From positions 434,001-498,000 of the forward strand of contig NZ_LR134002.1 in the NCBI RefSeq assembly GCF_900635155.1: a stretch of DNA of 64,000 bases, in the 5' to 3' direction. Shown in pieces: positions 1-64,000 of this stretch (position 1 is the stretch's first letter; every line of letters starts with the position of its first letter). The DNA is from Streptococcus sanguinis (lineage in GTDB: Bacteria > Bacillota > Bacilli > Lactobacillales > Streptococcaceae). Under the pieces are notes generated by a model, which did not search any database, was not told where the DNA came from, and saw only the letters and a program-made list of their open reading frames with translations. The position numbers were made by a program, and so were the translations under genes.

Positions 1-1122
1 CTCTGCTTTTTGGACAAGCTGGCGAAGGATTTCTTCCTCTTTGATAGGAGTTAATTCGCGTTCCCGCAAGATAATGGAGAGGTCATCAATTCCTGTAGGC
101 ATATGCTCCCAACCAATGTTCAGATCTTCAAGAATTTGAAGGACGCGTTTACCAAAGCCGATTTCTCTGTTCATCAGGTATTTGGACATATTAATGCTGA
201 CAAAGCCTGCATCTCCAGCAATTCCAACGACTGGTAGATGGTCCTTGCTGTGTTTATGAACAATTTGAGTACCTGGATGTTCTGGATTGTTGGTATTTTT
301 AATAACCAGAGGAATTTTACCGCGGTATGCTGGAAGCAGAGCTTCATCATGGAGAACAGTAAAGCCTGCGTAGGCTAATTCACGCATTTCACGATAGGTT
401 AGCTCGGGAATGGAATGCGGTTTGTGGACAATGCCAGGATGGGCTGCAAAAATTCCATCAACATCAGTAAAGTTTTCATAAATATCTGCTTTAACACCCG
501 CAGCAATGATAGAACCTGTAATATCAGAACCACCACGGGAGAAAGTACAGATTTGGCCATCTTGAGTAACACCAAAGAAACCTGGAATAACTAGAACTTC
601 GTCAGAATTGTTGAGTTCTTCAATTTTATCATAGCTGGAAGGGAGAATTCGAGCATTACCTGGCTCATTGGAAACAAGGAGTCCCGCTTCTCTTGGATGA
701 ACATAGCGAGCAGGAACTCCATTTTGACTGAAATATGCTGCAATCAGTTTGGCGTTGTTATTTTCCCCTGCAGCGAGAAAAGTATCGTAAAGAAATGCAT
801 TCTCTTCAATTGGCAGGGTTGCAAGTGTTGTAATGCTTTTGGAAATTTTTTCCAAAACTTTTGGTTTCAAGCCTAGTTCTGCCACCATATCTGCATAGCG
901 ATTGATAATCCACTGTTGGTTTGGCGTGACATCATTTCCTGCTATATACTCTCGGTAATATTTAATCAGGGCATCGGTTACTTTGATATCGTCGTCGTGG
1001 CGTTTTCCTGGCGCTGATACTACAACAAATCGACGTTCAGGATCAGATTTGACAATTTTCAAAACTTTTTCTAATTGAGTCGCAGAAGCCAGTGAACTTC
1101 CGCCAAATTTTACAACTTTCAT
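1..1122 (-). CDS. lysC: Aspartate kinase (partial, C-terminus beyond left edge)
   Basis: Phosphorylates L-aspartate with ATP, the first step toward lysine, threonine, methionine and diaminopimelate. The minus-strand reading frame starts at ATG 1122 with MKVVKFGGSSLAS, the classic N-terminal nucleotide-binding motif of amino-acid kinases. FSRGGSDITG, near residue 200, is the substrate/ATP loop. The visible 374 codons run into the ACT regulatory part, with INMSKYLMNREIGF typical of aspartokinase ACT domains. Streptococcal enzymes are about 450 residues, so roughly 75 are missing beyond position 1. AGGAG lies just upstream of the start. The gene is divergent from the fab cluster. The family call is firm; the symbol (lysC versus another aspartokinase name) is less so. 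Confidence 0.93.
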   Translation of the reverse strand, partial: MKVVKFGGSSLASATQLEKVLKIVKSDPERRFVVVSAPGKRHDDDIKVTDALIKYYREYIAGNDVTPNQQWIINRYADMVAELGLKPKVLEKISKSITTLATLPIEENAFLYDTFLAAGENNNAKLIAAYFSQNGVPARYVHPREAGLLVSNEPGNARILPSSYDKIEELNNSDEVLVIPGFFGVTQDGQICTFSRGGSDITGSIIAAGVKADIYENFTDVDGIFAAHPGIVHKPHSIPELTYREMRELAYAGFTVLHDEALLPAYRGKIPLVIKNTNNPEHPGTQIVHKHSKDHLPVVGIAGDAGFVSINMSKYLMNREIGFGKRVLQILEDLNIGWEHMPTGIDDLSIILRERELTPIKEEEILRQLVQKAE

Positions 1123-1146
1123 AGGCTCTCCTATCTTATTTTAAAA

Positions 1147-1175
1147 ATTATAACAAAATTCTGAAAATTATTCAA
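1147..1175 (-). promoter_or_regulatory. Promoter of the aspartate kinase gene
   Basis: On the minus strand there is TTGAAT (1170-1175), a 17-bp spacer and TATAAT (1147-1152). The -10 carries an upstream TGT, so it is an extended -10. The leader would be only about 20 nt, so there is no room for a lysine riboswitch. Confidence 0.6.
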
Positions 1176-1299
1176 ACGTTGTTTTTATACTATTTTTACC
1201 CAAATTATTACTAATATCGTTTAAATCAGAACGCTAATTTATTTTTACCCATTTTTTATTTCCTTTCTTTTATATTTTATGATAAAATATAAGTTGTGT

Positions 1300-1320
1300 A
1301 TAATTTGAATATCAAATTAT
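1300..1320 (+). promoter_or_regulatory. FabT-type palindrome over the -10 of fabM
   Basis: The near-perfect palindrome ATTTGAATATCAAAT is flanked by further complementary AT pairs. TATAAT at 1299-1304 overlaps its left arm and is the only good -10 for fabM. It matches the FabT operator pattern TTTGAnnnTCAAA known from streptococcal fab promoters. Repression of fabM through this site is inference. Confidence 0.6.
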
Positions 1321-1373
1321 TTAAGAATAAAATAAAACGGCTGATTTGAGATCAGGTCGGGAATGGAGCTGAA

Positions 1374-2165
1374 ATGACATTTAATGGAATTCTCTATCAT
1401 GTAGCAGATGAAGTAGCAACGATTACTTTCAATCGTCCTGAAGTTTCAAATGGCTTTAATATTCCTATGTGTGAGGAAATTTTAGAGGCTATTGAACTTG
1501 CTGCTAAGGATGAGTCCGTCAAATTTTTAGTTATCAATGCGAATGGAAAGGTTTTTTCAGTGGGTGGAGACTTGGCTGAGATGCAGAGAGCAGTCAGTGA
1601 TGATGATGTCCAATCCTTGGTGAAAATCGCTGAATTGGTCAATGATATTTCTTTTGCTATGAAACGCCTTCCTAAGCCAGTTATCATGAGTGTTGATGGT
1701 CCTGTTGCTGGTGCGGCTGCCAATATGGTCGTTGCAGCGGATTTCTGTATTGCGACTGAAAAATCCCGTTTCATTCAAGCCTTTGTCGGAGTTGGTCTGG
1801 CGCCAGATGCTGGCGGTCTTTTCTTACTGGCTCGTGCTATCGGGGTGACTCGGGCGACCCATCTGGTTATGACCGGGGAAGCTCTGACTGCAGAGAAAGC
1901 TCTGGATTATGGCTTGCTTTATAAAGTCTGTGAAGCAGAGAAATTGGAAAAAACAACGGAACAGTTGCTCAAGAAGCTCAAACGCGGTTCTCTTAATTCT
2001 TACAGAGCCATGAAAGAAATGGTCTGGAAGAGTCTGTTTAGCGGCTGGTCTGAGTATGCAGAACTAGAGTTAGAATTGCAGAAATCGCTGGCTTTCACAG
2101 AAGATTTCAAAGAAGGTGTTCAGGCTTATTCTGAGAAACGTCGTCCAAACTTCACTGGTAAATAA
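1374..2165 (+). CDS. fabM: FabM, trans-2/cis-3-decenoyl-ACP isomerase
   Basis: FabM isomerises trans-2-decenoyl-ACP to the cis-3 isomer, creating the double bond of unsaturated fatty acids in streptococci. The 263-residue protein has a crotonase fold. FSVGGDL (residues 61-67) and [11 protein letters not shown] (from 109) form the oxyanion-hole segments, and GLAPDAGG (141-148) is the second active-site stretch. Sequence alone could be read as an enoyl-CoA hydratase. The position directly ahead of fabT-fabH identifies it as FabM. GGAG stands 5 nt before the ATG. The promoter carries a FabT-type palindrome. Confidence 0.93.
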
Positions 2166-2209
2166 TGTATTGGTTCAAGGTTGCTTATTTTGCAAGTTGT
2201 TTACAAAAA

Positions 2210-2226
2210 TATTTGAAAATCAAATT
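2210..2226 (+). promoter_or_regulatory. Upstream FabT-like palindrome of the fabT promoter
   Basis: ATTTGAAAATCAAAT is a perfect TTTGA-n3-TCAAA inverted repeat lying upstream of the fabT -35. It may be a second FabT site that cooperates with the box at 2269-2284. Confidence 0.45.
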
Positions 2227-2241
2227 AATTTTCAAAAAAGC

Positions 2242-2284
2242 TTGCAAATTGTTTTTCTATCTGATAAAATTTGATTGTCAAAGT
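2242..2284 (+). promoter_or_regulatory. fabT promoter with FabT operator
   Basis: TTGCAA (2242-2247), a 17-bp spacer and TAAAAT (2265-2270) with an upstream TGA. The palindrome ATTTGATTGTCAAAGT (2269-2284) overlaps the end of the -10. It fits autorepression by FabT as known in Streptococcus pneumoniae. Confidence 0.75.
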
Positions 2285-2306
2285 ATTTTCTTAAGGAGGT
2301 CTGGTT

Positions 2307-2741
2307 TTGAATTTTCAGTTAGTAAATGATTACTTAACGTCTATTTTCAATAATGTCTTGGTTATTGAAGAATCGAGCCTAAGAAGCAGTCGCTTCAACG
2401 ATGTCTCCATTAAGGAAATGCATACAATAGATGTCATCGGCACAACCCCAAATGCTACTCCAAGTGATATATCACGAGAATTGATGGTTACTTTGGGGAC
2501 TGTTACAACTAGTTTGAATAATCTGGAGCGTAAGGGTTATATTGAGCGGCGTCGGTCGGAAGTTGACCGTCGTGTGGTGCATCTGAATTTGACAAAGAAT
2601 GGGCGGCTTTTGTATCGTCTTCACAAGCGATTCCACAACCGCATGGTCATGCAGGTAGTGGATGGGATGAGTCCAGAAGAGAGACAAGTGATGCAAAAGG
2701 GCCTGCAAAATTTATATAGTTTCCTAGAGGATTTGAAATAA
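2307..2741 (+). CDS. fabT: FabT, MarR-family repressor of fatty acid synthesis
   Basis: MarR-type regulator of the fab genes; in streptococci its DNA binding is enhanced by long-chain acyl-ACP. The 144-residue protein has a winged helix at about residues 50-95: [16 protein letters not shown] is the recognition region and the RRSEVDRR segment is the wing. The start is TTG at 2307, placed 6 nt after the strong AAGGAGGT; the resulting N-terminus fits the family. It overlaps fabH by one base (TAATG), so the two are translationally coupled. It probably controls its own promoter and that of fabK through the palindromes described separately. Confidence 0.93.
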
Positions 2742-3715
2742 TGAACTATGCTAAGATTAGCCAAGTGGCTCATTATGCTCCCCGTCAGGTTGTCAGCAAT
2801 GATGATCTAGCCGAGATTATGGATACCAGTGATGAGTGGATTTCAAGTCGAACTGGGATTAAAAAACGCCATTTATCGTCAGATGAGACGACCAGTGATT
2901 TAGCGACAAAAGTTGCAGAGAATTTGCTACAAAAGTCAGGGACTTCTGCTCAAGATCTGGACTTTATCATTGTTGCCACCATTACGCCGGATTCTTTAAT
3001 GCCTTCAACGGCTGCGAGAGTACAGGCCAATATTGGGGCTAAGAATGCATTTGCCTTTGATCTGACGGCGGCCTGCAGTGGCTTTATCTTCGCCTTATCG
3101 ACTGGAGAAAAATTAATTTCTTCAGGTCGTTATCAAAAAGGTCTAATCATAGGTAGTGAGACCCTTTCTAAGACGGTAGATTGGTCGGATCGTTCAACAG
3201 CTGTTCTCTTCGGAGATGGTGCTGGCGGTGTACTGTTGGAAAGTGCTTCAGAACAGCATTTTTGGGCAGAGAGTCAGTTTACGGACGGCTCTCGCGGAGA
3301 TAGTCTGACTTGCGGAAAAATCGGTTTGGCTTCACCTTTTTCTGAAAAAGGTGAGAATCAGCCTTATCTGACAATGGACGGTAGAGCTATTTTTGACTTT
3401 GCTATTCGTGATGTTGCTCGTTCTATCAAAGAAACCATCGAAAGCAGTCAGCTTTCAGCGGAAGATTTGGATTTTCTGTTGCTGCATCAGGCCAATATCC
3501 GTATTTTGGATAAAATGGCTAAGAAGCTTGGTGTTGCTCGGGAGAAACTTCCGGCCAACATGATGGAATATGGCAATACTAGTGCAGCTAGCATCCCGAT
3601 TTTATTATCTGAGTGTGTCGAGCAAGGACTAATCAAACTGAAGGGAAATCAGATAATTTTGATGTCAGGTTTCGGTGGAGGTTTGACATGGGGCACGCTT
3701 ATTGTTACAATTTAG
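2741..3715 (+). CDS. fabH: Beta-ketoacyl-ACP synthase III
   Basis: Starts fatty acid synthesis by condensing acetyl-CoA or another acyl-CoA with malonyl-ACP. The 324-residue thiolase-fold protein shows the catalytic Cys112 in TAACSGF, the His in LLLHQAN (about residue 249) and the Asn in EYGNTSAAS (about 279), the standard Cys-His-Asn triad. The C-terminal FGGGLTWG is also typical. It begins inside the fabT stop codon. Confidence 0.97.
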
Positions 3716-3770
3716 TTAATCAAGTGGAAACACATGATAAAAAATATTTTATTTTTAAAGGAGTCTATCC

Positions 3771-3995
3771 ATGGCAGTATTTGAAAAAGTACAAGAAATT
3801 ATCGTTGAAGAACTTGGCAAAGAGCCATCAGAAGTTACTCTTGAGTCAACTTTCGATGATCTTGAAGCAGATTCATTGGACTTGTTCCAAGTGATTTCAG
3901 AAATTGAAGATGCATTTGACATCCAAATTGAAACTGAAGAAGGTTTGAACACAGTTGGTGATTTGGTTGCTTATGTAGAAGAAAAAACTAAATAA
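3771..3995 (+). CDS. acpP: Acyl carrier protein
   Basis: Small acidic carrier that holds growing acyl chains on a 4'-phosphopantetheine arm. The 74-residue protein carries the attachment serine at residue 35 within [12 protein letters not shown] lies 7 nt before the ATG. It is followed by a hairpin (4006-4027) and then by the separately promoted fabK, so ACP can be made in excess of the downstream enzymes (inference). Confidence 0.97.
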
Positions 3996-4005
3996 GCAAG
4001 TAACT

Positions 4006-4031
4006 GAGAGTATCGAAAGATATTCTCTCTT
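4006..4031 (+). terminator. Hairpin after acpP, possible partial terminator
   Basis: GAGAGTATC, loop GAAA, GATATTCTC make a 9-bp stem (one G-T pair) followed by a mixed T/C tail. It could reduce read-through from acpP into fabK, which has its own FabT-box region. Confidence 0.45.
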
Positions 4032-4042
4032 GTTTAGGTAAT

Positions 4043-4059
4043 AGTTTGACTGTCAAAGT
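4043..4059 (+). promoter_or_regulatory. FabT operator upstream of fabK
   Basis: AGTTTGACTGTCAAAGT is a TTTGAC-TG-TCAAA palindrome of the same form as the fabT box, and it matches the known fabK operator of S. pneumoniae. A weaker related inverted repeat, ATAGTTTGAGATCAAGCTAT, lies at 4084-4103. I could not place a convincing -10 for fabK between them. Confidence 0.7.
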
Positions 4060-4131
4060 AAAGAAAATACGTCCAGTATGTGATAGTTTGAGATCAAGCT
4101 ATTACTTAAGCAATGATAAAAGGAAGGTATT

Positions 4132-5106
4132 ATGCAAACACGTATTACAGAATTATTGAATATTGATTATCCTATTTTCCAAGGCGGGATGGCCTGGGTT
4201 GCTGACGGCGACCTGGCTGGCGCGGTTTCAAAAGCTGGCGGTCTTGGTATCATTGGTGGCGGAAATGCGCCCAAGGAAGTGGTAAAGGCTAATATTGACA
4301 AGATTAAGTCTTTGACGGACCGTCCTTTCGGAGTTAACATCATGCTCCTTTCTCCTTTTGCAGACGACATTGTGGATCTCGTCATTGAAGAGGGAGTAAA
4401 AGTAGTAACAACTGGTGCGGGTAATCCAAGCAAGCACATGGCTCGTTTCCATGAAGCGGGGATTACAGTTATCCCTGTAGTTCCAAGCGTGGCCTTGGCT
4501 AAGCGGATGGAAAAAATCGGTGCGGATGCAGTCATTGCAGAAGGTATGGAAGCCGGTGGCCACATCGGAAAATTGACTACCATGTCCTTGGTTCGTCAGG
4601 TTGCAGAAGCAGTTAGCATTCCGGTTATTGCTGCCGGTGGTATTGCGGATGGTTCTGGGGCTGCAGCTGGATTTATGCTGGGAGCCGAGGCCGTTCAGGT
4701 CGGAACTCGCTTTGTCGTCGCTAAGGAATCCAATGCCCATCAGAACTACAAGGATATGATTTTGAAGGCTCGTGATATTGATACAACTATCTCTGCCCAG
4801 CACTTCGGTCATGCGGTTCGTGCTATTAAGAATAAGCTGACGCGTGATTTCGAAAAGGCAGAAAAAGAAGCCTTCAAGCAAGAAAATCCAGATTTGACTG
4901 TTTTTGAAAATCTTGGAGCTGGTGCTTTGGCCAATGCGGTTGTTCGCGGAGATGTGGAAAATGGTTCCGTCATGTCTGGTCAAATTGCTGGTTTAATCAG
5001 TAAGGAAGAAACAGTCGAAGAAATCCTCAAAGATATCTATTATGGTGCTGCTGAGAAGATTCAGCAGGAAGCAAAACGTTGGGCAGGAGTAACTAGAAAT
5101 GACTAA
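4132..5106 (+). CDS. fabK: Enoyl-ACP reductase II (FMN-dependent)
   Basis: Performs the last reduction of each elongation cycle with NADH and FMN; it replaces FabI in streptococci and is not inhibited by triclosan. The 324-residue TIM-barrel protein of the nitronate monooxygenase family shows the FMN phosphate-binding stretch VIAAGGIADG (about residues 164-173) and QVGTRFVVAKES. No FabI-like gene occurs in the cluster. AAGGAAGG precedes the ATG. The stop overlaps the fabD start by 8 bases. Confidence 0.96.
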   Translation: MQTRITELLNIDYPIFQGGMAWVADGDLAGAVSKAGGLGIIGGGNAPKEVVKANIDKIKSLTDRPFGVNIMLLSPFADDIVDLVIEEGVKVVTTGAGNPSKHMARFHEAGITVIPVVPSVALAKRMEKIGADAVIAEGMEAGGHIGKLTTMSLVRQVAEAVSIPVIAAGGIADGSGAAAGFMLGAEAVQVGTRFVVAKESNAHQNYKDMILKARDIDTTISAQHFGHAVRAIKNKLTRDFEKAEKEAFKQENPDLTVFENLGAGALANAVVRGDVENGSVMSGQIAGLISKEETVEEILKDIYYGAAEKIQQEAKRWAGVTRND

Positions 5107-6019
5107 AAGAGCCTTTCTCTTCGCCGGTCAGGGAGCGCAGTACCTTGGAATGGGGCGCGAGCTTTATGATCAGTATGAGCTTGTGCGGTCAACTTTTGAT
5201 GAGGCTAGCCAAGTTCTAGGCTATGATGTCCGAGCTTTGATTGATCAGGATGAGGAAAAGCTCAATCAAACTCGCTATACGCAACCGACTATTTTAACGA
5301 CTTCAGTAGCTATTTATCGCCTCTTAGCTAATCAGGGAGTAGAGCCTGACATGGTAGCTGGTCTCTCTCTTGGAGAATATTCGGCCTTGGTGGCTGCGGG
5401 TGCCCTTGATTTCAAGACGGCGGTGGCCTTGGTTGCTAAGCGCGGTAGCTTTATGGAAGAGGCGGCTCCAGCTGGTTCTGGGAAAATGGTCGCAGTTTTA
5501 AATGCAGAAGTTTCTCTCATTGAAGCGGTCTGCCAAGAAGCAAGTGCTATTGGTGTAGTCTCACCAGCTAACTATAATACGCCTAGTCAAATCGTTATCG
5601 GCGGAGAAGTGGCAGCAGTGGACAAGGCTGTGGAGCTTTTGAAAGATTCCGGTGTCAAGCGCTTAATCCCACTCAATGTATCTGGACCTTTCCATACGGC
5701 GCTTTTAAAGCCAGCCAGCGAACGATTGGCAGAAGTCTTGGAAACAGTTGAGTTTTCAGATTTTGTGCGGCCTTTGGTCGGTAATACAGAAGCAACTGTG
5801 ATGGAAAAAGAGAGAGTCAGAGAGCTTTTGACTCGTCAGGTAATGGAGCCAGTGCGCTTTTATGATAGCATTGCTAAAATGCAGGAAGCTGGCGTGACTG
5901 AGTTTATCGAAATTGGTCCTGGCAAAGTTTTGTCTGGTTTTATTAAGAAAATTGATAAGTCTGCGGATGTCCGCCAAGTTGAAGATGTAGAAAGTTTAAA
6001 TGCTCTTCTAGAAAAATAA
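5099..6019 (+). CDS. fabD: Malonyl-CoA:ACP transacylase
   Basis: Moves malonyl from CoA to ACP. The 306-residue protein has the active-site serine 90 in GLSLGEYSAL, the partner His199 in SGPFHT, and the N-terminal FAGQGAQ motif. The C-terminal EIGPGKVLSGF is also conserved. It overlaps fabK by 8 bases, so translation is likely coupled. Confidence 0.97.
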   Translation: MTKRAFLFAGQGAQYLGMGRELYDQYELVRSTFDEASQVLGYDVRALIDQDEEKLNQTRYTQPTILTTSVAIYRLLANQGVEPDMVAGLSLGEYSALVAAGALDFKTAVALVAKRGSFMEEAAPAGSGKMVAVLNAEVSLIEAVCQEASAIGVVSPANYNTPSQIVIGGEVAAVDKAVELLKDSGVKRLIPLNVSGPFHTALLKPASERLAEVLETVEFSDFVRPLVGNTEATVMEKERVRELLTRQVMEPVRFYDSIAKMQEAGVTEFIEIGPGKVLSGFIKKIDKSADVRQVEDVESLNALLEK

Positions 6020-6031
6020 TGAGGAATCATC

Positions 6032-6766
6032 ATGGAATTACAAAACAAGAATGTATTAATTACTGGGTCCGCTCGCGGAATTGGATTGGCAATTGCGCAT
6101 AAATTTGCTAGTGTCGGTGCCAATATCATCTTAAACGGACTAGCGGAGATTTCTGATGATGTTTTGGCTGGATTTGCCGGCTATTCTGGGAAAGTTGTAA
6201 CTGTTATTGGAGATGTTTCCAAAGCTGAAGATGCCCAGCGAATGGTAGAAGAAGCTGTTGCAGCCTTGGGATCTGTTGATGTACTGATCAATAACGCTGG
6301 TATTACACGTGATAAGCTCATGCTGAAAATGACGGAAGAAGATTTTGAGGGGGTGCTGAAAGTGAATCTTACTGGGGCATTCAATATGACGCAATCAGTC
6401 CTGAAACCGATGACAAAAGCTCGTCAGGGTGCTATCATCAGTCTGTCAAGTGTTGTTGGTCTGGCAGGGAACGTCGGTCAGGCTAACTATGCAGCGTCCA
6501 AGGCCGGTCTGATTGGTTTTTCTAAATCAGTTGCCCGTGAGGTAGCAGCACGTAATATCCGTGTCAACTGTATTGCCCCTGGCTTTATCGCATCTGATAT
6601 GACAGATGTACTTCCAGAAAAAGTAAAGGCGGCGTCTCTGGCACTCATTCCAATGAAGCGTTTTGGTACTCCAGAAGAAGTTGCAGATGTTGCGCTCTTC
6701 TTGGCTGGTCAAGAATATCTGACAGGACAAGTCCTCACGATTGATGGCGGATTTACTATGCAGTAA
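6032..6766 (+). CDS. fabG: 3-oxoacyl-ACP reductase
   Basis: NADPH-dependent reduction of beta-ketoacyl-ACP. The 244-residue short-chain dehydrogenase shows the TGSARGIG cofactor loop (residues 11-18), NNAG (87-90), and the catalytic Ser139/140, Tyr153 and Lys157 in the SxnYxxxK arrangement. The C-terminal TIDGGFTM is typical of FabG. It lies 12 bases after fabD. Confidence 0.97.
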   Translation: MELQNKNVLITGSARGIGLAIAHKFASVGANIILNGLAEISDDVLAGFAGYSGKVVTVIGDVSKAEDAQRMVEEAVAALGSVDVLINNAGITRDKLMLKMTEEDFEGVLKVNLTGAFNMTQSVLKPMTKARQGAIISLSSVVGLAGNVGQANYAASKAGLIGFSKSVAREVAARNIRVNCIAPGFIASDMTDVLPEKVKAASLALIPMKRFGTPEEVADVALFLAGQEYLTGQVLTIDGGFTMQ

Positions 6767-6830
6767 GTCAAAGTTTTTGAATATTAACGAGTATAAAATC
6801 AGTTGATTCATCTAAATAAAGGAGCTCAAT

Positions 6831-8063
6831 ATGAAACTTAATCGAGTTGTTGTAACAGGATACGGCTTAACTTCACCTATCGGGAATACTCCAGAAGAAT
6901 TCTGGAATAATTTAAAAGAAGGCAACATTGGAATCGGTCCAATTACTAAATTTGATCATAGTGAATATAGTGTTCACAATGCGGCGGAAATTCAGGATTT
7001 CCCTTTTGATAAATATTTTGTCAAAAAGGATACCAACCGTTATGATAATTACACTCTTTATGCGCTTTATGCTTCTCAAGAAGCGGTCAACAATGCTCAC
7101 TTAGATGTAGATGCCCTGGATAAGGATCGCTTTGGTGTCATTGTAGCTTCAGGTATCGGCGGGATTCAGGAAATTGAAGAACAGGTTGTTCGCTTGCATG
7201 AAAAAGGTCCTAAACGTATCAAACCTTTGACCCTGCCAAAAGCTCTGCCAAATATGGGTGCAGGAAATGTAGCGATGCGCTTTGGAGCCAATGGAATTTG
7301 TAAGTCTGTCAATACGGCTTGTGCCTCAGCAAACGATGCGATTGGTGAAGCTTTCCGCTCAATTAAGTTCGGTTATCAAGATGTGATGCTGGTCGGTGGT
7401 TCAGAAGCTTCTATTACACCATTTGCGATTGCTGGTTTCCAAGCTTTGACTGCTCTTTCTACCACAGAAGATCCTAAGCGTGCATCCATTCCTTTTGATA
7501 AGGATCGCAATGGTTTTGTCATGGGTGAAGGTTCTGGTATGCTGGTTCTGGAAAGTTTGGAACATGCTGAGAAACGCGGAGCTACTATCTTGGCTGAGGT
7601 GGTAGGATACGGTCATACTTGTGACGCTTACCATATGACTTCTCCGCATCCAGAAGGTTTGGGAGCTATCAAGGCTATCAAACAGGCGGTTGAAGAAGCT
7701 GAAATTGAGCCAAAAGATGTGGCTTATGTCAATGCTCACGGTACATCAACCCCTGCTAACGAAAAAGGCGAAAGCGGAGCCATTGTTTCTGTCTTTGGTA
7801 AAGATGTAGCGGTGTCTTCAACCAAATCCTTTACAGGACACCTGCTCGGAGCGGCGGGCGCAGTTGAGGCTATTGCAACGATTGAAGCAATGCGTCATAG
7901 CTATGTGCCAAAAACAGCTGGTACAACAGAGCTGCCAGACTATATTGAAGCCAACGTTATTTACGGTCAAGGTAAGGAACAGGAAATCCCTTATGCGATT
8001 TCTAATACATTTGGCTTTGGCGGCCACAATGCCGTTCTTGCCTTTAAACGCTGGGAGGCTTAA
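6831..8063 (+). CDS. fabF: Beta-ketoacyl-ACP synthase II
   Basis: Elongating condensing enzyme. The 410-residue protein shows Cys164 (NTACASAND), His303 (NAHGTSTP) and His337 (SFTGHLLGAAG), the KAS I/II triad. AAGGAG stands 7 nt before the ATG. The 64-base gap after fabG contains the 12-mer GAGTATAAAATC, which also occurs ahead of accD. Confidence 0.97.
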   Translation: MKLNRVVVTGYGLTSPIGNTPEEFWNNLKEGNIGIGPITKFDHSEYSVHNAAEIQDFPFDKYFVKKDTNRYDNYTLYALYASQEAVNNAHLDVDALDKDRFGVIVASGIGGIQEIEEQVVRLHEKGPKRIKPLTLPKALPNMGAGNVAMRFGANGICKSVNTACASANDAIGEAFRSIKFGYQDVMLVGGSEASITPFAIAGFQALTALSTTEDPKRASIPFDKDRNGFVMGEGSGMLVLESLEHAEKRGATILAEVVGYGHTCDAYHMTSPHPEGLGAIKAIKQAVEEAEIEPKDVAYVNAHGTSTPANEKGESGAIVSVFGKDVAVSSTKSFTGHLLGAAGAVEAIATIEAMRHSYVPKTAGTTELPDYIEANVIYGQGKEQEIPYAISNTFGFGGHNAVLAFKRWEA

Positions 8064-8069
8064 AAACCT

Positions 8070-8558
8070 ATGAATATCAACGAAATTAAAGATTTAATGG
8101 CGCAGTTTGACCAGTCTAGTCTGCGTGAGTTTTCTTACAAAAATCAGAGCGATGAGCTGACTTTTAGTAAGAATGAGGGTCAGGCTGCGGTTCCAACAGC
8201 CAGTGCTGCTCCAATTGCTGCACCTTTGCAGCCTGCGAGTGCGCCTGTGATTGAGCCAACTCCTCAAGCAGCTCCGCCTGCAGAGCCAGAGACAGCTTCA
8301 GAAGCTCCGGCACCTGCTGCTGAAGGTGATGTTGTAGAAAGTCCTTTGGTTGGTGTAGCTTACTTAGCAGCTGGTCCAGATAAGCCGCCGTTTGTATCTG
8401 TTGGAGACCAAGTTAAAAAAGGTCAAACCCTGATGATTATTGAAGCGATGAAGGTCATGAATGAAGTTCCAGCACCTAAAGATGGTCTGGTTACAGAAAT
8501 TCTGGTTCAGAATGAAGAAATGGTTGAATTTGGGAAAGGGCTGGTACGCATCAAATGA
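8070..8558 (+). CDS. accB: Biotin carboxyl carrier protein of acetyl-CoA carboxylase
   Basis: Carries biotin between the carboxylase and transferase halves of acetyl-CoA carboxylase. The 162-residue protein consists of an N-terminal segment, an Ala/Pro-rich flexible linker (about residues 39-85) and the biotinyl domain with Lys128 in EAMKVMNE. The stop overlaps the fabZ start (ATGA). Confidence 0.97.
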
Positions 8559-8977
8559 TTGATATTAATGCAATAAAAGAAGCACTTCCGCACCGCTACC
8601 CAATGCTTTTGGTAGACCGCGTTTTGGAAGTTAGTGAAGATGAGATTGTTGCTCTGAAAAATGTGACAGTCAATGAGCCTTTCTTTAATGGACATTTTCC
8701 TCAATACCCTGTCATGCCAGGTGTCTTAATCATGGAAGCTCTGGCTCAAACAGCCGGTGTGCTGGAATTGTCTAAAGAAGAAAATAAGGGCAAACTGGTC
8801 TTCTACGCTGGCATGGACAAGGTTAAGTTCAAGAAGCAAGTTGTACCAGGTGATCAACTGATTATGACAGCTAAGTTTGTCAAGCGACGTGGAACGATTG
8901 CGGTTGTAGAGGCGAAAGCGGAAGTTGATGGAAAACTTGCAGCCAGTGGTACTTTGACCTTTGCGATTGGTCAGTAG
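8555..8977 (+). CDS. fabZ: 3-hydroxyacyl-ACP dehydratase
   Basis: Dehydrates 3-hydroxyacyl-ACP to trans-2-enoyl-ACP. The 140-residue hot-dog-fold protein has His47 in [11 protein letters not shown] and Glu61 in IMEALAQ, the catalytic pair. In streptococci its product is the branch point between FabK and FabM. Its start overlaps the accB stop by 4 bases. Confidence 0.97.
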
Positions 8978-8996
8978 ATAAAAAGGAGCTTTCACC

Positions 8997-10364
8997 ATGT
9001 TTCGTAAAATTTTAATTGCTAACCGTGGGGAAATTGCGGTCAGAATCATTCGTGCAGCCCGCGAGTTGGGAATTGATACGGTAGCCGTCTATTCAACGGC
9101 TGACAAGGAAGCACTCCATACTTTACTGGCTGATGAGGCCGTCTGCATCGGTCCAGCCAAGTCCACTGATTCTTATCTGAATATGAATGCAGTCCTGTCT
9201 GCTGCTGTTCTGACAGGTGCAGAAGCCATTCATCCTGGTTTTGGTTTTTTGAGCGAAAACTCTAAATTTGCGACTATGTGCGAAGAAGTTGGCATTAAGT
9301 TTATTGGACCTTCAGGTGCTGTTATGGACTTGATGGGGGACAAGATTAATGCTCGGGCTCAGATGATTAAGGCGAAAGTGCCGGTTATCCCAGGTTCTGA
9401 TGGAGAAGTCCATACCTCTGAAGAAGCTTTGGAAGTCGCCGAAAAGATTGGTTATCCAGTCATGCTTAAAGCTTCTGCTGGCGGCGGCGGCAAGGGCATT
9501 CGTAAGGTTGAAAAGGCTGAGGATTTAGTAGCGGCCTTTGAGTCTGCATCTAGCGAAGCCAAAGCCGCCTTTGGTAATGGTGCCATGTATATGGAGCGAG
9601 TCATCTATCCAGCGCGCCATATTGAAGTGCAGATTTTGGCAGATCAGCAGGGACATGTGGTCCACTTGGGCGAGCGGGATTGCTCTTTGCAGCGTAATAA
9701 TCAGAAAGTGCTGGAAGAAAGTCCGTCTGTGGCAATTGGGAAAACCTTGCGTCAGCAGATTGGTGAAGCAGCTGTTCGGGCTGCTCAGTCTGTCGGCTAT
9801 GAAAATGCCGGAACGATTGAGTTTCTGCTTGATGAAGCCAAGGGTGAATTCTACTTTATGGAGATGAACACTCGGGTGCAGGTTGAGCATCCCGTGACCG
9901 AGTTTGTCACTGGTGTGGATATCGTAAAAGAGCAAATCAAGATTGCAAACGGTCAAGAGCTGTCCTTCAGTCAGGATGATGTTGAAATCCGAGGGCATGC
10001 AATTGAGTGTCGGATCAATGCTGAAAATCCAGCTTTTAACTTTGCGCCGAGTCCTGGTAAGATTTCAAATGTTTATCTGCCAAGCGGTGGAGTGGGGCTG
10101 CGTGTTGATTCAGCCGTCTATCCTGGCTACACCATCCCCCCTTACTACGATAGCATGATTGCGAAGATAATTGTTCATGGGGAAAATCGTTTTGATGCTC
10201 TGATGAAGATGCAACGTGCACTCTATGAACTAGAAATTGACGGTGTTGTGACCAACAGCGGCTTCCAATTGGACTTAATCTCAGATCCTAATGTGATTGC
10301 TGGTGATTATGACACAGCCTTTCTCATGGAGAAGTTCCTTCCGGCTTATCGAGAGAAACAATAG
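8997..10364 (+). CDS. accC: Biotin carboxylase subunit of acetyl-CoA carboxylase
   Basis: ATP-dependent carboxylation of BCCP-bound biotin. The 455-residue ATP-grasp protein begins with KILIANRGEIAVRIIRA. It has the glycine-rich ATP loop AGGGGKGIRK (161-170) and the metal/catalytic set Glu289, Asn291 and Arg293 in MEMNTRVQVEHPVTE. AAGGAG precedes the ATG. A 99-base gap separates it from accD. Confidence 0.97.
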   Translation: MFRKILIANRGEIAVRIIRAARELGIDTVAVYSTADKEALHTLLADEAVCIGPAKSTDSYLNMNAVLSAAVLTGAEAIHPGFGFLSENSKFATMCEEVGIKFIGPSGAVMDLMGDKINARAQMIKAKVPVIPGSDGEVHTSEEALEVAEKIGYPVMLKASAGGGGKGIRKVEKAEDLVAAFESASSEAKAAFGNGAMYMERVIYPARHIEVQILADQQGHVVHLGERDCSLQRNNQKVLEESPSVAIGKTLRQQIGEAAVRAAQSVGYENAGTIEFLLDEAKGEFYFMEMNTRVQVEHPVTEFVTGVDIVKEQIKIANGQELSFSQDDVEIRGHAIECRINAENPAFNFAPSPGKISNVYLPSGGVGLRVDSAVYPGYTIPPYYDSMIAKIIVHGENRFDALMKMQRALYELEIDGVVTNSGFQLDLISDPNVIAGDYDTAFLMEKFLPAYREKQ

Positions 10365-10463
10365 ATGAGACATGTAAGAGCTACTCTGTAAACTCGAAAG
10401 ACGGCGGCTCTTGCAGTTTGATGTGCCTGAGTATAAAATCTTGAAAAGGAGAAGACGTAAACG

Positions 10464-11327
10464 ATGGCTTTGTTTTCAAAGAAGGATAAATATATCCGTA
10501 TCAATCCTAATCGAGCGAGTCGGGAAAAGCCTCAAGCAAAGCCTGAGGTACCGGACGAACTCTTTTCGAAATGCCCAGGTTGTAAGCATACCATTTACCA
10601 AAAAGATCTTGGGAATGACAGTGTGTGCCCTAACTGTGGCTATAATTTTCGTATTTCTGCTCATGAGCGCTTAAACCTAACCGTGGATGAGAATAGTTTT
10701 GAGGAGATGTTCACTGGAATTGAAACCAAGGATCCTCTGAACTTCCCAAACTATCAGGAGAAGTTGGCTCTTACCCGTGAGAAGACGGGACTTGATGAGG
10801 CTGTTCTGACTGGGACGGCTAGCATCAAGGGGCATAAAACGGCTCTTGGTATCATGGATTCAAACTTTATCATGGCATCTATGGGGACAGTAGTGGGTGA
10901 AAAGATTACCCGCCTCTTTGAGTATGCGACAGAGCATAAATTGCCAGTCGTTCTGTTTACGGCTTCTGGTGGTGCCCGCATGCAGGAGGGTATTATGAGC
11001 TTGATGCAGATGGCTAAGGTCTCTGCGGCTGTTCAGCGGCACTCTGCTGCAGGCCTCTTCTATTTGACTGTCTTGACAGATCCGACAACTGGTGGTGTCA
11101 CAGCCTCTTTTGCCATGGAAGGTGATATTATTCTGGCCGAAACTCAGGCTCTTGTTGGGTTTGCCGGTCGTCGGGTTATTGAGTCCACAGTTCGTGAGAA
11201 GCTGCCAGATGATTTTCAAAAGGCTGAATTTCTCATGGAGCATGGTTTTGTGGATGCCATCGTCAAGCGTGGTGACATGAGAGATACACTTGCTACCTTA
11301 TTAGCATTCCATGGAGGTCAAGCATGA
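10464..11327 (+). CDS. accD: Acetyl-CoA carboxylase carboxyltransferase subunit beta
   Basis: Together with AccA transfers the carboxyl group to acetyl-CoA. The 287-residue protein has an N-terminal zinc ribbon with Cys37, Cys40, Cys55 and Cys58, followed by the crotonase-like carboxyltransferase core ([11 protein letters not shown], about residues 170-180). AAAAGGAG precedes the start. The stop overlaps the accA start by 4 bases, fitting equimolar synthesis of the two subunits. Confidence 0.97.
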
Positions 11328-12094
11328 CAAAAATCACTCGGATTATAAAAGAAGCGCGTGATCAGGCTCGTTTGACTGCGCTGGATTTTGCACAAGGAAT
11401 TTTTGATAACTTCGTCGAGTTGCATGGGGATCGCTCTTTTCGAGATGACGGTGCGGTGATTGGTGGTATCGGGACGCTAAACGGTCAGCCTGTAACGGTG
11501 GTCGGTATTCAAAAGGGACGCAATTTGCAGGACAATCTGCGCCGAAACTTTGGTCAGCCGCATCCGGAAGGCTACCGCAAGGCTCTGCGCCTCATGAAGC
11601 AGGCGGAAAAATTTGGCCGTCCTGTGGTAACTTTCATCAATACGGCAGGTGCTTATCCTGGTGTCGGTGCTGAGGAGCGTGGCCAAGGGGAAGCTATTGC
11701 TCGTAACTTGATGGAAATGAGCAATCTCAAAGTGCCGATTATTGCCATCATCATTGGTGAGGGTGGCTCTGGTGGTGCCTTGGCTTTGGCTGTAGCAGAC
11801 AAGGTCTGGATGCTGGAAAACTCTATGTATGCAGTTCTCAGTCCGGAAGGCTTTGCTTCTATTCTCTGGAAAGACGGCAGCCGCGCTATGGAAGCAGCAG
11901 AGCTGATGAAAATTACTTCACACGAGCTCTTGCAGATGGAAGTGGTAGATAAGGTTATTCCTGAAAGAGGCTTTAACAACCATGAATTACTGGCTGCAGT
12001 GAAAGAAGAAATCGCAACTGAGTTGAATAGTCTGTCTCAGCTACCCTTGGAGCAATTACTGGAAAATCGCTACCAGAGATTCAGAAAATATTAA
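11324..12094 (+). CDS. accA: Acetyl-CoA carboxylase carboxyltransferase subunit alpha
   Basis: Partner of AccD. The 256-residue protein carries [12 protein letters not shown] (near residue 146) and [10 protein letters not shown], both conserved in AccA. It is the last gene of the fab/acc cluster and is followed after 6 bases by a strong terminator. Confidence 0.97.
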
Positions 12095-12100
12095 AAAATC

Positions 12101-12124
12101 GAAGCCAGAAGGCTTCTTTTTCTC
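12101..12124 (+). terminator. Terminator of the fab/acc cluster
   Basis: GAAGCC, loop AGAA, GGCTTC, then TTTTTCTC, directly after accA. Confidence 0.85.
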
Positions 12125-12210
12125 GTTTCGGATTCTTGTTTAAAATTGATGTGGAGCTACCTCACGAGGGAAATATATTTTAGTTTGAAAAATCGTATTA
12201 TATTCTCTTT

Positions 12211-12255
12211 ATAGGACTTATATAAAATATATATTATACAAGCTATTGGTCCTAT
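12211..12255 (+). promoter_or_regulatory. Inverted repeat upstream of the AhpD-like gene
   Basis: ATAGGAC (12211-12217) and GTCCTAT (12249-12255) are exact complements flanking a very AT-rich core with several -10-like hexamers. It may be an operator or a promoter-spanning repeat; no regulator is assigned. Confidence 0.35.
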
Positions 12256-12293
12256 GTTAAGATAGTTTCTAATTAAAAGAAATGAGGTTTCAT

Positions 12294-12842
12294 ATGTCAG
12301 AATTTACTATCCACACGATTGAGTCCGCACCAGCTGAGGTAAAAGAAGTCCTGGAAACTGTTCAAAAAGATAACGGTGGCTACATTCCCAATCTTATCGG
12401 TCTTTTGGCTAATGCGCCAACGGCTTTGGAAACATATCGGACGGTTGGAGCCATCAATCGCCGTAACAGCCTGACACCAACTGAGCGTGAAGTAGTGCAG
12501 ATTACGGCTGCAGTTACCAATGGCTGTGCTTTCTGTGTGGCGGGTCATACAGCCTTTTCAATCAAGCAGATTCAAATGAATGATGATCTTTTGAAGGCTC
12601 TGCGCAATCGTACTCCGATTGATACAGATCCGAAGCTAGATACACTTGCTAAATTTACCATTGCTGTCATCAATACTAAGGGACGGGTCGGAGACGAGGC
12701 TTTGGCAGACTTCCTAGAAGCAGGCTATACGCATGAGAATGCTCTGGATGTAGTTCTAGGTGTCAGCCTTGCGACCCTTTGCAATTATGCCAATAATCTG
12801 GCCAACACGCCAATTAATCCGGAATTGCAGCCTTATGCCTAG
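12294..12842 (+). CDS. AhpD-like alkylhydroperoxidase / carboxymuconolactone decarboxylase family protein
   Basis: A 182-residue protein with the AhpD catalytic signature: Cys78, Cys81 and His85 in CAFCVAGH, the CxxCxxxH motif of peroxidatic/resolving cysteines. The family reduces peroxides using a thiol partner; the physiological substrate here is unknown. I chose ATG 12294 over ATG 12282 because GAGG (12284-12287) sits 6 nt before it and overlaps the upstream ATG. It is followed after 18 bases by an acyl-CoA-dehydrogenase-like gene and is probably cotranscribed with it. Confidence 0.82.
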   Translation: MSEFTIHTIESAPAEVKEVLETVQKDNGGYIPNLIGLLANAPTALETYRTVGAINRRNSLTPTEREVVQITAAVTNGCAFCVAGHTAFSIKQIQMNDDLLKALRNRTPIDTDPKLDTLAKFTIAVINTKGRVGDEALADFLEAGYTHENALDVVLGVSLATLCNYANNLANTPINPELQPYA

Positions 12843-12860
12843 TCTTTGAGGAGGTGGCAA

Positions 12861-13925
12861 ATGACATTTTTTTCAGAAGAGTTTATCAACTGGTTGGATG
12901 ACCACGCTGACCAAATTGACAAAGAATCCTGTGCAGCAGGCAATCAATTGATTGAGCGTATCGCTGCTGAAGGAGCCTTCCGGGTTGGCGTTCCAGAAGA
13001 GCTGGGAGGCCGAGGTGGAAATGATACGGATGTGATTGAAGTGCTCAAGGATCTGGCTCACCATTCCTTGACCGCCTCCTTTATCTCTTGGGGGCAAAGG
13101 ACCTTTATTGATAACGTCTTAAAGTCTGCTAATCCCTACTTTAGAGACCACTATTTGGAAGGGCTTCTGTCAGGGGAATATGCAGGTGCGACAGCACTGT
13201 CTAATGCCGTTAAATTCCTGTCGGACCTAGAAGAGCTAAATGTCTCTATTGTGGAGGAAGACGGGCAGCTTTATCTCAAGGGGCGTCTGCCTTGGGTAAC
13301 CAATGCTCGCGCGGATCGCTTCCTCAGCATATTTGTTGCTGGTTTCGAAGACGGGAGCCGCCAGCCGCTGGTTCTGGCTGTGCCGTCTGACGCAGAGAAT
13401 TTCTCCCGTTCAGCGGATTTAGAGTTTGTATCTCTACAAGGGGGAAATACAGCTGCCCTGACCTTTAATCATGTGGCTTTGCAAGAGGAATGGATTCTTG
13501 CACAAGATGCCCTGGAATTTTTGGCAGAAAATCGCCCAGCTTTTCTAGGTTATCAATTTGGTCTGGCTCTTGGCCTAGCGGAGAAGTCATTGGCAGAGGT
13601 CGAAGCTAATCTGTCAGTCCGCTCTATTTTGAGAGAGGAGTGGGAGGAGCAAGTGGCTACTCTTACTGCGATCCAGGATCAGCTCTATAGAGGTCTTCTC
13701 CAGCCTAGTTATTTTGTTGAGCGTCCTAAGGAGCTCTTCCAGCTGCGAATTGATATAATTGATGTGGTAGCCCAAAGTCTGCTCTTGGAGCTGCAGGCTA
13801 GTGGAGGCAGAGGATATTTGAGTAATTCGACTTCTGGCTTTATCCGCCGTTGGAACGAAGGAGCTTTTCTTCCCATTGTATCACCGAGTGCAGTACAGCT
13901 GCGGCATATTTTAGAAGTTTCATAG
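12861..13925 (+). CDS. Acyl-CoA dehydrogenase-like flavoprotein
   Basis: A 354-residue protein with acyl-CoA dehydrogenase fold signatures: GVPEELGGRGG near the N-terminus, GRLPWVTNARADRFL in the middle (the usual GxKxWVTNG...AD segment) and ASGGRGYL near the C-terminus. I cannot point to the usual catalytic glutamate, so it may instead resemble flavin-dependent monooxygenases of the same fold. Start ATG 12861 is chosen because GAGGAGG (12848-12854) precedes it; an in-frame TTG at 12846 has no such site. Beta-oxidation is not expected in streptococci, so the role is open. The neighbours are an AhpD-like thiol peroxidase and a TDT transporter. Confidence 0.7.
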   Translation: MTFFSEEFINWLDDHADQIDKESCAAGNQLIERIAAEGAFRVGVPEELGGRGGNDTDVIEVLKDLAHHSLTASFISWGQRTFIDNVLKSANPYFRDHYLEGLLSGEYAGATALSNAVKFLSDLEELNVSIVEEDGQLYLKGRLPWVTNARADRFLSIFVAGFEDGSRQPLVLAVPSDAENFSRSADLEFVSLQGGNTAALTFNHVALQEEWILAQDALEFLAENRPAFLGYQFGLALGLAEKSLAEVEANLSVRSILREEWEEQVATLTAIQDQLYRGLLQPSYFVERPKELFQLRIDIIDVVAQSLLLELQASGGRGYLSNSTSGFIRRWNEGAFLPIVSPSAVQLRHILEVS

Positions 13926-13997
13926 AAATGATGGCAAACAAACATTTGATTGTCATTGAAAAGGGACTTCAAGACATTACTATAAAGGAGTTGCTTC

Positions 13998-14915
13998 GTG
14001 AACAGTAAACGACCGCCCATTCTTTTATCTGGGTTGATTCTAGGCCTATTTGGCTTAGCTAATCTTTTACTGAACTACCATTCTATCTTTTTCCACTTCT
14101 TGAATGGTCTGGCTTTGATACTTTGGCTTTATCTGACACTGGCTTTGGTGCTGTCATTTTCGGACTATCGGCAAGATTTGCAAAAGGCCTCTTTCTTATC
14201 GAGCTTTGCGACTTATCCTATGGCTAGTATGCTTTTAGCTTCTTACCTAAGCAAGCTTGGTTTACTTTGGATGGGTCTGTTGCTTTGGTACATGGCCTTG
14301 CTGCTGCATCTTTCTCTAATAGCTATCTTTACTTGGAAGTATGTTCTTAAGGCTGAGGGGTTATCTTTGACCCCGAGCTGGACGGTCCTATATGTTGGAT
14401 TAGCCATGGTAAGCTTGACTCAGGGTGTAGTTCATCAGCCGTTTTTGGGCTATTTGGCTTGGTTTTTTGCTCTGCTACTGAGTTTGATTCTCTATCCCTT
14501 GTTTTACAAGGTTAGGCGGTCACAAAGGCTGCCTGATGCTTTAAAGCCGCAGTGGGCCATTTACTGTGCACCTTTCTCGCTCCTGTTGGGAAGTTATATC
14601 CGTTTGGCTGGTTCTGATGCTGAAGGTTGGTTTGTTGCCTTGCTGATCCTCTTATCGCAAGCCTTTTATCTGTTGGTTTTATGTCTTTTACCTCGCATTT
14701 TCCGACTGGGCCCTCAGCTTAGCTGGTCAGCCTTGACCTTTCCTCTTGTCAATACAGCTTTTGCCCTGAAACTGGGACTTGATTATCTAGGTTGGACATG
14801 GCTTGTTTGGCTGAGTCATGCAGAAGCTCTGATAGCTTTCGTAATCATCCTCTATGTTTGTTTTTACTATATAGTCTCATTGCGAGCCAGAAAGATAACA
14901 AAAAATCCGAGATGA
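13998..14915 (+). CDS. TDT/TehA-SLAC1 family membrane transporter
   Basis: A 305-residue, strongly hydrophobic protein with about ten membrane segments spread through its length, resembling the tellurite-resistance/dicarboxylate transporter (TDT) family. Substrate unknown. The start is GTG 13998, seven nt after AAAGGAG. It follows the acyl-CoA-dehydrogenase-like gene by 72 bases and may be in the same transcript. The family call rests on overall pattern and is moderate. Confidence 0.6.
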   Translation: MNSKRPPILLSGLILGLFGLANLLLNYHSIFFHFLNGLALILWLYLTLALVLSFSDYRQDLQKASFLSSFATYPMASMLLASYLSKLGLLWMGLLLWYMALLLHLSLIAIFTWKYVLKAEGLSLTPSWTVLYVGLAMVSLTQGVVHQPFLGYLAWFFALLLSLILYPLFYKVRRSQRLPDALKPQWAIYCAPFSLLLGSYIRLAGSDAEGWFVALLILLSQAFYLLVLCLLPRIFRLGPQLSWSALTFPLVNTAFALKLGLDYLGWTWLVWLSHAEALIAFVIILYVCFYYIVSLRARKITKNPR

Positions 14916-14968
14916 TACTCTTTGAAACTCTGTTTTTGATTTTCTCTGAGTTGATCTCGGATTTTTTT
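14899..14968 (+). terminator. Long-stem bidirectional terminator between TDT gene and serS
   Basis: AAAATCCGAGAT near 14900-14913 pairs with ATCTCGGATTTTT near 14954-14966; the 40-nt loop holds a further AACTC/GAGTT pair. A-rich and T-rich flanks let it act for both converging transcripts. Confidence 0.75.
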
Positions 14969-15035
14969 AATTTTAGCAAAATAAGTCTGAACTTAGACCT
15001 AATAATACAGGCAAATTATCAGGATGAACTGCTTT

Positions 15036-16313
15036 TTATTTTGGCGCTATAACTTCTAATCCACCCATGTACGGACGCAGAACCTCTGGGATAGTCACAG
15101 AGCCATCTTCGTTTTGGTAATTTTCTAAGATAGCTGCCACTGTACGTCCGACAGCCAGTCCAGAACCGTTGAGAGTATGAAGGAGTTTGACCTTACCATC
15201 TGCTTCGTCACGGTAGCGGATTTGAGCTCGACGAGCTTGGAAATCTTCTGTGTTAGAGCAACTAGAGATTTCACGGTAGGTGTTCTGAGCAGGAATCCAA
15301 ACTTCCAAGTCGTAGGTCTTAGCGGCTGAGAAGCCCATATCTCCAGTACAGAGTGCTACAACTCGGTAAGGCAAATTCAGCTTTTGCAGGATGTTTTCAG
15401 CGTTGGCAGTCATCTTTTCCAGCTCTTGATAAGATTCTTCTGGCTTGGCAAATTTCACCATTTCAACCTTGTGGAATTGGTGCAGACGGATGAGACCGCG
15501 CGTGTCACGACCAGCAGAGCCAGCTTCGGAGCGGAATGATGGGCTCATAGCTGTGAAGTAGATTGGCAATTCTTTGCCGTCTAAAATTTCATCTCGATAA
15601 TAGTTGGTCAGCGGAACTTCAGCAGTTGGAATCAGAACGAAGTTGGTATCGCTTAGCTCAAACGTATCTTCTTTGAACTTAGGATATTGCCCAGTCCCAA
15701 ACATAGAATCGTGGTTGACCATATAAGGAGTGATGACTTCTGTGTAGCCTTCTTTGCCATGCTCATCCAGCATGAAGTTGTAGATAGCACGCTCAAGTCT
15801 TGCTCCTAAGCCCTTGTAGAAGAGGAAGCGAGCACCAGTAACTTTTGCCCCACGCTCCCAGTCTAAGATATCCAGTTCTTCACCCAAATCCCAGTGAGCC
15901 TTGGCTTCAAAGTCAAATTGGCGCGGTGTGCCCCAGCGACGAACTTCAACGTTTTCGTCTTCGTCTGCTCCGACAGGAACACTTTCATGTGGGATATTAG
16001 GCAGAGTAGTAGTGAACTCGGTCAACTTAGCGTCTAGCTCAGCCAAGGTTGCGTCTAAGTTCTTGACTTCAGCAGAGAGTTTTTGCATGGCAGAAATCTT
16101 GTCATCTGCATTTTCTTTGTTGCGTTTAGCTTGGGCAATTTCAGCAGAAACAGTATTGCGCTCTGCCTTGAGTTCTTCGACCTTGACCAATAAATCCCGA
16201 CGTTCTTTGTCAATGGTTTTCATTTGGTTTAGGGTAGCAGCGTCAACACCTCGCGTAGCTAATTTTTCAGCGACAGAATCAAAGTCCGTACGGATGCGTT
16301 TTAAATCTAACAT
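15036..16313 (-). CDS. serS: Seryl-tRNA synthetase
   Basis: Charges tRNA-Ser. From ATG 16313 the protein is 425 residues, the usual length, with an N-terminal coiled-coil tRNA-binding arm (about residues 30-100) and the class II motifs [17 protein letters not shown] (motif 2) and [16 protein letters not shown] (motif 3). An upstream in-frame ATG at 16385 is rejected because it lies in the T-box leader, while GGAGG sits 6 nt before ATG 16313. Expression is expected to rise on serine starvation through the T-box leader. Confidence 0.96.
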
Positions 16314-16505
16314 AGGTACCTCCAAAAATAAAAGCACTTTATGAAACTGTTGGAGCGGCAGAGCCGCGGTTCCATCCAACTTCACAAAAGTGCACTTGCT
16401 TAATTATTCATTTTTAAAACTAACGGTAGAATTTCCTATTTTCTCCTTATCTGCTCACAGCCACCGCAGACTTTCTGAAAAGTGCCCAATAGTACTTATC
16501 CGTTT
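16314..16505 (-). ncRNA. T-box riboswitch leader of serS
   Basis: On the minus strand the leader contains TGGAACCGCGG (complement of 16361-16374), the T-box that pairs with uncharged tRNA acceptor ends. Alternative pairing forms a long terminator: GCACTTTTGTGAAGTTGGA with TCCAACAGTTTCATAAAGTGC, then TTTTATTTTT. Upstream, GGTGGCTGTGA fits the distal loop of stem I, and a TCT followed by A (serine codon) near 16428 is a candidate specifier. The specifier assignment is inference. Confidence 0.88.
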
Positions 16506-16510
16506 CGACT

Positions 16511-16539
16511 ATTATACAGGATTTTCCGGAAAATGTAAA
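16511..16539 (-). promoter_or_regulatory. serS promoter
   Basis: Minus strand TTTACA (16534-16539), 17-bp spacer, TATAAT (16511-16516). Confidence 0.8.
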
Positions 16540-16558
16540 TCCTAGGATAGGAAAAATC

Positions 16559-16610
16559 TTGACAGAAAAAGATAACTATGTTATCTTTAAATAAAGGTAA
16601 CATAGTTATC
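16559..16610 (+). promoter_or_regulatory. Promoter and double operator of the TetR operon
   Basis: TTGACA (16559-16564), 17-bp spacer, TATCTT (16582-16587). Two near-palindromic 15-mers, GATAACTATGTTATC (16571-16585) and GGTAACATAGTTATC (16596-16610), are inverted copies of each other (14 of 15 match). The first covers the spacer and -10, the second the transcription start and leader. Autorepression by the TetR protein is inference. With the serS T-box this accounts for the 310 bases between the two genes. Confidence 0.75.
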
Positions 16611-16623
16611 TAAAGGAGTTCTT

Positions 16624-17181
16624 ATGGTAAAACAAACAACGCGCGACCGTATGATTGAGAAGGCAAGCCAGCTTATCAGAGAATATGGTTATCAGAATAT
16701 CCCCCTGAGGAAACTGGCATCTTTGCTGGGGGTTACGACTGGTGCTTTTTACAAGGCTTTTGAAAACAAGGAGGATCTTTACTATCAGGTCTGTCTTTTG
16801 GAAAATCAGAGCCAGCTTAGACGTTTAGAGGAGCAGTATCTTGACGGAGTATCTGATCCTTTGGATTGCATTTGGCAGATAGGACTTTTTCTTTTATCGG
16901 AATATGAGTCCAACAGTCGGATGATGGATTTTCTCTTTTTCAGTCCTGTGGCGATAGAGGCTTACCGGAGAGGTGAGCTTCTGGAAATCGGGAACAAGAC
17001 GGTGGCTTATCTGGATAGGCTGCCTATTGAGAGTCAGAAAGAGAAAAAGATTCTCTTGCTCAAGCTGGATACCTTCATCACAGGCTATGGCCATTTTATT
17101 GCCAAAGGTTTGGAGCCTTTTGATGAGGAAGTCTATCGCTCAATGTTCAATGATTTACTAGGAGGTTACAAACATGATTAA
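16624..17181 (+). CDS. TetR/AcrR-family transcriptional regulator
   Basis: A 185-residue protein with an N-terminal TetR helix-turn-helix (LRKLASLLGVTTGAFYKAFENKEDLY, about residues 27-52) and a variable ligand domain. AAAGGAG precedes the ATG. It overlaps the following flavodoxin-fold gene by 8 bases, so it very likely controls that operon from the two palindromes upstream. The inducer is unknown; redox-cycling or electrophilic compounds would suit the oxidoreductase neighbour (inference). Confidence 0.88.
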   Translation: MVKQTTRDRMIEKASQLIREYGYQNIPLRKLASLLGVTTGAFYKAFENKEDLYYQVCLLENQSQLRRLEEQYLDGVSDPLDCIWQIGLFLLSEYESNSRMMDFLFFSPVAIEAYRRGELLEIGNKTVAYLDRLPIESQKEKKILLLKLDTFITGYGHFIAKGLEPFDEEVYRSMFNDLLGGYKHD

Positions 17182-17752
17182 AAATCTCATTGTTTATGCA
17201 CATCCCTATGATAAAAGCTTTAACTATGCTATTTTAGAGCAGGTTCAGGACTTGTTGGAGAAGAAAGGTCAGACCTATGAACTGATTGATCTCTATGAGG
17301 ATGGTTTTAACCCTGTCTATACCAAGGAAGAGCTAGCGCTTTTTAATAAAGGGCAGGCACTAGACCCGCTGGTTTTAAAATATCAGGAAGCTCTTGCGTC
17401 CTGTGACCGCCTTATCATGATTTTTCCTATCTGGTGGGCGGATATGCCAGCTATTGTCAAGGGCTTTGAAGATAAGGTCTTTTTGAAAAATAAGATTTAC
17501 GAGGAGACGAAAACTCGCCAGTTAGTTGGTCGTCTGACCAATATTAAAGAGGTATTGGCTATTACTACCTCTGCAGCACCGACCTTCTATCTTAAGTATT
17601 TCTGTGGTGATGTCGTCAAGAAAGCCATGTTGGGCCATACCTTTAAGTCTATCGGTGCTAGACAGCGCCGTTGGTTGAATTTCGGGAATATTTCTCAGTC
17701 TACAGCTGAAAAACGGCAGGCTTTTTTAGAAAAATTAGCAGAAAAGATTTGA
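17174..17752 (+). CDS. NAD(P)H dehydrogenase (quinone)-like flavodoxin-fold protein
   Basis: A 192-residue protein of the NQO1/MdaB/KefF type: AHPYDKSFN at residues 10-18 binds FMN/FAD phosphate, and FPIWWADMPAIVKGFEDKVF (about 84-103) is the family signature. It probably performs two-electron reduction of quinones or other electrophiles. It overlaps the TetR gene and is 13 bases upstream of a GNAT gene, forming a three-gene operon. Confidence 0.85.
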   Translation: MIKNLIVYAHPYDKSFNYAILEQVQDLLEKKGQTYELIDLYEDGFNPVYTKEELALFNKGQALDPLVLKYQEALASCDRLIMIFPIWWADMPAIVKGFEDKVFLKNKIYEETKTRQLVGRLTNIKEVLAITTSAAPTFYLKYFCGDVVKKAMLGHTFKSIGARQRRWLNFGNISQSTAEKRQAFLEKLAEKI

Positions 17753-17765
17753 AGAGGTAGCTATC

Positions 17766-18398
17766 ATGATTCGTTTTAGAAGAGCAGATGAAAGGGATCT
17801 TGCTGCTGCGGTCTCGGTTTTAACTGCTGCTTTTGCTGAGCATGAGGTCTACAGAGAAAAATTCCGTCCTCTCTTTGGCAGCAGTTGGTCTTATATTGAT
17901 TTTCTAAATAGATTGCATGCAGTTATGGTTAAGGCGGCGATGCGTCATCATATTTGCCTGCTTGCTGAAGTGGACGGGCGTCTTATGGCGGTCGCTACTA
18001 TTCATAAGCTCGGTAGCCATCCTGTCGGTATACTTTCCTTTTTGCAGGCAGGAGCATGGAGGATGTGGCAATATATTCCCCAGCTTTTAGCCTTTCAAAA
18101 AGTCTTTGGGGAGGGGAGCAAAGAAGCTAAGAAAAGGGGTGTTTCAACTCTATATCTTGAACTGCTGGGTGTGCTGCCTGATTATCAAGGACAGGGAGTT
18201 GGCGGTCTTTTTATCTCAAAGGGACTTGAGCTGCTTGCCAAAGAAGAGAAATGCCAGTGGCTTACTTTGATTACTCATACAGAAAGCAACTGTCGTTTTT
18301 ACAAAAAGAACGGATTTAAACAACTAGATGTCCGTGATGTTGAAGGTGTCAAGACATGGACTTTCGAGAAAAATTTAGCTGATGTTTATACTTTTTGA
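17766..18398 (+). CDS. GNAT-family N-acetyltransferase
   Basis: A 210-residue protein with the acetyl-CoA-binding loop LPDYQGQGVGGLFI (about residues 137-150) and a C-terminal FYKKNGFKQLD, both typical of GNATs. Substrate unknown. It follows the flavodoxin-fold gene by 13 bases behind GAGGTAG. The grouping with a TetR regulator suggests a small detoxification operon (inference). Confidence 0.85.
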   Translation: MIRFRRADERDLAAAVSVLTAAFAEHEVYREKFRPLFGSSWSYIDFLNRLHAVMVKAAMRHHICLLAEVDGRLMAVATIHKLGSHPVGILSFLQAGAWRMWQYIPQLLAFQKVFGEGSKEAKKRGVSTLYLELLGVLPDYQGQGVGGLFISKGLELLAKEEKCQWLTLITHTESNCRFYKKNGFKQLDVRDVEGVKTWTFEKNLADVYTF

Positions 18399-18558
18399 AA
18401 ATCTAATGATACGGTCTTGCATTGATAATGTCAGCTTACCCCACCCTATCATTTCAAGGGGCTGAAATAGTGCATTCTCAGATTGTTTCACTTTCCAATT
18501 TTTGTGCTAGCTCCATTTTGTTGATACAAGCAGTCTTTGTCTTAGTCGAAAATATAAA

Positions 18559-18592
18559 AAATAAGGTTGAAACTTTTTCAACCTTATTTTTT
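18559..18592 (-). terminator. Terminator of manO (overlaps its stop codon)
   Basis: AATAAGGTTGAAA, short loop, TTTCAACCTTATT, with A-run and T-run on either side, so it can act in both directions. The manO stop codon (18584-18586) lies inside the stem. Confidence 0.8.
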
Positions 18593-18946
18593 CTTCTTAA
18601 AGATTCCAGCAATTTTTTGTAACAGAGTCGGCAATCTAACTACCTTGTCATTGCCAATATGCTTACGCGCAATTTTGAGTATCTTACCAGAGTCTTTGGA
18701 GGCAAAGAGAAACTTTCCTTTTTCAGTCCAGATTTCAAAATGGCGGCTGACTTTCTTGCCAGAAACATTAGCACCGATAGCAGTGATGCTCGTCCAAGGC
18801 AGCTGGATATAGTCTTCTACATTGGCATCAGCGTAAAACTCCAGAGCAGTCTCGCCGATTAAAAATTTCCCAACCTTTCCGCCTAATCCAAGATAGGATA
18901 CGCCAGTAGTATTAAACTCAACTGTTTTGTTTTGTGACTGTGCCAT
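18584..18946 (-). CDS. manO: DUF956 family protein, mannose-PTS associated
   Basis: A 120-residue protein of the family commonly found directly after manN in streptococci and other lactic bacteria (DUF956, often named ManO). The N-terminal FNTTGVSYLGLGGKVGKFLIGETALEFY is characteristic, and the basic C-terminus ends in KKKK. No enzymatic function is established; a role linked to mannose-PTS expression or activity is inferred from its position. A terminator separates it from manN and a TATAAT with an upstream TGG lies in the gap, so it may be transcribed partly on its own. Confidence 0.82.
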   Translation of the reverse strand: MAQSQNKTVEFNTTGVSYLGLGGKVGKFLIGETALEFYADANVEDYIQLPWTSITAIGANVSGKKVSRHFEIWTEKGKFLFASKDSGKILKIARKHIGNDKVVRLPTLLQKIAGIFKKKK

Positions 18947-18975
18947 AGAGTAACTCCCTTTTAAATAATACAGCT

Positions 18976-19014
18976 ATTATACCACAATAAAAAGAAGGCC
19001 GAAACCTTCTTTTT
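18976..19014 (-). terminator. Terminator after manN with an extended -10 promoter for manO
   Basis: AAGAAGG/CCTTCTT stem with a T-run (18989-19014, minus). Just downstream, minus-strand TGGTATAAT (-10 at 18976-18981) may start manO transcription. The -35 is poor. Confidence 0.6.
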
Positions 19015-19016
19015 GA

Positions 19017-19958
19017 TTACATCAAACCAGCAACGTGAGCTAGTACACCAACTACAAAGAGGGCGATGATGATAGTGATAGGGGATACTTTCTTCTTAAG
19101 CAACCACATACAAGCGAAAGTTAGAAGTAGTCCCATCAAACCAGGAATCAAGGAATCCAAGTTTTGTTGGAAAGTTGTAACTTTTTCAGGGGTTTGAGAT
19201 AGTCCTTGACCTACTTGAGCAAAGGCTTCTTGGATACCCTTATAGCCACTAGACAATTTGTCCCAATGAATATATGCTTTATCATCTAGCTTAACAGATG
19301 AAACGTTAAAGACAAACTTAATAGATACCCAGCGCTCAACCAGAACAGCCAAGATAAACATACCTAGGATTGAAGCACCTTTAGTAATGTCTTGGAGGAT
19401 ACCACCAGACATGTCTTTAGTGATTTCAGAACCGGCCTTGTAGCCCAATTCTTGTGTGTACCAGAGGAAAGCCATCCGGATAGCATTCCAAGCTAAGAAG
19501 AAGATAAGTGGCCCAATGATATTTCCAGTCAAAGCAAGAGATGCCCCAAGTGCTCCAAGGATTGGACGAACTGTGAACCAGAAGACAGGGTCTCCGATAC
19601 CAGCCAGAGGTCCCATCATACCGATTTTAACCCCTTGGATAGCCGCATCGTCAATTGCTGCACCATTTGCTTTTTCTTCTTCGAGCGCAAGTGTAACTCC
19701 GATGATTGGAGCTGCAACATATGGGTGAGTGTTGAAGAACTCCAAGTGACGCTCAAGAGCAGCAGCTTGATCTTCTTTTTTAGTATAAAGTTTCTTAATA
19801 GCTGGAATCAGTGAATAAGCCCAGCCCAAGTTTTGCATACGTTCGTAGTTCCAAGAACCTTGCAAGAAAGTAGAACGCCACCAAACTTTTTGACGGTCAG
19901 CCTTTGAAAGAGTCAATTTTCCTGACTCATCAGGTTTTACAGTATTTAATTCTGTCAT
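19017..19958 (-). CDS. manN: Mannose/glucose PTS component IID
   Basis: Membrane subunit of the broad-specificity mannose-family PTS that takes up glucose, mannose and glucosamine. The 313-residue protein begins with a hydrophilic segment, then VWWRSTFLQGSWNYERMQNLGWAYSLIP, the EIID signature; GPLAGIGDPVFWFTVRPI is also conserved. Hydrophobic helices lie in the middle and at the C-terminus. It follows manM by about 18 bases. Confidence 0.96.
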   Translation of the reverse strand: MTELNTVKPDESGKLTLSKADRQKVWWRSTFLQGSWNYERMQNLGWAYSLIPAIKKLYTKKEDQAAALERHLEFFNTHPYVAAPIIGVTLALEEEKANGAAIDDAAIQGVKIGMMGPLAGIGDPVFWFTVRPILGALGASLALTGNIIGPLIFFLAWNAIRMAFLWYTQELGYKAGSEITKDMSGGILQDITKGASILGMFILAVLVERWVSIKFVFNVSSVKLDDKAYIHWDKLSSGYKGIQEAFAQVGQGLSQTPEKVTTFQQNLDSLIPGLMGLLLTFACMWLLKKKVSPITIIIALFVVGVLAHVAGLM

Positions 19959-19976
19959 GATAGTGTGTCTCCTTTC

Positions 19977-20783
19977 TTAGTAGTCTTCTAGGATGTCGCC
20001 GATTGGATCGTTAGATGAAGCTGTTGCTCCGCCGCCACCATTTCCGCCTTTTTTAGACAAGGCAAGGTAGATGAGGGCAATAGCGACACCGATTGCACCG
20101 AGGGCAATCAGAGTGAGTTCGCTGACAGCAGCTAAAGCAAAACCAATAGCGAAGAATGGCCATACTTCACGAGTTGCCATCATGTTGATAACCATTGCAT
20201 AACCAACGGCTACGACCATACCACCACCGATTTGCATACCTTCTGATAGCCAAGCTGGCATAGCTTCAAGAGCAGATTTAACAGACTCAGCTGGAATCAT
20301 CAAAAGAAGTGCTGCCGGGATAGCAATACGTGCTCCTTGCATGAAGAGAGCGATAAAGTGAGCGCGTTCAACTCCTTTAATGTCTCCTTTTTTCGCAGCA
20401 GCATCTGCACCGTGAACCAAACCGACTGACAAAGTACGGACAATCATAGTCAAGAAGAGACCAGCAACAGCAAGTGGAATAGCAACACCTTGTGCTACAG
20501 CGATTCCTTTGCTTGAGAAGTCTCCACCCAGTACCATGATGATGGCAGCGGCAACAGAAGCGAGGGCAGCATCAGGTGCTACAGCAGCTCCGATGTTAGC
20601 CCAGCCAAGAGCGATCAGCTGGAGAGAGCCACCCAGCATAACACCGGCAGCCAAATTACCAGTTACCAGTCCAATCAAGGTACAAGCAACCAGCGGTTGG
20701 TGGAATTGGAATTGGTCCAAGATACCTTCTAGGCCAGCTAAGAAGGCAACAAAGACTACTAAAACCATAGAAATAATAGACAT
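19977..20783 (-). CDS. manM: Mannose/glucose PTS component IIC
   Basis: Membrane channel subunit of the mannose-family PTS. The 268-residue, highly hydrophobic protein has N-terminal FLAGLEGILDQFQFHQPLVACTLIGL, typical of EIIC-Man. It acts with ManN in the membrane and receives phosphate through ManL. Confidence 0.96.
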   Translation of the reverse strand: MSIISMVLVVFVAFLAGLEGILDQFQFHQPLVACTLIGLVTGNLAAGVMLGGSLQLIALGWANIGAAVAPDAALASVAAAIIMVLGGDFSSKGIAVAQGVAIPLAVAGLFLTMIVRTLSVGLVHGADAAAKKGDIKGVERAHFIALFMQGARIAIPAALLLMIPAESVKSALEAMPAWLSEGMQIGGGMVVAVGYAMVINMMATREVWPFFAIGFALAAVSELTLIALGAIGVAIALIYLALSKKGGNGGGGATASSNDPIGDILEDY

Positions 20784-20827
20784 GTTCTAAATCCTTTCCT
20801 AAATTAATAAAAGCAAAACGTTTGATT

Positions 20828-21823
20828 TTACTGCACGTTGGCTTTCTTAATCAAATCAAACAAATCTTTTTTAGAGTCATTTGGTACTTTACGTACGTCG
20901 AATTCAACGCCAAGGTCACGAAGCTTTTCATAAGTGGCAACGTCTTCCTTATCCATTGACAGTACGTTGTTGACCATTGTTTTACCAGTTGAGTGAGCCA
21001 TAGAACCGACATTAAGGGTCTTGATTGGCACACCGCCTTCAACAGCACGAAGGGCGTCTTGAGGAGTTTCAAACAGAATCAAGGCATGAGTGTTGCCAAA
21101 GCGAGGGTCTTTTGAAACAGCAATCAATTTGTCGATTGGGACAACATTGGCTTTGACATTACCTGGTGCAGCTTGCTTAATCAATTCTTTACGAAGTTCA
21201 TCTTGAGCAACTGAGTCAGAAGCAACGATAATACGATCTGCTTTTGAATCTGGCGTCCAAGCTGTTGCTACCTGACCGTGCAGCAAGCGTGTGTCGATCC
21301 GGGCAAGGTTGATTTTGAGCTTGCCGTCACCGATTACAGTCCCTTCAGGGATTGCTGCTTGGGCAACTGGAGCAGCTGCAGCAGGAGCATTTGCTTCTTC
21401 AGCAGCAGGATTCAGCTCTTCAGGCAGAGCTTTGACTCCTTCCTTGGCTTCTTTGATGATGTTAGCAACAACAGCTTCAACGCCGGCGTTGGCATCCATC
21501 ATCCTTTCTGTATAAGCTTGAATCAGCATAGGCAGGTTCAAGCCTGTAATGATAGCGAACTTGCGGTCTGGATTTTCACCCATGACACGGCTAGCTTGGT
21601 TGAATGGAGAGCCACTCCAAAGGTCAGCCAAGACCAACACTTCATCGTCCGCATCAAACGAAGCCACAGCGTCATTGAACTTTGCATAGAGATCATCTGG
21701 TCCTTCGTTGGGCATGAAAGTTACAACTTGTACTTTTTCCTGCTCACCGAAAATCATAGAACCTGATTGATGAATACCAGCAGCAAATTCACCGTGGCTA
21801 GCAATAATGATTCCGATACTCAT
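20828..21823 (-). CDS. manL: Mannose/glucose PTS component IIAB
   Basis: Cytoplasmic phosphocarrier of the mannose PTS. From ATG 21823 it is 331 residues: the IIA domain has phospho-His10 ([10 protein letters not shown]), an Ala/Pro-rich linker lies near residues 140-160, and the IIB domain has phospho-His182 ([10 protein letters not shown]). ATG 21832 is an alternative start, but it lies 1 nt after GGAGG; ATG 21823 has a 10-nt spacing and gives the usual N-terminus. In streptococci ManL is also involved in carbon catabolite control. Two cre-like sites cover the promoter. Confidence 0.95.
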
Positions 21824-21885
21824 TATTGACATTCCTCCTTATAAAATGTTTGACTTAAGTTTTAAGAAAACTTTAAGGCAAGTTT

Positions 21886-21924
21886 ATTATAAAACGTTTT
21901 CATGAAAAATGCAAGCGTTTGTTC
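21886..21924 (-). promoter_or_regulatory. manL promoter with two cre-like sites
   Basis: Minus strand TTGCAT (21909-21914), 17-bp spacer, TATAAT (21886-21891). cre-like sequences ATAAAACGTTTTCAT (21889-21903) and ATGCAAGCGTTTGTTC (21909-21924) overlap the spacer and the -35. CcpA control is inferred from the match to the cre consensus. Confidence 0.7.
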
Positions 21925-22131
21925 CTAAAAACGACTTTTTCTTTCAAAAATGTCAGTATTTGCTGAAAACCTGATAAATATAGGTACAAGCAAACCTTAG
22001 CTATAGAAATGTTTTAATAAATTAGGAAAATAGAAAATATAATAGATTAATATATGAAAAACATTGAAATAATATGAAAGAGATTTTTGAAATGACAGAA
22101 GAGACTTTTGTTTGAGAAAGTGTTTATTTAT
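21925..22131. other. AT-rich gap with no recognised feature
   Basis: Very AT-rich sequence between the manL promoter and the adhP terminator. I see no open reading frame with a ribosome binding site, no riboswitch-like conservation and no convincing repeat. Confidence 0.5.
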
Positions 22132-22192
22132 CAAAAAAGAAAGAGGAGGACCAAAGACAGAAAATCGCATCTTATGTCTTTAGTCTCCCTCT
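22132..22192 (-). terminator. Terminator of adhP
   Basis: On the minus strand a GAGGGAGACTAAAGACA arm pairs imperfectly with TGTCTTTGGTCCTCCTC, then CTTTCTTTTTT. It lies about 90 bases after the adhP stop. Confidence 0.65.
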
Positions 22193-22283
22193 ATAATGGC
22201 AAAAGTTTCTAAATAATATCAAGCCTGTCTATCATAAGTTTCCAAAAGTTTGGTAAATGTTGGGATTAACATGTTTTAAAGTA

Positions 22284-23303
22284 TTAGTGTGTGAAGTCAA
22301 GTACCATACGTCCCTGAATGGTACCCGCTTCCATTTCATCAAAGACATCCACTGCATCTGAAACAGGGCGTTTTTGAACGACAGGAACCACCAATCCTTC
22401 AGCACCAAACTGGAAGGCTTCTTCCAAGTCCTTGCGAGTACCAACTAGGGAACCGATGACTTGGATGCCATCTAAAACGGTTTTGACAATACTGAGGTCC
22501 ATCATTTCAGATGGCAATCCAACGGCAACTACCCGACCGCCAGCACGAACAGAGTCCACCGCTTGGTTGAAGGCAACTTTAGAAACGGCTGTTACTATGG
22601 CAGAATGCGCACCGCCAGTTTTTTCTTGGATAAGAGCAGCGACATCTTCAACTTCATGGCCGTTGATGACGATATCAGCACCAACTTCTTTGGCCAAAAC
22701 TAGCTTATCATTGTTGATATCAACAGCGACAACATGGGCATTAAAGACTTTCTTGGCATATTGAACCGCTGGGTTACCCAATCCACCTGCTCCAAAGATA
22801 ACTGTCCATTGGCCTGGTTGCAGCTGGGCTTCTTTGATAGCCTTGTAGGTGGTTACACTGGCACAAGTGATAGAAGAAGCTTGGGCGGGATCGAGTCCTT
22901 CAGGGACTTTGACAGCGTAGTCAGCTGTTACGATACATTGCTCTGCCATCCCACCATCAACGGAATAACCAGCATTTTTTACTGTACGGCAAAGGGTTTC
23001 GCGGCCAGTTGTACAGTATTCACAAGCGCCGCAGCCTTCAAAGAACCAAGCGACACTGACGCGGTCTCCGACTTTGAGACTTTTTACATCTGGAGCGATT
23101 TCTTTGACAATACCAATACCTTCGTGTCCAAGAACGCGACCTGGCACCTTGCCAAAGTCACCGTGTGCGACGTGCAGGTCCGTATGGCAGACACCGCAGT
23201 ATTCGATGTCAACGAGAGCTTCCCCTGTTTCAAGCGGACGCATTTCTTTATTTTCAACGAGTTGGACATTAGTTCCCTCTGGATTTACAACAACTGCTTT
23301 CAT
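22284..23303 (-). CDS. adhP: Zinc-dependent alcohol dehydrogenase, AdhP type
   Basis: NAD-dependent oxidation/reduction of primary alcohols and aldehydes, probably reducing acetaldehyde to ethanol during fermentation. The 339-residue protein has catalytic zinc ligands Cys39 (CGVCHTDLH), His60 (GHEGIG) and Cys146. The structural zinc ligands are Cys91, Cys94, Cys97 and Cys105, and the Rossmann loop is [12 protein letters not shown] cre-like site overlaps the promoter. Confidence 0.94.
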
Positions 23304-23343
23304 AAGTAGTTTCCTTCTGTTATTTAGTTTTTTGATTATGTTA

Positions 23344-23382
23344 ATTATATCACAAACTCAAACAAAATAGCAAACGCTTACA
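23344..23382 (-). promoter_or_regulatory. adhP promoter with cre-like site
   Basis: Minus strand TTGCTA (23368-23373), 18-bp spacer, TATAAT (23344-23349). The cre-like TGTAAGCGTTTGCTA (23368-23382) overlaps the -35, suggesting CcpA repression. Confidence 0.65.
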
Positions 23383-23473
23383 AAACTAAGCGTGAATTCA
23401 CTCTAATATTCTGACATAGCTGATAAGCTCCTATTTTTAAAGCTTTTTGCAACTAACGGAGTTTGAGGGAAGA

Positions 23474-23512
23474 AAAAAATAAAAGACAAACTCTCGAACA
23501 GAGTTTGCCTAA
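23474..23512 (-). terminator. Terminator of the HAD hydrolase gene
   Basis: Minus strand CAAACTCTG, loop, GAGAGTTTG-type stem followed by TCTTTTATTTTTTT. Confidence 0.75.
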
Positions 23513-23522
23513 TTGTCTACTT

Positions 23523-24335
23523 TTATAAAAAGAGTTTGTTTAGCTCGTGGGCGACGCCATCTTGGTCATTGGTCAAAGATAACTGCTGGTCAGCGTATGG
23601 AAGAAGGTCAGTATTAGCATTTTTCATGGCATAGCCAGTGCCAGCAAAGGACAGCATCTCAGTATCATTTTGCTCATCGCCAAAGGCAATCAGATTTTTA
23701 CGGTCTACATTGAGAATATTAAGCAGATACTGAAGGGCAAAGGCCTTATTGACACCCTTGGGAGCACACTCGAGGATGTTGAGTGGGCCGCCCCAAGAGT
23801 TGATAGAAAGTTCATGCTGGTAAAAAGCATTCATTTCCTCTGCCAAAGCATATTTGTCAGCTGCTCGCGTCTGCAGGAGAATGGCGTTAGGATTCTCCGT
23901 TACCAGATTGGCTTGAAACTGGTTTTCAGGCTTGAAAGCATCGATGCCAAAGAGCTTGGGATCAGCGATTTCTTCATTGGGATTGGTGATGTAGAACTTA
24001 TTGCGGTATTCGCCAGCAATGAAATCCGCTTCAATCTCATCCCTGCGCTTAACCATATCCAGCAGAAAGGATTTATCCAGCGTTAGCGATTTTTCAAAGT
24101 CCCATTTCTTTTCTGGAATATGAGTCAAAGAGCCATTGAAGTTGATCATGGGCGTATTGAGCTCTAATTCTTTATAATATTTCAAAGCCATGCGGTAGGG
24201 CCGGCCTGTTGTGATAATGACCTTGTGGCCCTTTTTGGAAATTTTTTTGATAGTTTCTTTGGTGAAGTCAGACAGATTGCTGTTAGAATCCAGCAAGGTT
24301 CCGTCCAAGTCCACAGCGATTACTTTTTTTGTCAT
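23523..24335 (-). CDS. Cof-type HAD-superfamily phosphatase
   Basis: A 270-residue haloacid dehalogenase-fold hydrolase of the Cof/YkrA class, probably acting on sugar phosphates or similar small phosphorylated metabolites. Motif I is DLDGT with nucleophile Asp9 and Asp11, motif II is TTGRPYR, and motif III/IV is GDEQNDTEML near residue 219. The cap domain lies between motifs II and III. Substrate not predictable. An extended -10 TGTTATAAT (complement of 24366-24374) lies upstream. Confidence 0.88.
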   Translation of the reverse strand: MTKKVIAVDLDGTLLDSNSNLSDFTKETIKKISKKGHKVIITTGRPYRMALKYYKELELNTPMINFNGSLTHIPEKKWDFEKSLTLDKSFLLDMVKRRDEIEADFIAGEYRNKFYITNPNEEIADPKLFGIDAFKPENQFQANLVTENPNAILLQTRAADKYALAEEMNAFYQHELSINSWGGPLNILECAPKGVNKAFALQYLLNILNVDRKNLIAFGDEQNDTEMLSFAGTGYAMKNANTDLLPYADQQLSLTNDQDGVAHELNKLFL

Positions 24336-24365
24336 GTGAGTCTCTTTTCAGTGATAATACAGACT

Positions 24366-24419
24366 ATTATAACAGAATTCAGTGTAAATAACACGACTTA
24401 TGTTATAATGATGCTCTAA
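24366..24419. promoter_or_regulatory. Divergent extended -10 promoters
   Basis: Minus-strand TGTTATAAT (-10 at 24366-24371) drives the HAD gene. Plus-strand TGTTATAAT (-10 at 24414-24419) drives the DUF1361 gene. Both lack clear -35 hexamers. Confidence 0.5.
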
Positions 24420-24458
24420 TCAGTCACAATTATGACATAGCAAGGAGGAGCTTTTCGT

Positions 24459-25061
24459 ATGCGTAAACCAATCATGATTCATGCTCTTTTTCTGATGATT
24501 GCCTTTTTTATCTATATCCAATCTCTAAATGGCGGTCCGACCTATCTCATCTGGAATATGACCTTGGCCTTAATCAGCTATGATGCAGCTATCTTGACAC
24601 TTTTATTCAAGAAGCAGAAGTGGGTATATCCTCTTCTTTTCCTGCTGTGGTTGCTTTTCTTCCCCAACACTTTCTATATGATCACTGATTTGATTCATAT
24701 GACTTGGGTGACAGATGTTCTGAGTAAGCCAAGTGTTTTCCTGCTCTTTTTAGCTTTTGTTTCCAGTATTTTATTCGGAGTTTTCTGTGGTATGGAGAGC
24801 TGGTATGTCATCAAGGAACGCTGGAAGTTTAACTGGTATTTGGACTTGTTGCTGATGGCAGCTCTGTCGGCTGTGTCCAGTATGGCTATCTACATAGGAC
24901 GTTATGATCGTCTCAATAGCTGGGATTTATTGCTTCATCCTCAGCTAGTTCTACAGAAGCTCTTGCAAACTTTGCAGCCTGATCGTCTGCCTTTCATTCT
25001 TGGATTTGCCTTTTTGCAGTTTATGAGTTTGGTATTTCTGATGAGAGATAATAAAAAATAA
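24459..25061 (+). CDS. DUF1361 family membrane protein
   Basis: A 200-residue protein with five to six membrane segments. The signature FPNTFYMITDLIHM (about residues 67-80) and a later histidine/tryptophan-containing segment match DUF1361. Function unknown. AAGGAGGAG precedes the ATG. The gene stands alone between a divergent promoter and a terminator. Confidence 0.78.
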   Translation: MRKPIMIHALFLMIAFFIYIQSLNGGPTYLIWNMTLALISYDAAILTLLFKKQKWVYPLLFLLWLLFFPNTFYMITDLIHMTWVTDVLSKPSVFLLFLAFVSSILFGVFCGMESWYVIKERWKFNWYLDLLLMAALSAVSSMAIYIGRYDRLNSWDLLLHPQLVLQKLLQTLQPDRLPFILGFAFLQFMSLVFLMRDNKK

Positions 25062-25070
25062 GAAAAGCGA

Positions 25071-25103
25071 AACATTCATCTTGAAAAAGTGAATGTTTTT
25101 TAT
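25071..25103 (+). terminator. Terminator of the DUF1361 gene
   Basis: AACATTCA, loop, TGAATGTT, then TTTTTAT. Confidence 0.75.
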
Positions 25104-25206
25104 TATAATTTAAATTATCGTTCGTAAATAAACGAAATTCAATCTGTTTTTCTTTGTTATTGAACTAGATATTATAAATTTTACTCAAAAGGAGATTTAT
25201 TGAAAA

Positions 25207-26628
25207 ATGGATAAATTTTTCAAACTGACCGAAAAAGGGACAGATGTCCGGACAGAAGTTTTGGCTGGTCTGACGACTTTCTTTGCCATGTCCTACATTT
25301 TATTCGTCAATCCGGCCATGTTGGCTCAGACTGGTATGCCCAAGCAGGGTGTTTTCCTAGCTACGATTATCGGGGCTGTTGCCGGCACCTTAATGATGGC
25401 CTTCTTTGCCAACTTGCCTTATGCGCAGGCACCGGGTATGGGTCTGAATGCCTTTTTCACTTTTACGGTCGTCTTTGCCTTGGGCTACACTTGGCAGGAA
25501 GCCTTGGCTATGGTCTTTATCTGCGGGATTATTTCGCTCATTATCACTTTGACCAAGGTGCGTAAAATGATCATCGAGTCCATTCCTGGCTCCTTGCGCG
25601 CAGCAATTTCAGCAGGAATCGGGGTCTTTCTGGCCTATGTAGGTATTAAAAATGCTGGCTTGCTCAAGTTTTCAATCGATCCAGGCAATTATACAGTAGC
25701 TGGCAAGGGAGCAGATAAGGCTGCAGCGGCTATCACGGCTAATTCAGCAGCAACTCCCGGTCTGGTAGACTTTAATAATCCAGCTGTCATCGTAGCCTTG
25801 GTTGGTCTCGCCATCACAATCTTCTTTATCGTGAAAAATATCAAGGGTGGTGTTATCCTATCCATCCTAGTAACGACTGTGGTAGCTATTCTGGTTGGCT
25901 TGGTTGATTTGTCAGCTATTGACTTTGGGCAGAATAACATTGGCACTGCTGTTAGTGAATTGGGACAGATTTTTGGGGTGGCAGTAGGTCCGAAAGGTCT
26001 GGGTGCCCTCTTAGCAGATTCGACTCGCTGGCCTCAGACATGTATGGCTATTCTGGCTTTCTCCTTGACAGATATTTTTGATACCATTGGTACCTTGATC
26101 GGTACAGGTGAAAAGGTCGGGATTGTGGCAACTTCTGGGGAAAACCATGAATCAGAAGGTTTGGATAAGGCTCTTTACTCGGACCTCATCGGAACCTCTA
26201 TTGGCGCCATTGCTGGAACCTCTAACGTGACGACTTATGTGGAGTCTGCAGCTGGTATCGGAGCTGGCGGCCGAACAGGTCTGACCGCCTTGGTCGTAGC
26301 TATCTGCTTCGCAGTGTCAAGCTTCTTTAGCCCACTCTTGGCTATTGTTCCTAATGCTGCAACTGCACCGATTCTCATTATTGTTGGGATTATGATGCTG
26401 GCTAGTCTGAAGAATATCCATTGGGATGATATGACAGAAGCCATTCCGGCTTTCTTTACTTCTATTTTTATGGGATTTGCCTATTCTATCACTCACGGGA
26501 TAGCAGCTGGGTTTATTACCTACACCTTGGTCAAAATCTTCAAAGGTCAAGCCAAGGATGTGCATTCTATGATTTGGATTTTGGATCTTCTATTTATTTT
26601 GAATTTCGTAAATCTGGCTTTAAATTAG
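25207..26628 (+). CDS. NCS2/AzgA-type purine permease
   Basis: Probably a proton-linked uptake system for guanine, hypoxanthine or adenine. The 473-residue protein starts with DKFFKLTEKGTDVRTEVLAGLTTFFAMSY, the AzgA-family signature, and contains PGMGLNAFF and SGENHESEGLDKALYSD, both substrate/gating motifs of the family. About 12-14 membrane helices. It resembles PbuG/PbuO more than the xanthine/uracil branch; the exact base is not predictable. No purine riboswitch is visible in the 145 bases upstream. Confidence 0.88.
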   Translation: MDKFFKLTEKGTDVRTEVLAGLTTFFAMSYILFVNPAMLAQTGMPKQGVFLATIIGAVAGTLMMAFFANLPYAQAPGMGLNAFFTFTVVFALGYTWQEALAMVFICGIISLIITLTKVRKMIIESIPGSLRAAISAGIGVFLAYVGIKNAGLLKFSIDPGNYTVAGKGADKAAAAITANSAATPGLVDFNNPAVIVALVGLAITIFFIVKNIKGGVILSILVTTVVAILVGLVDLSAIDFGQNNIGTAVSELGQIFGVAVGPKGLGALLADSTRWPQTCMAILAFSLTDIFDTIGTLIGTGEKVGIVATSGENHESEGLDKALYSDLIGTSIGAIAGTSNVTTYVESAAGIGAGGRTGLTALVVAICFAVSSFFSPLLAIVPNAATAPILIIVGIMMLASLKNIHWDDMTEAIPAFFTSIFMGFAYSITHGIAAGFITYTLVKIFKGQAKDVHSMIWILDLLFILNFVNLALN

Positions 26629-26690
26629 GTCTAAACATTGCTGGATTTCCTTGATTTTAGTACCCTTTGTATAGGATATGTTTTTGGTAT

Positions 26691-26725
26691 AAAAAATCAG
26701 CTTTTCCTAGCTGATTTTTCTTTTG
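26691..26725 (+). terminator. Terminator of the purine permease gene
   Basis: AAAAATCAGC, short loop, GCTGATTTTT then CTTTT. Confidence 0.85.
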
Positions 26726-26753
26726 CAAAATTAAGCAGAAAAAAATTTTTTCT

Positions 26754-26761
26754 GGTATAAT
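26754..26761 (+). promoter_or_regulatory. Extended -10 promoter directly before tsaE
   Basis: TGGTATAAT with the -10 at 26756-26761. The tsaE ATG follows 6 nt later, so the transcript would begin at or next to the start codon. Confidence 0.65.
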
Positions 26762-26767
26762 AAGAGA

Positions 26768-27208
26768 ATGTTTAGTCATAATGAGGAAGAATTAATCCAG
26801 TGGGGTCAGCGTCTGGGCACATTGCTTCAGGCGGGAGACGTACTGGTTTTAACGGGAGATTTAGGAGCAGGGAAGACAACCTTTACTAAGGGTCTGGCTC
26901 TAGGTTTGGGTATCAGTCAGATGATTAAAAGTCCAACCTATACCATTGTTCGGGAATATGAGGGGCGCTTGCCACTCTATCATCTGGATGTCTATCGCAT
27001 TGGAGACGATCCAGACTCCATTGATTTGGATGACTTTCTCTTCGGGGAAGGCGTGACGGTCATTGAATGGGGGGAGCTGCTGGGAGAAAATCTGCCTGAA
27101 GACTATCTCAAATTAAGCCTCTTGAAAAAGGAAGATGGGCGTGAATTGGTTTTTGAAGCCAAAGGAAAGCGAGCTCAAGAGTTGCTTGAGGAACTGCAGA
27201 ATGACTGA
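26768..27208 (+). CDS. tsaE: tRNA threonylcarbamoyladenosine biosynthesis ATPase TsaE
   Basis: ATPase that works with TsaB-TsaD to form t6A37 in ANN-decoding tRNAs. The 146-residue protein has the P-loop GDLGAGKTTFTKG (residues 34-46), the SPTYT segment and HLDVYRI, and ends the usual way for the family. There is no ribosome binding site. A -10 element stands 6 nt before the ATG, suggesting leaderless translation. It overlaps the next gene by 8 bases and heads a tsaE-GNAT-LCP operon, as in S. pneumoniae. Confidence 0.94.
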   Translation: MFSHNEEELIQWGQRLGTLLQAGDVLVLTGDLGAGKTTFTKGLALGLGISQMIKSPTYTIVREYEGRLPLYHLDVYRIGDDPDSIDLDDFLFGEGVTVIEWGELLGENLPEDYLKLSLLKKEDGRELVFEAKGKRAQELLEELQND

Positions 27209-27722
27209 ATATGAATTATGCTTGCGTGAAGCGGAAAAAACGGATGCTGCTGAGCTGATTGCCTTCCTCAATCAGGTTGGGTCTGAGTCAGATTATATGA
27301 CGCTGGATGAAGCTGGAATTTTGATGAATCAAGAGGAGATGGCTTCATTCATTGAGCATCAGGCTGCTTCTAGTAATCAGCTTTATCTGTTGGCGCTTTT
27401 AAATGGTGAGATTGCTGGCCTAGTCAGCATCACAGCTGATTTCCATGAGCGAATTCGCCATATTGGTCAAGTCTTTGTCGTGGTGAAGAAGGCTTTCTGG
27501 AACCAAGGACTGGGACGCATATTGCTGGAAGAGGCACTGACTTGGGCAGAAGATTCTCAGGATATTAGACGTTTGGAGCTGAGCGTTCAGGTTAAAAATG
27601 AACGAGCGGTTCATCTTTATAAAGATTTAGGATTTGAAATTGAAGGCTTACAAAAAAGAGGAGCCTATTTAAAAGAAGGGATATTTCTTGATGTTTACCT
27701 GATGGGTAAACTGATAGACTAA
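27201..27722 (+). CDS. GNAT-family N-acetyltransferase
   Basis: A 173-residue acetyltransferase with the acetyl-CoA loop FWNQGLGRILLEEA (about residues 97-110) and C-terminal YKDLGFEIEG. Start ATG 27201 is chosen because it overlaps the tsaE stop in the usual coupled way and gives a normal N-terminus; a start at 27135 lies deep in tsaE. Possibly related to RimI-like enzymes, but the substrate is not predictable. Confidence 0.85.
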   Translation: MTEYELCLREAEKTDAAELIAFLNQVGSESDYMTLDEAGILMNQEEMASFIEHQAASSNQLYLLALLNGEIAGLVSITADFHERIRHIGQVFVVVKKAFWNQGLGRILLEEALTWAEDSQDIRRLELSVQVKNERAVHLYKDLGFEIEGLQKRGAYLKEGIFLDVYLMGKLID

Positions 27723-27729
27723 AAAAGAT

Positions 27730-28968
27730 ATGTTTAAAAAGATTATAATGATGTTTCTTAGCCTCCTTGTCGTAACGACAGCTGGTATCGGTACTTATGC
27801 TTGGACAATCTATGGTCAGTCAACAGATGAGCTGTCCAAGACTTATAAGGGCTTGGGAAATGAGACAGATGTCATTTCTGCGACTAAGCCCATGACCATT
27901 TTGCTGATGGGTGTAGATACAGGGAGCGGATCCCGCGAGGATACTTGGGTCGGGAACAGCGATACCATGATTCTCTTGAGTGTCAATCCCAAGACTAAGA
28001 AAACAGTCATGATGAGTTTGGAACGTGATATTCTGACTCAGATTGATGAGAACGGTCAGACAGTTGAAGCCAAGCTGAATGCAGCCTATGCGACAGGCGG
28101 AGCAGAGTTAGCCATTTCGACTATTGAGGGCTTGATGAATATCCACATCGACCGCTATGTGATGATCAATATGCAGGGCTTGGTTCAGTTAGTAGACGCA
28201 GTAGGTGGTATTGAGGTCAATAATACCTTTGACTTCCCAATTTCTATTGAGGATAATGAGCCGGAGTATACTGCTAAGGTTGAGCCTGGCAAGCAAACCA
28301 TCAATGGTGATCAGGCGCTTGTCTATGCTCGCATGCGCTATCAGGATCCAGAGGGTGACTATGGCCGCCAAAAGCGTCAACGTGAAGTAATTAAGAAAGT
28401 GGTTGAAAAAGTTCTCAGTCTCAACAGTGTCAGCCATTATCAGGCTATTTTAAAAGCTGTCAGCAGCAATATGCAGACCAATATCGCGCTTGATTCAAAA
28501 AGCATTCCCCAACTGCTAGGCTATCAGGATGCCTTTAAGAACATCAAGTCTGAGCAGCTGCGTGGAGAAGATGCGACCTTGCCTGACGGTGGAAGCTATC
28601 AGCTGGTGACGTCAGAGCATTTGCTGAGCATGCAGAATCTAATCCGTAAGTCTCTGGGCTTGGACACAGTTAAGAGTCTGAAGACCAATGCTGTTCTCTA
28701 TGAAGATATTATGGGCGGCAACAGTCTAAGAAGCAGCAATAGCAGCAGTGCGTCTAGCAGTACAGAAAGCAATAGTAACTACGTGCCTCCTTATAGTCAG
28801 CCAACTTATAATAATGGCTATGAGAATTACTCTTATCCGACGACAGATACAACAGTTGGAACTACGAATACGACTCCAGTTGCTCCAGCGGCTTCCTCCG
28901 CCCCAGCGGCAGATGTCAGTGTCAGCGCTCCGCAAAGTCAGCCAGTAGTCAATGCGACTACAGAGTAA
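27730..28968 (+). CDS. lytR: LytR-CpsA-Psr family cell-wall polymer ligase
   Basis: Attaches phosphate-linked polysaccharides or teichoic acids to peptidoglycan outside the membrane. The 412-residue protein has one N-terminal membrane anchor (about residues 4-25), the LCP core with TILLMGVDT, SDTMILLSVNP and MMSLERD, the conserved Arg/Asp pyrophosphate-binding residues, and YARMRYQDPEGDYGRQKRQREVI. Residues from about 335 onward form a Ser/Thr/Pro/Ala-rich tail with no recognised domain. In pneumococcus the gene in this position is called lytR. Confidence 0.9.
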   Translation: MFKKIIMMFLSLLVVTTAGIGTYAWTIYGQSTDELSKTYKGLGNETDVISATKPMTILLMGVDTGSGSREDTWVGNSDTMILLSVNPKTKKTVMMSLERDILTQIDENGQTVEAKLNAAYATGGAELAISTIEGLMNIHIDRYVMINMQGLVQLVDAVGGIEVNNTFDFPISIEDNEPEYTAKVEPGKQTINGDQALVYARMRYQDPEGDYGRQKRQREVIKKVVEKVLSLNSVSHYQAILKAVSSNMQTNIALDSKSIPQLLGYQDAFKNIKSEQLRGEDATLPDGGSYQLVTSEHLLSMQNLIRKSLGLDTVKSLKTNAVLYEDIMGGNSLRSSNSSSASSSTESNSNYVPPYSQPTYNNGYENYSYPTTDTTVGTTNTTPVAPAASSAPAADVSVSAPQSQPVVNATTE

Positions 28969-28981
28969 AAAGTTAAATATA

Positions 28982-29018
28982 AAAAGAGGCCGGGACAAAA
29001 TGTCTCGGTCTCTTTTGG
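28982..29018 (+). terminator. Terminator of the tsaE-LCP operon
   Basis: AAGAGGCCGGGACA, loop, TGTCTCGGTCTCTTTT. The stem can also serve the converging minus-strand gene. Confidence 0.85.
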
Positions 29019-29088
29019 TTATGACGGAAAGCTCTTGACGCGGCGGCTGATTGGAATTATTGTTCCCCTATCATACGCCTTTTCTCTA

Positions 29089-29376
29089 TCAAGCCTCGTA
29101 CTTTTCCCAGATCTCTTTGACTTGCTGGATCTGCACTTGAGCTTGATTTTCAAGGACTTTATATTTATAAGTAAGATCTTGGGCCATGTCTTTGACTTGC
29201 TCTTTTTGCTCTTGAATGATGGCAATATTTCGTTGGATATTGGCTAGACTGTCCTTTACTTTGTCTAGACTATCTGTTGTTTCAATGATTTCTTCTTGGA
29301 TTTTTTGACGGTTTTCAACCAGTTTGTAGCTGGCTGCTGCGGCACCGATAAATAGGAAAATATTTGAAAGTTTCAT
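29089..29376 (-). CDS. Small membrane-anchored coiled-coil protein
   Basis: A 95-residue protein with an N-terminal hydrophobic segment (about residues 3-18) followed by a long, charged, heptad-patterned helix (about 20-95). GGAGG lies 6 nt before the ATG. Conserved proteins of this shape sit beside the HIT gene in other streptococci, as I recall. No function is known; a scaffold or cell-envelope role is possible. Confidence 0.75.
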   Translation of the reverse strand: MKLSNIFLFIGAAAASYKLVENRQKIQEEIIETTDSLDKVKDSLANIQRNIAIIQEQKEQVKDMAQDLTYKYKVLENQAQVQIQQVKEIWEKYEA

Positions 29377-29385
29377 ATTCCCTCC

Positions 29386-29796
29386 TTAAGCTTGCGCAAT
29401 CTTCTCAGCTAATTCGGCCAGAGCTGGGAAGTCTGGCTCGTGGGCTTCGAAAGTAATCTTGAGGTCATCTGCATCACTGTAGCGTGGTGCCAAATGCACA
29501 TGGGTATGAAAGACAGTCTGTCCAGCAATTTCTTCGTTGTTGTTGATGATATTCATACCAGCTGCACCTGTGGCTTTCATCACCTTACGGGCAATGTCAG
29601 GTACGCGAGCAAAGAGCTGACTGGTGCTGTCGGCATCCATATCCAGCACATTTCGGAAATGCTCTTTAGGGACAACCAAGGTATGACCTGGTGTTACCTG
29701 GGAAATATCCAGAAAAGCAAGGACTTTCTCGTCTTCATAGACTTTTGAAGAAGGGATTTCTCCAGCAATAATTTTACAAAAAATACAATCAGCCAT
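29386..29796 (-). CDS. hinT: HIT-family nucleotide hydrolase/transferase
   Basis: Purine nucleoside phosphoramidase-type HIT protein. The 136-residue protein has the N-terminal zinc-binding CIFCKI (residues 4-9) and the catalytic histidine triad HTHVHLAPR (about residues 98-106). It shares a short intergenic region with the divergent ecsAB. The downstream coiled-coil gene follows 9 bases after its stop. Confidence 0.93.
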   Translation of the reverse strand: MADCIFCKIIAGEIPSSKVYEDEKVLAFLDISQVTPGHTLVVPKEHFRNVLDMDADSTSQLFARVPDIARKVMKATGAAGMNIINNNEEIAGQTVFHTHVHLAPRYSDADDLKITFEAHEPDFPALAELAEKIAQA

Positions 29797-29822
29797 AAAT
29801 GGTACCTCTATTCGCTAGATTT

Positions 29823-29849
29823 TGTTATAATATAAGAACCATTATACCA
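29823..29849. promoter_or_regulatory. Overlapping divergent promoters of ecsA and hinT
   Basis: Plus-strand TGTTATAAT (-10 at 29826-29831) for ecsA and minus-strand TGGTATAAT (-10 at 29841-29846) for hinT face each other 9 bases apart, so the two start regions overlap. Confidence 0.55.
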
Positions 29850-29864
29850 GAATTCGGAGAAAAT

Positions 29865-30596
29865 ATGTTAGAAATCAAAGAGCTTACGGGCGGCTATGTT
29901 AATATCCCGGTTTTAAAGGATGTCAGCTTTGAAGTGGGCAATGGCCAGCTGGTTGGTCTGATTGGTCTCAACGGTGCGGGCAAGTCCACGACTATCAATG
30001 AGATTATTGGTCTTCTGACGCCTTATAAGGGGCAGATTCAGATTGATGGACTGGAGTTGCGGACCAATCCCAGCGATTATCGCAAGAAAATCGGTTTTAT
30101 CCCGGAAACGCCTAGTCTCTATGAAGAATTGACCCTGCGCGAGCACATTGAGACGGTAGCCATGGCATACGACATTGAACAAGAAACAGCTTTTATGCGC
30201 GTGGGTAAGCTACTGGAAATGTTCCGACTCAAGGAAAAACTGGATTGGTTCCCTGTTCACTTTTCAAAAGGGATGAAGCAAAAAGTGATGATTATCTGTG
30301 CTTTTGTAGTTGATCCCAGCCTTTTTATTGTGGATGAGCCTTTTCTGGGTCTGGATCCGGTAGCGATTGCAGACCTTATCCAGCTCTTGGAGGAGGAAAA
30401 GAAGAAGGGCAAGTCGATTCTGATGAGCACCCATGTTCTGGACTCTGCCGAGAAGATGTGCGATAGTTTTGTAATTCTGCACAAGGGTCAAGTGCGGGCC
30501 AAGGGCAGCTTGACTGAGTTGCGGGCTCAATTTCAAATGCCGGATGCTAGTCTGAATGACATCTATCTAGCCCTGACAGAAGAGGCAGCGCTATGA
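29865..30596 (+). CDS. ecsA: ABC transporter ATP-binding protein EcsA
   Basis: ATPase of the Ecs transporter, which in Bacillus affects protein secretion and regulated proteolysis. From ATG 29865 the protein is 243 residues with Walker A GLNGAGKST (34-42), a degenerate signature FSKGMKQK, and Walker B LFIVDEPF. GGAG stands 6 nt before this ATG; an in-frame upstream ATG at 29799 lies in the promoter region and is rejected. It overlaps ecsB by 4 bases. Confidence 0.9.
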   Translation: MLEIKELTGGYVNIPVLKDVSFEVGNGQLVGLIGLNGAGKSTTINEIIGLLTPYKGQIQIDGLELRTNPSDYRKKIGFIPETPSLYEELTLREHIETVAMAYDIEQETAFMRVGKLLEMFRLKEKLDWFPVHFSKGMKQKVMIICAFVVDPSLFIVDEPFLGLDPVAIADLIQLLEEEKKKGKSILMSTHVLDSAEKMCDSFVILHKGQVRAKGSLTELRAQFQMPDASLNDIYLALTEEAAL

Positions 30597-31639
30597 AAGA
30601 ATTATTTGCCAAACGAAAACAGGATTTTCGTCAGCAGTGTTTGAAATACCTGCGCTATGTTTTTAATGATCATTTCGTGCTCTTTCTGCTGATTTTTATG
30701 GGATTTTTAGGTGTTCAGTACAGTCAGCTTTTGCGACATTTTCCGACCAACCACCTACCCATTATTGCCAGTCTGGTTATTCTATCGCTCTTTATCTTGC
30801 CTTTTGGACGGATTGCGACCTATCTGGAAAAGCCGGATGCTCTCTTTTTCTTGGTCAGAGAAGCAGAAGTCAGAGCTTTTATCAAGGCTCAGATTCTACG
30901 TTCCTATCTCTTGTATGCAGTCTTACAGACTGGAATCTTGCTATTGTTAGCCCCGCTTTTTCTGGCTCTGGGATTGCCCGTTTGGGGCTTCGGGCTCTAC
31001 TGTCTCCTTATGCTAGTCTTGAAATGGTTTTTGTTTCAGGCTAAGGCCAAGAAGTTCTTTACTGAAAATGGCTTGGACTGGCAGGCGCTAATCGCTTATG
31101 AGGCAGCCCGAAAGCAAACTATTCTGCGCTTCTTTGCTCTCTTTACCAATGTCAAGGGCATTTCAAACAGTGTCAAGCGCCGGGCTTATCTGGATGGTTT
31201 GACGAGACTTTTGGGCAAGCAGCATAGCAAGACCTGGCAGAATCTCTTTTTGCGCTCTTACTTGCGAAATGGAGACTTTTTTGCTCTAACCTTGAGACTG
31301 CTCTTTTTGGCTCTTTTGGCCTTGGTTTTTGTCAGTCAAGCTTGGATTGCTGCTGCTTTTGCGGTCTTGTTCAATTACCTCTTAGTCTTCCAGCTGACGG
31401 CCTTGTACGAAGCTTTTGACTATCAGTTTTTGACCCAGCTTTTTCCGATAGAAAGAGGGGAAAAGCTGAAGGGAGCAAGACAAATTATCACTTCGATTGG
31501 CAGCAGTGTTCTCTTGGCTGAAGTGCTGACTGCTCTGCTATTTTTCCAAGACAAGACAGCAGTGCTGGCCATGCTGGGAGCGACTGCCCTACTCTATCTG
31601 TTCTATCTGCCGTTTAAGTTACGGAGATTGGTTGACTAA
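30593..31639 (+). CDS. ecsB: ABC transporter permease EcsB
   Basis: Membrane partner of EcsA. The 348-residue protein has several hydrophobic segments (about residues 25-45, 55-75, 105-140, 235-275, 300-340) and a basic N-terminus. The identity rests on the position immediately after ecsA with a 4-base overlap and on the overall EcsB pattern. Substrate unknown. Confidence 0.85.
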   Translation: MKELFAKRKQDFRQQCLKYLRYVFNDHFVLFLLIFMGFLGVQYSQLLRHFPTNHLPIIASLVILSLFILPFGRIATYLEKPDALFFLVREAEVRAFIKAQILRSYLLYAVLQTGILLLLAPLFLALGLPVWGFGLYCLLMLVLKWFLFQAKAKKFFTENGLDWQALIAYEAARKQTILRFFALFTNVKGISNSVKRRAYLDGLTRLLGKQHSKTWQNLFLRSYLRNGDFFALTLRLLFLALLALVFVSQAWIAAAFAVLFNYLLVFQLTALYEAFDYQFLTQLFPIERGEKLKGARQIITSIGSSVLLAEVLTALLFFQDKTAVLAMLGATALLYLFYLPFKLRRLVD

Positions 31640-31689
31640 AAGAGGTAAAACTAGTAAAATGATAAAGAAACTTTTTACGGAGGGGAAAC

Positions 31690-32484
31690 ATGGACTTGGT
31701 TGATAACGAGCTGACCCTGACACCGATAGCTGGTAAGAGCGGAAAGGCCTATATGGGGACTTATCCGGACGGGGGGCGCGTTTTCGTCAAGATGAATACA
31801 ACCCCTATCTTAGCAGGCTTAGCTCGAGAACAAATCGCACCGCAGCTTTTGTGGAGCCGCCGGATGCCGGACGGCAACGTAATGAGCGGGCAGGAGTGGC
31901 TTTCAGGCACTATTCTGACCCCAAATGATATGTCCAAAAAGCAAGTAATCAATATTTTGACACGGCTGCATCGCTCGCGCCCATTGATGACGCAGCTGAC
32001 CAAGCTGGGCTATACTTTGGAAACGCCGACTGATTTGCTGAATGCTTGGCTCAATCAAGTGCCGCTTGCTTTGAGGAATAATCAATATCTGCAATCAGTT
32101 ATCCGCGACCTACGCCAGACAGTACCAGCCTTTCGTGAGGACTACGCGACCATCGTGCATGGAGATGTGCGCCACAGCAACTGGGTAGAGACCGACAGCG
32201 GGCTTATTTACTTGGTGGATTGGGATTCTGTGCGCCTGACAGACAGGATGATGGATGTAGCACATATTTTAAGCCATTATGTGCCTGATTCAGGTTGGCA
32301 AGAGTGGCTGAGTGCTTATGGCTATAAATATAATCAGACTGTTTTCAATAAGCTATACTGGTTTGGACAGTATTCTTATCTGATGCAGATTGCTAAATAC
32401 TATGAAAACAATGATTTAGAAAATGTGAACCGGGAGATTTACGCATTACGAAACTTCCGTTCTAAATACGGAAGAGGACAATGA
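31690..32484 (+). CDS. ccrZ: CcrZ, FtsZ-linked phosphotransferase-fold cell-cycle regulator
   Basis: In S. pneumoniae CcrZ links cell division to DNA replication initiation: it is brought to midcell by FtsZ and stimulates DnaA. The 264-residue protein has an aminoglycoside phosphotransferase-like kinase fold with [10 protein letters not shown] (His157, Asp159, Asn164) and LVDWDS (Asp177, Asp179), the expected catalytic and metal residues. GGAGGGG precedes the ATG, and its stop overlaps the trmB start by 4 bases, the same neighbourhood as in pneumococcus. Confidence 0.88.
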
Positions 32485-33119
32485 GAGTAAGGAATCGTAA
32501 GGGAGCGACGGAACTGCTAGAGGCGCATCCCCAGTATGTGATTTTAAATCCAGCAGACGCCAAGGGCAGATGGCAGGAGATTTTTGGCAATGATCATCCA
32601 ATTCATATCGAAGTTGGCAGCGGCAAAGGAGCCTTTGTGTCCGGTATGGCCAAGGCCAATCCAGATATTAACTACATCGGGATTGATATCCAGAAATCGG
32701 TCCTCAGCTATGCCTTGGACAAGGTGCTGGCAACGGATGTGCCCAATATCAAGCTACTCTGGGTGGATGGTTCGGATCTGACTGATTATTTTGAAGATGG
32801 CGAGATTGACCGCCTCTATCTAAACTTTTCAGATCCTTGGCCTAAGAAACGTCATGAAAAGCGCCGTCTGACCTATCAGTCCTTTCTGGCGACCTATCAG
32901 CAGATTCTTCCAGAAAATGGAGAAATCCACTTCAAAACGGACAATCGTGGTCTTTTTGAGTATAGCCTAGTTAGCTTTTCACAGTATGGTATGAAGTTAA
33001 AGGGCGTGTGGTTGGATTTGCATGCCAGCGACTTCGAGGACAATGTCCTGACTGAGTATGAGCAGAAATTTGCTAACAAGGGACAAGTCATCTACCGGGT
33101 GGAAGCAGCATTTGAATAA
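32481..33119 (+). CDS. trmB: tRNA (guanine-N7-)-methyltransferase
   Basis: Methylates G46 in the tRNA variable loop using S-adenosylmethionine. The 212-residue protein shows [11 protein letters not shown] (SAM-binding motif I, about residues 41-51), [16 protein letters not shown] (about 114-129) and [13 protein letters not shown], all TrmB signatures. Translationally coupled to ccrZ. Confidence 0.96.
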
Positions 33120-33123
33120 GAAA

Positions 33124-33160
33124 GAGTCTTCGAGGAAATACTCCTTGAAGACTTTATTAT
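33124..33160 (+). terminator. Terminator of ccrZ-trmB
   Basis: GAGTCTTCGAGGA, loop, TCCTTGAAGACTT, then TATTATT. Confidence 0.7.
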
Positions 33161-33237
33161 TAGAAAAGAATTCTACTTAAAAATAAGATTGTTTTAAGTT
33201 GAATTCGAGCTTTAAAAGCTTGCACAGCATATTTCCC

Positions 33238-33266
33238 TTGCATTCTGGGACTTGTCGTGCTATAAT
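33238..33266 (+). promoter_or_regulatory. Promoter of the rimP-nusA-infB operon
   Basis: TTGCAT (33238-33243), 17-bp spacer, TATAAT (33261-33266) with an upstream TGC. Expected start near 33273. Confidence 0.8.
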
Positions 33267-33287
33267 ACTAGTAATGAATAAGGAAAG

Positions 33288-33313
33288 AGAGGCGAGGAAG
33301 TATCTTCGCCTCT
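33288..33313 (+). promoter_or_regulatory. Leader hairpin ahead of rimP
   Basis: AGAGGCGA (33288-33295) and TCGCCTCT (33306-33313) form a perfect 8-bp stem with a 10-nt loop, lying between the promoter and the rimP ribosome binding site. It could be an autoregulatory site or simply leader structure. Confidence 0.5.
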
Positions 33314-33336
33314 TATCTGTGAGGAGGTGTCGTCAT

Positions 33337-33807
33337 ATCGCAACGATTGTTGAATTGGTGAGGGAGGTTATTGAACCAGCCATTCTGGCCCCCTATGAAT
33401 TAGTCGATATTGAGTACGGAAAGATGGGCGGGGACTATGTTCTCAGTGTCTTTGTAGATAAGCCTGAGGGCATTACGGTCAATGATACAGCGGATTTGAC
33501 GGATATTATTAGTCCGCTCTTGGATCAAATCAAACCAGATCCCTTCCCGGAACAGTATTTTCTGGAAGTGACCAGTCCTGGCTTGGAGCGCCCACTCAAG
33601 ACCAAGGAACAGCTAGCCGATGCAGTCGGCAGCTATATCCATGTCAGTATCTATAAGGCTGTTGACAAGCAGAAAGTCTTTGAAGGAACCTTGCTGAGCT
33701 TTGAAGAGGATGTTCTGCACATGGAATATCTGGACAAGACTCGCAGAAAAGAAGTCGAAATTCCCTACAGTCTGGTTTCCAAAGCCAGATTAGCCGTTAA
33801 GTTTTAG
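33337..33807 (+). CDS. rimP: Ribosome maturation factor RimP (apparent AUC start)
   Basis: Needed for 30S subunit assembly. The protein begins [16 protein letters not shown]; including the initiator it is 156 residues, the family length, with [19 protein letters not shown] as the RimP signature. No ATG, GTG or TTG occurs at the expected start. GGAGG (33323-33327) stands 9 nt before the in-frame ATC at 33337, which I take as the start, as with the AUU start of infC. The in-frame ATG at 33274 would add 21 residues and would lie at the transcription start. An ATG at 33199 precedes the promoter. First gene of the nusA operon. Confidence 0.85.
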
Positions 33808-33837
33808 CAGCAGAAGCAATATAGAAAAGAAAGGAAC

Positions 33838-33857
33838 ACTTTTGTTTCGGCAAAAGT
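33838..33857 (+). promoter_or_regulatory. Hairpin between the nusA Shine-Dalgarno and its start codon
   Basis: ACTTTTG (33838-33844), loop TTTCGG, CAAAAGT (33851-33857). Folding it brings AAGGA to an effective 5 nt from ATG 33861. Confidence 0.6.
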
Positions 33858-33860
33858 CAT

Positions 33861-35123
33861 ATGAAAATGAGTAAAGAAATGCTAGAGGCCTTCCGCATTC
33901 TGGAAGAAGACAAAGGAATCAAGAAAGAAGATATCATTGACGCAGTGACTGAGTCACTCCGCTCAGCCTATCGTCGTCGCTATGGTCAGGCGGACAGCGC
34001 AGCCATTGAGTTTGACGAAAAGTCAGGAGATTTCCGTGTCTATACTGTTCGCGAAGTCGTGGACGAGGTCTTTGACAGCCGTTTGGAAATCAGCCTCAAA
34101 GATGCCTTGGCTATCAGTTCAGCCTATGAGTTGGGAGATAAGATCAAGTTTGAAGAAGCACCAGCTGAATTTGGCCGTGTCGCTGCTCAGTCAGCCAAGC
34201 AAACCATCATGGAAAAGATGCGCAAGCAGACCCGAGCAATCACCTACAATACCTATAAAGAGCATGAAAATGAAATCATGAGCGGGACGGTGGAGCGCTT
34301 TGACAATCGCTTTATCTATGTCAATCTAGGTAGCATTGAAGCGCAGCTATCGAAGCAAGACCAGATTCCTGGTGAGGTCTTTGCCTCTCATGACCGCATC
34401 GAAGTCTTTGTCTACAAAGTAGAAGACAATCCTCGCGGCGTCAATGTCTTTGTAAGCCGCAGTCATCCAGAAATGATCAAGCGCTTGATGGAGCAGGAAA
34501 TCCCTGAAGTCTATGACGGAACTGTGGAAATCATGAGCGTGTCACGGGAAGCAGGCGATCGGACCAAGGTAGCGGTTCGCAGTCACAATCCTAATGTGGA
34601 TGCCATCGGTACAATCGTCGGACGCGGTGGAGCCAATATCAAGAAAATTACTAGCAAGTTCCATCCTGCCAAATATGATCCCAAGAGCGGTCGTATGGTA
34701 CCGACTGAAGAAAATATCGATGTCATCGAGTGGGTAGCAGATCCAGCTGAATTTATCTACAACGCTATTGCTCCTGCCGAGGTTGACCAAGTTATCTTTA
34801 ATCAAGAAGATAACAAGCGGGCCTTGGTTGTCGTACCGGACAGCAAGCTTTCTCTGGCTATCGGCCGCCGCGGACAGAACGTTCGCTTGGCAGCTCATTT
34901 GACAGGCTTTAGAATTGATATCAAGTCTGCCACTGAGTTTGAAGAAATGGAAGCAGCCAATGAACTGGGCGGATTTGCTCAGGAAGCTGAAGAAATTCTT
35001 GCGGATGCAGCTGTTCTAGAGACAGAAGTTTCAGCAGCAGAAGCAACAGACTTTGACGCAGCTGCAGAGGAAACTGTACTGGAAACAGCTGGTTTAGAAA
35101 GCGAAGCTGAAGAACTAGATTAA
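33861..35123 (+). CDS. nusA: Transcription termination/antitermination factor NusA
   Basis: Binds RNA polymerase and nascent RNA. The 420-residue protein has an N-terminal polymerase-binding domain, an S1 domain (about residues 135-200), KH1 with TIVGRGGANIKKI and KH2 with AIGRRGQNVRLA, and an acidic Ala/Glu-rich tail after about residue 375. Starts at ATG 33861 and ATG 33867 are both possible. AAGGA (33831-33835) is 25 nt upstream, with a perfect hairpin in between. Confidence 0.95.
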   Translation: MKMSKEMLEAFRILEEDKGIKKEDIIDAVTESLRSAYRRRYGQADSAAIEFDEKSGDFRVYTVREVVDEVFDSRLEISLKDALAISSAYELGDKIKFEEAPAEFGRVAAQSAKQTIMEKMRKQTRAITYNTYKEHENEIMSGTVERFDNRFIYVNLGSIEAQLSKQDQIPGEVFASHDRIEVFVYKVEDNPRGVNVFVSRSHPEMIKRLMEQEIPEVYDGTVEIMSVSREAGDRTKVAVRSHNPNVDAIGTIVGRGGANIKKITSKFHPAKYDPKSGRMVPTEENIDVIEWVADPAEFIYNAIAPAEVDQVIFNQEDNKRALVVVPDSKLSLAIGRRGQNVRLAAHLTGFRIDIKSATEFEEMEAANELGGFAQEAEEILADAAVLETEVSAAEATDFDAAAEETVLETAGLESEAEELD

Positions 35124-35133
35124 GGGGGCTGGA

Positions 35134-35430
35134 ATGGCAAAAACAAGAAAAATCCCTTTAAGAAAATCAGTGGTGTCCAACGAAGTGATTGACAAGCGCG
35201 ATTTATTGCGGATTGTCAAGAACAAGGAAGGTCAAGTCTTTATCGATCCGACAGGCAAGGCCAACGGCCGTGGAGCCTATATCAAGCTGGACAATCAAGA
35301 AGCCCTTCAAGCTAAGAAGAAGCGGGTCTTTAACCGCAGCTTCAGTATGGAAGTGGATGAGGCTTTCTATGATGAGCTAATCGCCTATGTCGATCACAAG
35401 GTCAAAAGAAGAGAGTTAGGTCTTGAATAA
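35134..35430 (+). CDS. rnpM: YlxR / RnpM RNA-binding protein
   Basis: Small basic protein of the YlxR family, always found in nusA-infB operons; in Bacillus it binds RNase P RNA and was renamed RnpM. The 98-residue protein shows RDLLRIVKNKEGQVFIDPTGKANGRGAYI, the family's RNA-binding core. AAGGGGGC lies 7 nt before the ATG. It overlaps ylxQ by 8 bases. Confidence 0.92.
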   Translation: MAKTRKIPLRKSVVSNEVIDKRDLLRIVKNKEGQVFIDPTGKANGRGAYIKLDNQEALQAKKKRVFNRSFSMEVDEAFYDELIAYVDHKVKRRELGLE

Positions 35431-35719
35431 AGAGAAACTTGCAAATTTGCTGGGACTGGCTCAGCGGGCTGGCCGCATCATTTCTGGTGAGGAGCTGACC
35501 GTCAAAGCTATCCAGGAGGGAAAAGCACATCTGGTCTTTTTGGCCCAGGATGCAGCTCCTAATCTCAGCAAGAAAATCACTGATAAAAGTCGTTACTACC
35601 AAGTAGAAGTATCAACCGTGTTTTCAACACTGGAATTAAGCTCTGCCATTGGCAAGGCCAGAAAAGTGCTTGCCGTGACAGATGCTGGTTTTACAAAGAA
35701 AATGAGGTCTCTTATGTAA
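35423..35719 (+). CDS. ylxQ: YlxQ, L7Ae-family RNA-binding protein
   Basis: A 98-residue L7Ae/L30e-fold protein that binds kink-turn-like [20 protein letters not shown] and [12 protein letters not shown] are typical. The start is TTG at 35423 inside the end of the YlxR gene; it gives the standard N-terminus [11 protein letters not shown]. Function in the cell is not settled. Confidence 0.9.
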
Positions 35720-35738
35720 TAGAAGAGGAGGACAAGAT

Positions 35739-38534
35739 TTGTCTAAAGTAAGATTGTATGAAATCGCCAAAGAACTGGGAAAAGAAAGCAAGGAGGTAGT
35801 GGCTCGTGCTAAGGAACTGGGATTGGATGTCAAAAGTCATTCATCCAGCGTAGAAGCTGACGCTGGTGAGCGAATCAAGTCCAGCTTTACGAAAAAAGCA
35901 GCCGCACCTCAAGCTACTGCAGAAAAGCCTGCAGCAGCTCAGCCATCACCGCAAAAAACTCCTGCCAAAGAGGCGGCACCAGTCAAGGCAGAACAGACAG
36001 AAGCAAAAGTAACTGCTAAGCCAGAAGCGAAAGCAGAAACGGTAGCGCCAGTCAAGCGCCCGCAAAGCCGGAACTTTAAGGCAGAGCGTGAAGCGAGAGC
36101 CAAAGAAGAGGCAGAGCGTCGGAAGCAGCAAGGCAACCGCAAACCACAAAACAAAGAGCAAGGCAAACGTGAGGACCGTGATAGTCGAAATAAGAATCGC
36201 GGAAACCGCAACGACCGAGATAGGGGCAATCGTCCAAATGACCGTCGTGATAATCGTAGTCAAGATGGCCGCCGCAATGGTCAGAATCATCAAGGATTTA
36301 ACGGTCAAAACCGCCAACAGCCTCAAGGACCGAAGATTGACTTTAAGGCCCGGGCAGCAGCTTTGAAAGCAGAGCAGAATGCTGAATACGCTCGCTCCAG
36401 CGAGGAACGCTTTAAGCAAGCACAAGAAGCTAAAGAAGTTATGGAACGGCAAAATCGCCGTAAGGAGCAGCCTAAGGCAGAAGCAAGTGCACCAGTTCAG
36501 CCTGCACCAGCTCCGTCTGCTCCAGCAGCGAATCCAAGCCCAGCGCCAGCCGCTGTGGATACGCGTCGTAAGAAGCAAGCTCGACCAGATAAGAAGCGCG
36601 ATGATTTTGATCGCGAAGAAGAAGGTCCAAGAAAACAACAAAAGAATCGAAGCAGTCAAAATCAAGTGAGAAATCAAAGAAATAGTAATTGGAATAAAAA
36701 CAAGAAAAATAAAAAAGGAAAGGGCAACAATAATCAGGCACCAAAACCTGTTACAGAACGTAAGTTCCATGAGTTGCCAACTGAATTTGAATATACAGAC
36801 GGAATGACCGTTGCAGAAATTGCAAAACGGATCAAGCGCGAGCCAGCTGAAATTGTTAAGAAGCTCTTTATGATGGGCGTGATGGCAACGCAAAACCAAT
36901 CTCTTGACGGCGATACTATTGAGCTCCTCATGGTGGACTACGGTATCGAAGCTAAGAAGAAGGTGGAAGTTGACACAGCTGACATTGAGCGCTTCTTCGT
37001 GGAAGAAGGTTATATCAACCAAGATGCCTTGGTAGAGCGTCCGCCAGTTGTAACCATCATGGGACACGTTGACCATGGTAAAACAACCCTCTTGGATACC
37101 TTGCGTAACTCTCGCGTAGCTACAGGTGAAGCAGGTGGTATTACTCAGCACATCGGTGCTTACCAGATCGAGGAAAGCGGTAAGAAGATTACTTTCTTGG
37201 ATACGCCTGGACACGCGGCCTTTACTTCTATGCGGGCCCGCGGTGCCTCTGTTACGGATATCACTATCCTGGTGGTAGCGGCTGATGACGGTGTTATGCC
37301 GCAAACGATTGAAGCTATCAACCACTCCAAGGCGGCTGATGTCCCAATCATTGTAGCCATCAACAAGATTGATAAGCCAGGAGCGAATCCTGAGCGAGTG
37401 ATTGGTGAGTTGGCTGAGCATGGTGTCATGTCAACAGCTTGGGGCGGAGATTCTGAATTTGTCGAAATCTCAGCGAAATTCAATCAAAATATCGATAGCT
37501 TGCTAGAAACAGTCCTCTTAGTGGCTGAAATTCAAGAGCTCAAGGCAGATCCGACTGTTCGAGCGATTGGTACAGTCATTGAAGCCCGTCTGGATAAAGG
37601 AAAAGGTGCTGTCGCAACCCTTCTGGTTCAGCAGGGAACTCTGAATGTGCAGGATCCAATTGTTGTTGGTAATACCTTCGGTCGTGTTCGGGCTATGACC
37701 AATGACCTAGGCCGTCGTGTTAAGGTGGCAGGACCATCTACACCAGTTTCTATCACTGGTCTCAATGAAACTCCGATGGCTGGTGACCACTTTGCTGTCT
37801 ATGAAGATGAAAAAGCTGCGCGTGCAGCCGGTGAAGAACGTGCCAAACGTGCCCTTCTCAAACAGCGTCAAGCTACTCACCGCGTCAGTCTGGAAAATCT
37901 CTTTGATACCCTCAAAGCTGGTGAAGTCAAGTCTGTTAATGTTATCATCAAGGCTGATGTACAAGGTTCTGTCGAGGCACTGTCTGCTTCCCTGCAAAAG
38001 ATTGAAGTGGAAGGCGTTAAGATTACCATCGTCCACTCAGCGGTTGGTGCTATCAATGAATCTGACGTGACACTCGCGGAAGCTTCAAATGCTTTCATCA
38101 TCGGATTTAACGTTCGTCCAACATCTCAGGCCCGCCAACAGGCAGAAGCTGATGATGTCGAAATCCGTCTCCACAGCATTATCTACAAGGTTATCGAAGA
38201 AATGGAAGATGCCATGAAGGGAATGCTGGATCCAGAATACGAAGAAAAAATCATCGGGGAAGCTCTTATCCGCGAGACCTTCAAGGTTTCCAAGGTTGGT
38301 ACTATCGGTGGATTTATGGTTATCAACGGTAAAGTGACCCGTGATTCCAAGGTTCGCGTTATCCGTGACGGCGTCGTGATTTACGATGGGGAGCTTGCCA
38401 GCCTCAAGCACTTCAAGGATGATGTTAAGGAAGTTACTAATGGCCGCGAAGGTGGACTCATGATTGATGGTTACAATGACATCCAAGTAGATGACACGAT
38501 TGAAGCCTACATCATGGAAGAAATTAAGAAATAA
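35739..38534 (+). CDS. infB: Translation initiation factor IF-2
   Basis: GTPase that delivers initiator tRNA to the ribosome. The 931-residue protein has an N-terminal IF2N domain ([14 protein letters not shown]), a long Ala/Pro then Arg/Asn/Gln-rich disordered stretch (about residues 50-335), a second IF2N, then the GTPase domain with GHVDHGKT at 442-449, DTPGHAAF and NKIDKPGA, followed by domains II-IV. The start is TTG 35739 behind GAGGAGGA. Low complexity in the linker produces long antisense frames that are not genes. Confidence 0.97.
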
Positions 38535-38547
38535 GATAAGAAGTCCG

Positions 38548-38625
38548 TTAAAAACTCGCAGTGAAATCATTGTTGGTGGAAGTCTGTACTTCTAGTCCCA
38601 TGTTTTTTTCACAAAGAGTTTAAAA
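38548..38625 (+). repeat. Large imperfect hairpin downstream of infB
   Basis: GTTAAAAACTC-gca-GTGAAA pairs with TTTCAC-aaa-GAGTTTAAAAC across about 78 nt; a second hairpin GAAGT-ctgt-ACTTC sits in the loop. Not a standard terminator because the T-run lies inside the outer stem. Confidence 0.5.
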
Positions 38626-38649
38626 CGAATCTTATTCAACCAAAACTAA

Positions 38650-38680
38650 AATATAAGCTAGGCCTAGCCTAGCTTATATT
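38650..38680 (+). repeat. Perfect 14-bp inverted repeat between infB and rbfA
   Basis: AATATAAGCTAGGC (38650-38663), CTA loop, GCCTAGCTTATATT (38667-38680). No T-run follows, so it is not an obvious terminator. Together with the larger hairpin it fills most of the 176-base gap. Confidence 0.75.
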
Positions 38681-38710
38681 GCAGAAGAGAAAAATTAGAA
38701 AGGAAATCTC

Positions 38711-39061
38711 ATGGCAAATAATTTTCGTACAGACCGTGTAGGCATGGAAATCAAGCGCGAAGTCAATGAAATCTTGCAGAAAAAAGTTCGTGATCCGCGG
38801 GTGCAGGGTGTAACCATTACCGATGTCCAAATGCTGGGCGACCTGTCCATGGCCAAGGTCTACTACACGATTATGAGCAATCTGGCCTCTGATAATCAAA
38901 AAGCTCAGACCGGTCTGGAAAAAGCGACCGGTACCATCAAGCGAGAGCTGGGTCACAATCTGAAAATGTACAAGATTCCAGATTTGACCTTTGTCAAGGA
39001 CGAATCCATCGAGTATGGCAATAAAATCGACCAGATGCTGCGCGATTTAGAGAAAAAGTAA
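38711..39061 (+). CDS. rbfA: Ribosome-binding factor A
   Basis: 30S maturation factor needed for cold adaptation. The 116-residue KH-fold protein shows [23 protein letters not shown] and [16 protein letters not shown], both RbfA signatures. GAAAGGAA precedes the ATG. Last gene of the nusA operon; the 176-base structured gap before it suggests separate processing or regulation. Confidence 0.95.
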
Positions 39062-39063
39062 AG

Positions 39064-39102
39064 CAGAAACTCAGCTGTCATGGCTGGGTTTTCTGTTTTT
39101 TA
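39064..39102 (+). terminator. Terminator of the nusA-rbfA operon
   Basis: AGAAACTCAGC, loop, GCTGGGTTTTCT, then GTTTTTTAATTT. Confidence 0.75.
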
Positions 39103-39299
39103 ATTTAATATAACAATTTTTTGTAAAAATAGGTATATACCATTTACAAATAAAAAAGAAAGAGTTATAATATAGTCAAGAAAACTCAGAGATTCAAAAG
39201 CGGGAGTTAGAAAGCAGCTATAGAAAGATGCTAGCTCTATCACAGAATTCCGCTTTGAATGGCAGAGAATACAGAAGTCAAGACAAGGGAGGCAGTCTT

Positions 39300-40451
39300 A
39301 TGCCTACATATATTAAAGCAGATCAATTTTTCTATCCTCAGGGAATCCGTCAGGGCGGTTATTTAGAGCTGATTGACGGTAAATTTGGCAAGCTGGTGCA
39401 GTCTGTTCCGCAGGATGCAGAAGTCATAGACTACAGCGGCTACTCAATTGCACCAGGTCTGGTGGACACGCACATTCACGGCTTCGGTGGTGTTGATGTA
39501 ATGGACAATAACATCGAAGGAACTCTTCATACCATGAGTGAGGGTCTCTTGACTACCGGTGTGACCAGCTTTTTACCTACAACGCTGACTTCGTCCTATG
39601 AACGGCTCTTAGCGGTTACTGAAAATATCGGTGCTCGCTATCAAGAAGCCAGCGGGGCCAAGATTCGCGGACTCTATTTTGAAGGGCCTTATTTCACCGA
39701 GAAGTATAAAGGCGCCCAAAACCCTGCCTATATGAAAGATCCTAGCATGGATGAGTTTCGTGCTTGGCAGAAGGCCGCAAATGGCTTGCTCAATAAGATT
39801 GCTCTCGCACCAGAGCGTGAAGGCGTAGAGGAATTTGTCCGTACGCTGAGTGATGAAGGTGTGACCGTTGCTTTGGGGCATTCTAACGCAACCTATGATG
39901 AAGCCAAAACTGCGGTCGAAGCAGGCGCTAGTGTCTGGGTGCATGCTTACAATGGTATGCGGGGCTTGACCCACCGGGAGCTGGGCATGGTTGGTGCCAT
40001 GTATGAGTTGCCCCACACCTATGCGGAGCTGATTTGTGACGGCCATCATGTGGACCCTAAGGCCTGTGACATCTTGCTCAAGCAGAAGGGACATGAAAAT
40101 ATTGCCCTCATTACTGACTGTATGACTGCAGGAGGTCTTGAAGATGGTGACTACATGCTGGGAGAATTTCCAGTGGTCGTGGCGGAAGGAACAGCTCGGC
40201 TCAAGTCAACGGGCAATCTAGCTGGCTCTATCCTCAAACTCAAGGACGGATTGAAAAATGTGGTCAAATGGGGCATTGCCAATCCTCATCAGGCGGTCAT
40301 GATGGCTAGCCTGATTCCGGCGAAATCCGTTCATATTGATGATGTCTGCGGACAAATCAAGGAAGGCTACGATGCTGACTTTATCGTCTTGGATAAAGAT
40401 TTAGAGCTGGTAGCTACTTACCTTGATGGTCAAGAACGATTCCATGTATGA
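39300..40451 (+). CDS. nagA: N-acetylglucosamine-6-phosphate deacetylase
   Basis: Removes acetate from GlcNAc-6-P, feeding amino sugars into glycolysis or cell-wall synthesis. From ATG 39300 it is 383 residues. His58 and His60 (DTHIHGFGG) are metal-site residues, GHSNAT and ITDCMTAGG are further amidohydrolase motifs. GGGAGG stands 8 nt before this ATG; an in-frame ATG at 39228 lacks a ribosome site and would add non-conserved sequence. Confidence 0.95.
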   Translation: MPTYIKADQFFYPQGIRQGGYLELIDGKFGKLVQSVPQDAEVIDYSGYSIAPGLVDTHIHGFGGVDVMDNNIEGTLHTMSEGLLTTGVTSFLPTTLTSSYERLLAVTENIGARYQEASGAKIRGLYFEGPYFTEKYKGAQNPAYMKDPSMDEFRAWQKAANGLLNKIALAPEREGVEEFVRTLSDEGVTVALGHSNATYDEAKTAVEAGASVWVHAYNGMRGLTHRELGMVGAMYELPHTYAELICDGHHVDPKACDILLKQKGHENIALITDCMTAGGLEDGDYMLGEFPVVVAEGTARLKSTGNLAGSILKLKDGLKNVVKWGIANPHQAVMMASLIPAKSVHIDDVCGQIKEGYDADFIVLDKDLELVATYLDGQERFHV

Positions 40452-40491
40452 GAACCGCAGGTATTTTAAATTAGTCTCCTTATATTTTTCA

Positions 40492-40519
40492 GAAAGAGCA
40501 GGGAAACCTGTTCTTTTTG
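40492..40519 (+). terminator. Terminator of nagA
   Basis: AAAGAGCAGG, loop GAAA, CCTGTTCTTT, then TTGATT. Confidence 0.75.
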
Positions 40520-40609
40520 ATTGGCAAGCTACTCGATAGCCTTCTCCTAGATTTGAATTGCTTTCTTAGGCGTGATATAATGAGACTATAATGTAAACAG
40601 GAGTAGGCT

Positions 40610-40804
40610 ATGAAACGAATTGATGCGAAATTTTTGATAATGGGACTTGTTTTGATGCTGGCGGGACTGATCTTTGGACGAATCTTAATCCTTGTCGCAG
40701 GAGTTGCTTTCATTATCTATAGCTTTTTCAGTAAAGGAATGGAGCCGACCAAGGAAAATATCTTCAAACCCAAACCAATACTGAAGAAGAAGGAAAAAAA
40801 GTGA
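40610..40804 (+). CDS. Small hydrophobic membrane protein (64 aa)
   Basis: AGGAG lies 7 nt before the ATG. Residues 8-25 and 27-41 are hydrophobic and probably form one or two membrane segments; the last 20 residues are strongly basic (KKKEKK end). Not recognised as any family. Two short hairpins, GAGCAG/CTGCTC at 40803-40816 and CTGCCTT/AAGGCAG at 40835-40851, follow it. Confidence 0.6.
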   Translation: MKRIDAKFLIMGLVLMLAGLIFGRILILVAGVAFIIYSFFSKGMEPTKENIFKPKPILKKKEKK

Positions 40805-40880
40805 GCAGTTCTGCTCTTGTAATCACTGTAGCAGCTGCCTTACTGAAGGCAGTAGATGGAACTTATGAAGGAGACATGAG

Positions 40881-41726
40881 ATGAGAGAATATCTTTTGAA
40901 CAATGGTGTAGGCATTCCGGTGCTGGGCTTTGGTACTTGGAAGGCTCAGGATGGCGAAGAAGCTTATCAGGCAACATTAGCCGCTCTCAAGGCAGGCTAT
41001 CGTCACATTGATACGGCAGCTATCTATAAGAACGAAGAGAGTGTCGGACGGGCAATCAAGGACAGCGGCATTCCGCGGGAGGAGCTCTTCATCACGACCA
41101 AGCTTTGGAATGACGTTCATACTTATGAGGAGGCTCAAGAGGCCTTTGCTGCCTCAATGGAGCGGTTGGGACTGGACTATCTGGACCTCTACCTCATCCA
41201 CTGGCCGAATCCCAAACCCCTGAGGGAAAACGATGCTTGGAAAAAGCGCAATGCCGAAGTCTGGCGGGCTATGGAAGATCTTTATAATCTCGGAAAGATT
41301 CGAGCGATTGGCGTCAGCAATTTCCTGCCTCATCACTTAGAAGCCTTGCTTGAAACTGCGCGTATGACCCCAGCTGTCAATCAAATCCGCCTGGCTCCAG
41401 GTGTCTATCAGACAGAAGCGGTGAACTTCTGTCGTGAGCATGAGATTTTACTGGAAGCTTGGGGACCATTTGGTCAAGGTGAGCTCTTCCAAAATCCAGC
41501 CGTGCAGGCTGTGGCAGACAAGTATGGCAAGACCATTGCACAAGTCGCTCTAGCCTGGAGCTTGCAGGAAGGCTTCCTGCCCCTGCCTAAGTCGGTCACT
41601 CCGAGCCGGATTGCCAGCAATCTGGACTGCTTTGACATCGAGCTAGACGCTGCTGACTTGGAAGTGCTCAAAAATGTCAGCGGTTTGGCCGGTGGCGCAC
41701 CAAATCCGGATGGGATGGATTTTTAG
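40881..41726 (+). CDS. Aldo/keto reductase
   Basis: NADPH-dependent carbonyl reductase of the 2,5-diketo-gluconate reductase-like group. The 281-residue TIM barrel has the tetrad Asp44, Tyr49, Lys74 and His107, plus GFGTW at the N-terminus and LPKSVTPSRI near the cofactor-binding end. AAGGAGA precedes the ATG. Substrate unknown; aldehyde detoxification is a common role. Confidence 0.92.
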   Translation: MREYLLNNGVGIPVLGFGTWKAQDGEEAYQATLAALKAGYRHIDTAAIYKNEESVGRAIKDSGIPREELFITTKLWNDVHTYEEAQEAFAASMERLGLDYLDLYLIHWPNPKPLRENDAWKKRNAEVWRAMEDLYNLGKIRAIGVSNFLPHHLEALLETARMTPAVNQIRLAPGVYQTEAVNFCREHEILLEAWGPFGQGELFQNPAVQAVADKYGKTIAQVALAWSLQEGFLPLPKSVTPSRIASNLDCFDIELDAADLEVLKNVSGLAGGAPNPDGMDF

Positions 41727-41807
41727 ATGAAAATCCTAAACAGGAAATTACTCGATACTAGTTTCTAAGTCATTAGATTTAGGACATGAACTTATTGTAG
41801 ATAAAAT

Positions 41808-41841
41808 AAATCTCTCAGTTTATATATTGAGAGATTTTTTG
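41808..41841 (+). terminator. Terminator of the aldo/keto reductase gene
   Basis: AAATCTCTCA, loop, TGAGAGATTT, then TTTTG. Confidence 0.85.
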
Positions 41842-41886
41842 TTAGCTGATTTATTTTATGTAATGAATAAGAAACGAATGAAAAAA

Positions 41887-41895
41887 TGGTATAAT
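41887..41895 (+). promoter_or_regulatory. Extended -10 promoter of the hsd operon
   Basis: TGGTATAAT with the -10 at 41890-41895, about 35 nt before the hsdR ATG. No good -35. Confidence 0.55.
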
Positions 41896-41930
41896 AAGAA
41901 ATAATAGATTTTATAGTAAGGGTTGATTAT

Positions 41931-44900
41931 ATGAGAACAAGAGCAGACCAAATTAAATTTTCTGAATTAACTCGCGTCCAAATTCCTGCTGTACTTCACT
42001 TAATTCGGATGGGCTATACCTATCTGTCTCGTAAAAGCCAAGAAATTGTTGAAAGGGATCCTGAAACGAATATTTTGGTATCTATTTTTAGAGAACAGTA
42101 CCTTAAGTTGAATAATTATGCAACAGATATGGACTTTGAACGAGATTTAAATAATATCAAGCTAGAATTGAATCAAAATGATTTGGGGCGAGCTTTCTAT
42201 AATCGTTTTCAGGGGAATGAAGGGGGAACCTACATTGATTGGAACAATCTGGAAGAGAACACTTTTCATGTAGCCTTGGAAGTTTCTTGTAAAAATGGCA
42301 ATGATGAGTTCAGACCAGATGTGATGGTTTTCATTAATGGCTTGCCGCTCTCTTATATTGAGGTGAAACAGCCCAATGCGATTAGAGATGGGAAAACAGG
42401 TATTCAATCCGAGCAGGATAGAACAAGATATCGCTTTGAAAACAAGAAATTTCGCCGTTTCAATAATATAACACAATTTATTACCTTTTCAGATAATTCA
42501 TCTTATGTGAGTGGGCAAGGAGGCCAAAGACAGGGGTCTTATTATTGTTCAAACTCCTTTTCTAAGACAAAATTCAATGCCTTTAAAGAAGAAAGGGAGG
42601 CTGATTTTCTTCATGCTTTTCAGTCTCTAACTCAGGAAGATATTGAAAATGTTTTAGCAGATATGAATCAGCTCCCGCTTCAAACCCTTCCAGAGTTTGC
42701 AACAAATATGCAGCCGGATACCCCATGCAATTCGTTTCTGACTTCTATTTACCAAAAAGAGCGTCTCTTTTTTATGTTGCGTTTTGGTCTTGCTTATGTT
42801 GAGGAAGAAGGTAAGGACGGGCAACGCCAACTACAAAAGCATGTAATGCGCTATCCGCAATATTTTGCTACCCGAGCTATCAAAGATATGATTTCAAAGG
42901 GTATTAAAAAGGGTGTTATTTGGCATACTCAAGGTTCGGGTAAGACAGCCTTGGCTTATTTTAATATTCGTTATTTAAAAAATTATTTTTCAAAACAACG
43001 TATTATTCCAAAATTCTATTTTGTTGTTGATCGCTTAGATTTAGCTGACCAAGCCTATAGAGAGTTTGCTAAGCGAGGTTTACGGGTTAAACGTATCAAT
43101 AAACCAAAAGAATTAAATCAAAAGCAGGATGGCTATGATGTTGCTGTTGTAAATATCCAAAAATTCAAAGACAGCTCTGATTTGAGAGATCGTTCTGGAT
43201 ATGATCTTAGCTGTCAAAATGTTTATTTTATTGATGAGGCTCATAGGTCTTACAATGAACGAGGATCCTATCTGCCAAATCTTTACAACTCGGACAAAGG
43301 TGCTATTAAAATTGCACTAACAGGTACTCCTTTGATTACCTACAAGAAAGATGGACGGACCAAAGAGAGTCATGCAACGACGCGAGATATTTTCGGAAAT
43401 TACATCCATAAATATTACTACAACCAATCTATTGACGATGGCTTTACTCTCCGACTGATGAGAGAAGATATTGAAACCTCATATAAGGAAAATCTTCGGG
43501 TTATAAATGAAGAAATTCAACGTGGTGGACTGTCTAAGGAAGACATCTTTGCCCATCGTAAGTATGTCTCACCAATGTTAGATTTTATCTTAGAAGATTT
43601 CACTAGAGCAAGGGAATTTATTTTTGATGACGATTCTATCGGAGGGATGATTGTTTGCGATTCTTCTAAACAGGCGCGTGAGCTAGAACGTCAACTTGAG
43701 GAACGACGGCGAAATGGTCAAACCAACCTAAGTTCAGCTCTCATTTTGCATGATGAAGGGGATAAGGACTATAAGAAAGAAAGGGTGGAAGCATTTAAGG
43801 AAGGCAAGATTGATTTGATTATTGTCTACTCTATGCTTCTAACTGGTTTTGACGCTCCTAGGCTAAAACGTCTTTATTTAGGTCGCAAAATAAAAGCTCA
43901 TAATCTCTTACAAACTCTGACTCGTGTTAATAGACCCTATAAAGATTATTTGTTCGGTTATGTAGTTGACTTTGCAGATATTTCCCAAGAGTTTGATAAG
44001 ACTAATCGAGCCTATCTTGAGGAACTTAATCATGAGTATGATATTACAGTCACTGGTGAAAATGGAGAAGATGTCTTTGGGTCTCTTTTTGTACCCGCTG
44101 ATGAGATTAGTCGAGAATTGGAAAAATCAAATCTTATTTTGATGGATTACCCAACTGGAAATCGAGCGGCCTTTGCAATAGCTGTTGATGAAGTGAAAGA
44201 CAGAAGAGAGTTGATTGAACTCAAAAAAGCGATAGAATCTGTGAAACAGTACTATAACATTGCAAGTCTCCTAGGCTATAAGGAGTTAATGGATCAAATT
44301 GATATCAAATTAATTTCGACTTTTTTGAACATCATCTCCAGAAGATTGATCAACCTTTCTGCTATGGAAAGACCCGATGACTTTTCTAGCCAGGCATTAC
44401 TGAACCTTGCGATGTCAGAAACTAGTTTTTCTTTTGTAAAAATTGCAGAAGAGGAATTGCGATTAGCTGCTAATGATCTGGACGATTTACGTCGGCGGGT
44501 CGCCAATGGACTTAATAACCATAAAGATAAAAAAGATCCTGAATGGGTTCAACTTTTTGAAGAGTTCAAGCGAATTATGAAAAAACATATGATCCATGAG
44601 GAAGAAGGATACACCATGGATGTTATTCTGCATACCAAAGAGGCTTATCATAAACTTTTTGGAGCAGTTGATGATTATCGAACTCGTATGAGACGTTTGA
44701 CAATGAATTTTGATGGAGATGAGATGGCTGCTAGAAGCTATAAGCATGCAACGAACTCGTCCAAAGTTAGTGCTTTTCCTGCAGTTTATCATGTCATCAA
44801 GGGAGCTAAAATTCAGATTGATAGACTAGTTGGTCAAAATCAAGGCGTACTAGATAATGAGGCTTTTCTAAAAAGGATGATTAGTCAGGCAGCTCGCGAG

Positions 44901-45002
44901 GAAATGAAAAAAACAAAATTAAACAGTAGTTTGACCAGAGAAAATTTTGAAAAACTCGTGGAATCACTGTTTGAACAATATGAAGAGGAATACCAACATT
45001 AA
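41931..45002 (+). CDS. hsdR: Type I restriction enzyme, R subunit
   Basis: Motor and nuclease subunit that translocates and cuts unmodified DNA. The 1023-residue protein has the PD-(D/E)xK nuclease site (Asp130 and EVK at 144-146), Walker A TQGSGKTA with Lys338, a DEAH box (IDEAHRSYNERGSY), and helicase motifs TGTPLI, SMLLTGFDAPRL and TLTRVNRPYK. It is followed without a gap by hsdM (1-base overlap). The upstream ribosome site (AAGGG) is weak. Composition is AT-richer than the housekeeping genes, which fits horizontal acquisition. Confidence 0.96.
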   Translation: MRTRADQIKFSELTRVQIPAVLHLIRMGYTYLSRKSQEIVERDPETNILVSIFREQYLKLNNYATDMDFERDLNNIKLELNQNDLGRAFYNRFQGNEGGTYIDWNNLEENTFHVALEVSCKNGNDEFRPDVMVFINGLPLSYIEVKQPNAIRDGKTGIQSEQDRTRYRFENKKFRRFNNITQFITFSDNSSYVSGQGGQRQGSYYCSNSFSKTKFNAFKEEREADFLHAFQSLTQEDIENVLADMNQLPLQTLPEFATNMQPDTPCNSFLTSIYQKERLFFMLRFGLAYVEEEGKDGQRQLQKHVMRYPQYFATRAIKDMISKGIKKGVIWHTQGSGKTALAYFNIRYLKNYFSKQRIIPKFYFVVDRLDLADQAYREFAKRGLRVKRINKPKELNQKQDGYDVAVVNIQKFKDSSDLRDRSGYDLSCQNVYFIDEAHRSYNERGSYLPNLYNSDKGAIKIALTGTPLITYKKDGRTKESHATTRDIFGNYIHKYYYNQSIDDGFTLRLMREDIETSYKENLRVINEEIQRGGLSKEDIFAHRKYVSPMLDFILEDFTRAREFIFDDDSIGGMIVCDSSKQARELERQLEERRRNGQTNLSSALILHDEGDKDYKKERVEAFKEGKIDLIIVYSMLLTGFDAPRLKRLYLGRKIKAHNLLQTLTRVNRPYKDYLFGYVVDFADISQEFDKTNRAYLEELNHEYDITVTGENGEDVFGSLFVPADEISRELEKSNLILMDYPTGNRAAFAIAVDEVKDRRELIELKKAIESVKQYYNIASLLGYKELMDQIDIKLISTFLNIISRRLINLSAMERPDDFSSQALLNLAMSETSFSFVKIAEEELRLAANDLDDLRRRVANGLNNHKDKKDPEWVQLFEEFKRIMKKHMIHEEEGYTMDVILHTKEAYHKLFGAVDDYRTRMRRLTMNFDGDEMAARSYKHATNSSKVSAFPAVYHVIKGAKIQIDRLVGQNQGVLDNEAFLKRMISQAAREEMKKTKLNSSLTRENFEKLVESLFEQYEEEYQH

Positions 45003-46609
45003 TGAATGAGAAATACAAAAATCTTGTCCAAGATTTAGTTGATGATTTAAAAGCTGTTTTTACACATGCTGGTTTAGGAGGAGAGGCTGGTGAATACAAG
45101 CTTCTTACCCAATCGTTCTTATATAAATTTTTAAATGATAAGTTTCTCTATGAGGCAAAGGCAGTAGATGCTAAGAATATCTATGAGGAACTTATTAAGA
45201 TGAGCGATGATGATTATAGCTGGCTCTTGGAAGATATCGGCACTGCGACTGCTCAGCTCAAACCTGAGCAGTTCATTGAGACTTTGCATCGTAAGCAAAA
45301 TGAAGATGATTTCTATGAGACGTTTGAAAATACTCTCAACCAGATCGCTATTGACAATAACGATATTTTCTCCGTTCATACTGACGGGGATACGGCTATT
45401 CGTCTCTTTGACGAGCGTTTGATTACAGATACCATCTCAGATAGCAGTAAGCGCAACGAGGTCGCAAAGTCTATCATCAATCTCCTAGCCCGTATCAAGT
45501 TTGACGAAGATATTTTTTCACAAGGCTTTGACTTTTTCTCTACTCTTTTTGAGTACATGATCAAGGACTACAACAAAGACGGTGGTGGCAAGTATGCCGA
45601 GTACTACACACCTCACTCAGTCGCTAAGATTATCGCGGATATCCTGGTAGGCCATGACCAGCCGTCAAATGTGCGCATCTACGACCCCTCAGCTGGGTCG
45701 GGAACCTTGCTCATGAACCTGGCTAGTCGTATCGGTGTGGATAAGACTACGGTCTATAGTCAGGACATCTCGCAGAAGTCCTCTAATCTTCTCCGTCTCA
45801 ATCTGATCTTGAATGGCCTCCAACACTCCATCCATAATATCGTACAGGGAAATACTATCACTGCTAACCGCCATCCTGAAAAGATGGACTATATCGTGTC
45901 TAATCCTCCTTTCAAGCTGGACTTTTCAGAGTGGCGTGACCGCGTGGAGGCCGTGCCAGAGGCCAGTGAGCGATTCTTTGCAGGGGTGCCAAAGGTTCCT
46001 GCAAAGTCTAAGGATAAGATGGCCATTTATGAGCTCTTTGTCCAACATATCATCTATTCTTTGAAAGCAGATGGCCAAGCAGCCGTTGTCTTACCGACAG
46101 GCTTTATCACTGCCCAGTCAGGGATTGACAAGACCATCCGCCAACACTTGGTGGACCATCAAATGCTGGCAGGTGTCGTGTCTATGCCGTCCAATATCTT
46201 TGCGACGACAGGTACCAACGTTTCCATCCTCTTTATCGATAAGAAAAACAAGGGCGATGTCGTCCTGATCGATGCTTCAAACCTAGGAATCAAGGTCAAG
46301 GAAGGTAAGAACCAAAAGACCGTGCTCTCTCCAGAAGAAGAGCAGAAGATCATCGAGACCTTTATCCAGAAAGAAGCCGTCGAAGACTTTTCTGTCACGG
46401 TCTCTTATGAGGAAATCAAGGAGAAAAACTACTCTCTCAGCGCAGGTCAATACTTTGACATCAAGATTGACTATGTAGACATCACAGCAGAAGAGTTTGA
46501 AGCTAAGATGACCGCCTTTCAAAACAAACTCTCAGACCTCTTCCAGCAATCGCATGCACTGGAGCTGGAGATAGAAGAGCAGATGAAGGGGTTGAAGTAT
46601 GAAGCTTAG
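45002..46609 (+). CDS. hsdM: Type I restriction-modification, M subunit (N6-adenine methylase)
   Basis: Methylates adenine in the recognised sequence together with HsdS. The 535-residue protein has an N-terminal HsdM_N helical domain, SAM motif I DPSAGSGTLLMN (about residues 230-241) and catalytic SNPPF with N301-P-P-F304. By eye the first 250 bases are AT-rich while the middle and end are clearly GC-richer than hsdR, suggesting a recombinant gene. It overlaps hsdS by 11 bases. Confidence 0.96.
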   Translation: MNEKYKNLVQDLVDDLKAVFTHAGLGGEAGEYKLLTQSFLYKFLNDKFLYEAKAVDAKNIYEELIKMSDDDYSWLLEDIGTATAQLKPEQFIETLHRKQNEDDFYETFENTLNQIAIDNNDIFSVHTDGDTAIRLFDERLITDTISDSSKRNEVAKSIINLLARIKFDEDIFSQGFDFFSTLFEYMIKDYNKDGGGKYAEYYTPHSVAKIIADILVGHDQPSNVRIYDPSAGSGTLLMNLASRIGVDKTTVYSQDISQKSSNLLRLNLILNGLQHSIHNIVQGNTITANRHPEKMDYIVSNPPFKLDFSEWRDRVEAVPEASERFFAGVPKVPAKSKDKMAIYELFVQHIIYSLKADGQAAVVLPTGFITAQSGIDKTIRQHLVDHQMLAGVVSMPSNIFATTGTNVSILFIDKKNKGDVVLIDASNLGIKVKEGKNQKTVLSPEEEQKIIETFIQKEAVEDFSVTVSYEEIKEKNYSLSAGQYFDIKIDYVDITAEEFEAKMTAFQNKLSDLFQQSHALELEIEEQMKGLKYEA

Positions 46610-47807
46610 ATGTTTAGGAGATTTTGTCGAGTTACGACAAGGGTTGGCAATTAATAAAGGTAGTGCCCATCTTGTTTCTGACATTCAAGATATTACTTAT
46701 TGCTACCCATTGTTGAGAATTGCTGATATGATGGATTCAAATTTTAGTAAGTTTGTATCCAAAGATGTTAATAGCTCAGTGATAGCTAACCCTCAGGATA
46801 TTATTTATACTAGAACTGGTCAGATTGGACTTGCATTTAGAGGTATGCAAGGAGTAGTTCATAACAATTCATTTATTGTGTCGTTAAAAACTGATGAACT
46901 TGAAAAGGATTATTTATATACTGTTTTAAATTCTAATTTTGTTAAAAAGCAAGCCAATTCACAAGCTAAAAACTCAGTACAACCGGATTTGACGCATACA
47001 ATGTTTAAATCTATAGTTATACCGGTACCTGATTCTAGGGAAGAACAAAATAGAATTTCAAAAAATATTAATAATATTAATCAAAAAATCCGAACCAACA
47101 TCCAAATCAACCAAGAGTTGGAAGCTATGGCCAAGACTCTCTATGACTACTGGTTTGTCCAGTTTGATTTCCCAGACCAGAATGGCAAACCCTACAAATC
47201 AAGTGGCGGCAAGATGGTCTATCACCCAGAACTCAAACGCGAAATCCCAGAGGGGTGGGGAGTGGAGAATCTTTTTAATGTCGCAGAAGTTCAGTATGGC
47301 TATCCTTTTAGTACTGATTATTTTAATAGTACCGGCGAAGGTGTTCCGGTGATTAGAATTAGAGACATTCTTGGAAATGATATCACTAATTATTCTACAG
47401 AAGAAGTAGAAGATAAATATAAAATTAATGTTGGTGATGTTTTAATTGGTATGGATGGGAATTTCCATATGAATTATTGGATTAAAGAGGATTGTTATCT
47501 TAATCAACGAGTTGTAAAAGTAAATAGTGATAAATTACCTAATATGGTACTTAAATATCAGATTGAACCTTTTATCAAATTGCGAGAAAAATCAGTCTCA
47601 AGAACAACAGTAGGTCATTTAAGTGATAAAGATTTAAAAGCAATCAATGTTATTATACCTAAAGATAAATATTTATATTCAATTTTTGAAAGGTTTGAAA
47701 GTATATTAAATAATATTATAAAAAATCAGCAACAAAACCAAGAACTCACCCAACTTCGCGATTGGCTCTTGCCAATGCTGATGAATGGGCAGGTGAGGGT
47801 GGAGTAG
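46599..47807 (+). CDS. hsdS: Type I restriction-modification, S (specificity) subunit
   Basis: Defines the bipartite target sequence. The 402-residue protein has two target recognition domains (about residues 1-150 and 215-360) and two conserved helical spacers: a central one (IRTNIQINQELEAMAKTLYD) and a C-terminal one (NQQQNQELTQLRDWLLPMLM). The spacers are GC-richer, the recognition domains very AT-rich, the usual mark of domain exchange. No second hsdS or recombinase is nearby, so it is not an inverting system here. Confidence 0.94.
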   Translation: MKLRCLGDFVELRQGLAINKGSAHLVSDIQDITYCYPLLRIADMMDSNFSKFVSKDVNSSVIANPQDIIYTRTGQIGLAFRGMQGVVHNNSFIVSLKTDELEKDYLYTVLNSNFVKKQANSQAKNSVQPDLTHTMFKSIVIPVPDSREEQNRISKNINNINQKIRTNIQINQELEAMAKTLYDYWFVQFDFPDQNGKPYKSSGGKMVYHPELKREIPEGWGVENLFNVAEVQYGYPFSTDYFNSTGEGVPVIRIRDILGNDITNYSTEEVEDKYKINVGDVLIGMDGNFHMNYWIKEDCYLNQRVVKVNSDKLPNMVLKYQIEPFIKLREKSVSRTTVGHLSDKDLKAINVIIPKDKYLYSIFERFESILNNIIKNQQQNQELTQLRDWLLPMLMNGQVRVE

Positions 47808-47857
47808 AGGAAAGAGCAGATAGAATTTTAAAGTTGAAAGAATTTGAGGGCAAATAA

Positions 47858-48691
47858 ATGTCAGAGCTTACTTTTTCTATATGGAAACCATTTATTAAAA
47901 GTGAAAAAAGAGGGGAGAGGCGGTTACAGCCTATTTTAAAGAATTTTGATAAGTTGAACCCATGTGATTTAAAACACGAAAAAGGGTTATATCATCTAGA
48001 GGTTGATAAAAATAAGCATTATGTTTTTTTAGTTATAGAATCTGGAAAGTTAGAGCCCAGAGATACTACTGTAACGGACTATTATACAAATCAAAAACGT
48101 GAAAATCCTAAATCAGAAACGGAGCTGGAGTTTCTGAAGCAATTCTTTGTCTTATTCGATTTGGATAATAATTTATTGTATTTTTCGGATGTGAGACACC
48201 GTAATTTGCTAGAAAAAATTCTTAAAAATACAACAGGGTTTGAGTTTAGCATAAAAGGTTTTTACGAAGATAAAGAGGAATTTTTTAAAATATTATCTAG
48301 TGTTGATGAAATTCAGTTTACTTCAAAAGATAATATTTTTGCAACTTTATCACAAAAACGCGAAGCTCTATATGATTTATTTGAAACTGATGGTTTAGAA
48401 GATTTAACTCTGAACGTAAAGCTCTCTAGTATGAAAATAAACAAAATCAAAACATTTCTCAGAAGAATTGTAAAAGAGTCTGAGAATCATCAACTTTCAG
48501 GTATCTTAATTAGAGGAAACGATGATGCTGGATTTGAACATGTGTTTAACCGTGGTACGTTTATCAAAAAGATTTCAATTAATGTCGAGAAACAACATGC
48601 AACTGGGAAATTTTTAGGATCAGAGGTAAAAGATATTTTGCTCAAAGAAATAGAGAGTTTATCAAATGAGAAAGTTACGAAAAAAAGATAG
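47858..48691 (+). CDS. Unrecognised soluble protein downstream of hsdS
   Basis: A 277-residue, charged, probably cytoplasmic protein without signal peptide or membrane segment. I do not recognise the family with confidence. Visible features: a region with TVTDYYTNQKRENPKSETELEF, then a hydrophobic strand pattern FFVLFDLDNNLLYFSD (about residues 91-106), a Lys/Glu-rich middle, and a basic end KVTKKR. It is very AT-rich, follows hsdS by 50 bases, and overlaps the next gene by 26 bases. The pairing with a four-helix membrane protein behind a restriction system suggests an accessory defence module (inference). Confidence 0.6.
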   Translation: MSELTFSIWKPFIKSEKRGERRLQPILKNFDKLNPCDLKHEKGLYHLEVDKNKHYVFLVIESGKLEPRDTTVTDYYTNQKRENPKSETELEFLKQFFVLFDLDNNLLYFSDVRHRNLLEKILKNTTGFEFSIKGFYEDKEEFFKILSSVDEIQFTSKDNIFATLSQKREALYDLFETDGLEDLTLNVKLSSMKINKIKTFLRRIVKESENHQLSGILIRGNDDAGFEHVFNRGTFIKKISINVEKQHATGKFLGSEVKDILLKEIESLSNEKVTKKR

Positions 48692-49079
48692 AAATATTTC
48701 TGGTGGTATTTTAGTAATAAGTCTGTTTGTATCATATTTATTAAGGGATTATGTGCTACTAAATCATAGCGACACAGTATCTTTTATTTCTGTAATCACA
48801 GGTTTTCTACTTTCTGCTATTGCTATATTGTATTCCTCTCCTATGCGATCTGTCTTATATGATAAAAAATCAAACATTTATTCATCAAAATGGGAAGAAA
48901 TAATTGTTAGATATTTCTATACATTTGTAGTTAGTTTACTTTATATGATGGAGTTATCTTTAAATATTAATTGTATTCCAAATTTTATAAATGTAGGTTT
49001 TTTACTAAGTATTGTAACTATAATAATTGTAGTTACTCAAGGATTGTTTAAATTACTTTTAGTTGAGATAAATGATTAA
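48666..49079 (+). CDS. Unrecognised four-helix membrane protein
   Basis: A 137-residue protein with a basic N-terminus (MRKLRKKDR) and four predicted membrane segments at about residues 12-30, 38-58, 83-105 and 107-133. It starts inside the preceding gene (26-base overlap), so the two are translationally coupled and probably act together. Small multi-helix membrane proteins are frequent effectors in anti-phage systems; here that is inference. Followed by a strong terminator at 49162. Confidence 0.6.
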   Translation: MRKLRKKDRNISGGILVISLFVSYLLRDYVLLNHSDTVSFISVITGFLLSAIAILYSSPMRSVLYDKKSNIYSSKWEEIIVRYFYTFVVSLLYMMELSLNINCIPNFINVGFLLSIVTIIIVVTQGLFKLLLVEIND

Positions 49080-49161
49080 TTTTTTTGAATTCAATTTTTA
49101 TCAACGATTATATCTTTAATCATATTACAAAGTTTAATGTCTTGTTTTTGTATTCATTATC

Positions 49162-49199
49162 CCAGCCAAATCAAGCTTTGGCTGGCTTTTATTTTTTAT
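49162..49199 (+). terminator. Terminator of the hsd/accessory operon
   Basis: CCAGCCAAA, loop TCAAGC, TTTGGCTGG, then CTTTTATTTTTTATT. Confidence 0.85.
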
Positions 49200-49202
49200 T
49201 CA

Positions 49203-49236
49203 TGTTATAATTTAATTACCTAAAAGGTAATTAAAT
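49203..49236 (+). promoter_or_regulatory. Promoter and operator of the higBA-type operon
   Basis: TGTTATAAT (-10 at 49206-49211) merges with a perfect inverted repeat, ATTTAATTACCT (49210-49221), AAA, AGGTAATTAAAT (49225-49236). The repeat covers the transcription start, the normal position for toxin-antitoxin autoregulation. Confidence 0.75.
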
Positions 49237-49253
49237 TTAACAGAAAGGAACTT

Positions 49254-49592
49254 ATGAAGCTTATCTATACAAACAAAACTGTTAAAAAGCAGTGCACAGA
49301 GCTAAGGCAAGCGAAAAAGGATTTTTCGGATAAGGTTGCGGTAAAGTTGCATCAATTGATCAATTTTTTTGAAGCGGCGGATTCTTTGGCTAGTGTGACA
49401 GCTTTTCCTAAATATCACTTTCACCAACTCAAGGGAAAGAGACAAGGTCAGTTTGCTTTGGATATAGATGGTAGGAAAAGTTCCTATCGGTTGATTGTCG
49501 GTTTTCGTGAAGAGGATCTAGAAAAGGTCTTTTCCAGTCCTGTTGAAATCGAAATCCTAAAAATAGAGGAGGTCAGCAATCACTATGAGTAA
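49254..49592 (+). CDS. higB: HigB-like toxin of the RelE superfamily
   Basis: A 112-residue protein resembling HigB/RelE-type mRNA interferases: FHQLKGKRQGQFALDIDGRKSSYRLIVGF (about residues 56-84) is the beta-sheet core with conserved Lys/Arg. AGAAAGGAA precedes the ATG. Toxin-first order and an 8-base overlap with a HTH gene are the HigBA arrangement. Activity is inferred from the family. Confidence 0.82.
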   Translation: MKLIYTNKTVKKQCTELRQAKKDFSDKVAVKLHQLINFFEAADSLASVTAFPKYHFHQLKGKRQGQFALDIDGRKSSYRLIVGFREEDLEKVFSSPVEIEILKIEEVSNHYE

Positions 49593-50670
49593 TAAAATTG
49601 TTGAGTACAAAGACCTGATTGCTTTTCATCCAGGTCAGTATGTTGGAGAGTTGATTGAAGATTATAACGTAACGCAAAAAGAATTTGCGGAGCGTTTAGG
49701 AGTTTCTGCAAAGACTGTCAGCAAGCTTGTCAATGCTGAGGAGTCCATTAGTAAAGAGACGGCTCATAAGTTAGCCAAGCTAAGCGGAGTTTCCATGCAA
49801 ACTTGGCTCAATCTTCAAAATGCTTACGATGTAAAAGTGGCAGAGATTGTAGAACAAAAAGAGCTAGAAGAAGGTTATGAGAAAGAAATCTGTGAGATGA
49901 TTGATTTCAAGTATTTTAAGGAAAAAGGCTACGTTCCAGACAAACGCTATAGTTTGAAGGAAAAGATTGTCGAGCTTCGCAAGATTCTAAGTGTGGCAAG
50001 TTTAGAAAACCTCTCATCTTTTAACCATCTAGTCAGCTATCGGAATACGCGTGAGTTTACGACTAAAAGTATAGTCAACTCCAATATCATGCTGGAGTTG
50101 GCATCTAAAAAAGCGCGTGATATAACGAGCACTAAGCTCAATCGCAGAAAGCTTGAGAGAAGCTTACCTGCTTTGAGAAAGTTGACCAGACAAGATCCTG
50201 AAGTCTTTCCTCAATGCTTGTATGATATCTTGTTAGACTGTGGTGTTGTCCTAGTCGGTCTACCTGCGTTACCAAATGCTAATTTGAATGGAGCGACTAA
50301 AAAATTCAGTAACGGTAGTGCCTTGCTTTTACTCACAGATAGAAATAAAGCATCCGATATTTTCTGGTTCTCACTTTTCCATGAGATTGGGCACATTTTG
50401 GAGAATGATTTTTCATCTGATGCTGGAAATAGTGAGTCATACCTTCGTTCCGAGGAGCAGGCAGACCAGTTTGCAAAAGATCTCTTGATTAGACCTGAAG
50501 ACTATCAAGCTTTTGTTGAAAAAGGGAACTTTGATAAGTCAGATATCCTTTGCTTTGCTGAGGAAATAGATATTCACCCGAGTATTATCTTAGGTCGTCT
50601 GCAGAAGGAACAGTACCTTGGATATGAGCAGTTTAGAGAATTAAAAGAGAACTATTACTTTGTTTCTTGA
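49585..50670 (+). CDS. higA: HigA-type antitoxin fused to an ImmA/IrrE-like metallopeptidase
   Basis: A 361-residue two-part protein. Residues about 15-85 form an XRE-type helix-turn-helix of the HigA class (TQKEFAERLGVSAKTVSKLVN). Residues about 205-330 carry a zinc peptidase site HEIGH (His266, Glu267, His270) and a downstream EEQADQFAKDLL segment with the likely third ligand, as in ImmA/IrrE. Classical HigA is about 100 residues, so the antitoxin here is a fusion. It could cleave itself or a partner under stress (inference). Confidence 0.82.
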   Translation: MSNKIVEYKDLIAFHPGQYVGELIEDYNVTQKEFAERLGVSAKTVSKLVNAEESISKETAHKLAKLSGVSMQTWLNLQNAYDVKVAEIVEQKELEEGYEKEICEMIDFKYFKEKGYVPDKRYSLKEKIVELRKILSVASLENLSSFNHLVSYRNTREFTTKSIVNSNIMLELASKKARDITSTKLNRRKLERSLPALRKLTRQDPEVFPQCLYDILLDCGVVLVGLPALPNANLNGATKKFSNGSALLLLTDRNKASDIFWFSLFHEIGHILENDFSSDAGNSESYLRSEEQADQFAKDLLIRPEDYQAFVEKGNFDKSDILCFAEEIDIHPSIILGRLQKEQYLGYEQFRELKENYYFVS

Positions 50671-50761
50671 GAATTTTTGATTTTATGAGAATCCTATTCC
50701 AAGGAGTAGTTCGTCTGCTTATTTATCAATGAGAAATAATATTTCATAAACATCCTATCAC

Positions 50762-50808
50762 AAACCAATCAAACTGGTGCATTCTGCGCTAGTTCTGATT
50801 GGTTTTTC
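50762..50808 (+). terminator. Terminator of the toxin-antitoxin operon
   Basis: AAACCAATCA, with inner AACT/AGTT, TGATTGGTTT, then TTC. With the promoter at 50961 it is all I see in the 326 bases between higA and the subtilase gene. Confidence 0.8.
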
Positions 50809-50960
50809 TTATTTCCGGATTTTAAACTGTATTTATTCTGTATTTCAAATAAATAGAGACTTGAAACTTTATCATATAGCAGCTTTTGACTAGAACATTC
50901 GCCATTATTACGTTTTGGTTACATTTGTTATAAGTGTATGAATTGTCAGAAAATTTTTAT

Positions 50961-50966
50961 TATAAT
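50961..50966 (+). promoter_or_regulatory. Probable -10 of the subtilase gene
   Basis: TATAAT 31 bases before the ATG, in AT-rich sequence; no convincing -35. AAGGAG (50983-50988-region) precedes the start. Confidence 0.45.
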
Positions 50967-50996
50967 ATGGTTTATAAATAAAGTAAGGAGACTTCT

Positions 50997-53900
50997 ATGC
51001 AAAGACAACGTTTTTCACTCCGTAAATACAAGTTCGGTTTGGCTTCTGTTCTGTTGGGAACTGCTCTGATTTTTGGTGCGGGACAGGCTCAGGCGGATGA
51101 GCAGGCGACAGCTAGTTCGTCAGGGCAAGGTCAGCTATCTACCGCTGTGGTATCAGCGACTGAGCCTGCTTCTCAAACAACTGCACCTGAGAGTCAGCTA
51201 GCAACTCAAGCCCCTGTGGAGAAAGCAGCACCAGCTTCTTCTGAATCGGCTGCTTCAAGTACAGATCAGGCCAGTCAGCCTTCTACGGCAGAGGCTAAGG
51301 AAGCATCTGCAGCTCCTGTAGAGAAAAGTGCGACTTCTTCACCAGAACAGGCTTCTTCAAGTGCTGAGAAGGCAACTCAGCCATCTGCCACAGAGACCAA
51401 GCCAACAGCTCCAGCTAGTCCGACTGTAGACTCTCCGGCAGCCGCAAACTCAGAAAAGCCTGCTACTAATTCTGATGCAGTAGCGGAGTCACCAACTTCT
51501 CGCGATGCTAAGCCAAGTAGCATCAGTACCAATGAGATTATTAAGGTTCCTCAGACCTGGTCTCAAGGCTATAAAGGTCAAGGCCGTGTGGTAGCCATTA
51601 TCGACTCAGGTCTGGATGTCCATCATGAGGTTCTGAAGATCTCTGACCCGTCAAATGCCAAGTATCAGACAGAGGCAGCTCTGGAAGAGGCTAAGAAAAA
51701 GGCCGGTATTGACTACGGTAAATGGTACAACAGCAAGGTTGTCTATGCCTATAACTATATCGACGGTGATGACAATATCAAGGAAAAGAACAGTTATTCG
51801 CATGGTATGCACGTAACAGGGATTACAGCGGGAAATCCCAACAAGAAAGCTCCTAATGATGAGTATGTCTATGGTGTTGCGCCAGAAGCGCAAGTTATGT
51901 TTATGCGGGTCTTCTCAGACCGTCAACGCACAACAAGCGACGCTATCTATATCAAAGCCATTGATGATGCAGTAGCCTTGGGAGCTGATACCATCAATAT
52001 GAGTCTGGGCTCAGCGACAGGATCTACAGTTGATGTCAGCCCTAGTCTGCAGGCCGCTATTGAGCGCGCTCGGGCCAAGGGAGTGAGTGTGATCATTGCG
52101 GCGGGTAATGACAACACCTTCGGAAGTGAATACTCTAAACCGCTGGTTGAAAATCCAGACTATGGTCTAGTTGGCAGTCCTTCAACAGCAGAAAGCTCTA
52201 TCTCAGTCGCTTCTGTCAATAACACTGTTCTGACAGAGGAAGTCATGGAAGTGCGTGGTCTGGAAAAGAACGATAAGCTTTTGAATGGTCATTTCAGCTA
52301 CTCCATGGGTGAGACAAATGCAACCTTTGAAAAGGGCAAGGAATATGAGTATGTCCATGTTGGTCTTGGCCGTGAAGAGGACTTTGCTGGTAAGGATCTG
52401 ACAGGTAAGCTGGCTCTTATCCAGCGTGGTTCCTTTACCTTTGCTGAAAAGGTTAGAAATGCTATCAGCCATGGTGCTGTTGGTGCTCTGATCTACAATA
52501 ATGTCGACGGAGCTAACCTAACGATGAGCTTGGATAGTGAATCTAAAAAGGTTCCATCAGCCTTTATCAGTAAGGAATATGGAGAGGCTTTGGCAGCTGG
52601 TCATTACAAGGTAGTCTTTAATGGTCTTAAGGTCAATCGGCCGCATCTAGGAGCTGGTAGTCTGTCTGACTTCTCTAGTTGGGGTGTAACGACAGATGGC
52701 TTGCTCAAGCCAGATGTGACAGCACCAGGTGGCGATATTTACTCTTCGCTTAATGACAATACCTATGGCTCTATGAAGGGAACCAGTATGGCTACCCCTC
52801 ATGTGGCTGGTGTAGCGGCTCTGGTCAAGGAATATCTCCTTCAGCATTATCCAGACTTAACACCTGCCCAGAATGCCGATTTGGTCAAAGCACTCATCAT
52901 GTCAACTGCTAAGCTGCACGTCAACAAGGAAACAGGTGTCCATACTTCTCCGCGTCAGCAGGGTGCTGGTATCGTGGATACGGCAGCAGCTGTTTCTACC
53001 GGCCTCTATGTGACAGGAGATAACCAATATCCTAGCGTTTCCTTGGGCAATGTCCAAGACAGCTTCACCTTTGATGTTACGGTTCATAATATCACGGATA
53101 AGGATCGGACACTGAAGATGATTGTCAATACCAACACGGATGCGGTCAAGGATGGCTACTTTACCCTGACACCTCGCAAACTAACCGAAACAGTTTGGCC
53201 AGAAGTCACCGTCAAGGCTCACAGCAGCCAGAAAGTGACGGTCAAGGTAAATACTGCTAAGTTTGCGGAAGAGTTGATCAAGCAGATGCCGAACGGCTAT
53301 TTCTTAGAAGGCTTTGTCCGCTTTGTCGATCCAGCAGATGACGGCGATGTTATTAGTCTGCCATTTATGGGCTTCCGTGGGCAATTCCAAGATCTGCCAG
53401 CGTTAGAAAGACCAATCTATGATCTGGTCCAAGAAGGCAAGTCAGGCTTCTATTACCCAGTGCCAGAGGACAAGAGTATCCTATCTGATGACAATGTATC
53501 TTCCCTTGTGACAGAGTCGAATGATACACTCTACTCTACCGGTCGAACAGCTGCTCGCAGCTCAATTGTACTTGGAACTGCAGAAAATGCTGATGGTAAG
53601 CATGTGCTGCAGTTGGGAGCAGATGGCAAGATTCGTCTAGCCTTCTCACCGAATGGAGATGGAAATCAAGACAGCATCCAGTATCGGACAGTTCTCTATC
53701 GCAATATCAATAATCTGACAGCTAGTGTCTATACGGCAGATGATACGGACTATCGCTTCCCAATCTGGCAGAGCAGCACGATTAGAGAAGGCCGCAAGAA
53801 CTATTATAGTGGTCAGTCAGACAATCCTAAGTCCTACCTACTAGAAGATACATACTGGGACGGTCGTGATAGCAAGGGTGAGAAGCTGGAAGATGGCCTC

Positions 53901-55517
53901 TATACCTATGTGGTTCGCTATACGCCAGATGTGCCAGGTGCTAAAGAGCAGCAGATTAGCTTTAACCTGCAGATTGATAATCAGAAGCCTTTGATTAGCT
54001 CAGGCTATATCAGTACCAAGGATGGTGCAGAAACCTTTACAGCTCGTAAGCCAAAAGATGTTGGCAACGGCGGTATTTTGAGAGAACAGGTCTTCTATCT
54101 GCAAGCAGATGAAAAAGGGAAAGAGACCTATAAAGCAGTGGATGATTTTGGCATTGAGCGTGATTACGAGCGTCGGGTTTACATCTCAGCCAATGCGGAT
54201 GGCAGCTACACCTTGCCAAAAGGAGTGGACAAGTCTAAGATATTCTATGTGGTAGAGGATTATGCGGGTAACCGTGATTCCATAGCTTTGTCAGAGCTAG
54301 TCAGTGCTGAAAATGATGGTCGTATCCGTGTCGCTCTGGTGGATGCTAATACGCATCAAGATGTATCTTCGACCTTTGTCTATCGGATCAAGGACAGCAA
54401 GGGCAAATATGTAGAGTTGGATAAGGGCAAGAAAATCAACGCTCTGCCGTTTGGACGCTACACAGCTGAGATCTTTACTTATGATAAGGATGAGCTTCGT
54501 TTCTACAGCGCTCTGACTCAGGAGTTTGAGCTGACAGCCCAAGATAGCTTTAAGACGATTGAGTTTCTGGTCAAGAAGCTGGTCTTTGCACCGGTCAGCG
54601 TTGCCTTTGATCAAGCTGTTCCGAAGAATACCCAAGTGGTTCTCAAGAATAATAATGGCGATGCTTATACGCTTCCAGCAGAACTGTTTGGCAAGCATGC
54701 CTTCGGAAGATCCGTAGCATCTGGATTCTACTCTGTCTTTGTCAACCTGCCGACCGGCTACGAGCTCTGGGAAAGTGAGCCGACTGTTGAGGTCAAAGAG
54801 GGCAAAAACAACCTGCTGAAACTGGGAGTTATCGTCAAGTCAGGCTTGCTGGCGGCTGTCAATCAGCAGTCTAGTCTGGTCGGCACTGCTCAGTATTACA
54901 ATGCTTCTGCAGCGAAGCGCACAGCTTACGACCAAGCATATCAGGCAGCCAAGGAAGCTTTGACAAGTAAACTGACCCAAGCGCAAGTTGATGCCGTAAG
55001 AGCAAAACTAGAAACAGCATCTGCTGATCTAGACGGCAAGGACTCCGATCTTGCTGCGGTTAAAGCAGCTGTGGAAGCTTATGCAGCTACTACTAAGACA
55101 GGAGCTTATGCCAATGCTAAGGATAGGACTCGCCGCGCTTATGACAAGGCCTTCCAAGCAGTGGCTCTGCTCTTGGTGCAGGACAAGGTGACCCAGGAGC
55201 AAATCGATACAGCTCTAGCTCAGCTGACTACAGCAGAGAAGAAGCTGGATGGCAAGGCGACTAACTTTACCAATCTCAAGAAGATAGTCGATGATGAGGT
55301 GCATTACCAAGCCATTAGCAATAAGTTTATCTATGCGAGTGACGCATTGAAGTCGGCTTATCTAGAAGCTTATGCACAGGCTAAGGCAGTCTTGGCGGAT
55401 CCAGGTGCCAGCCAGGAAGATGTCAAAGAAGCTATTGCCAACCTCAAAGAGGCAAAAAGAAAACTCGATGGCAGAAAGCCAAGAGTCGTAAGACCGAAAA
55501 AGCCTAGACAAGCCTAA
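50997..55517 (+). CDS. Secreted subtilisin-family serine protease with C-terminal FIVAR-like repeats
   Basis: A 1506-residue protein related to C5a peptidase/lactocepin proteases. It has a YSIRK-like signal peptide (FSLRKYKFGLASVLLG, cleavage near residue 33), an Ala/Ser/Pro/Thr-rich pro-region to about 175, and a subtilase domain with Asp203, His269 and Ser597 (GTSMATPHVAG); oxyanion Asn371 is in AAGND. An inserted protease-associated domain lies at about 420-545, and Fn3-like domains follow. Three helical repeats with LDGK/LDGR ends lie near 1310-1490. The C-terminus is KPRVVRPKKPRQA: there is no LPxTG motif or membrane anchor. Not frameshifted as far as I can see. Confidence 0.92.
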   Translation: MQRQRFSLRKYKFGLASVLLGTALIFGAGQAQADEQATASSSGQGQLSTAVVSATEPASQTTAPESQLATQAPVEKAAPASSESAASSTDQASQPSTAEAKEASAAPVEKSATSSPEQASSSAEKATQPSATETKPTAPASPTVDSPAAANSEKPATNSDAVAESPTSRDAKPSSISTNEIIKVPQTWSQGYKGQGRVVAIIDSGLDVHHEVLKISDPSNAKYQTEAALEEAKKKAGIDYGKWYNSKVVYAYNYIDGDDNIKEKNSYSHGMHVTGITAGNPNKKAPNDEYVYGVAPEAQVMFMRVFSDRQRTTSDAIYIKAIDDAVALGADTINMSLGSATGSTVDVSPSLQAAIERARAKGVSVIIAAGNDNTFGSEYSKPLVENPDYGLVGSPSTAESSISVASVNNTVLTEEVMEVRGLEKNDKLLNGHFSYSMGETNATFEKGKEYEYVHVGLGREEDFAGKDLTGKLALIQRGSFTFAEKVRNAISHGAVGALIYNNVDGANLTMSLDSESKKVPSAFISKEYGEALAAGHYKVVFNGLKVNRPHLGAGSLSDFSSWGVTTDGLLKPDVTAPGGDIYSSLNDNTYGSMKGTSMATPHVAGVAALVKEYLLQHYPDLTPAQNADLVKALIMSTAKLHVNKETGVHTSPRQQGAGIVDTAAAVSTGLYVTGDNQYPSVSLGNVQDSFTFDVTVHNITDKDRTLKMIVNTNTDAVKDGYFTLTPRKLTETVWPEVTVKAHSSQKVTVKVNTAKFAEELIKQMPNGYFLEGFVRFVDPADDGDVISLPFMGFRGQFQDLPALERPIYDLVQEGKSGFYYPVPEDKSILSDDNVSSLVTESNDTLYSTGRTAARSSIVLGTAENADGKHVLQLGADGKIRLAFSPNGDGNQDSIQYRTVLYRNINNLTASVYTADDTDYRFPIWQSSTIREGRKNYYSGQSDNPKSYLLEDTYWDGRDSKGEKLEDGLYTYVVRYTPDVPGAKEQQISFNLQIDNQKPLISSGYISTKDGAETFTARKPKDVGNGGILREQVFYLQADEKGKETYKAVDDFGIERDYERRVYISANADGSYTLPKGVDKSKIFYVVEDYAGNRDSIALSELVSAENDGRIRVALVDANTHQDVSSTFVYRIKDSKGKYVELDKGKKINALPFGRYTAEIFTYDKDELRFYSALTQEFELTAQDSFKTIEFLVKKLVFAPVSVAFDQAVPKNTQVVLKNNNGDAYTLPAELFGKHAFGRSVASGFYSVFVNLPTGYELWESEPTVEVKEGKNNLLKLGVIVKSGLLAAVNQQSSLVGTAQYYNASAAKRTAYDQAYQAAKEALTSKLTQAQVDAVRAKLETASADLDGKDSDLAAVKAAVEAYAATTKTGAYANAKDRTRRAYDKAFQAVALLLVQDKVTQEQIDTALAQLTTAEKKLDGKATNFTNLKKIVDDEVHYQAISNKFIYASDALKSAYLEAYAQAKAVLADPGASQEDVKEAIANLKEAKRKLDGRKPRVVRPKKPRQA

Positions 55518-55534
55518 TTGGTTTAGATTAGTTG

Positions 55535-55566
55535 AAATCCCTTAAGTTGAAACTTGAGGGATTTTT
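55535..55566 (+). terminator. Terminator of the subtilase gene
   Basis: AAATCCCTTAAGTT, loop GA, AACTTGAGGGATTT, then TTCG. Confidence 0.8.
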
Positions 55567-55576
55567 CGATAAGTAT

Positions 55577-55605
55577 TTTACATTGGCCCTATTTTCTGCT
55601 ATAAT
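55577..55605 (+). promoter_or_regulatory. Promoter of the T-box/glyQS operon
   Basis: TTTACA (55577-55582), 17-bp spacer, TATAAT (55600-55605) with an upstream TGC. Confidence 0.85.
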
Positions 55606-55611
55606 CTTTTT

Positions 55612-55795
55612 TAGAAAGAATTCTCATTGTCTACTTTTTAGCGAGTTCGGGATAGTGTGAGCCGGATAGGGAAGCAGTGCAGATGGCGCTTTCGGTTATA
55701 ATTTCAAAAGCAATGAAGTAATAAATTAGGGTGGAACCGCGTCTTGACGCCCCTAGGTGAATAGCCTAGGACTGTCGGATGTGGTTCTTTTGCGT
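55612..55795 (+). ncRNA. T-box riboswitch leader (glycine type by context)
   Basis: AGGGTGGAACCGCG (55727-55740) is the canonical T-box antiterminator sequence. The downstream alternative stem pairs GGAACCGCGTC with GGATGTGGTTC, followed by TTTT near 55790. GGATAGTGTGAGCCGG fits stem I elements, and GGC near 55685 is a candidate glycine specifier. With the flanking promoter and terminator it explains the 310 bases between genes. It controls the following metallopeptidase-like gene and, by read-through, glyQS. Confidence 0.88.
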
Positions 55796-55827
55796 ACTGA
55801 GTCTATTGTTCGAAAGAAAGGAGATTC

Positions 55828-56589
55828 GTGGAGAACTTTTATCTTGTAAAAGACGAGAACCAATTAGCAGCTTTTCGAGATTTCGTCGCAAAGAATGCCG
55901 CAAAGTTGCAGGATTATCTAGCTTTTTTAAAAGACGAGTTTGCGGTTTATGATTTACCGCAAGCCATCATTTGGTCCGATTTTGATTCTGCTACGCAGAT
56001 CATTCGGGAAATTCCTGTACCAGCCTATACAAATGATAGGCGGATGGTTATGACTCCCGAATTGACGGTTTGGAAAGATTTATATCTTCTTCAGTTGGAG
56101 AATTACGAGTCCTCTCACCAAACTCAAGCAATAGCAAACCACTATCAGTCTTTGTCTGAAAATTCTCTCTTGCAGATTGTGGGCCATGAGTTAGCTCATT
56201 GGTCGGAGCATTTTTTAGATGATTTTGATGGATACGGTGCCTATATCTGGTTTGAAGAAGGGATGGTTGAGTATATTAGCCGCAAGTATTTCTTTACAAA
56301 TGAGGAATTTCGAGTGGAAAAAGCTTGTAATCAGTCTCTCGTAAAGCTCTTTCAGAAAAAGCACGGTTGGCACTCATTGAATGATTTCGGCACTTCAACT
56401 TATCAAGGGAATTATGCTAGTATTTTTTACGAATACTGGCGCAGTTTTTTGACAGTTGACAAGCTAGTAGAAAATCTAGGCAGTGTGCAAGCGGTCTTTG
56501 ATTTTTATCATCGGTGGGCAAATACAGATAAAACACTTCCCTTGTTGGATTGGTTCATACAGCAGAAAATAATAGACAAAGAGATATAA
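55828..56589 (+). CDS. Putative cytoplasmic zinc metallopeptidase (gluzincin-like)
   Basis: A 253-residue protein without signal peptide. VGHELAHWSEHF gives HExxH with His120, Glu121 and His124, and WFEEGMVEYISR about 20 residues later supplies the likely third ligand (Glu143 or Glu144), the gluzincin pattern. I do not recognise a named family. The start is GTG 55828, 4 nt after AAAGGAG. It lies between the T-box and glyQ with only 20 bases before glyQ, so it should be induced with glyQS when glycine is short. A link to amino-acid recovery from peptides is inference. Confidence 0.68.
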   Translation: MENFYLVKDENQLAAFRDFVAKNAAKLQDYLAFLKDEFAVYDLPQAIIWSDFDSATQIIREIPVPAYTNDRRMVMTPELTVWKDLYLLQLENYESSHQTQAIANHYQSLSENSLLQIVGHELAHWSEHFLDDFDGYGAYIWFEEGMVEYISRKYFFTNEEFRVEKACNQSLVKLFQKKHGWHSLNDFGTSTYQGNYASIFYEYWRSFLTVDKLVENLGSVQAVFDFYHRWANTDKTLPLLDWFIQQKIIDKEI

Positions 56590-56609
56590 ACAAACTAAAG
56601 GAGTAAAAA

Positions 56610-57527
56610 ATGTCTAAGAAATTAACATTTCAAGAAATTATTTTGACTTTACAGCAGTTCTGGAATGATCAGGGTTGTATGCTCATGCAGGCTTATGACA
56701 ATGAGAAGGGGGCGGGAACGATGAGTCCCTATACCTTCCTGCGGGCTATTGGGCCAGAGCCTTGGAATGCGGCTTATGTCGAGCCGTCTCGCCGGCCAGC
56801 AGATGGCCGTTATGGGGAAAATCCTAACCGTCTTTATCAGCACCACCAATTTCAGGTGGTTATGAAGCCTTCTCCAAGCAATATTCAAGAACTTTATTTG
56901 CAGTCTTTGGAACTCTTGGGTATCAATCCACTGGAGCATGATATTCGCTTTGTCGAGGATAACTGGGAAAATCCGTCAACCGGCTCGGCTGGTCTGGGCT
57001 GGGAAGTTTGGCTGGATGGTATGGAAATCACTCAGTTCACTTATTTCCAGCAGGTCGGAGGTCTGCCAACTCAGCCGGTGACTGCTGAGGTGACTTATGG
57101 TCTGGAGCGTCTGGCTTCTTATATCCAGGAAGTAGACTCTGTCTATGATATTGAGTGGGCTGATGGCGTTAAGTATGGCGAAATTTTCACGCATCCTGAG
57201 TATGAGCATTCCAAGTACAGCTTTGAGGTCAGCGATCAAGACTTGCTCTTGGGGAATTTTGAAAAGTTTGAAGCGGAAGCCAAGCGCTGTCTGGACGAGC
57301 ATCTGGTGCACCCCGCCTATGACTATGTTCTCAAATGCTCGCATACCTTTAACCTCTTGGATGCGCGTGGCGCTGTATCTGTGACTGAGCGGGCTGGCTA
57401 TATCGCTCGTATCCGGAATTTAGCACGTGTCGTGGCCAAGACCTTTGTGGCTGAGCGCAAGCGTCTGGGCTATCCGCTTTTGGATGCAGAGACTCGCGAT
57501 AAACTCTTGGCAGAGGAGGGAGAATAA
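56610..57527 (+). CDS. glyQ: Glycyl-tRNA synthetase alpha subunit
   Basis: Catalytic subunit of the tetrameric bacterial glycyl-tRNA synthetase. The 305-residue protein starts with [19 protein letters not shown] and contains [22 protein letters not shown], both GlyQ signatures. AAAGGAG precedes the ATG. It ends 2 bases before glyS. Confidence 0.97.
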
Positions 57528-57529
57528 TC

Positions 57530-59569
57530 ATGGTAAAAAATTTATTAGTTGAATTAGGCTTGGAGGAAATGCCAGCCTATGTCGTGACACCGAGCATGAA
57601 GCAGCTGCGCGACAAGATGGGAGCCTTCCTGACAGACCATCGTCTGACCTTTGAGAAGATTGAAATGTTCTCAACGCCTCGCCGTTTGGCGGTGCGCGTG
57701 GTTGGCTTGGCGGACAAGCAGTCTGATTTGACAGAAGATTTCAAAGGTCCTTCTAAGAAAATTGCTCTGGATGAAGATGGGAACTTTACCAAGGCTGCAG
57801 AAGGCTTTGTCCGTGGCAAGGGTTTAACGGTTGATGACATTACTTTCCGCGAAATCAAAGGTGAAGAATACGTCTATGTGACCAAGGAAGAAATCGGTCG
57901 CCCTGTAGAAGAGATCATCCCAGCAGTGACAGAAGTTCTGCAAGCCCTGACCTTCCCTGTCAGCATGCACTGGGCCAACAACACCTTTGAATACATCCGC
58001 CCGGTCCACACCTTGACTGTACTCTTAGATGAGCAGGCCTTTGACTTGGATTTCTTGGATATCAAGAGCGGCCGTACTAGCCGAGGACACCGCTTCCTGG
58101 GTCAAGAAACGGAGATTGCTTCAGCAGATTCTTATGAAGATGACCTACGGGCTCAGTTTGTCATTGCCAGTCCTCTTGAGCGGGGAGATATGATTGTCGA
58201 GCAGATTCGAGCACTTGAAGAGGAGCACGGAGTTTCTATCGAGATTGACGAAGACCTACTCAATGAAGTGTTGAATCTGGTAGAATATCCAACTGCTTTT
58301 CTAGGTAATTTTGATGCCAAATATTTAGAGGTGCCTGAGGAAGTCTTGGTAACTTCCATGAAAGAGCACCAGCGTTATTTTGTTGTGCGCGATGCTGAAG
58401 GCAAACTTTTGCCGCACTTCATCTCTGTCCGCAATGGGAATGCAGAGCATTTAGAAAATGTCATCAAGGGAAATGAGAAAGTCTTGGTGGCTCGTCTGGA
58501 AGACGGGGAATTCTTCTGGCGGGAAGACCAAAAGCTGGCTATTGCTGACTTGGTTGAAAAGCTGAGCAATGTGACCTTCCACGAAAAGATTGGCTCTCTG
58601 GCAGAGCACATGGAGCGAACTGGCAAGATTGCTGCTCTCTTGGCACAAGAGGCAGGATTGGATGCTGATGAGACAGCTGACTTGGCTCGTGCAGCGGCTA
58701 TTTATAAGTTTGATTTGCTGACTGGCATGGTTGGGGAATTTGATGAGCTGCAAGGTATCATGGGTGAAAAGTATGCTCTTCTGGCTGGTGAGAATGCTAC
58801 GGTGGCAGCTGCCATTCGGGAGCACTATATGCCGACTTCAGCCGATGGCGAATTGCCTGACACCAAGGTCGGAGCAGTCTTGGCTCTGGCTGATAAGCTG
58901 GATACCATTCTGTCCTTCTTCTCAGTTGGGCTGATTCCGAGCGGTTCCAATGACCCGTATGCACTACGCCGTGCGACTCAGGGTGTTGTGCGTATCTTGG
59001 ACAAGTTTGGCTGGAACATTGACTTGGCTCAGCTTCTTGGTCGACTTTACGAACTGAAGTTTGATAGCCTAAGCTATGACAATCAAGAGGCCGTGCTGGA
59101 CTTCTTCCGTGCCCGTGTTGAGAAAATGATGGATCGCAGCATTCCAAAAGATATCGTGACAGCTGTTCTTCAAAGCACTCATTTCGTCGTACGCGATTTG
59201 GTAGAAACAGCTGCGCTTTTAGCAGAAAAAGCTCAGGAAGATAACTTCAAGTCAGCAGTGGAAAGCCTATCTCGAGTCTTTAATCTAGCTGAGAAAGCCC
59301 AAGGTCAGACAGCTGTCAATCCAGCTCTCTTTGAAAATCAAGAGGAAAAAGACTTGGCAGCTGCCATTGAAGCAGTAGAGCTGACATCTGACTTAGCGGC
59401 CAATTTGGATCAACTCTTTGCCCTCAGTCCAGTTATTGACGCTTTCTTTGACCATACCATGGTTATGGCTGATGATGAGGCTGTGCGCAGCAACCGCCTA
59501 GCTCTCCTCGCATCTCTGACAGCAAAGGCGGGACAGCTGGCCCAGTTTAATCAGATTAATACGAAATAA
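57530..59569 (+). CDS. glyS: Glycyl-tRNA synthetase beta subunit
   Basis: tRNA-binding subunit partnering GlyQ. The 679-residue protein begins [22 protein letters not shown] and shows [18 protein letters not shown] and the HD-like [29 protein letters not shown] segment typical of GlyS. The gene lies directly behind glyQ, fitting coordinated synthesis. Confidence 0.97.
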
Positions 59570-59589
59570 AAGGTAAGAGAGGTAGAATC

Positions 59590-59847
59590 ATGGATCCTAA
59601 AAAAATTGAACGCATCAACGAACTAGCTAAAAAGAAAAAAGCTGAAGGTCTAACTGCTGAGGAAAAAGTGGAACAAGCCAAGCTTCGTGAAGAGTATATC
59701 GAAGGCTACCGTCGCTCTGTTCGTCATCACATCGAAGGCATCAAGATTGTTGATGAGGATGGCAATGATGTGACACCTGAGAAGTTGCGTCAAGTTCAGC
59801 GCGAGAAAGGCCTTCATGGCCGAAGTCTGGATGACCCAGAGTCTTAA
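59590..59847 (+). CDS. DUF896 / UPF0291 (YnzC-like) small protein
   Basis: An 85-residue helical, charged protein with [20 protein letters not shown] and [19 protein letters not shown], the DUF896 signature. AGAGAGGT precedes the ATG, 20 bases after glyS, so it is probably the last gene of the T-box operon. Function unknown. Confidence 0.9.
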
Positions 59848-59860
59848 GTAAATATAAAAA

Positions 59861-59906
59861 AATCCCTCGCTAGGAAGCTCGAAAGTTCCTGTCGAGGGGT
59901 TCTTTT
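59861..59906 (+). terminator. Terminator of the glyQS operon
   Basis: AATCCCTCG with inner GGAA/TTCC and CGAGGGGTT, then CTTTTATT. Its right end touches the stop codon of the converging 58-aa gene. Confidence 0.75.
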
Positions 59907-60081
59907 ATTCTTGTTTACGTTTTTTCAAAATGCGGAGGGCTACATAGATGCAGCTAACGATGATTGCTACATCCAGCCAGAAAATCCAAGGCTCCGTGAT
60001 ACGGAAAAAGAAATAAGCAGCGATGGCAATAATGAGGGACAGAATGCCTAGATCCATTTTTTCTTTGAGATTTAGTCTCAT
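59905..60081 (-). CDS. Small membrane protein (58 aa) of the DUF3278 cassette
   Basis: Minus-strand frame starting at ATG 60081, MRLNLKEKMDLGILSLIIAI, ending at TAA 59905. Two hydrophobic segments (about residues 10-26 and 32-49) are separated by RITEPW, and the C-terminus is basic (KKRKQE). Its ATG overlaps the stop of the preceding DUF3278 gene (ATGA), which supports real, coupled translation; GGAGGAAG lies about 5 nt upstream. Not a family I recognise. Confidence 0.7.
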   Translation of the reverse strand: MRLNLKEKMDLGILSLIIAIAAYFFFRITEPWIFWLDVAIIVSCIYVALRILKKRKQE

Positions 60082-60620
60082 AGGTCTTCTTCCTCCTTTT
60101 TTTGTGCTTGGCGAATCTTTCCTTTGGCAATGAAATGCATCATCAGTCCAAATCCAAGGCCTGCGGCTAATCCAGTTATAATGAGTTTAGGCTGAAGCAA
60201 AACTTGTAGGATATCTTTCTTTTCCATGACAGCTATCATGATGCCGAAGAGAGGGTAAAAGAGCAACCAATAAGAGAAACCTGCTTTGAGACCAGCATGT
60301 TTCATAGCTTTTTCTTCTTTTTCATCCTGAAGTCCTAGCTCTAGGTCATCAATTCCTTTGCGGCGTGCTTGGATGACTATATAGACACAGAAGCCGAGGA
60401 TAAGGATTTCCAGCAGGATAGGATAGGCAACAGCGATAATTTTGGGCCAGCGAAAGGCTAGGGGAAAGGCGATAGCATTGCCAAAAATCAGAATAAAGAA
60501 AAGCCAGATGAAGCCTATATTTCCTAAGTGTTCAGCCTGTTGACGTTTTTGCTCGTCCAAAGGTCCAGTAATGCCGTAAAATCGTTTGATCATCTTGTCT
60601 GAGAATGTTTCTTTTTTCAT
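60078..60620 (-). CDS. DUF3278 family membrane protein, copy 2
   Basis: A 180-residue protein. The N-terminal cytoplasmic segment MIKRFYGITGPLDEQKRQQ is the DUF3278 signature, followed by about four membrane segments (residues 33-52, 62-84, 112-133, 146-165) and a Glu/Lys-rich end. The first 41 residues are almost identical to the upstream paralog at 60652-61182 and the rest has diverged. GAAAGGAAAC precedes the ATG. Function unknown; the family is often next to small XRE regulators, as here. Confidence 0.8.
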   Translation of the reverse strand: MKKETFSDKMIKRFYGITGPLDEQKRQQAEHLGNIGFIWLFFILIFGNAIAFPLAFRWPKIIAVAYPILLEILILGFCVYIVIQARRKGIDDLELGLQDEKEEKAMKHAGLKAGFSYWLLFYPLFGIMIAVMEKKDILQVLLQPKLIITGLAAGLGFGLMMHFIAKGKIRQAQKKEEEDL

Positions 60621-60651
60621 GTTTGTTTCCTTTCTAGCTTAGGTCAAGGTA

Positions 60652-61182
60652 TTATTCGCTCTGTTCAGTATGGTGTTTGCGTGATTTAAAGTAAAAGCTG
60701 ATAAAAACACCTAAAATGCTAGCGACCAAGGCTGATTTCAGGATTCGATCAGCTTGTAAAAAGAGAGTGAAAAAGTCTTGCTTGAGAGTGACTGCTTCTA
60801 CAAGGCTAAAGATAGGATGGAAAGTCAACCCAACGAAGAGAGCAATCTTAAGACCGGGATATTGAAGCTTGCGCCTTTCTTTTTCACTCATGAGTTCCAA
60901 ATCCAAATCTGCCAGGTGCTCTTTCTCAGACCTGAAGTAAATGATACCAGCTATTATAAAGGTAAGAACCTCTATAATAATGGGGTAAATTCGAGCATCT
61001 AAGCCTGGATAGATATCGGCTAGCATGAAAGCTAGGAAATTACCAACTTGCAAAATCAAGAAAAGCCAAATAAAGCCTATATTTCCTAAGTGCTCAGCCT
61101 GTTGGCGCTTTTGCTCGTCCAAAGGTCCAGTAATGCCGTAAAATCGTTTAATCATCTTGTCTGAGAATGTTTGTTTTTTCAT
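60652..61182 (-). CDS. DUF3278 family membrane protein, copy 1
   Basis: A 176-residue paralog of the next gene with the same N-terminus (MIKRFYGITGPLDEQKRQQAE), then four probable membrane segments and a basic, His-containing tail. It lies 47 bases after the XRE regulator gene. The ribosome binding site and first 120 bases are nearly identical to copy 2, showing tandem duplication or gene conversion. Confidence 0.8.
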   Translation of the reverse strand: MKKQTFSDKMIKRFYGITGPLDEQKRQQAEHLGNIGFIWLFLILQVGNFLAFMLADIYPGLDARIYPIIIEVLTFIIAGIIYFRSEKEHLADLDLELMSEKERRKLQYPGLKIALFVGLTFHPIFSLVEAVTLKQDFFTLFLQADRILKSALVASILGVFISFYFKSRKHHTEQSE

Positions 61183-61229
61183 GTTTGTTTCCTTTCTTTA
61201 GGTATGAATGTTGCTGCAGGGAAAAACTC

Positions 61230-61445
61230 TTAGTCATTTGAATCTTCATCTGTCAGCTGGGATTCCCAAAAGAGGGCGTTGAGGTCAGTATCCAGCGCTC
61301 TAGCCAGATTGATACAGAGCTCGAGGGTGGGGTTGTATTTGTTGTTTTCAATCATATTGATAGTTTGCCGCGATACCCCGATAGACTTGGCCAACTCTAG
61401 TTGAGACATCTTTTTTTCTTTTCGAAATTCTTTGACACGATTCAT
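61230..61445 (-). CDS. Small XRE-family regulator
   Basis: A 71-residue Cro/CI-type protein: VKEFRKEKKMSQLELAKSIGVSRQTINMIENNKYNPTLELC covers the helix-turn-helix (residues 4-44) and LARALDTDLNALFW is the usual dimer helix of YozG-like regulators. AAAGGAAGGG precedes the ATG. It heads a minus-strand operon with the two DUF3278 genes and the 58-aa gene and probably autoregulates through the TATAACTGA repeat. Confidence 0.88.
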   Translation of the reverse strand: MNRVKEFRKEKKMSQLELAKSIGVSRQTINMIENNKYNPTLELCINLARALDTDLNALFWESQLTDEDSND

Positions 61446-61466
61446 TACACCCTTCCTTTCTAATAC

Positions 61467-61502
61467 TATAACTGATAGCTTTCAGTAACTTTGTCAGTTA
61501 TA
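61467..61502 (-). promoter_or_regulatory. Inverted-repeat operator upstream of the XRE gene
   Basis: TATAACTGA (complement of 61494-61502) and TCAGTTATA (complement of 61467-61475) are exact inverted copies 18 bases apart, lying between the promoter and the XRE start. Confidence 0.6.
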
Positions 61503-61522
61503 TTTGACTTTTATTTTATGCT

Positions 61523-61552
61523 AGTATAATACTTTTCGAAAAAAGTGTCAAG
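61523..61552 (-). promoter_or_regulatory. Promoter of the XRE-DUF3278 cassette
   Basis: Minus strand TTGACA (61547-61552), 18-bp spacer, TATACT (61523-61528). Confidence 0.6.
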
Positions 61553-61627
61553 TATATCTGACAAAAAATTTTAAAAATGATTTCATCCGCTTACTTTTTC
61601 TTTTAAATTTTTTTTTGCTTTTGAATG

Positions 61628-61636
61628 TGATATAAT
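61628..61636 (+). promoter_or_regulatory. Extended -10 promoter directly before rsmH
   Basis: TGATATAAT with the -10 at 61631-61636; the rsmH ATG follows 9 nt later, leaving almost no leader. Confidence 0.6.
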
Positions 61637-61645
61637 AAGTAAGAT

Positions 61646-62596
61646 ATGACAAACGAATTTCATCACATTACTGTTCTTCTTCATGAAACGGTTGACCAGC
61701 TGGCTGTTAAGCCTGCCGGCATCTATGTCGATGCGACCCTTGGGGGTGCTGGTCACAGCGAATATCTTTTGAGCCAGCTCGGGGATGAGGGGCATCTTTA
61801 TGCTTTTGATCAGGACCAGACAGCTATTGACAATGCTAAAAAGCGCCTGGCTCCTTATGTAGAGCGGGGGATGGTGACCTTTATCAAGGACAATTTTCGC
61901 CACCTCAAGAGCCGTTTGCAAGAAGCCGGTGTGGAAGAAATTGATGGGATTTGTTATGACTTAGGCGTTTCCAGTCCTCAGCTGGATCAGCGTGAGCGTG
62001 GTTTTTCCTATAAACAGGATGCGCCTTTGGATATGCGCATGAACCGCGATGCAGCCTTGACAGCTTTTGAGGTTGTTAATCATTATAGCTATCAGGATTT
62101 AGTACGAATCTTTTTTAAATACGGCGAAGATAAGTTTTCTAAGCAGATTGCTCGCAAGATTGAGCAGGTTAGAAGTGTCAAGCCCATTGAAACAACGACA
62201 GAACTGGCTGAAATTATCAAGTCAGCCAAGCCAGTTAAGGAGTTAAAGAAGAAAGGTCATCCAGCCAAGCAGATTTTTCAGGCCATTCGGATTGAGGTCA
62301 ATGATGAGTTGGGCGCTGCGGATGAGTCTATTCAGCAAGCAATTGATTTGCTGGCGGTGGACGGCCGGATTGCGGTCATTACCTTTCATTCGCTGGAAGA
62401 CCGCCTGACCAAGCAGCTTTTCAAAGAGGCGTCGACAGTGGATATTCCTAAAGGCTTGCCCTTCATTCCTGATGAACTGCAGCCTAAGCTGGAGCTGGTC
62501 AGCCGCAAACCAATTTTACCAAGCAAAGAAGAATTAGAAAGCAATAACCGGGCTCATTCCGCCAAGCTGCGCGTGGCCCGTAAGATACACAAGTGA
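61646..62596 (+). CDS. rsmH: 16S rRNA (cytosine-1402-N4)-methyltransferase
   Basis: Methylates C1402 in the decoding centre. The 316-residue protein shows [15 protein letters not shown] (SAM motif), [19 protein letters not shown] and LDMRMNRDA, all RsmH/MraW signatures. It is the first gene of the division cluster rsmH-ftsL-pbp2X. No ribosome binding site is visible; the -10 box lies 9 nt before the ATG. Confidence 0.96.
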
Positions 62597-62603
62597 GGAA
62601 GAA

Positions 62604-62927
62604 ATGTCAGAAAAAAGACCAAACCCGCTTCAAGATCAGATGCGAAAATTTTCCCGAGTTGAGAAGGCCTTTTACGGCTCTATCGTTTTGACTGCCATTA
62701 TTTTAGCAGTCAGCATCGTCTTTATGCAGACCAAGCTATTGCAGGTAGATCGGGATTTGACAGAAGTCAATACACAGATTGAAGCGGAGCAGACAGAGCT
62801 GGCCGATATCAAGCAGGAAGTCAATGAACTGACCCGCTATGAAAGGCTGTCTCAGTTAGCCAGCTCTCAGGATATGAAACTCCAGAAGGGAAATCGTAAA
62901 ACAGTGAGTTCAACGGATGAAGAATAG
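62604..62927 (+). CDS. ftsL: Cell division protein FtsL
   Basis: Single-pass divisome protein. The 107-residue protein has a cytoplasmic N-terminus, one membrane helix (about residues 22-42) and an extracellular coiled coil (about 48-85). GAGGAAG precedes the ATG, 7 bases after rsmH. It overlaps pbp2X by 11 bases. Confidence 0.93.
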
Positions 62928-64000
62928 AATTTTTGAAAGAATTAAAAAATACGCCCTGAAAAATAGGCAAACCCCTGAATACAATCGGCGGCAAGTGGGA
63001 AAGAGCATGAGCATCTTAGCTATCTTTCTCTTTTTCGTTTTCTTGATTAATTTTGCCATCATTATCGGGACAGACCAGAAGTTCGGGGTTAATCTATCAA
63101 AGGGTGCAGAAGTAGTCCATCAAAAGACGGTCACAGTCGCTGCCCGGCGGGGAACAATCTATGACCGAAATGGAGTTCCCATTGCAGAGGATGCCACGAC
63201 CTATAATGTCTATGCCATTATTGACAAGAGTTACAAGTCAGCTACTGGCAAGATTCTCTACGTAGAAGAATCCCAGTATGATAAGGTGGCAGAGATTTTC
63301 AATCAATACCTAGAGCTGGATAAGGACTACGTCAAAACCCAGCTGTCGCAGAAAAATCTCAAGCAGGTTTCCTTCGGGGCACAGGGCAATGGCATTACCT
63401 ACAGTAATATGAATGCTATGCGGGAAGCCTTTGAAGCTGCTGGTATTGAAGGGATTGACTTTACTACCAGTCCTAACCGCAGTTATAATAACGGCGTGTT
63501 TGCCTCCCAGTTTATTGGTCTTGCTCAGCTGCAAGAGGATAAGGAAGGTAATAAGACGCTGAAAGGGACTTCTGGCATGGAGCAGGCTCTGGATAGGGTT
63601 CTTGCTGGTCAGAATGGGATTGTGACCTACGAAAAAGACCGAAATGGTAATGTTGTGCCTGGGTCAGAAAAGGTCTCTGTACAGGCAGAGGATGGTAAGG
63701 ATGTCTATACAACGCTGTCGGCTGATTTGCAAACATACCTGGAAACGCGGATGAACGCCTTCCAGGAAAAAGTCAAAGGCAAGTTTGTCAATGCAACCTT
63801 GGTCAGTGCCAAGACCGGTGAAATCCTAGCCACTTCTCAAAGGCCGACCTATAATGCAGATACCAAGGAAGGCTTGAATGAGAAGAATCTGGGCAACTGG
63901 AACACGATGCTCTATCAAGGTCAGTATGAGCCTGGATCTACCATGAAGGTCATGACTCTGGCTTCAGCTATTGATAATGGTAGCTTTAATCCTAACGATA
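62917..64000 (+). CDS. pbp2X: Penicillin-binding protein 2X (partial, C-terminus beyond right edge)
   Basis: Class B transpeptidase for septal peptidoglycan. The frame starts at ATG 62917 inside ftsL. It has a membrane anchor (about residues 35-56), [19 protein letters not shown] (class B dimerisation motif 1) and the active site STMK at 341-344 (YEPGSTMKV). 361 codons are visible; the family length is about 750, so the SSN and KSG motifs lie outside. Nothing in the visible part looks mosaic, though that needs comparison. Confidence 0.95.

Follow-up and report, generated by a model that had tools for sequence, protein, structure and literature searches.

We found that two overlapping genes behind a type I restriction-modification (R-M) operon of Streptococcus sanguinis encode a soluble protein and a small membrane protein that, with a probability we put near 0.7, form a streptococcal anti-phage system of the RexAB type. 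The pair resembles a distant relative of lambda RexA/RexB, and is probably an infection sensor with a membrane-damaging partner that halts phage growth. The initial annotation of the window (the whole 64,000-nucleotide stretch analyzed, part of a single-contig genome of 2,360,223 bases) had proposed a defense function with a sensor/effector layout, and had singled the pair out as the best candidate there for an undescribed system. The first proposal is supported by the co-inheritance of the two genes (the same 8 of 284 genomes), by the company that they keep and by a predicted structure of the soluble protein that is RexA-like; the second holds less well, since both the fold and the layout are those of the known RexAB type and the pair is thus not of a wholly undescribed kind.

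The gene pair and its distribution

The two reading frames and their overlap, as well as the end of hsdS at 47807, are as first annotated (Table 1), and the reported AT-richness of both genes was borne out by GC contents of 30.1% (soluble gene) and 24.8% (membrane gene), compared to 44.4% for hsdM. Hydropathy likewise agreed with the description of a soluble protein followed by a four-helix protein: the first has no membrane segment, and the second has hydrophobic regions at residues 13-33, 35-60, 79-105 and 99-137, of which the last two merge. In the membrane protein, positive charge is found at the N terminus and also in the loop that follows helix 2, which suggests that its N and C termini are both inside. 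As claimed, no terminator follows hsdS until 49162, the hairpin there being the sole terminator-like site on the + strand between hsdS and 49200.

Table 1. Features of the pair and its neighbors in the window
Feature	Positions	Strand	Basis
hsdR, type I restriction subunit, neighbor	41931..45002	+	Pfam, NCBIfam
hsdM, type I methylase subunit, neighbor	45002..46609	+	Pfam, NCBIfam
hsdS, type I specificity subunit, neighbor	46599..47807	+	PADLOC, Pfam
Soluble gene, 277 aa, RexA/RdgC-like predicted fold, proposed infection sensor	47858..48691	+	ORF, hydropathy, predicted fold
Membrane gene, 137 aa with four hydrophobic regions; effector in the membrane proposed (RexB-like by analogy)	48666..49079	+	
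Overlap of soluble and membrane genes, 26 bases	48666..48691	+	
Intrinsic-terminator-like hairpin closing the pair's unit	49162..49185	+	
HigB/RelE-like protein, marks variable slot	49254..49592	+	Pfam and NCBIfam matches below cut-offs
HigA-like HTH protein with M78 peptidase domain	49585..50670	+	PADLOC PD-Lambda-2_B, E 8e-28

Searching 284 Streptococcus genomes with the soluble protein gave nine matches, eight of them full length; the ninth, a weak partial match in genome G272 (E 1.8e-4; residues 155-250, within a frame of 1653 codons), was dropped as a probable chance match and is omitted from the eight. A profile of the membrane protein found the same 8 of 284 genomes. The two genes adjoin in all eight, with an overlap of 26 bases in six and 17 bases in two; the initial annotation had named the absence of such linkage as an outcome that would count against it. 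The soluble protein is as little as 45-46% identical at loci L008 and L009 and 33-35% at L010 and L011, and its membrane partner is 34-37% identical at these four loci, whose surroundings differ from those of the window. Against the three close relatives L001-L003, dN/dS was 0.12-0.23 for the soluble gene and 0.08-0.19 for the membrane gene. Because of these low values and the recurrence elsewhere at 33-46% and 34-37% identity, we conclude that the pair does not consist of chance reading frames.

Wider surveys gave hits in 4 of 395 genomes of an order sample (80 genera), all Streptococcus, and in 1 of 398 genomes of a class sample (145 genera), also Streptococcus; both are samples, with which hosts beyond Streptococcus stay compatible. 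A protein database held 101 relatives of the soluble protein at E ≤ 0.01, fragments counted in. From these matches and the loci we chose the subset that forms a 31-row alignment, leaving aside most near-duplicates and fragments; one sequence, the fused fragment P0167, was omitted between alignments A2 and A3.

The initial annotation could name no family for either protein, and our searches agreed: PADLOC and NCBIfam gave none at E ≤ 1 for either, and all Pfam matches were far below cut-offs. Nor did a profile search assign the pair to a characterized non-defense family, the other outcome named as adverse. Single-sequence searches of the PDB gave no match in one run and one match (E 0.59) in the other, and a PDB search with a 12-row profile matched chiefly antibody chains. 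The 31-row profile found one match, UPF0343 protein NE1163 (E 0.1), and scanning the 12-row alignment against Pfam and PHROGs gave weak matches only. Tblastn found no match in phages and plasmids, and none was obtained in the viral contigs searched.

Comparison with RexA, RexB and related systems

The layout of the pair is like that of lambda RexA/RexB, in that the soluble gene comes first, the sizes are close (277 vs. 279 aa for the soluble and 137 vs. 144 aa for the membrane proteins), and both membrane proteins have a hydrophobic profile of about four segments. The predicted fold of the soluble protein matches lambda RexA over 219 residues, and the two-domain fold of RexA (a split globular domain and an inserted dimerization domain) is present in the predicted structure. 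At the level of sequence there is no clear similarity to RexB and only a weak stretch for RexA: the soluble-protein profile gave an hhalign score of 22.5 against RexA, reached by 2 of 200 shuffles (neither on the diagonal), the hhalign probability was just 1.6, and the score of the membrane-protein profile against RexB was reached by 71 of 200 shuffles. The charge of the soluble protein gives no clear hint of DNA binding. The pair also differs in lying in a chromosomal defense slot rather than in a prophage immunity region, and in its 26-base overlap, whereas 15 bases separate lambda rexA and rexB.

RdgC, named beside RexA in Table 1, and the kinetochore proteins Iml3/Chl4 (CENP-N) also count among the closest known systems; they are recombination or kinetochore proteins, and are not known to have a four-helix membrane partner. 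In lactic acid bacteria, the name RexAB also denotes an AddAB-type exonuclease. When the soluble model was compared by Foldseek to viral models (BFVD), six matches were obtained at E ≤ 0.001, one a named exonuclease and five uncharacterized phage proteins (A0A8S5MSR5, A0A8S5S8L2, A0A8S5QGP5, A0A8S5PCY0 and A0A6J5Q1Z2; E 2e-11 to 2e-7), which are possible RexA-fold relatives in phages judging from the models.

PMC12894663 puts the number of described RexAB-type cases at five, all from phages or prophages. RexAB of the Pseudomonas putida prophage P1 (PP_5643/PP_5644) was found by fold and remote profile and tested experimentally; as described there, it resembles our pair in having two genes for a soluble and a four-helix protein, the latter without detectable homologues, and differs in being prophage-encoded and in its firm HHpred link to RexA, compared to the weak profile link here. 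The pairs gp30/gp31 of Butters, gp30/gp31 of Sbash and gp44/gp43 of CarolAnn are by description also Rex-like soluble/membrane pairs (PMC12894663, PMC11077077), but are actinobacteriophage genes, unlike the streptococcal pair. Literature searches turned up no title or abstract that reports a RexAB-type phage system in Streptococcus, although one review, PMC9311878, contains both words; a passage search of PMC9090908 met the Rex system in the references only.

Surroundings, history and the HigB-marked slot

The pair lies directly behind hsdS in four of its eight copies, those of the window, L001 (S. cristatus), L002 (S. taonis) and L003 (S. sanguinis). Elsewhere it is flanked by an integrase gene and tRNA-Leu within an element that carries a Rep gene (L026), belongs to a related element that has a short remnant of an integrase and tRNA-Leu 2.4 kb off (L025), and is next to Stk2 (PADLOC E 4e-183) on one side with an XRE gene directly upstream (L027); beside the copy in L028, no defense gene was recognized by eye. 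The company of the pair consists of type I R-M, Stk2 and an integrase, together with a slot in which Kiwa is found elsewhere. RexAB-type genes usually, though not by definition, lie in a prophage immunity region downstream of a CI-type repressor. The ORF list and the Pfam names of the neighbors show no such repressor next to the pair in the window, where the upstream gene is hsdS; other Rex systems also sit away from the repressor (PMC11077077). We also note a type II methyltransferase-like protein (PADLOC E 2e-77) at L027:18936-19961, about 8 kb from the pair and beyond Rep and integrase genes.

The window's proteins share 98.6-99.4% identity with those of S. sanguinis SK355 upstream of hsdR and 92-99.7% downstream of the slot, from which we take the genome to be S. 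sanguinis. Between the window and L001 or L002, dS was 0.74-0.86 for hsdM and 0.15-0.23 for the pair; within the species (L003), the two were alike (0.17 for hsdM; 0.14-0.19 for the pair). DNA identity to the relatives climbs at about 47735, inside the 3' end of hsdS, and the block of high identity ends at 49099, just past the pair, with L002, and continues through HigB-HigA with L001 and L003. From the dS contrast and these borders, we conclude that the pair, with or without HigB-HigA, moved separately from hsdM. A fixed R-M subunit is ruled out, because four of the eight copies lack adjacent hsd genes and the dS history differs from that of hsdM.

A variable slot, frequently occupied by defense genes, is marked by the HigB gene, which we found in 35 of 279 Streptococcus genomes. 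Upstream of HigB in the 30 loci examined we found hsdM-like genes (12 loci; 28-31% identity to the window's hsdM), KwaB-KwaA (5), this pair (3), an unnamed family of 440-aa proteins (3), a KwaA-like gene accompanied by one for a 334-aa partner (2), HEPN-like genes (2), and, in one locus each, AAA_13/PDC-S06, an unnamed 283-aa protein, and an hsdS tail with small ORFs. Representatives at L032, L039, L044, L047, L048, L052 and L053 were searched with profiles, and the others were assigned by similarity. The downstream border of the site in the window is a 1506-aa ORF (50997-55517), by eye a surface subtilisin-type protease, whose gene occurs in 4 of the 30 loci, two with the pair and one each with the 440-aa family and a HEPN-like gene.

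Proposed mechanism, alternatives and other occupants of the slot

By analogy with RexA, the soluble protein may be a DNA-binding dimer, which on infection would recognize a phage replication or recombination complex and then activate the membrane protein. If the latter acts as lambda and P. putida RexB do (PMC11077077, PMC12894663), it would permeabilize the membrane, growth would halt and the infection would abort; the gene overlap may hold the two proteins at a fixed proportion. The pair would travel as its own cassette among defense sites and, from its location, may here serve as a second line behind the type I restriction system. Few phage-exclusion systems have been known for longer than RexAB. 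A cassette of this type in the chromosomes of streptococci, occupying a slot shared with Kiwa and others, would if confirmed show Rex-like sensing to be a general exchangeable immune module; the pair also offers a small tool to ask what RexA-fold sensors recognize. A more specific version, which we regard as rather doubtful, wires the system to restriction: the RexA/RdgC-fold sensor would read broken or recombining phage DNA left by the action or the failure of type I restriction, and would set off the membrane effector to stop growth as a back-up. If true, a Gram-positive chromosome would carry, outside any prophage, a RexAB-type system that is functionally layered with R-M.

We considered that the roles might be reversed, as in mycobacteriophage Butters gp30/gp31, such that the soluble RexA-like protein stops growth and the membrane protein keeps it inactive until infection. 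Butters has the same layout of soluble RexA-like protein and membrane partner, this logic is described for it (PMC12894663), and the sequences favor neither direction over the other; the membrane protein is, however, the effector in four of the five RexAB-type systems described in that text, and we consider the reversal distinctly improbable. A role other than anti-phage defense, as an R-M accessory or as a toxin-antitoxin-like module that stabilizes mobile elements, would fit a pair that adjoins HigB-HigA, sits in integrative elements and follows hsdS in half of its copies. It appears very unlikely, in view of the copies away from hsd genes, the divergent history of hsdM and a HigB slot whose other contents, where nameable, are mainly defense genes.

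The least probable of these readings, in our view highly so, is a Kiwa-like membrane-bound complex, in which the soluble partner would act on phage DNA or its replication under control of the membrane partner. Kiwa does combine a soluble and a small membrane protein, and its genes fill the same slot in the same soluble-then-membrane order, which is also that of an active S. thermophilus Kiwa (kwaB, kwaA; PMC11514479). Against this, neither KwaA nor KwaB (DUF4868) of PADLOC matched the pair at E ≤ 1, profile comparison stayed at shuffle level (37/60 and 38/60), and the membrane protein has 137 aa, compared to 191 aa for KwaA of L039. On the profile results we reject membership of the pair in Kiwa itself.

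Several other occupants of the slot drew our attention. The unnamed family of about 440 aa (L044:2-1321, L035 and L052) is a candidate defense gene; its members at L044 and L052 had no PADLOC, Pfam or NCBIfam match at E ≤ 0.01, and the L035 copy has an interrupted frame. At L050:1945-3127 (minus strand), an hsdS tail and ORFs of 164, 91 and 98 aa lie ahead of HigB. Two genes form a unit at L047:1-1228 and, in pieces, at L041; one of them encodes a HEPN-like protein (Pfam PF18735, E 2e-5, below cut-off). At L032:1-1366 and also at L033, a KwaA-like fragment (PADLOC E 1.9e-7) is followed by the 334-aa protein, which has no family match, and this unit is perhaps a Kiwa variant with a different partner.
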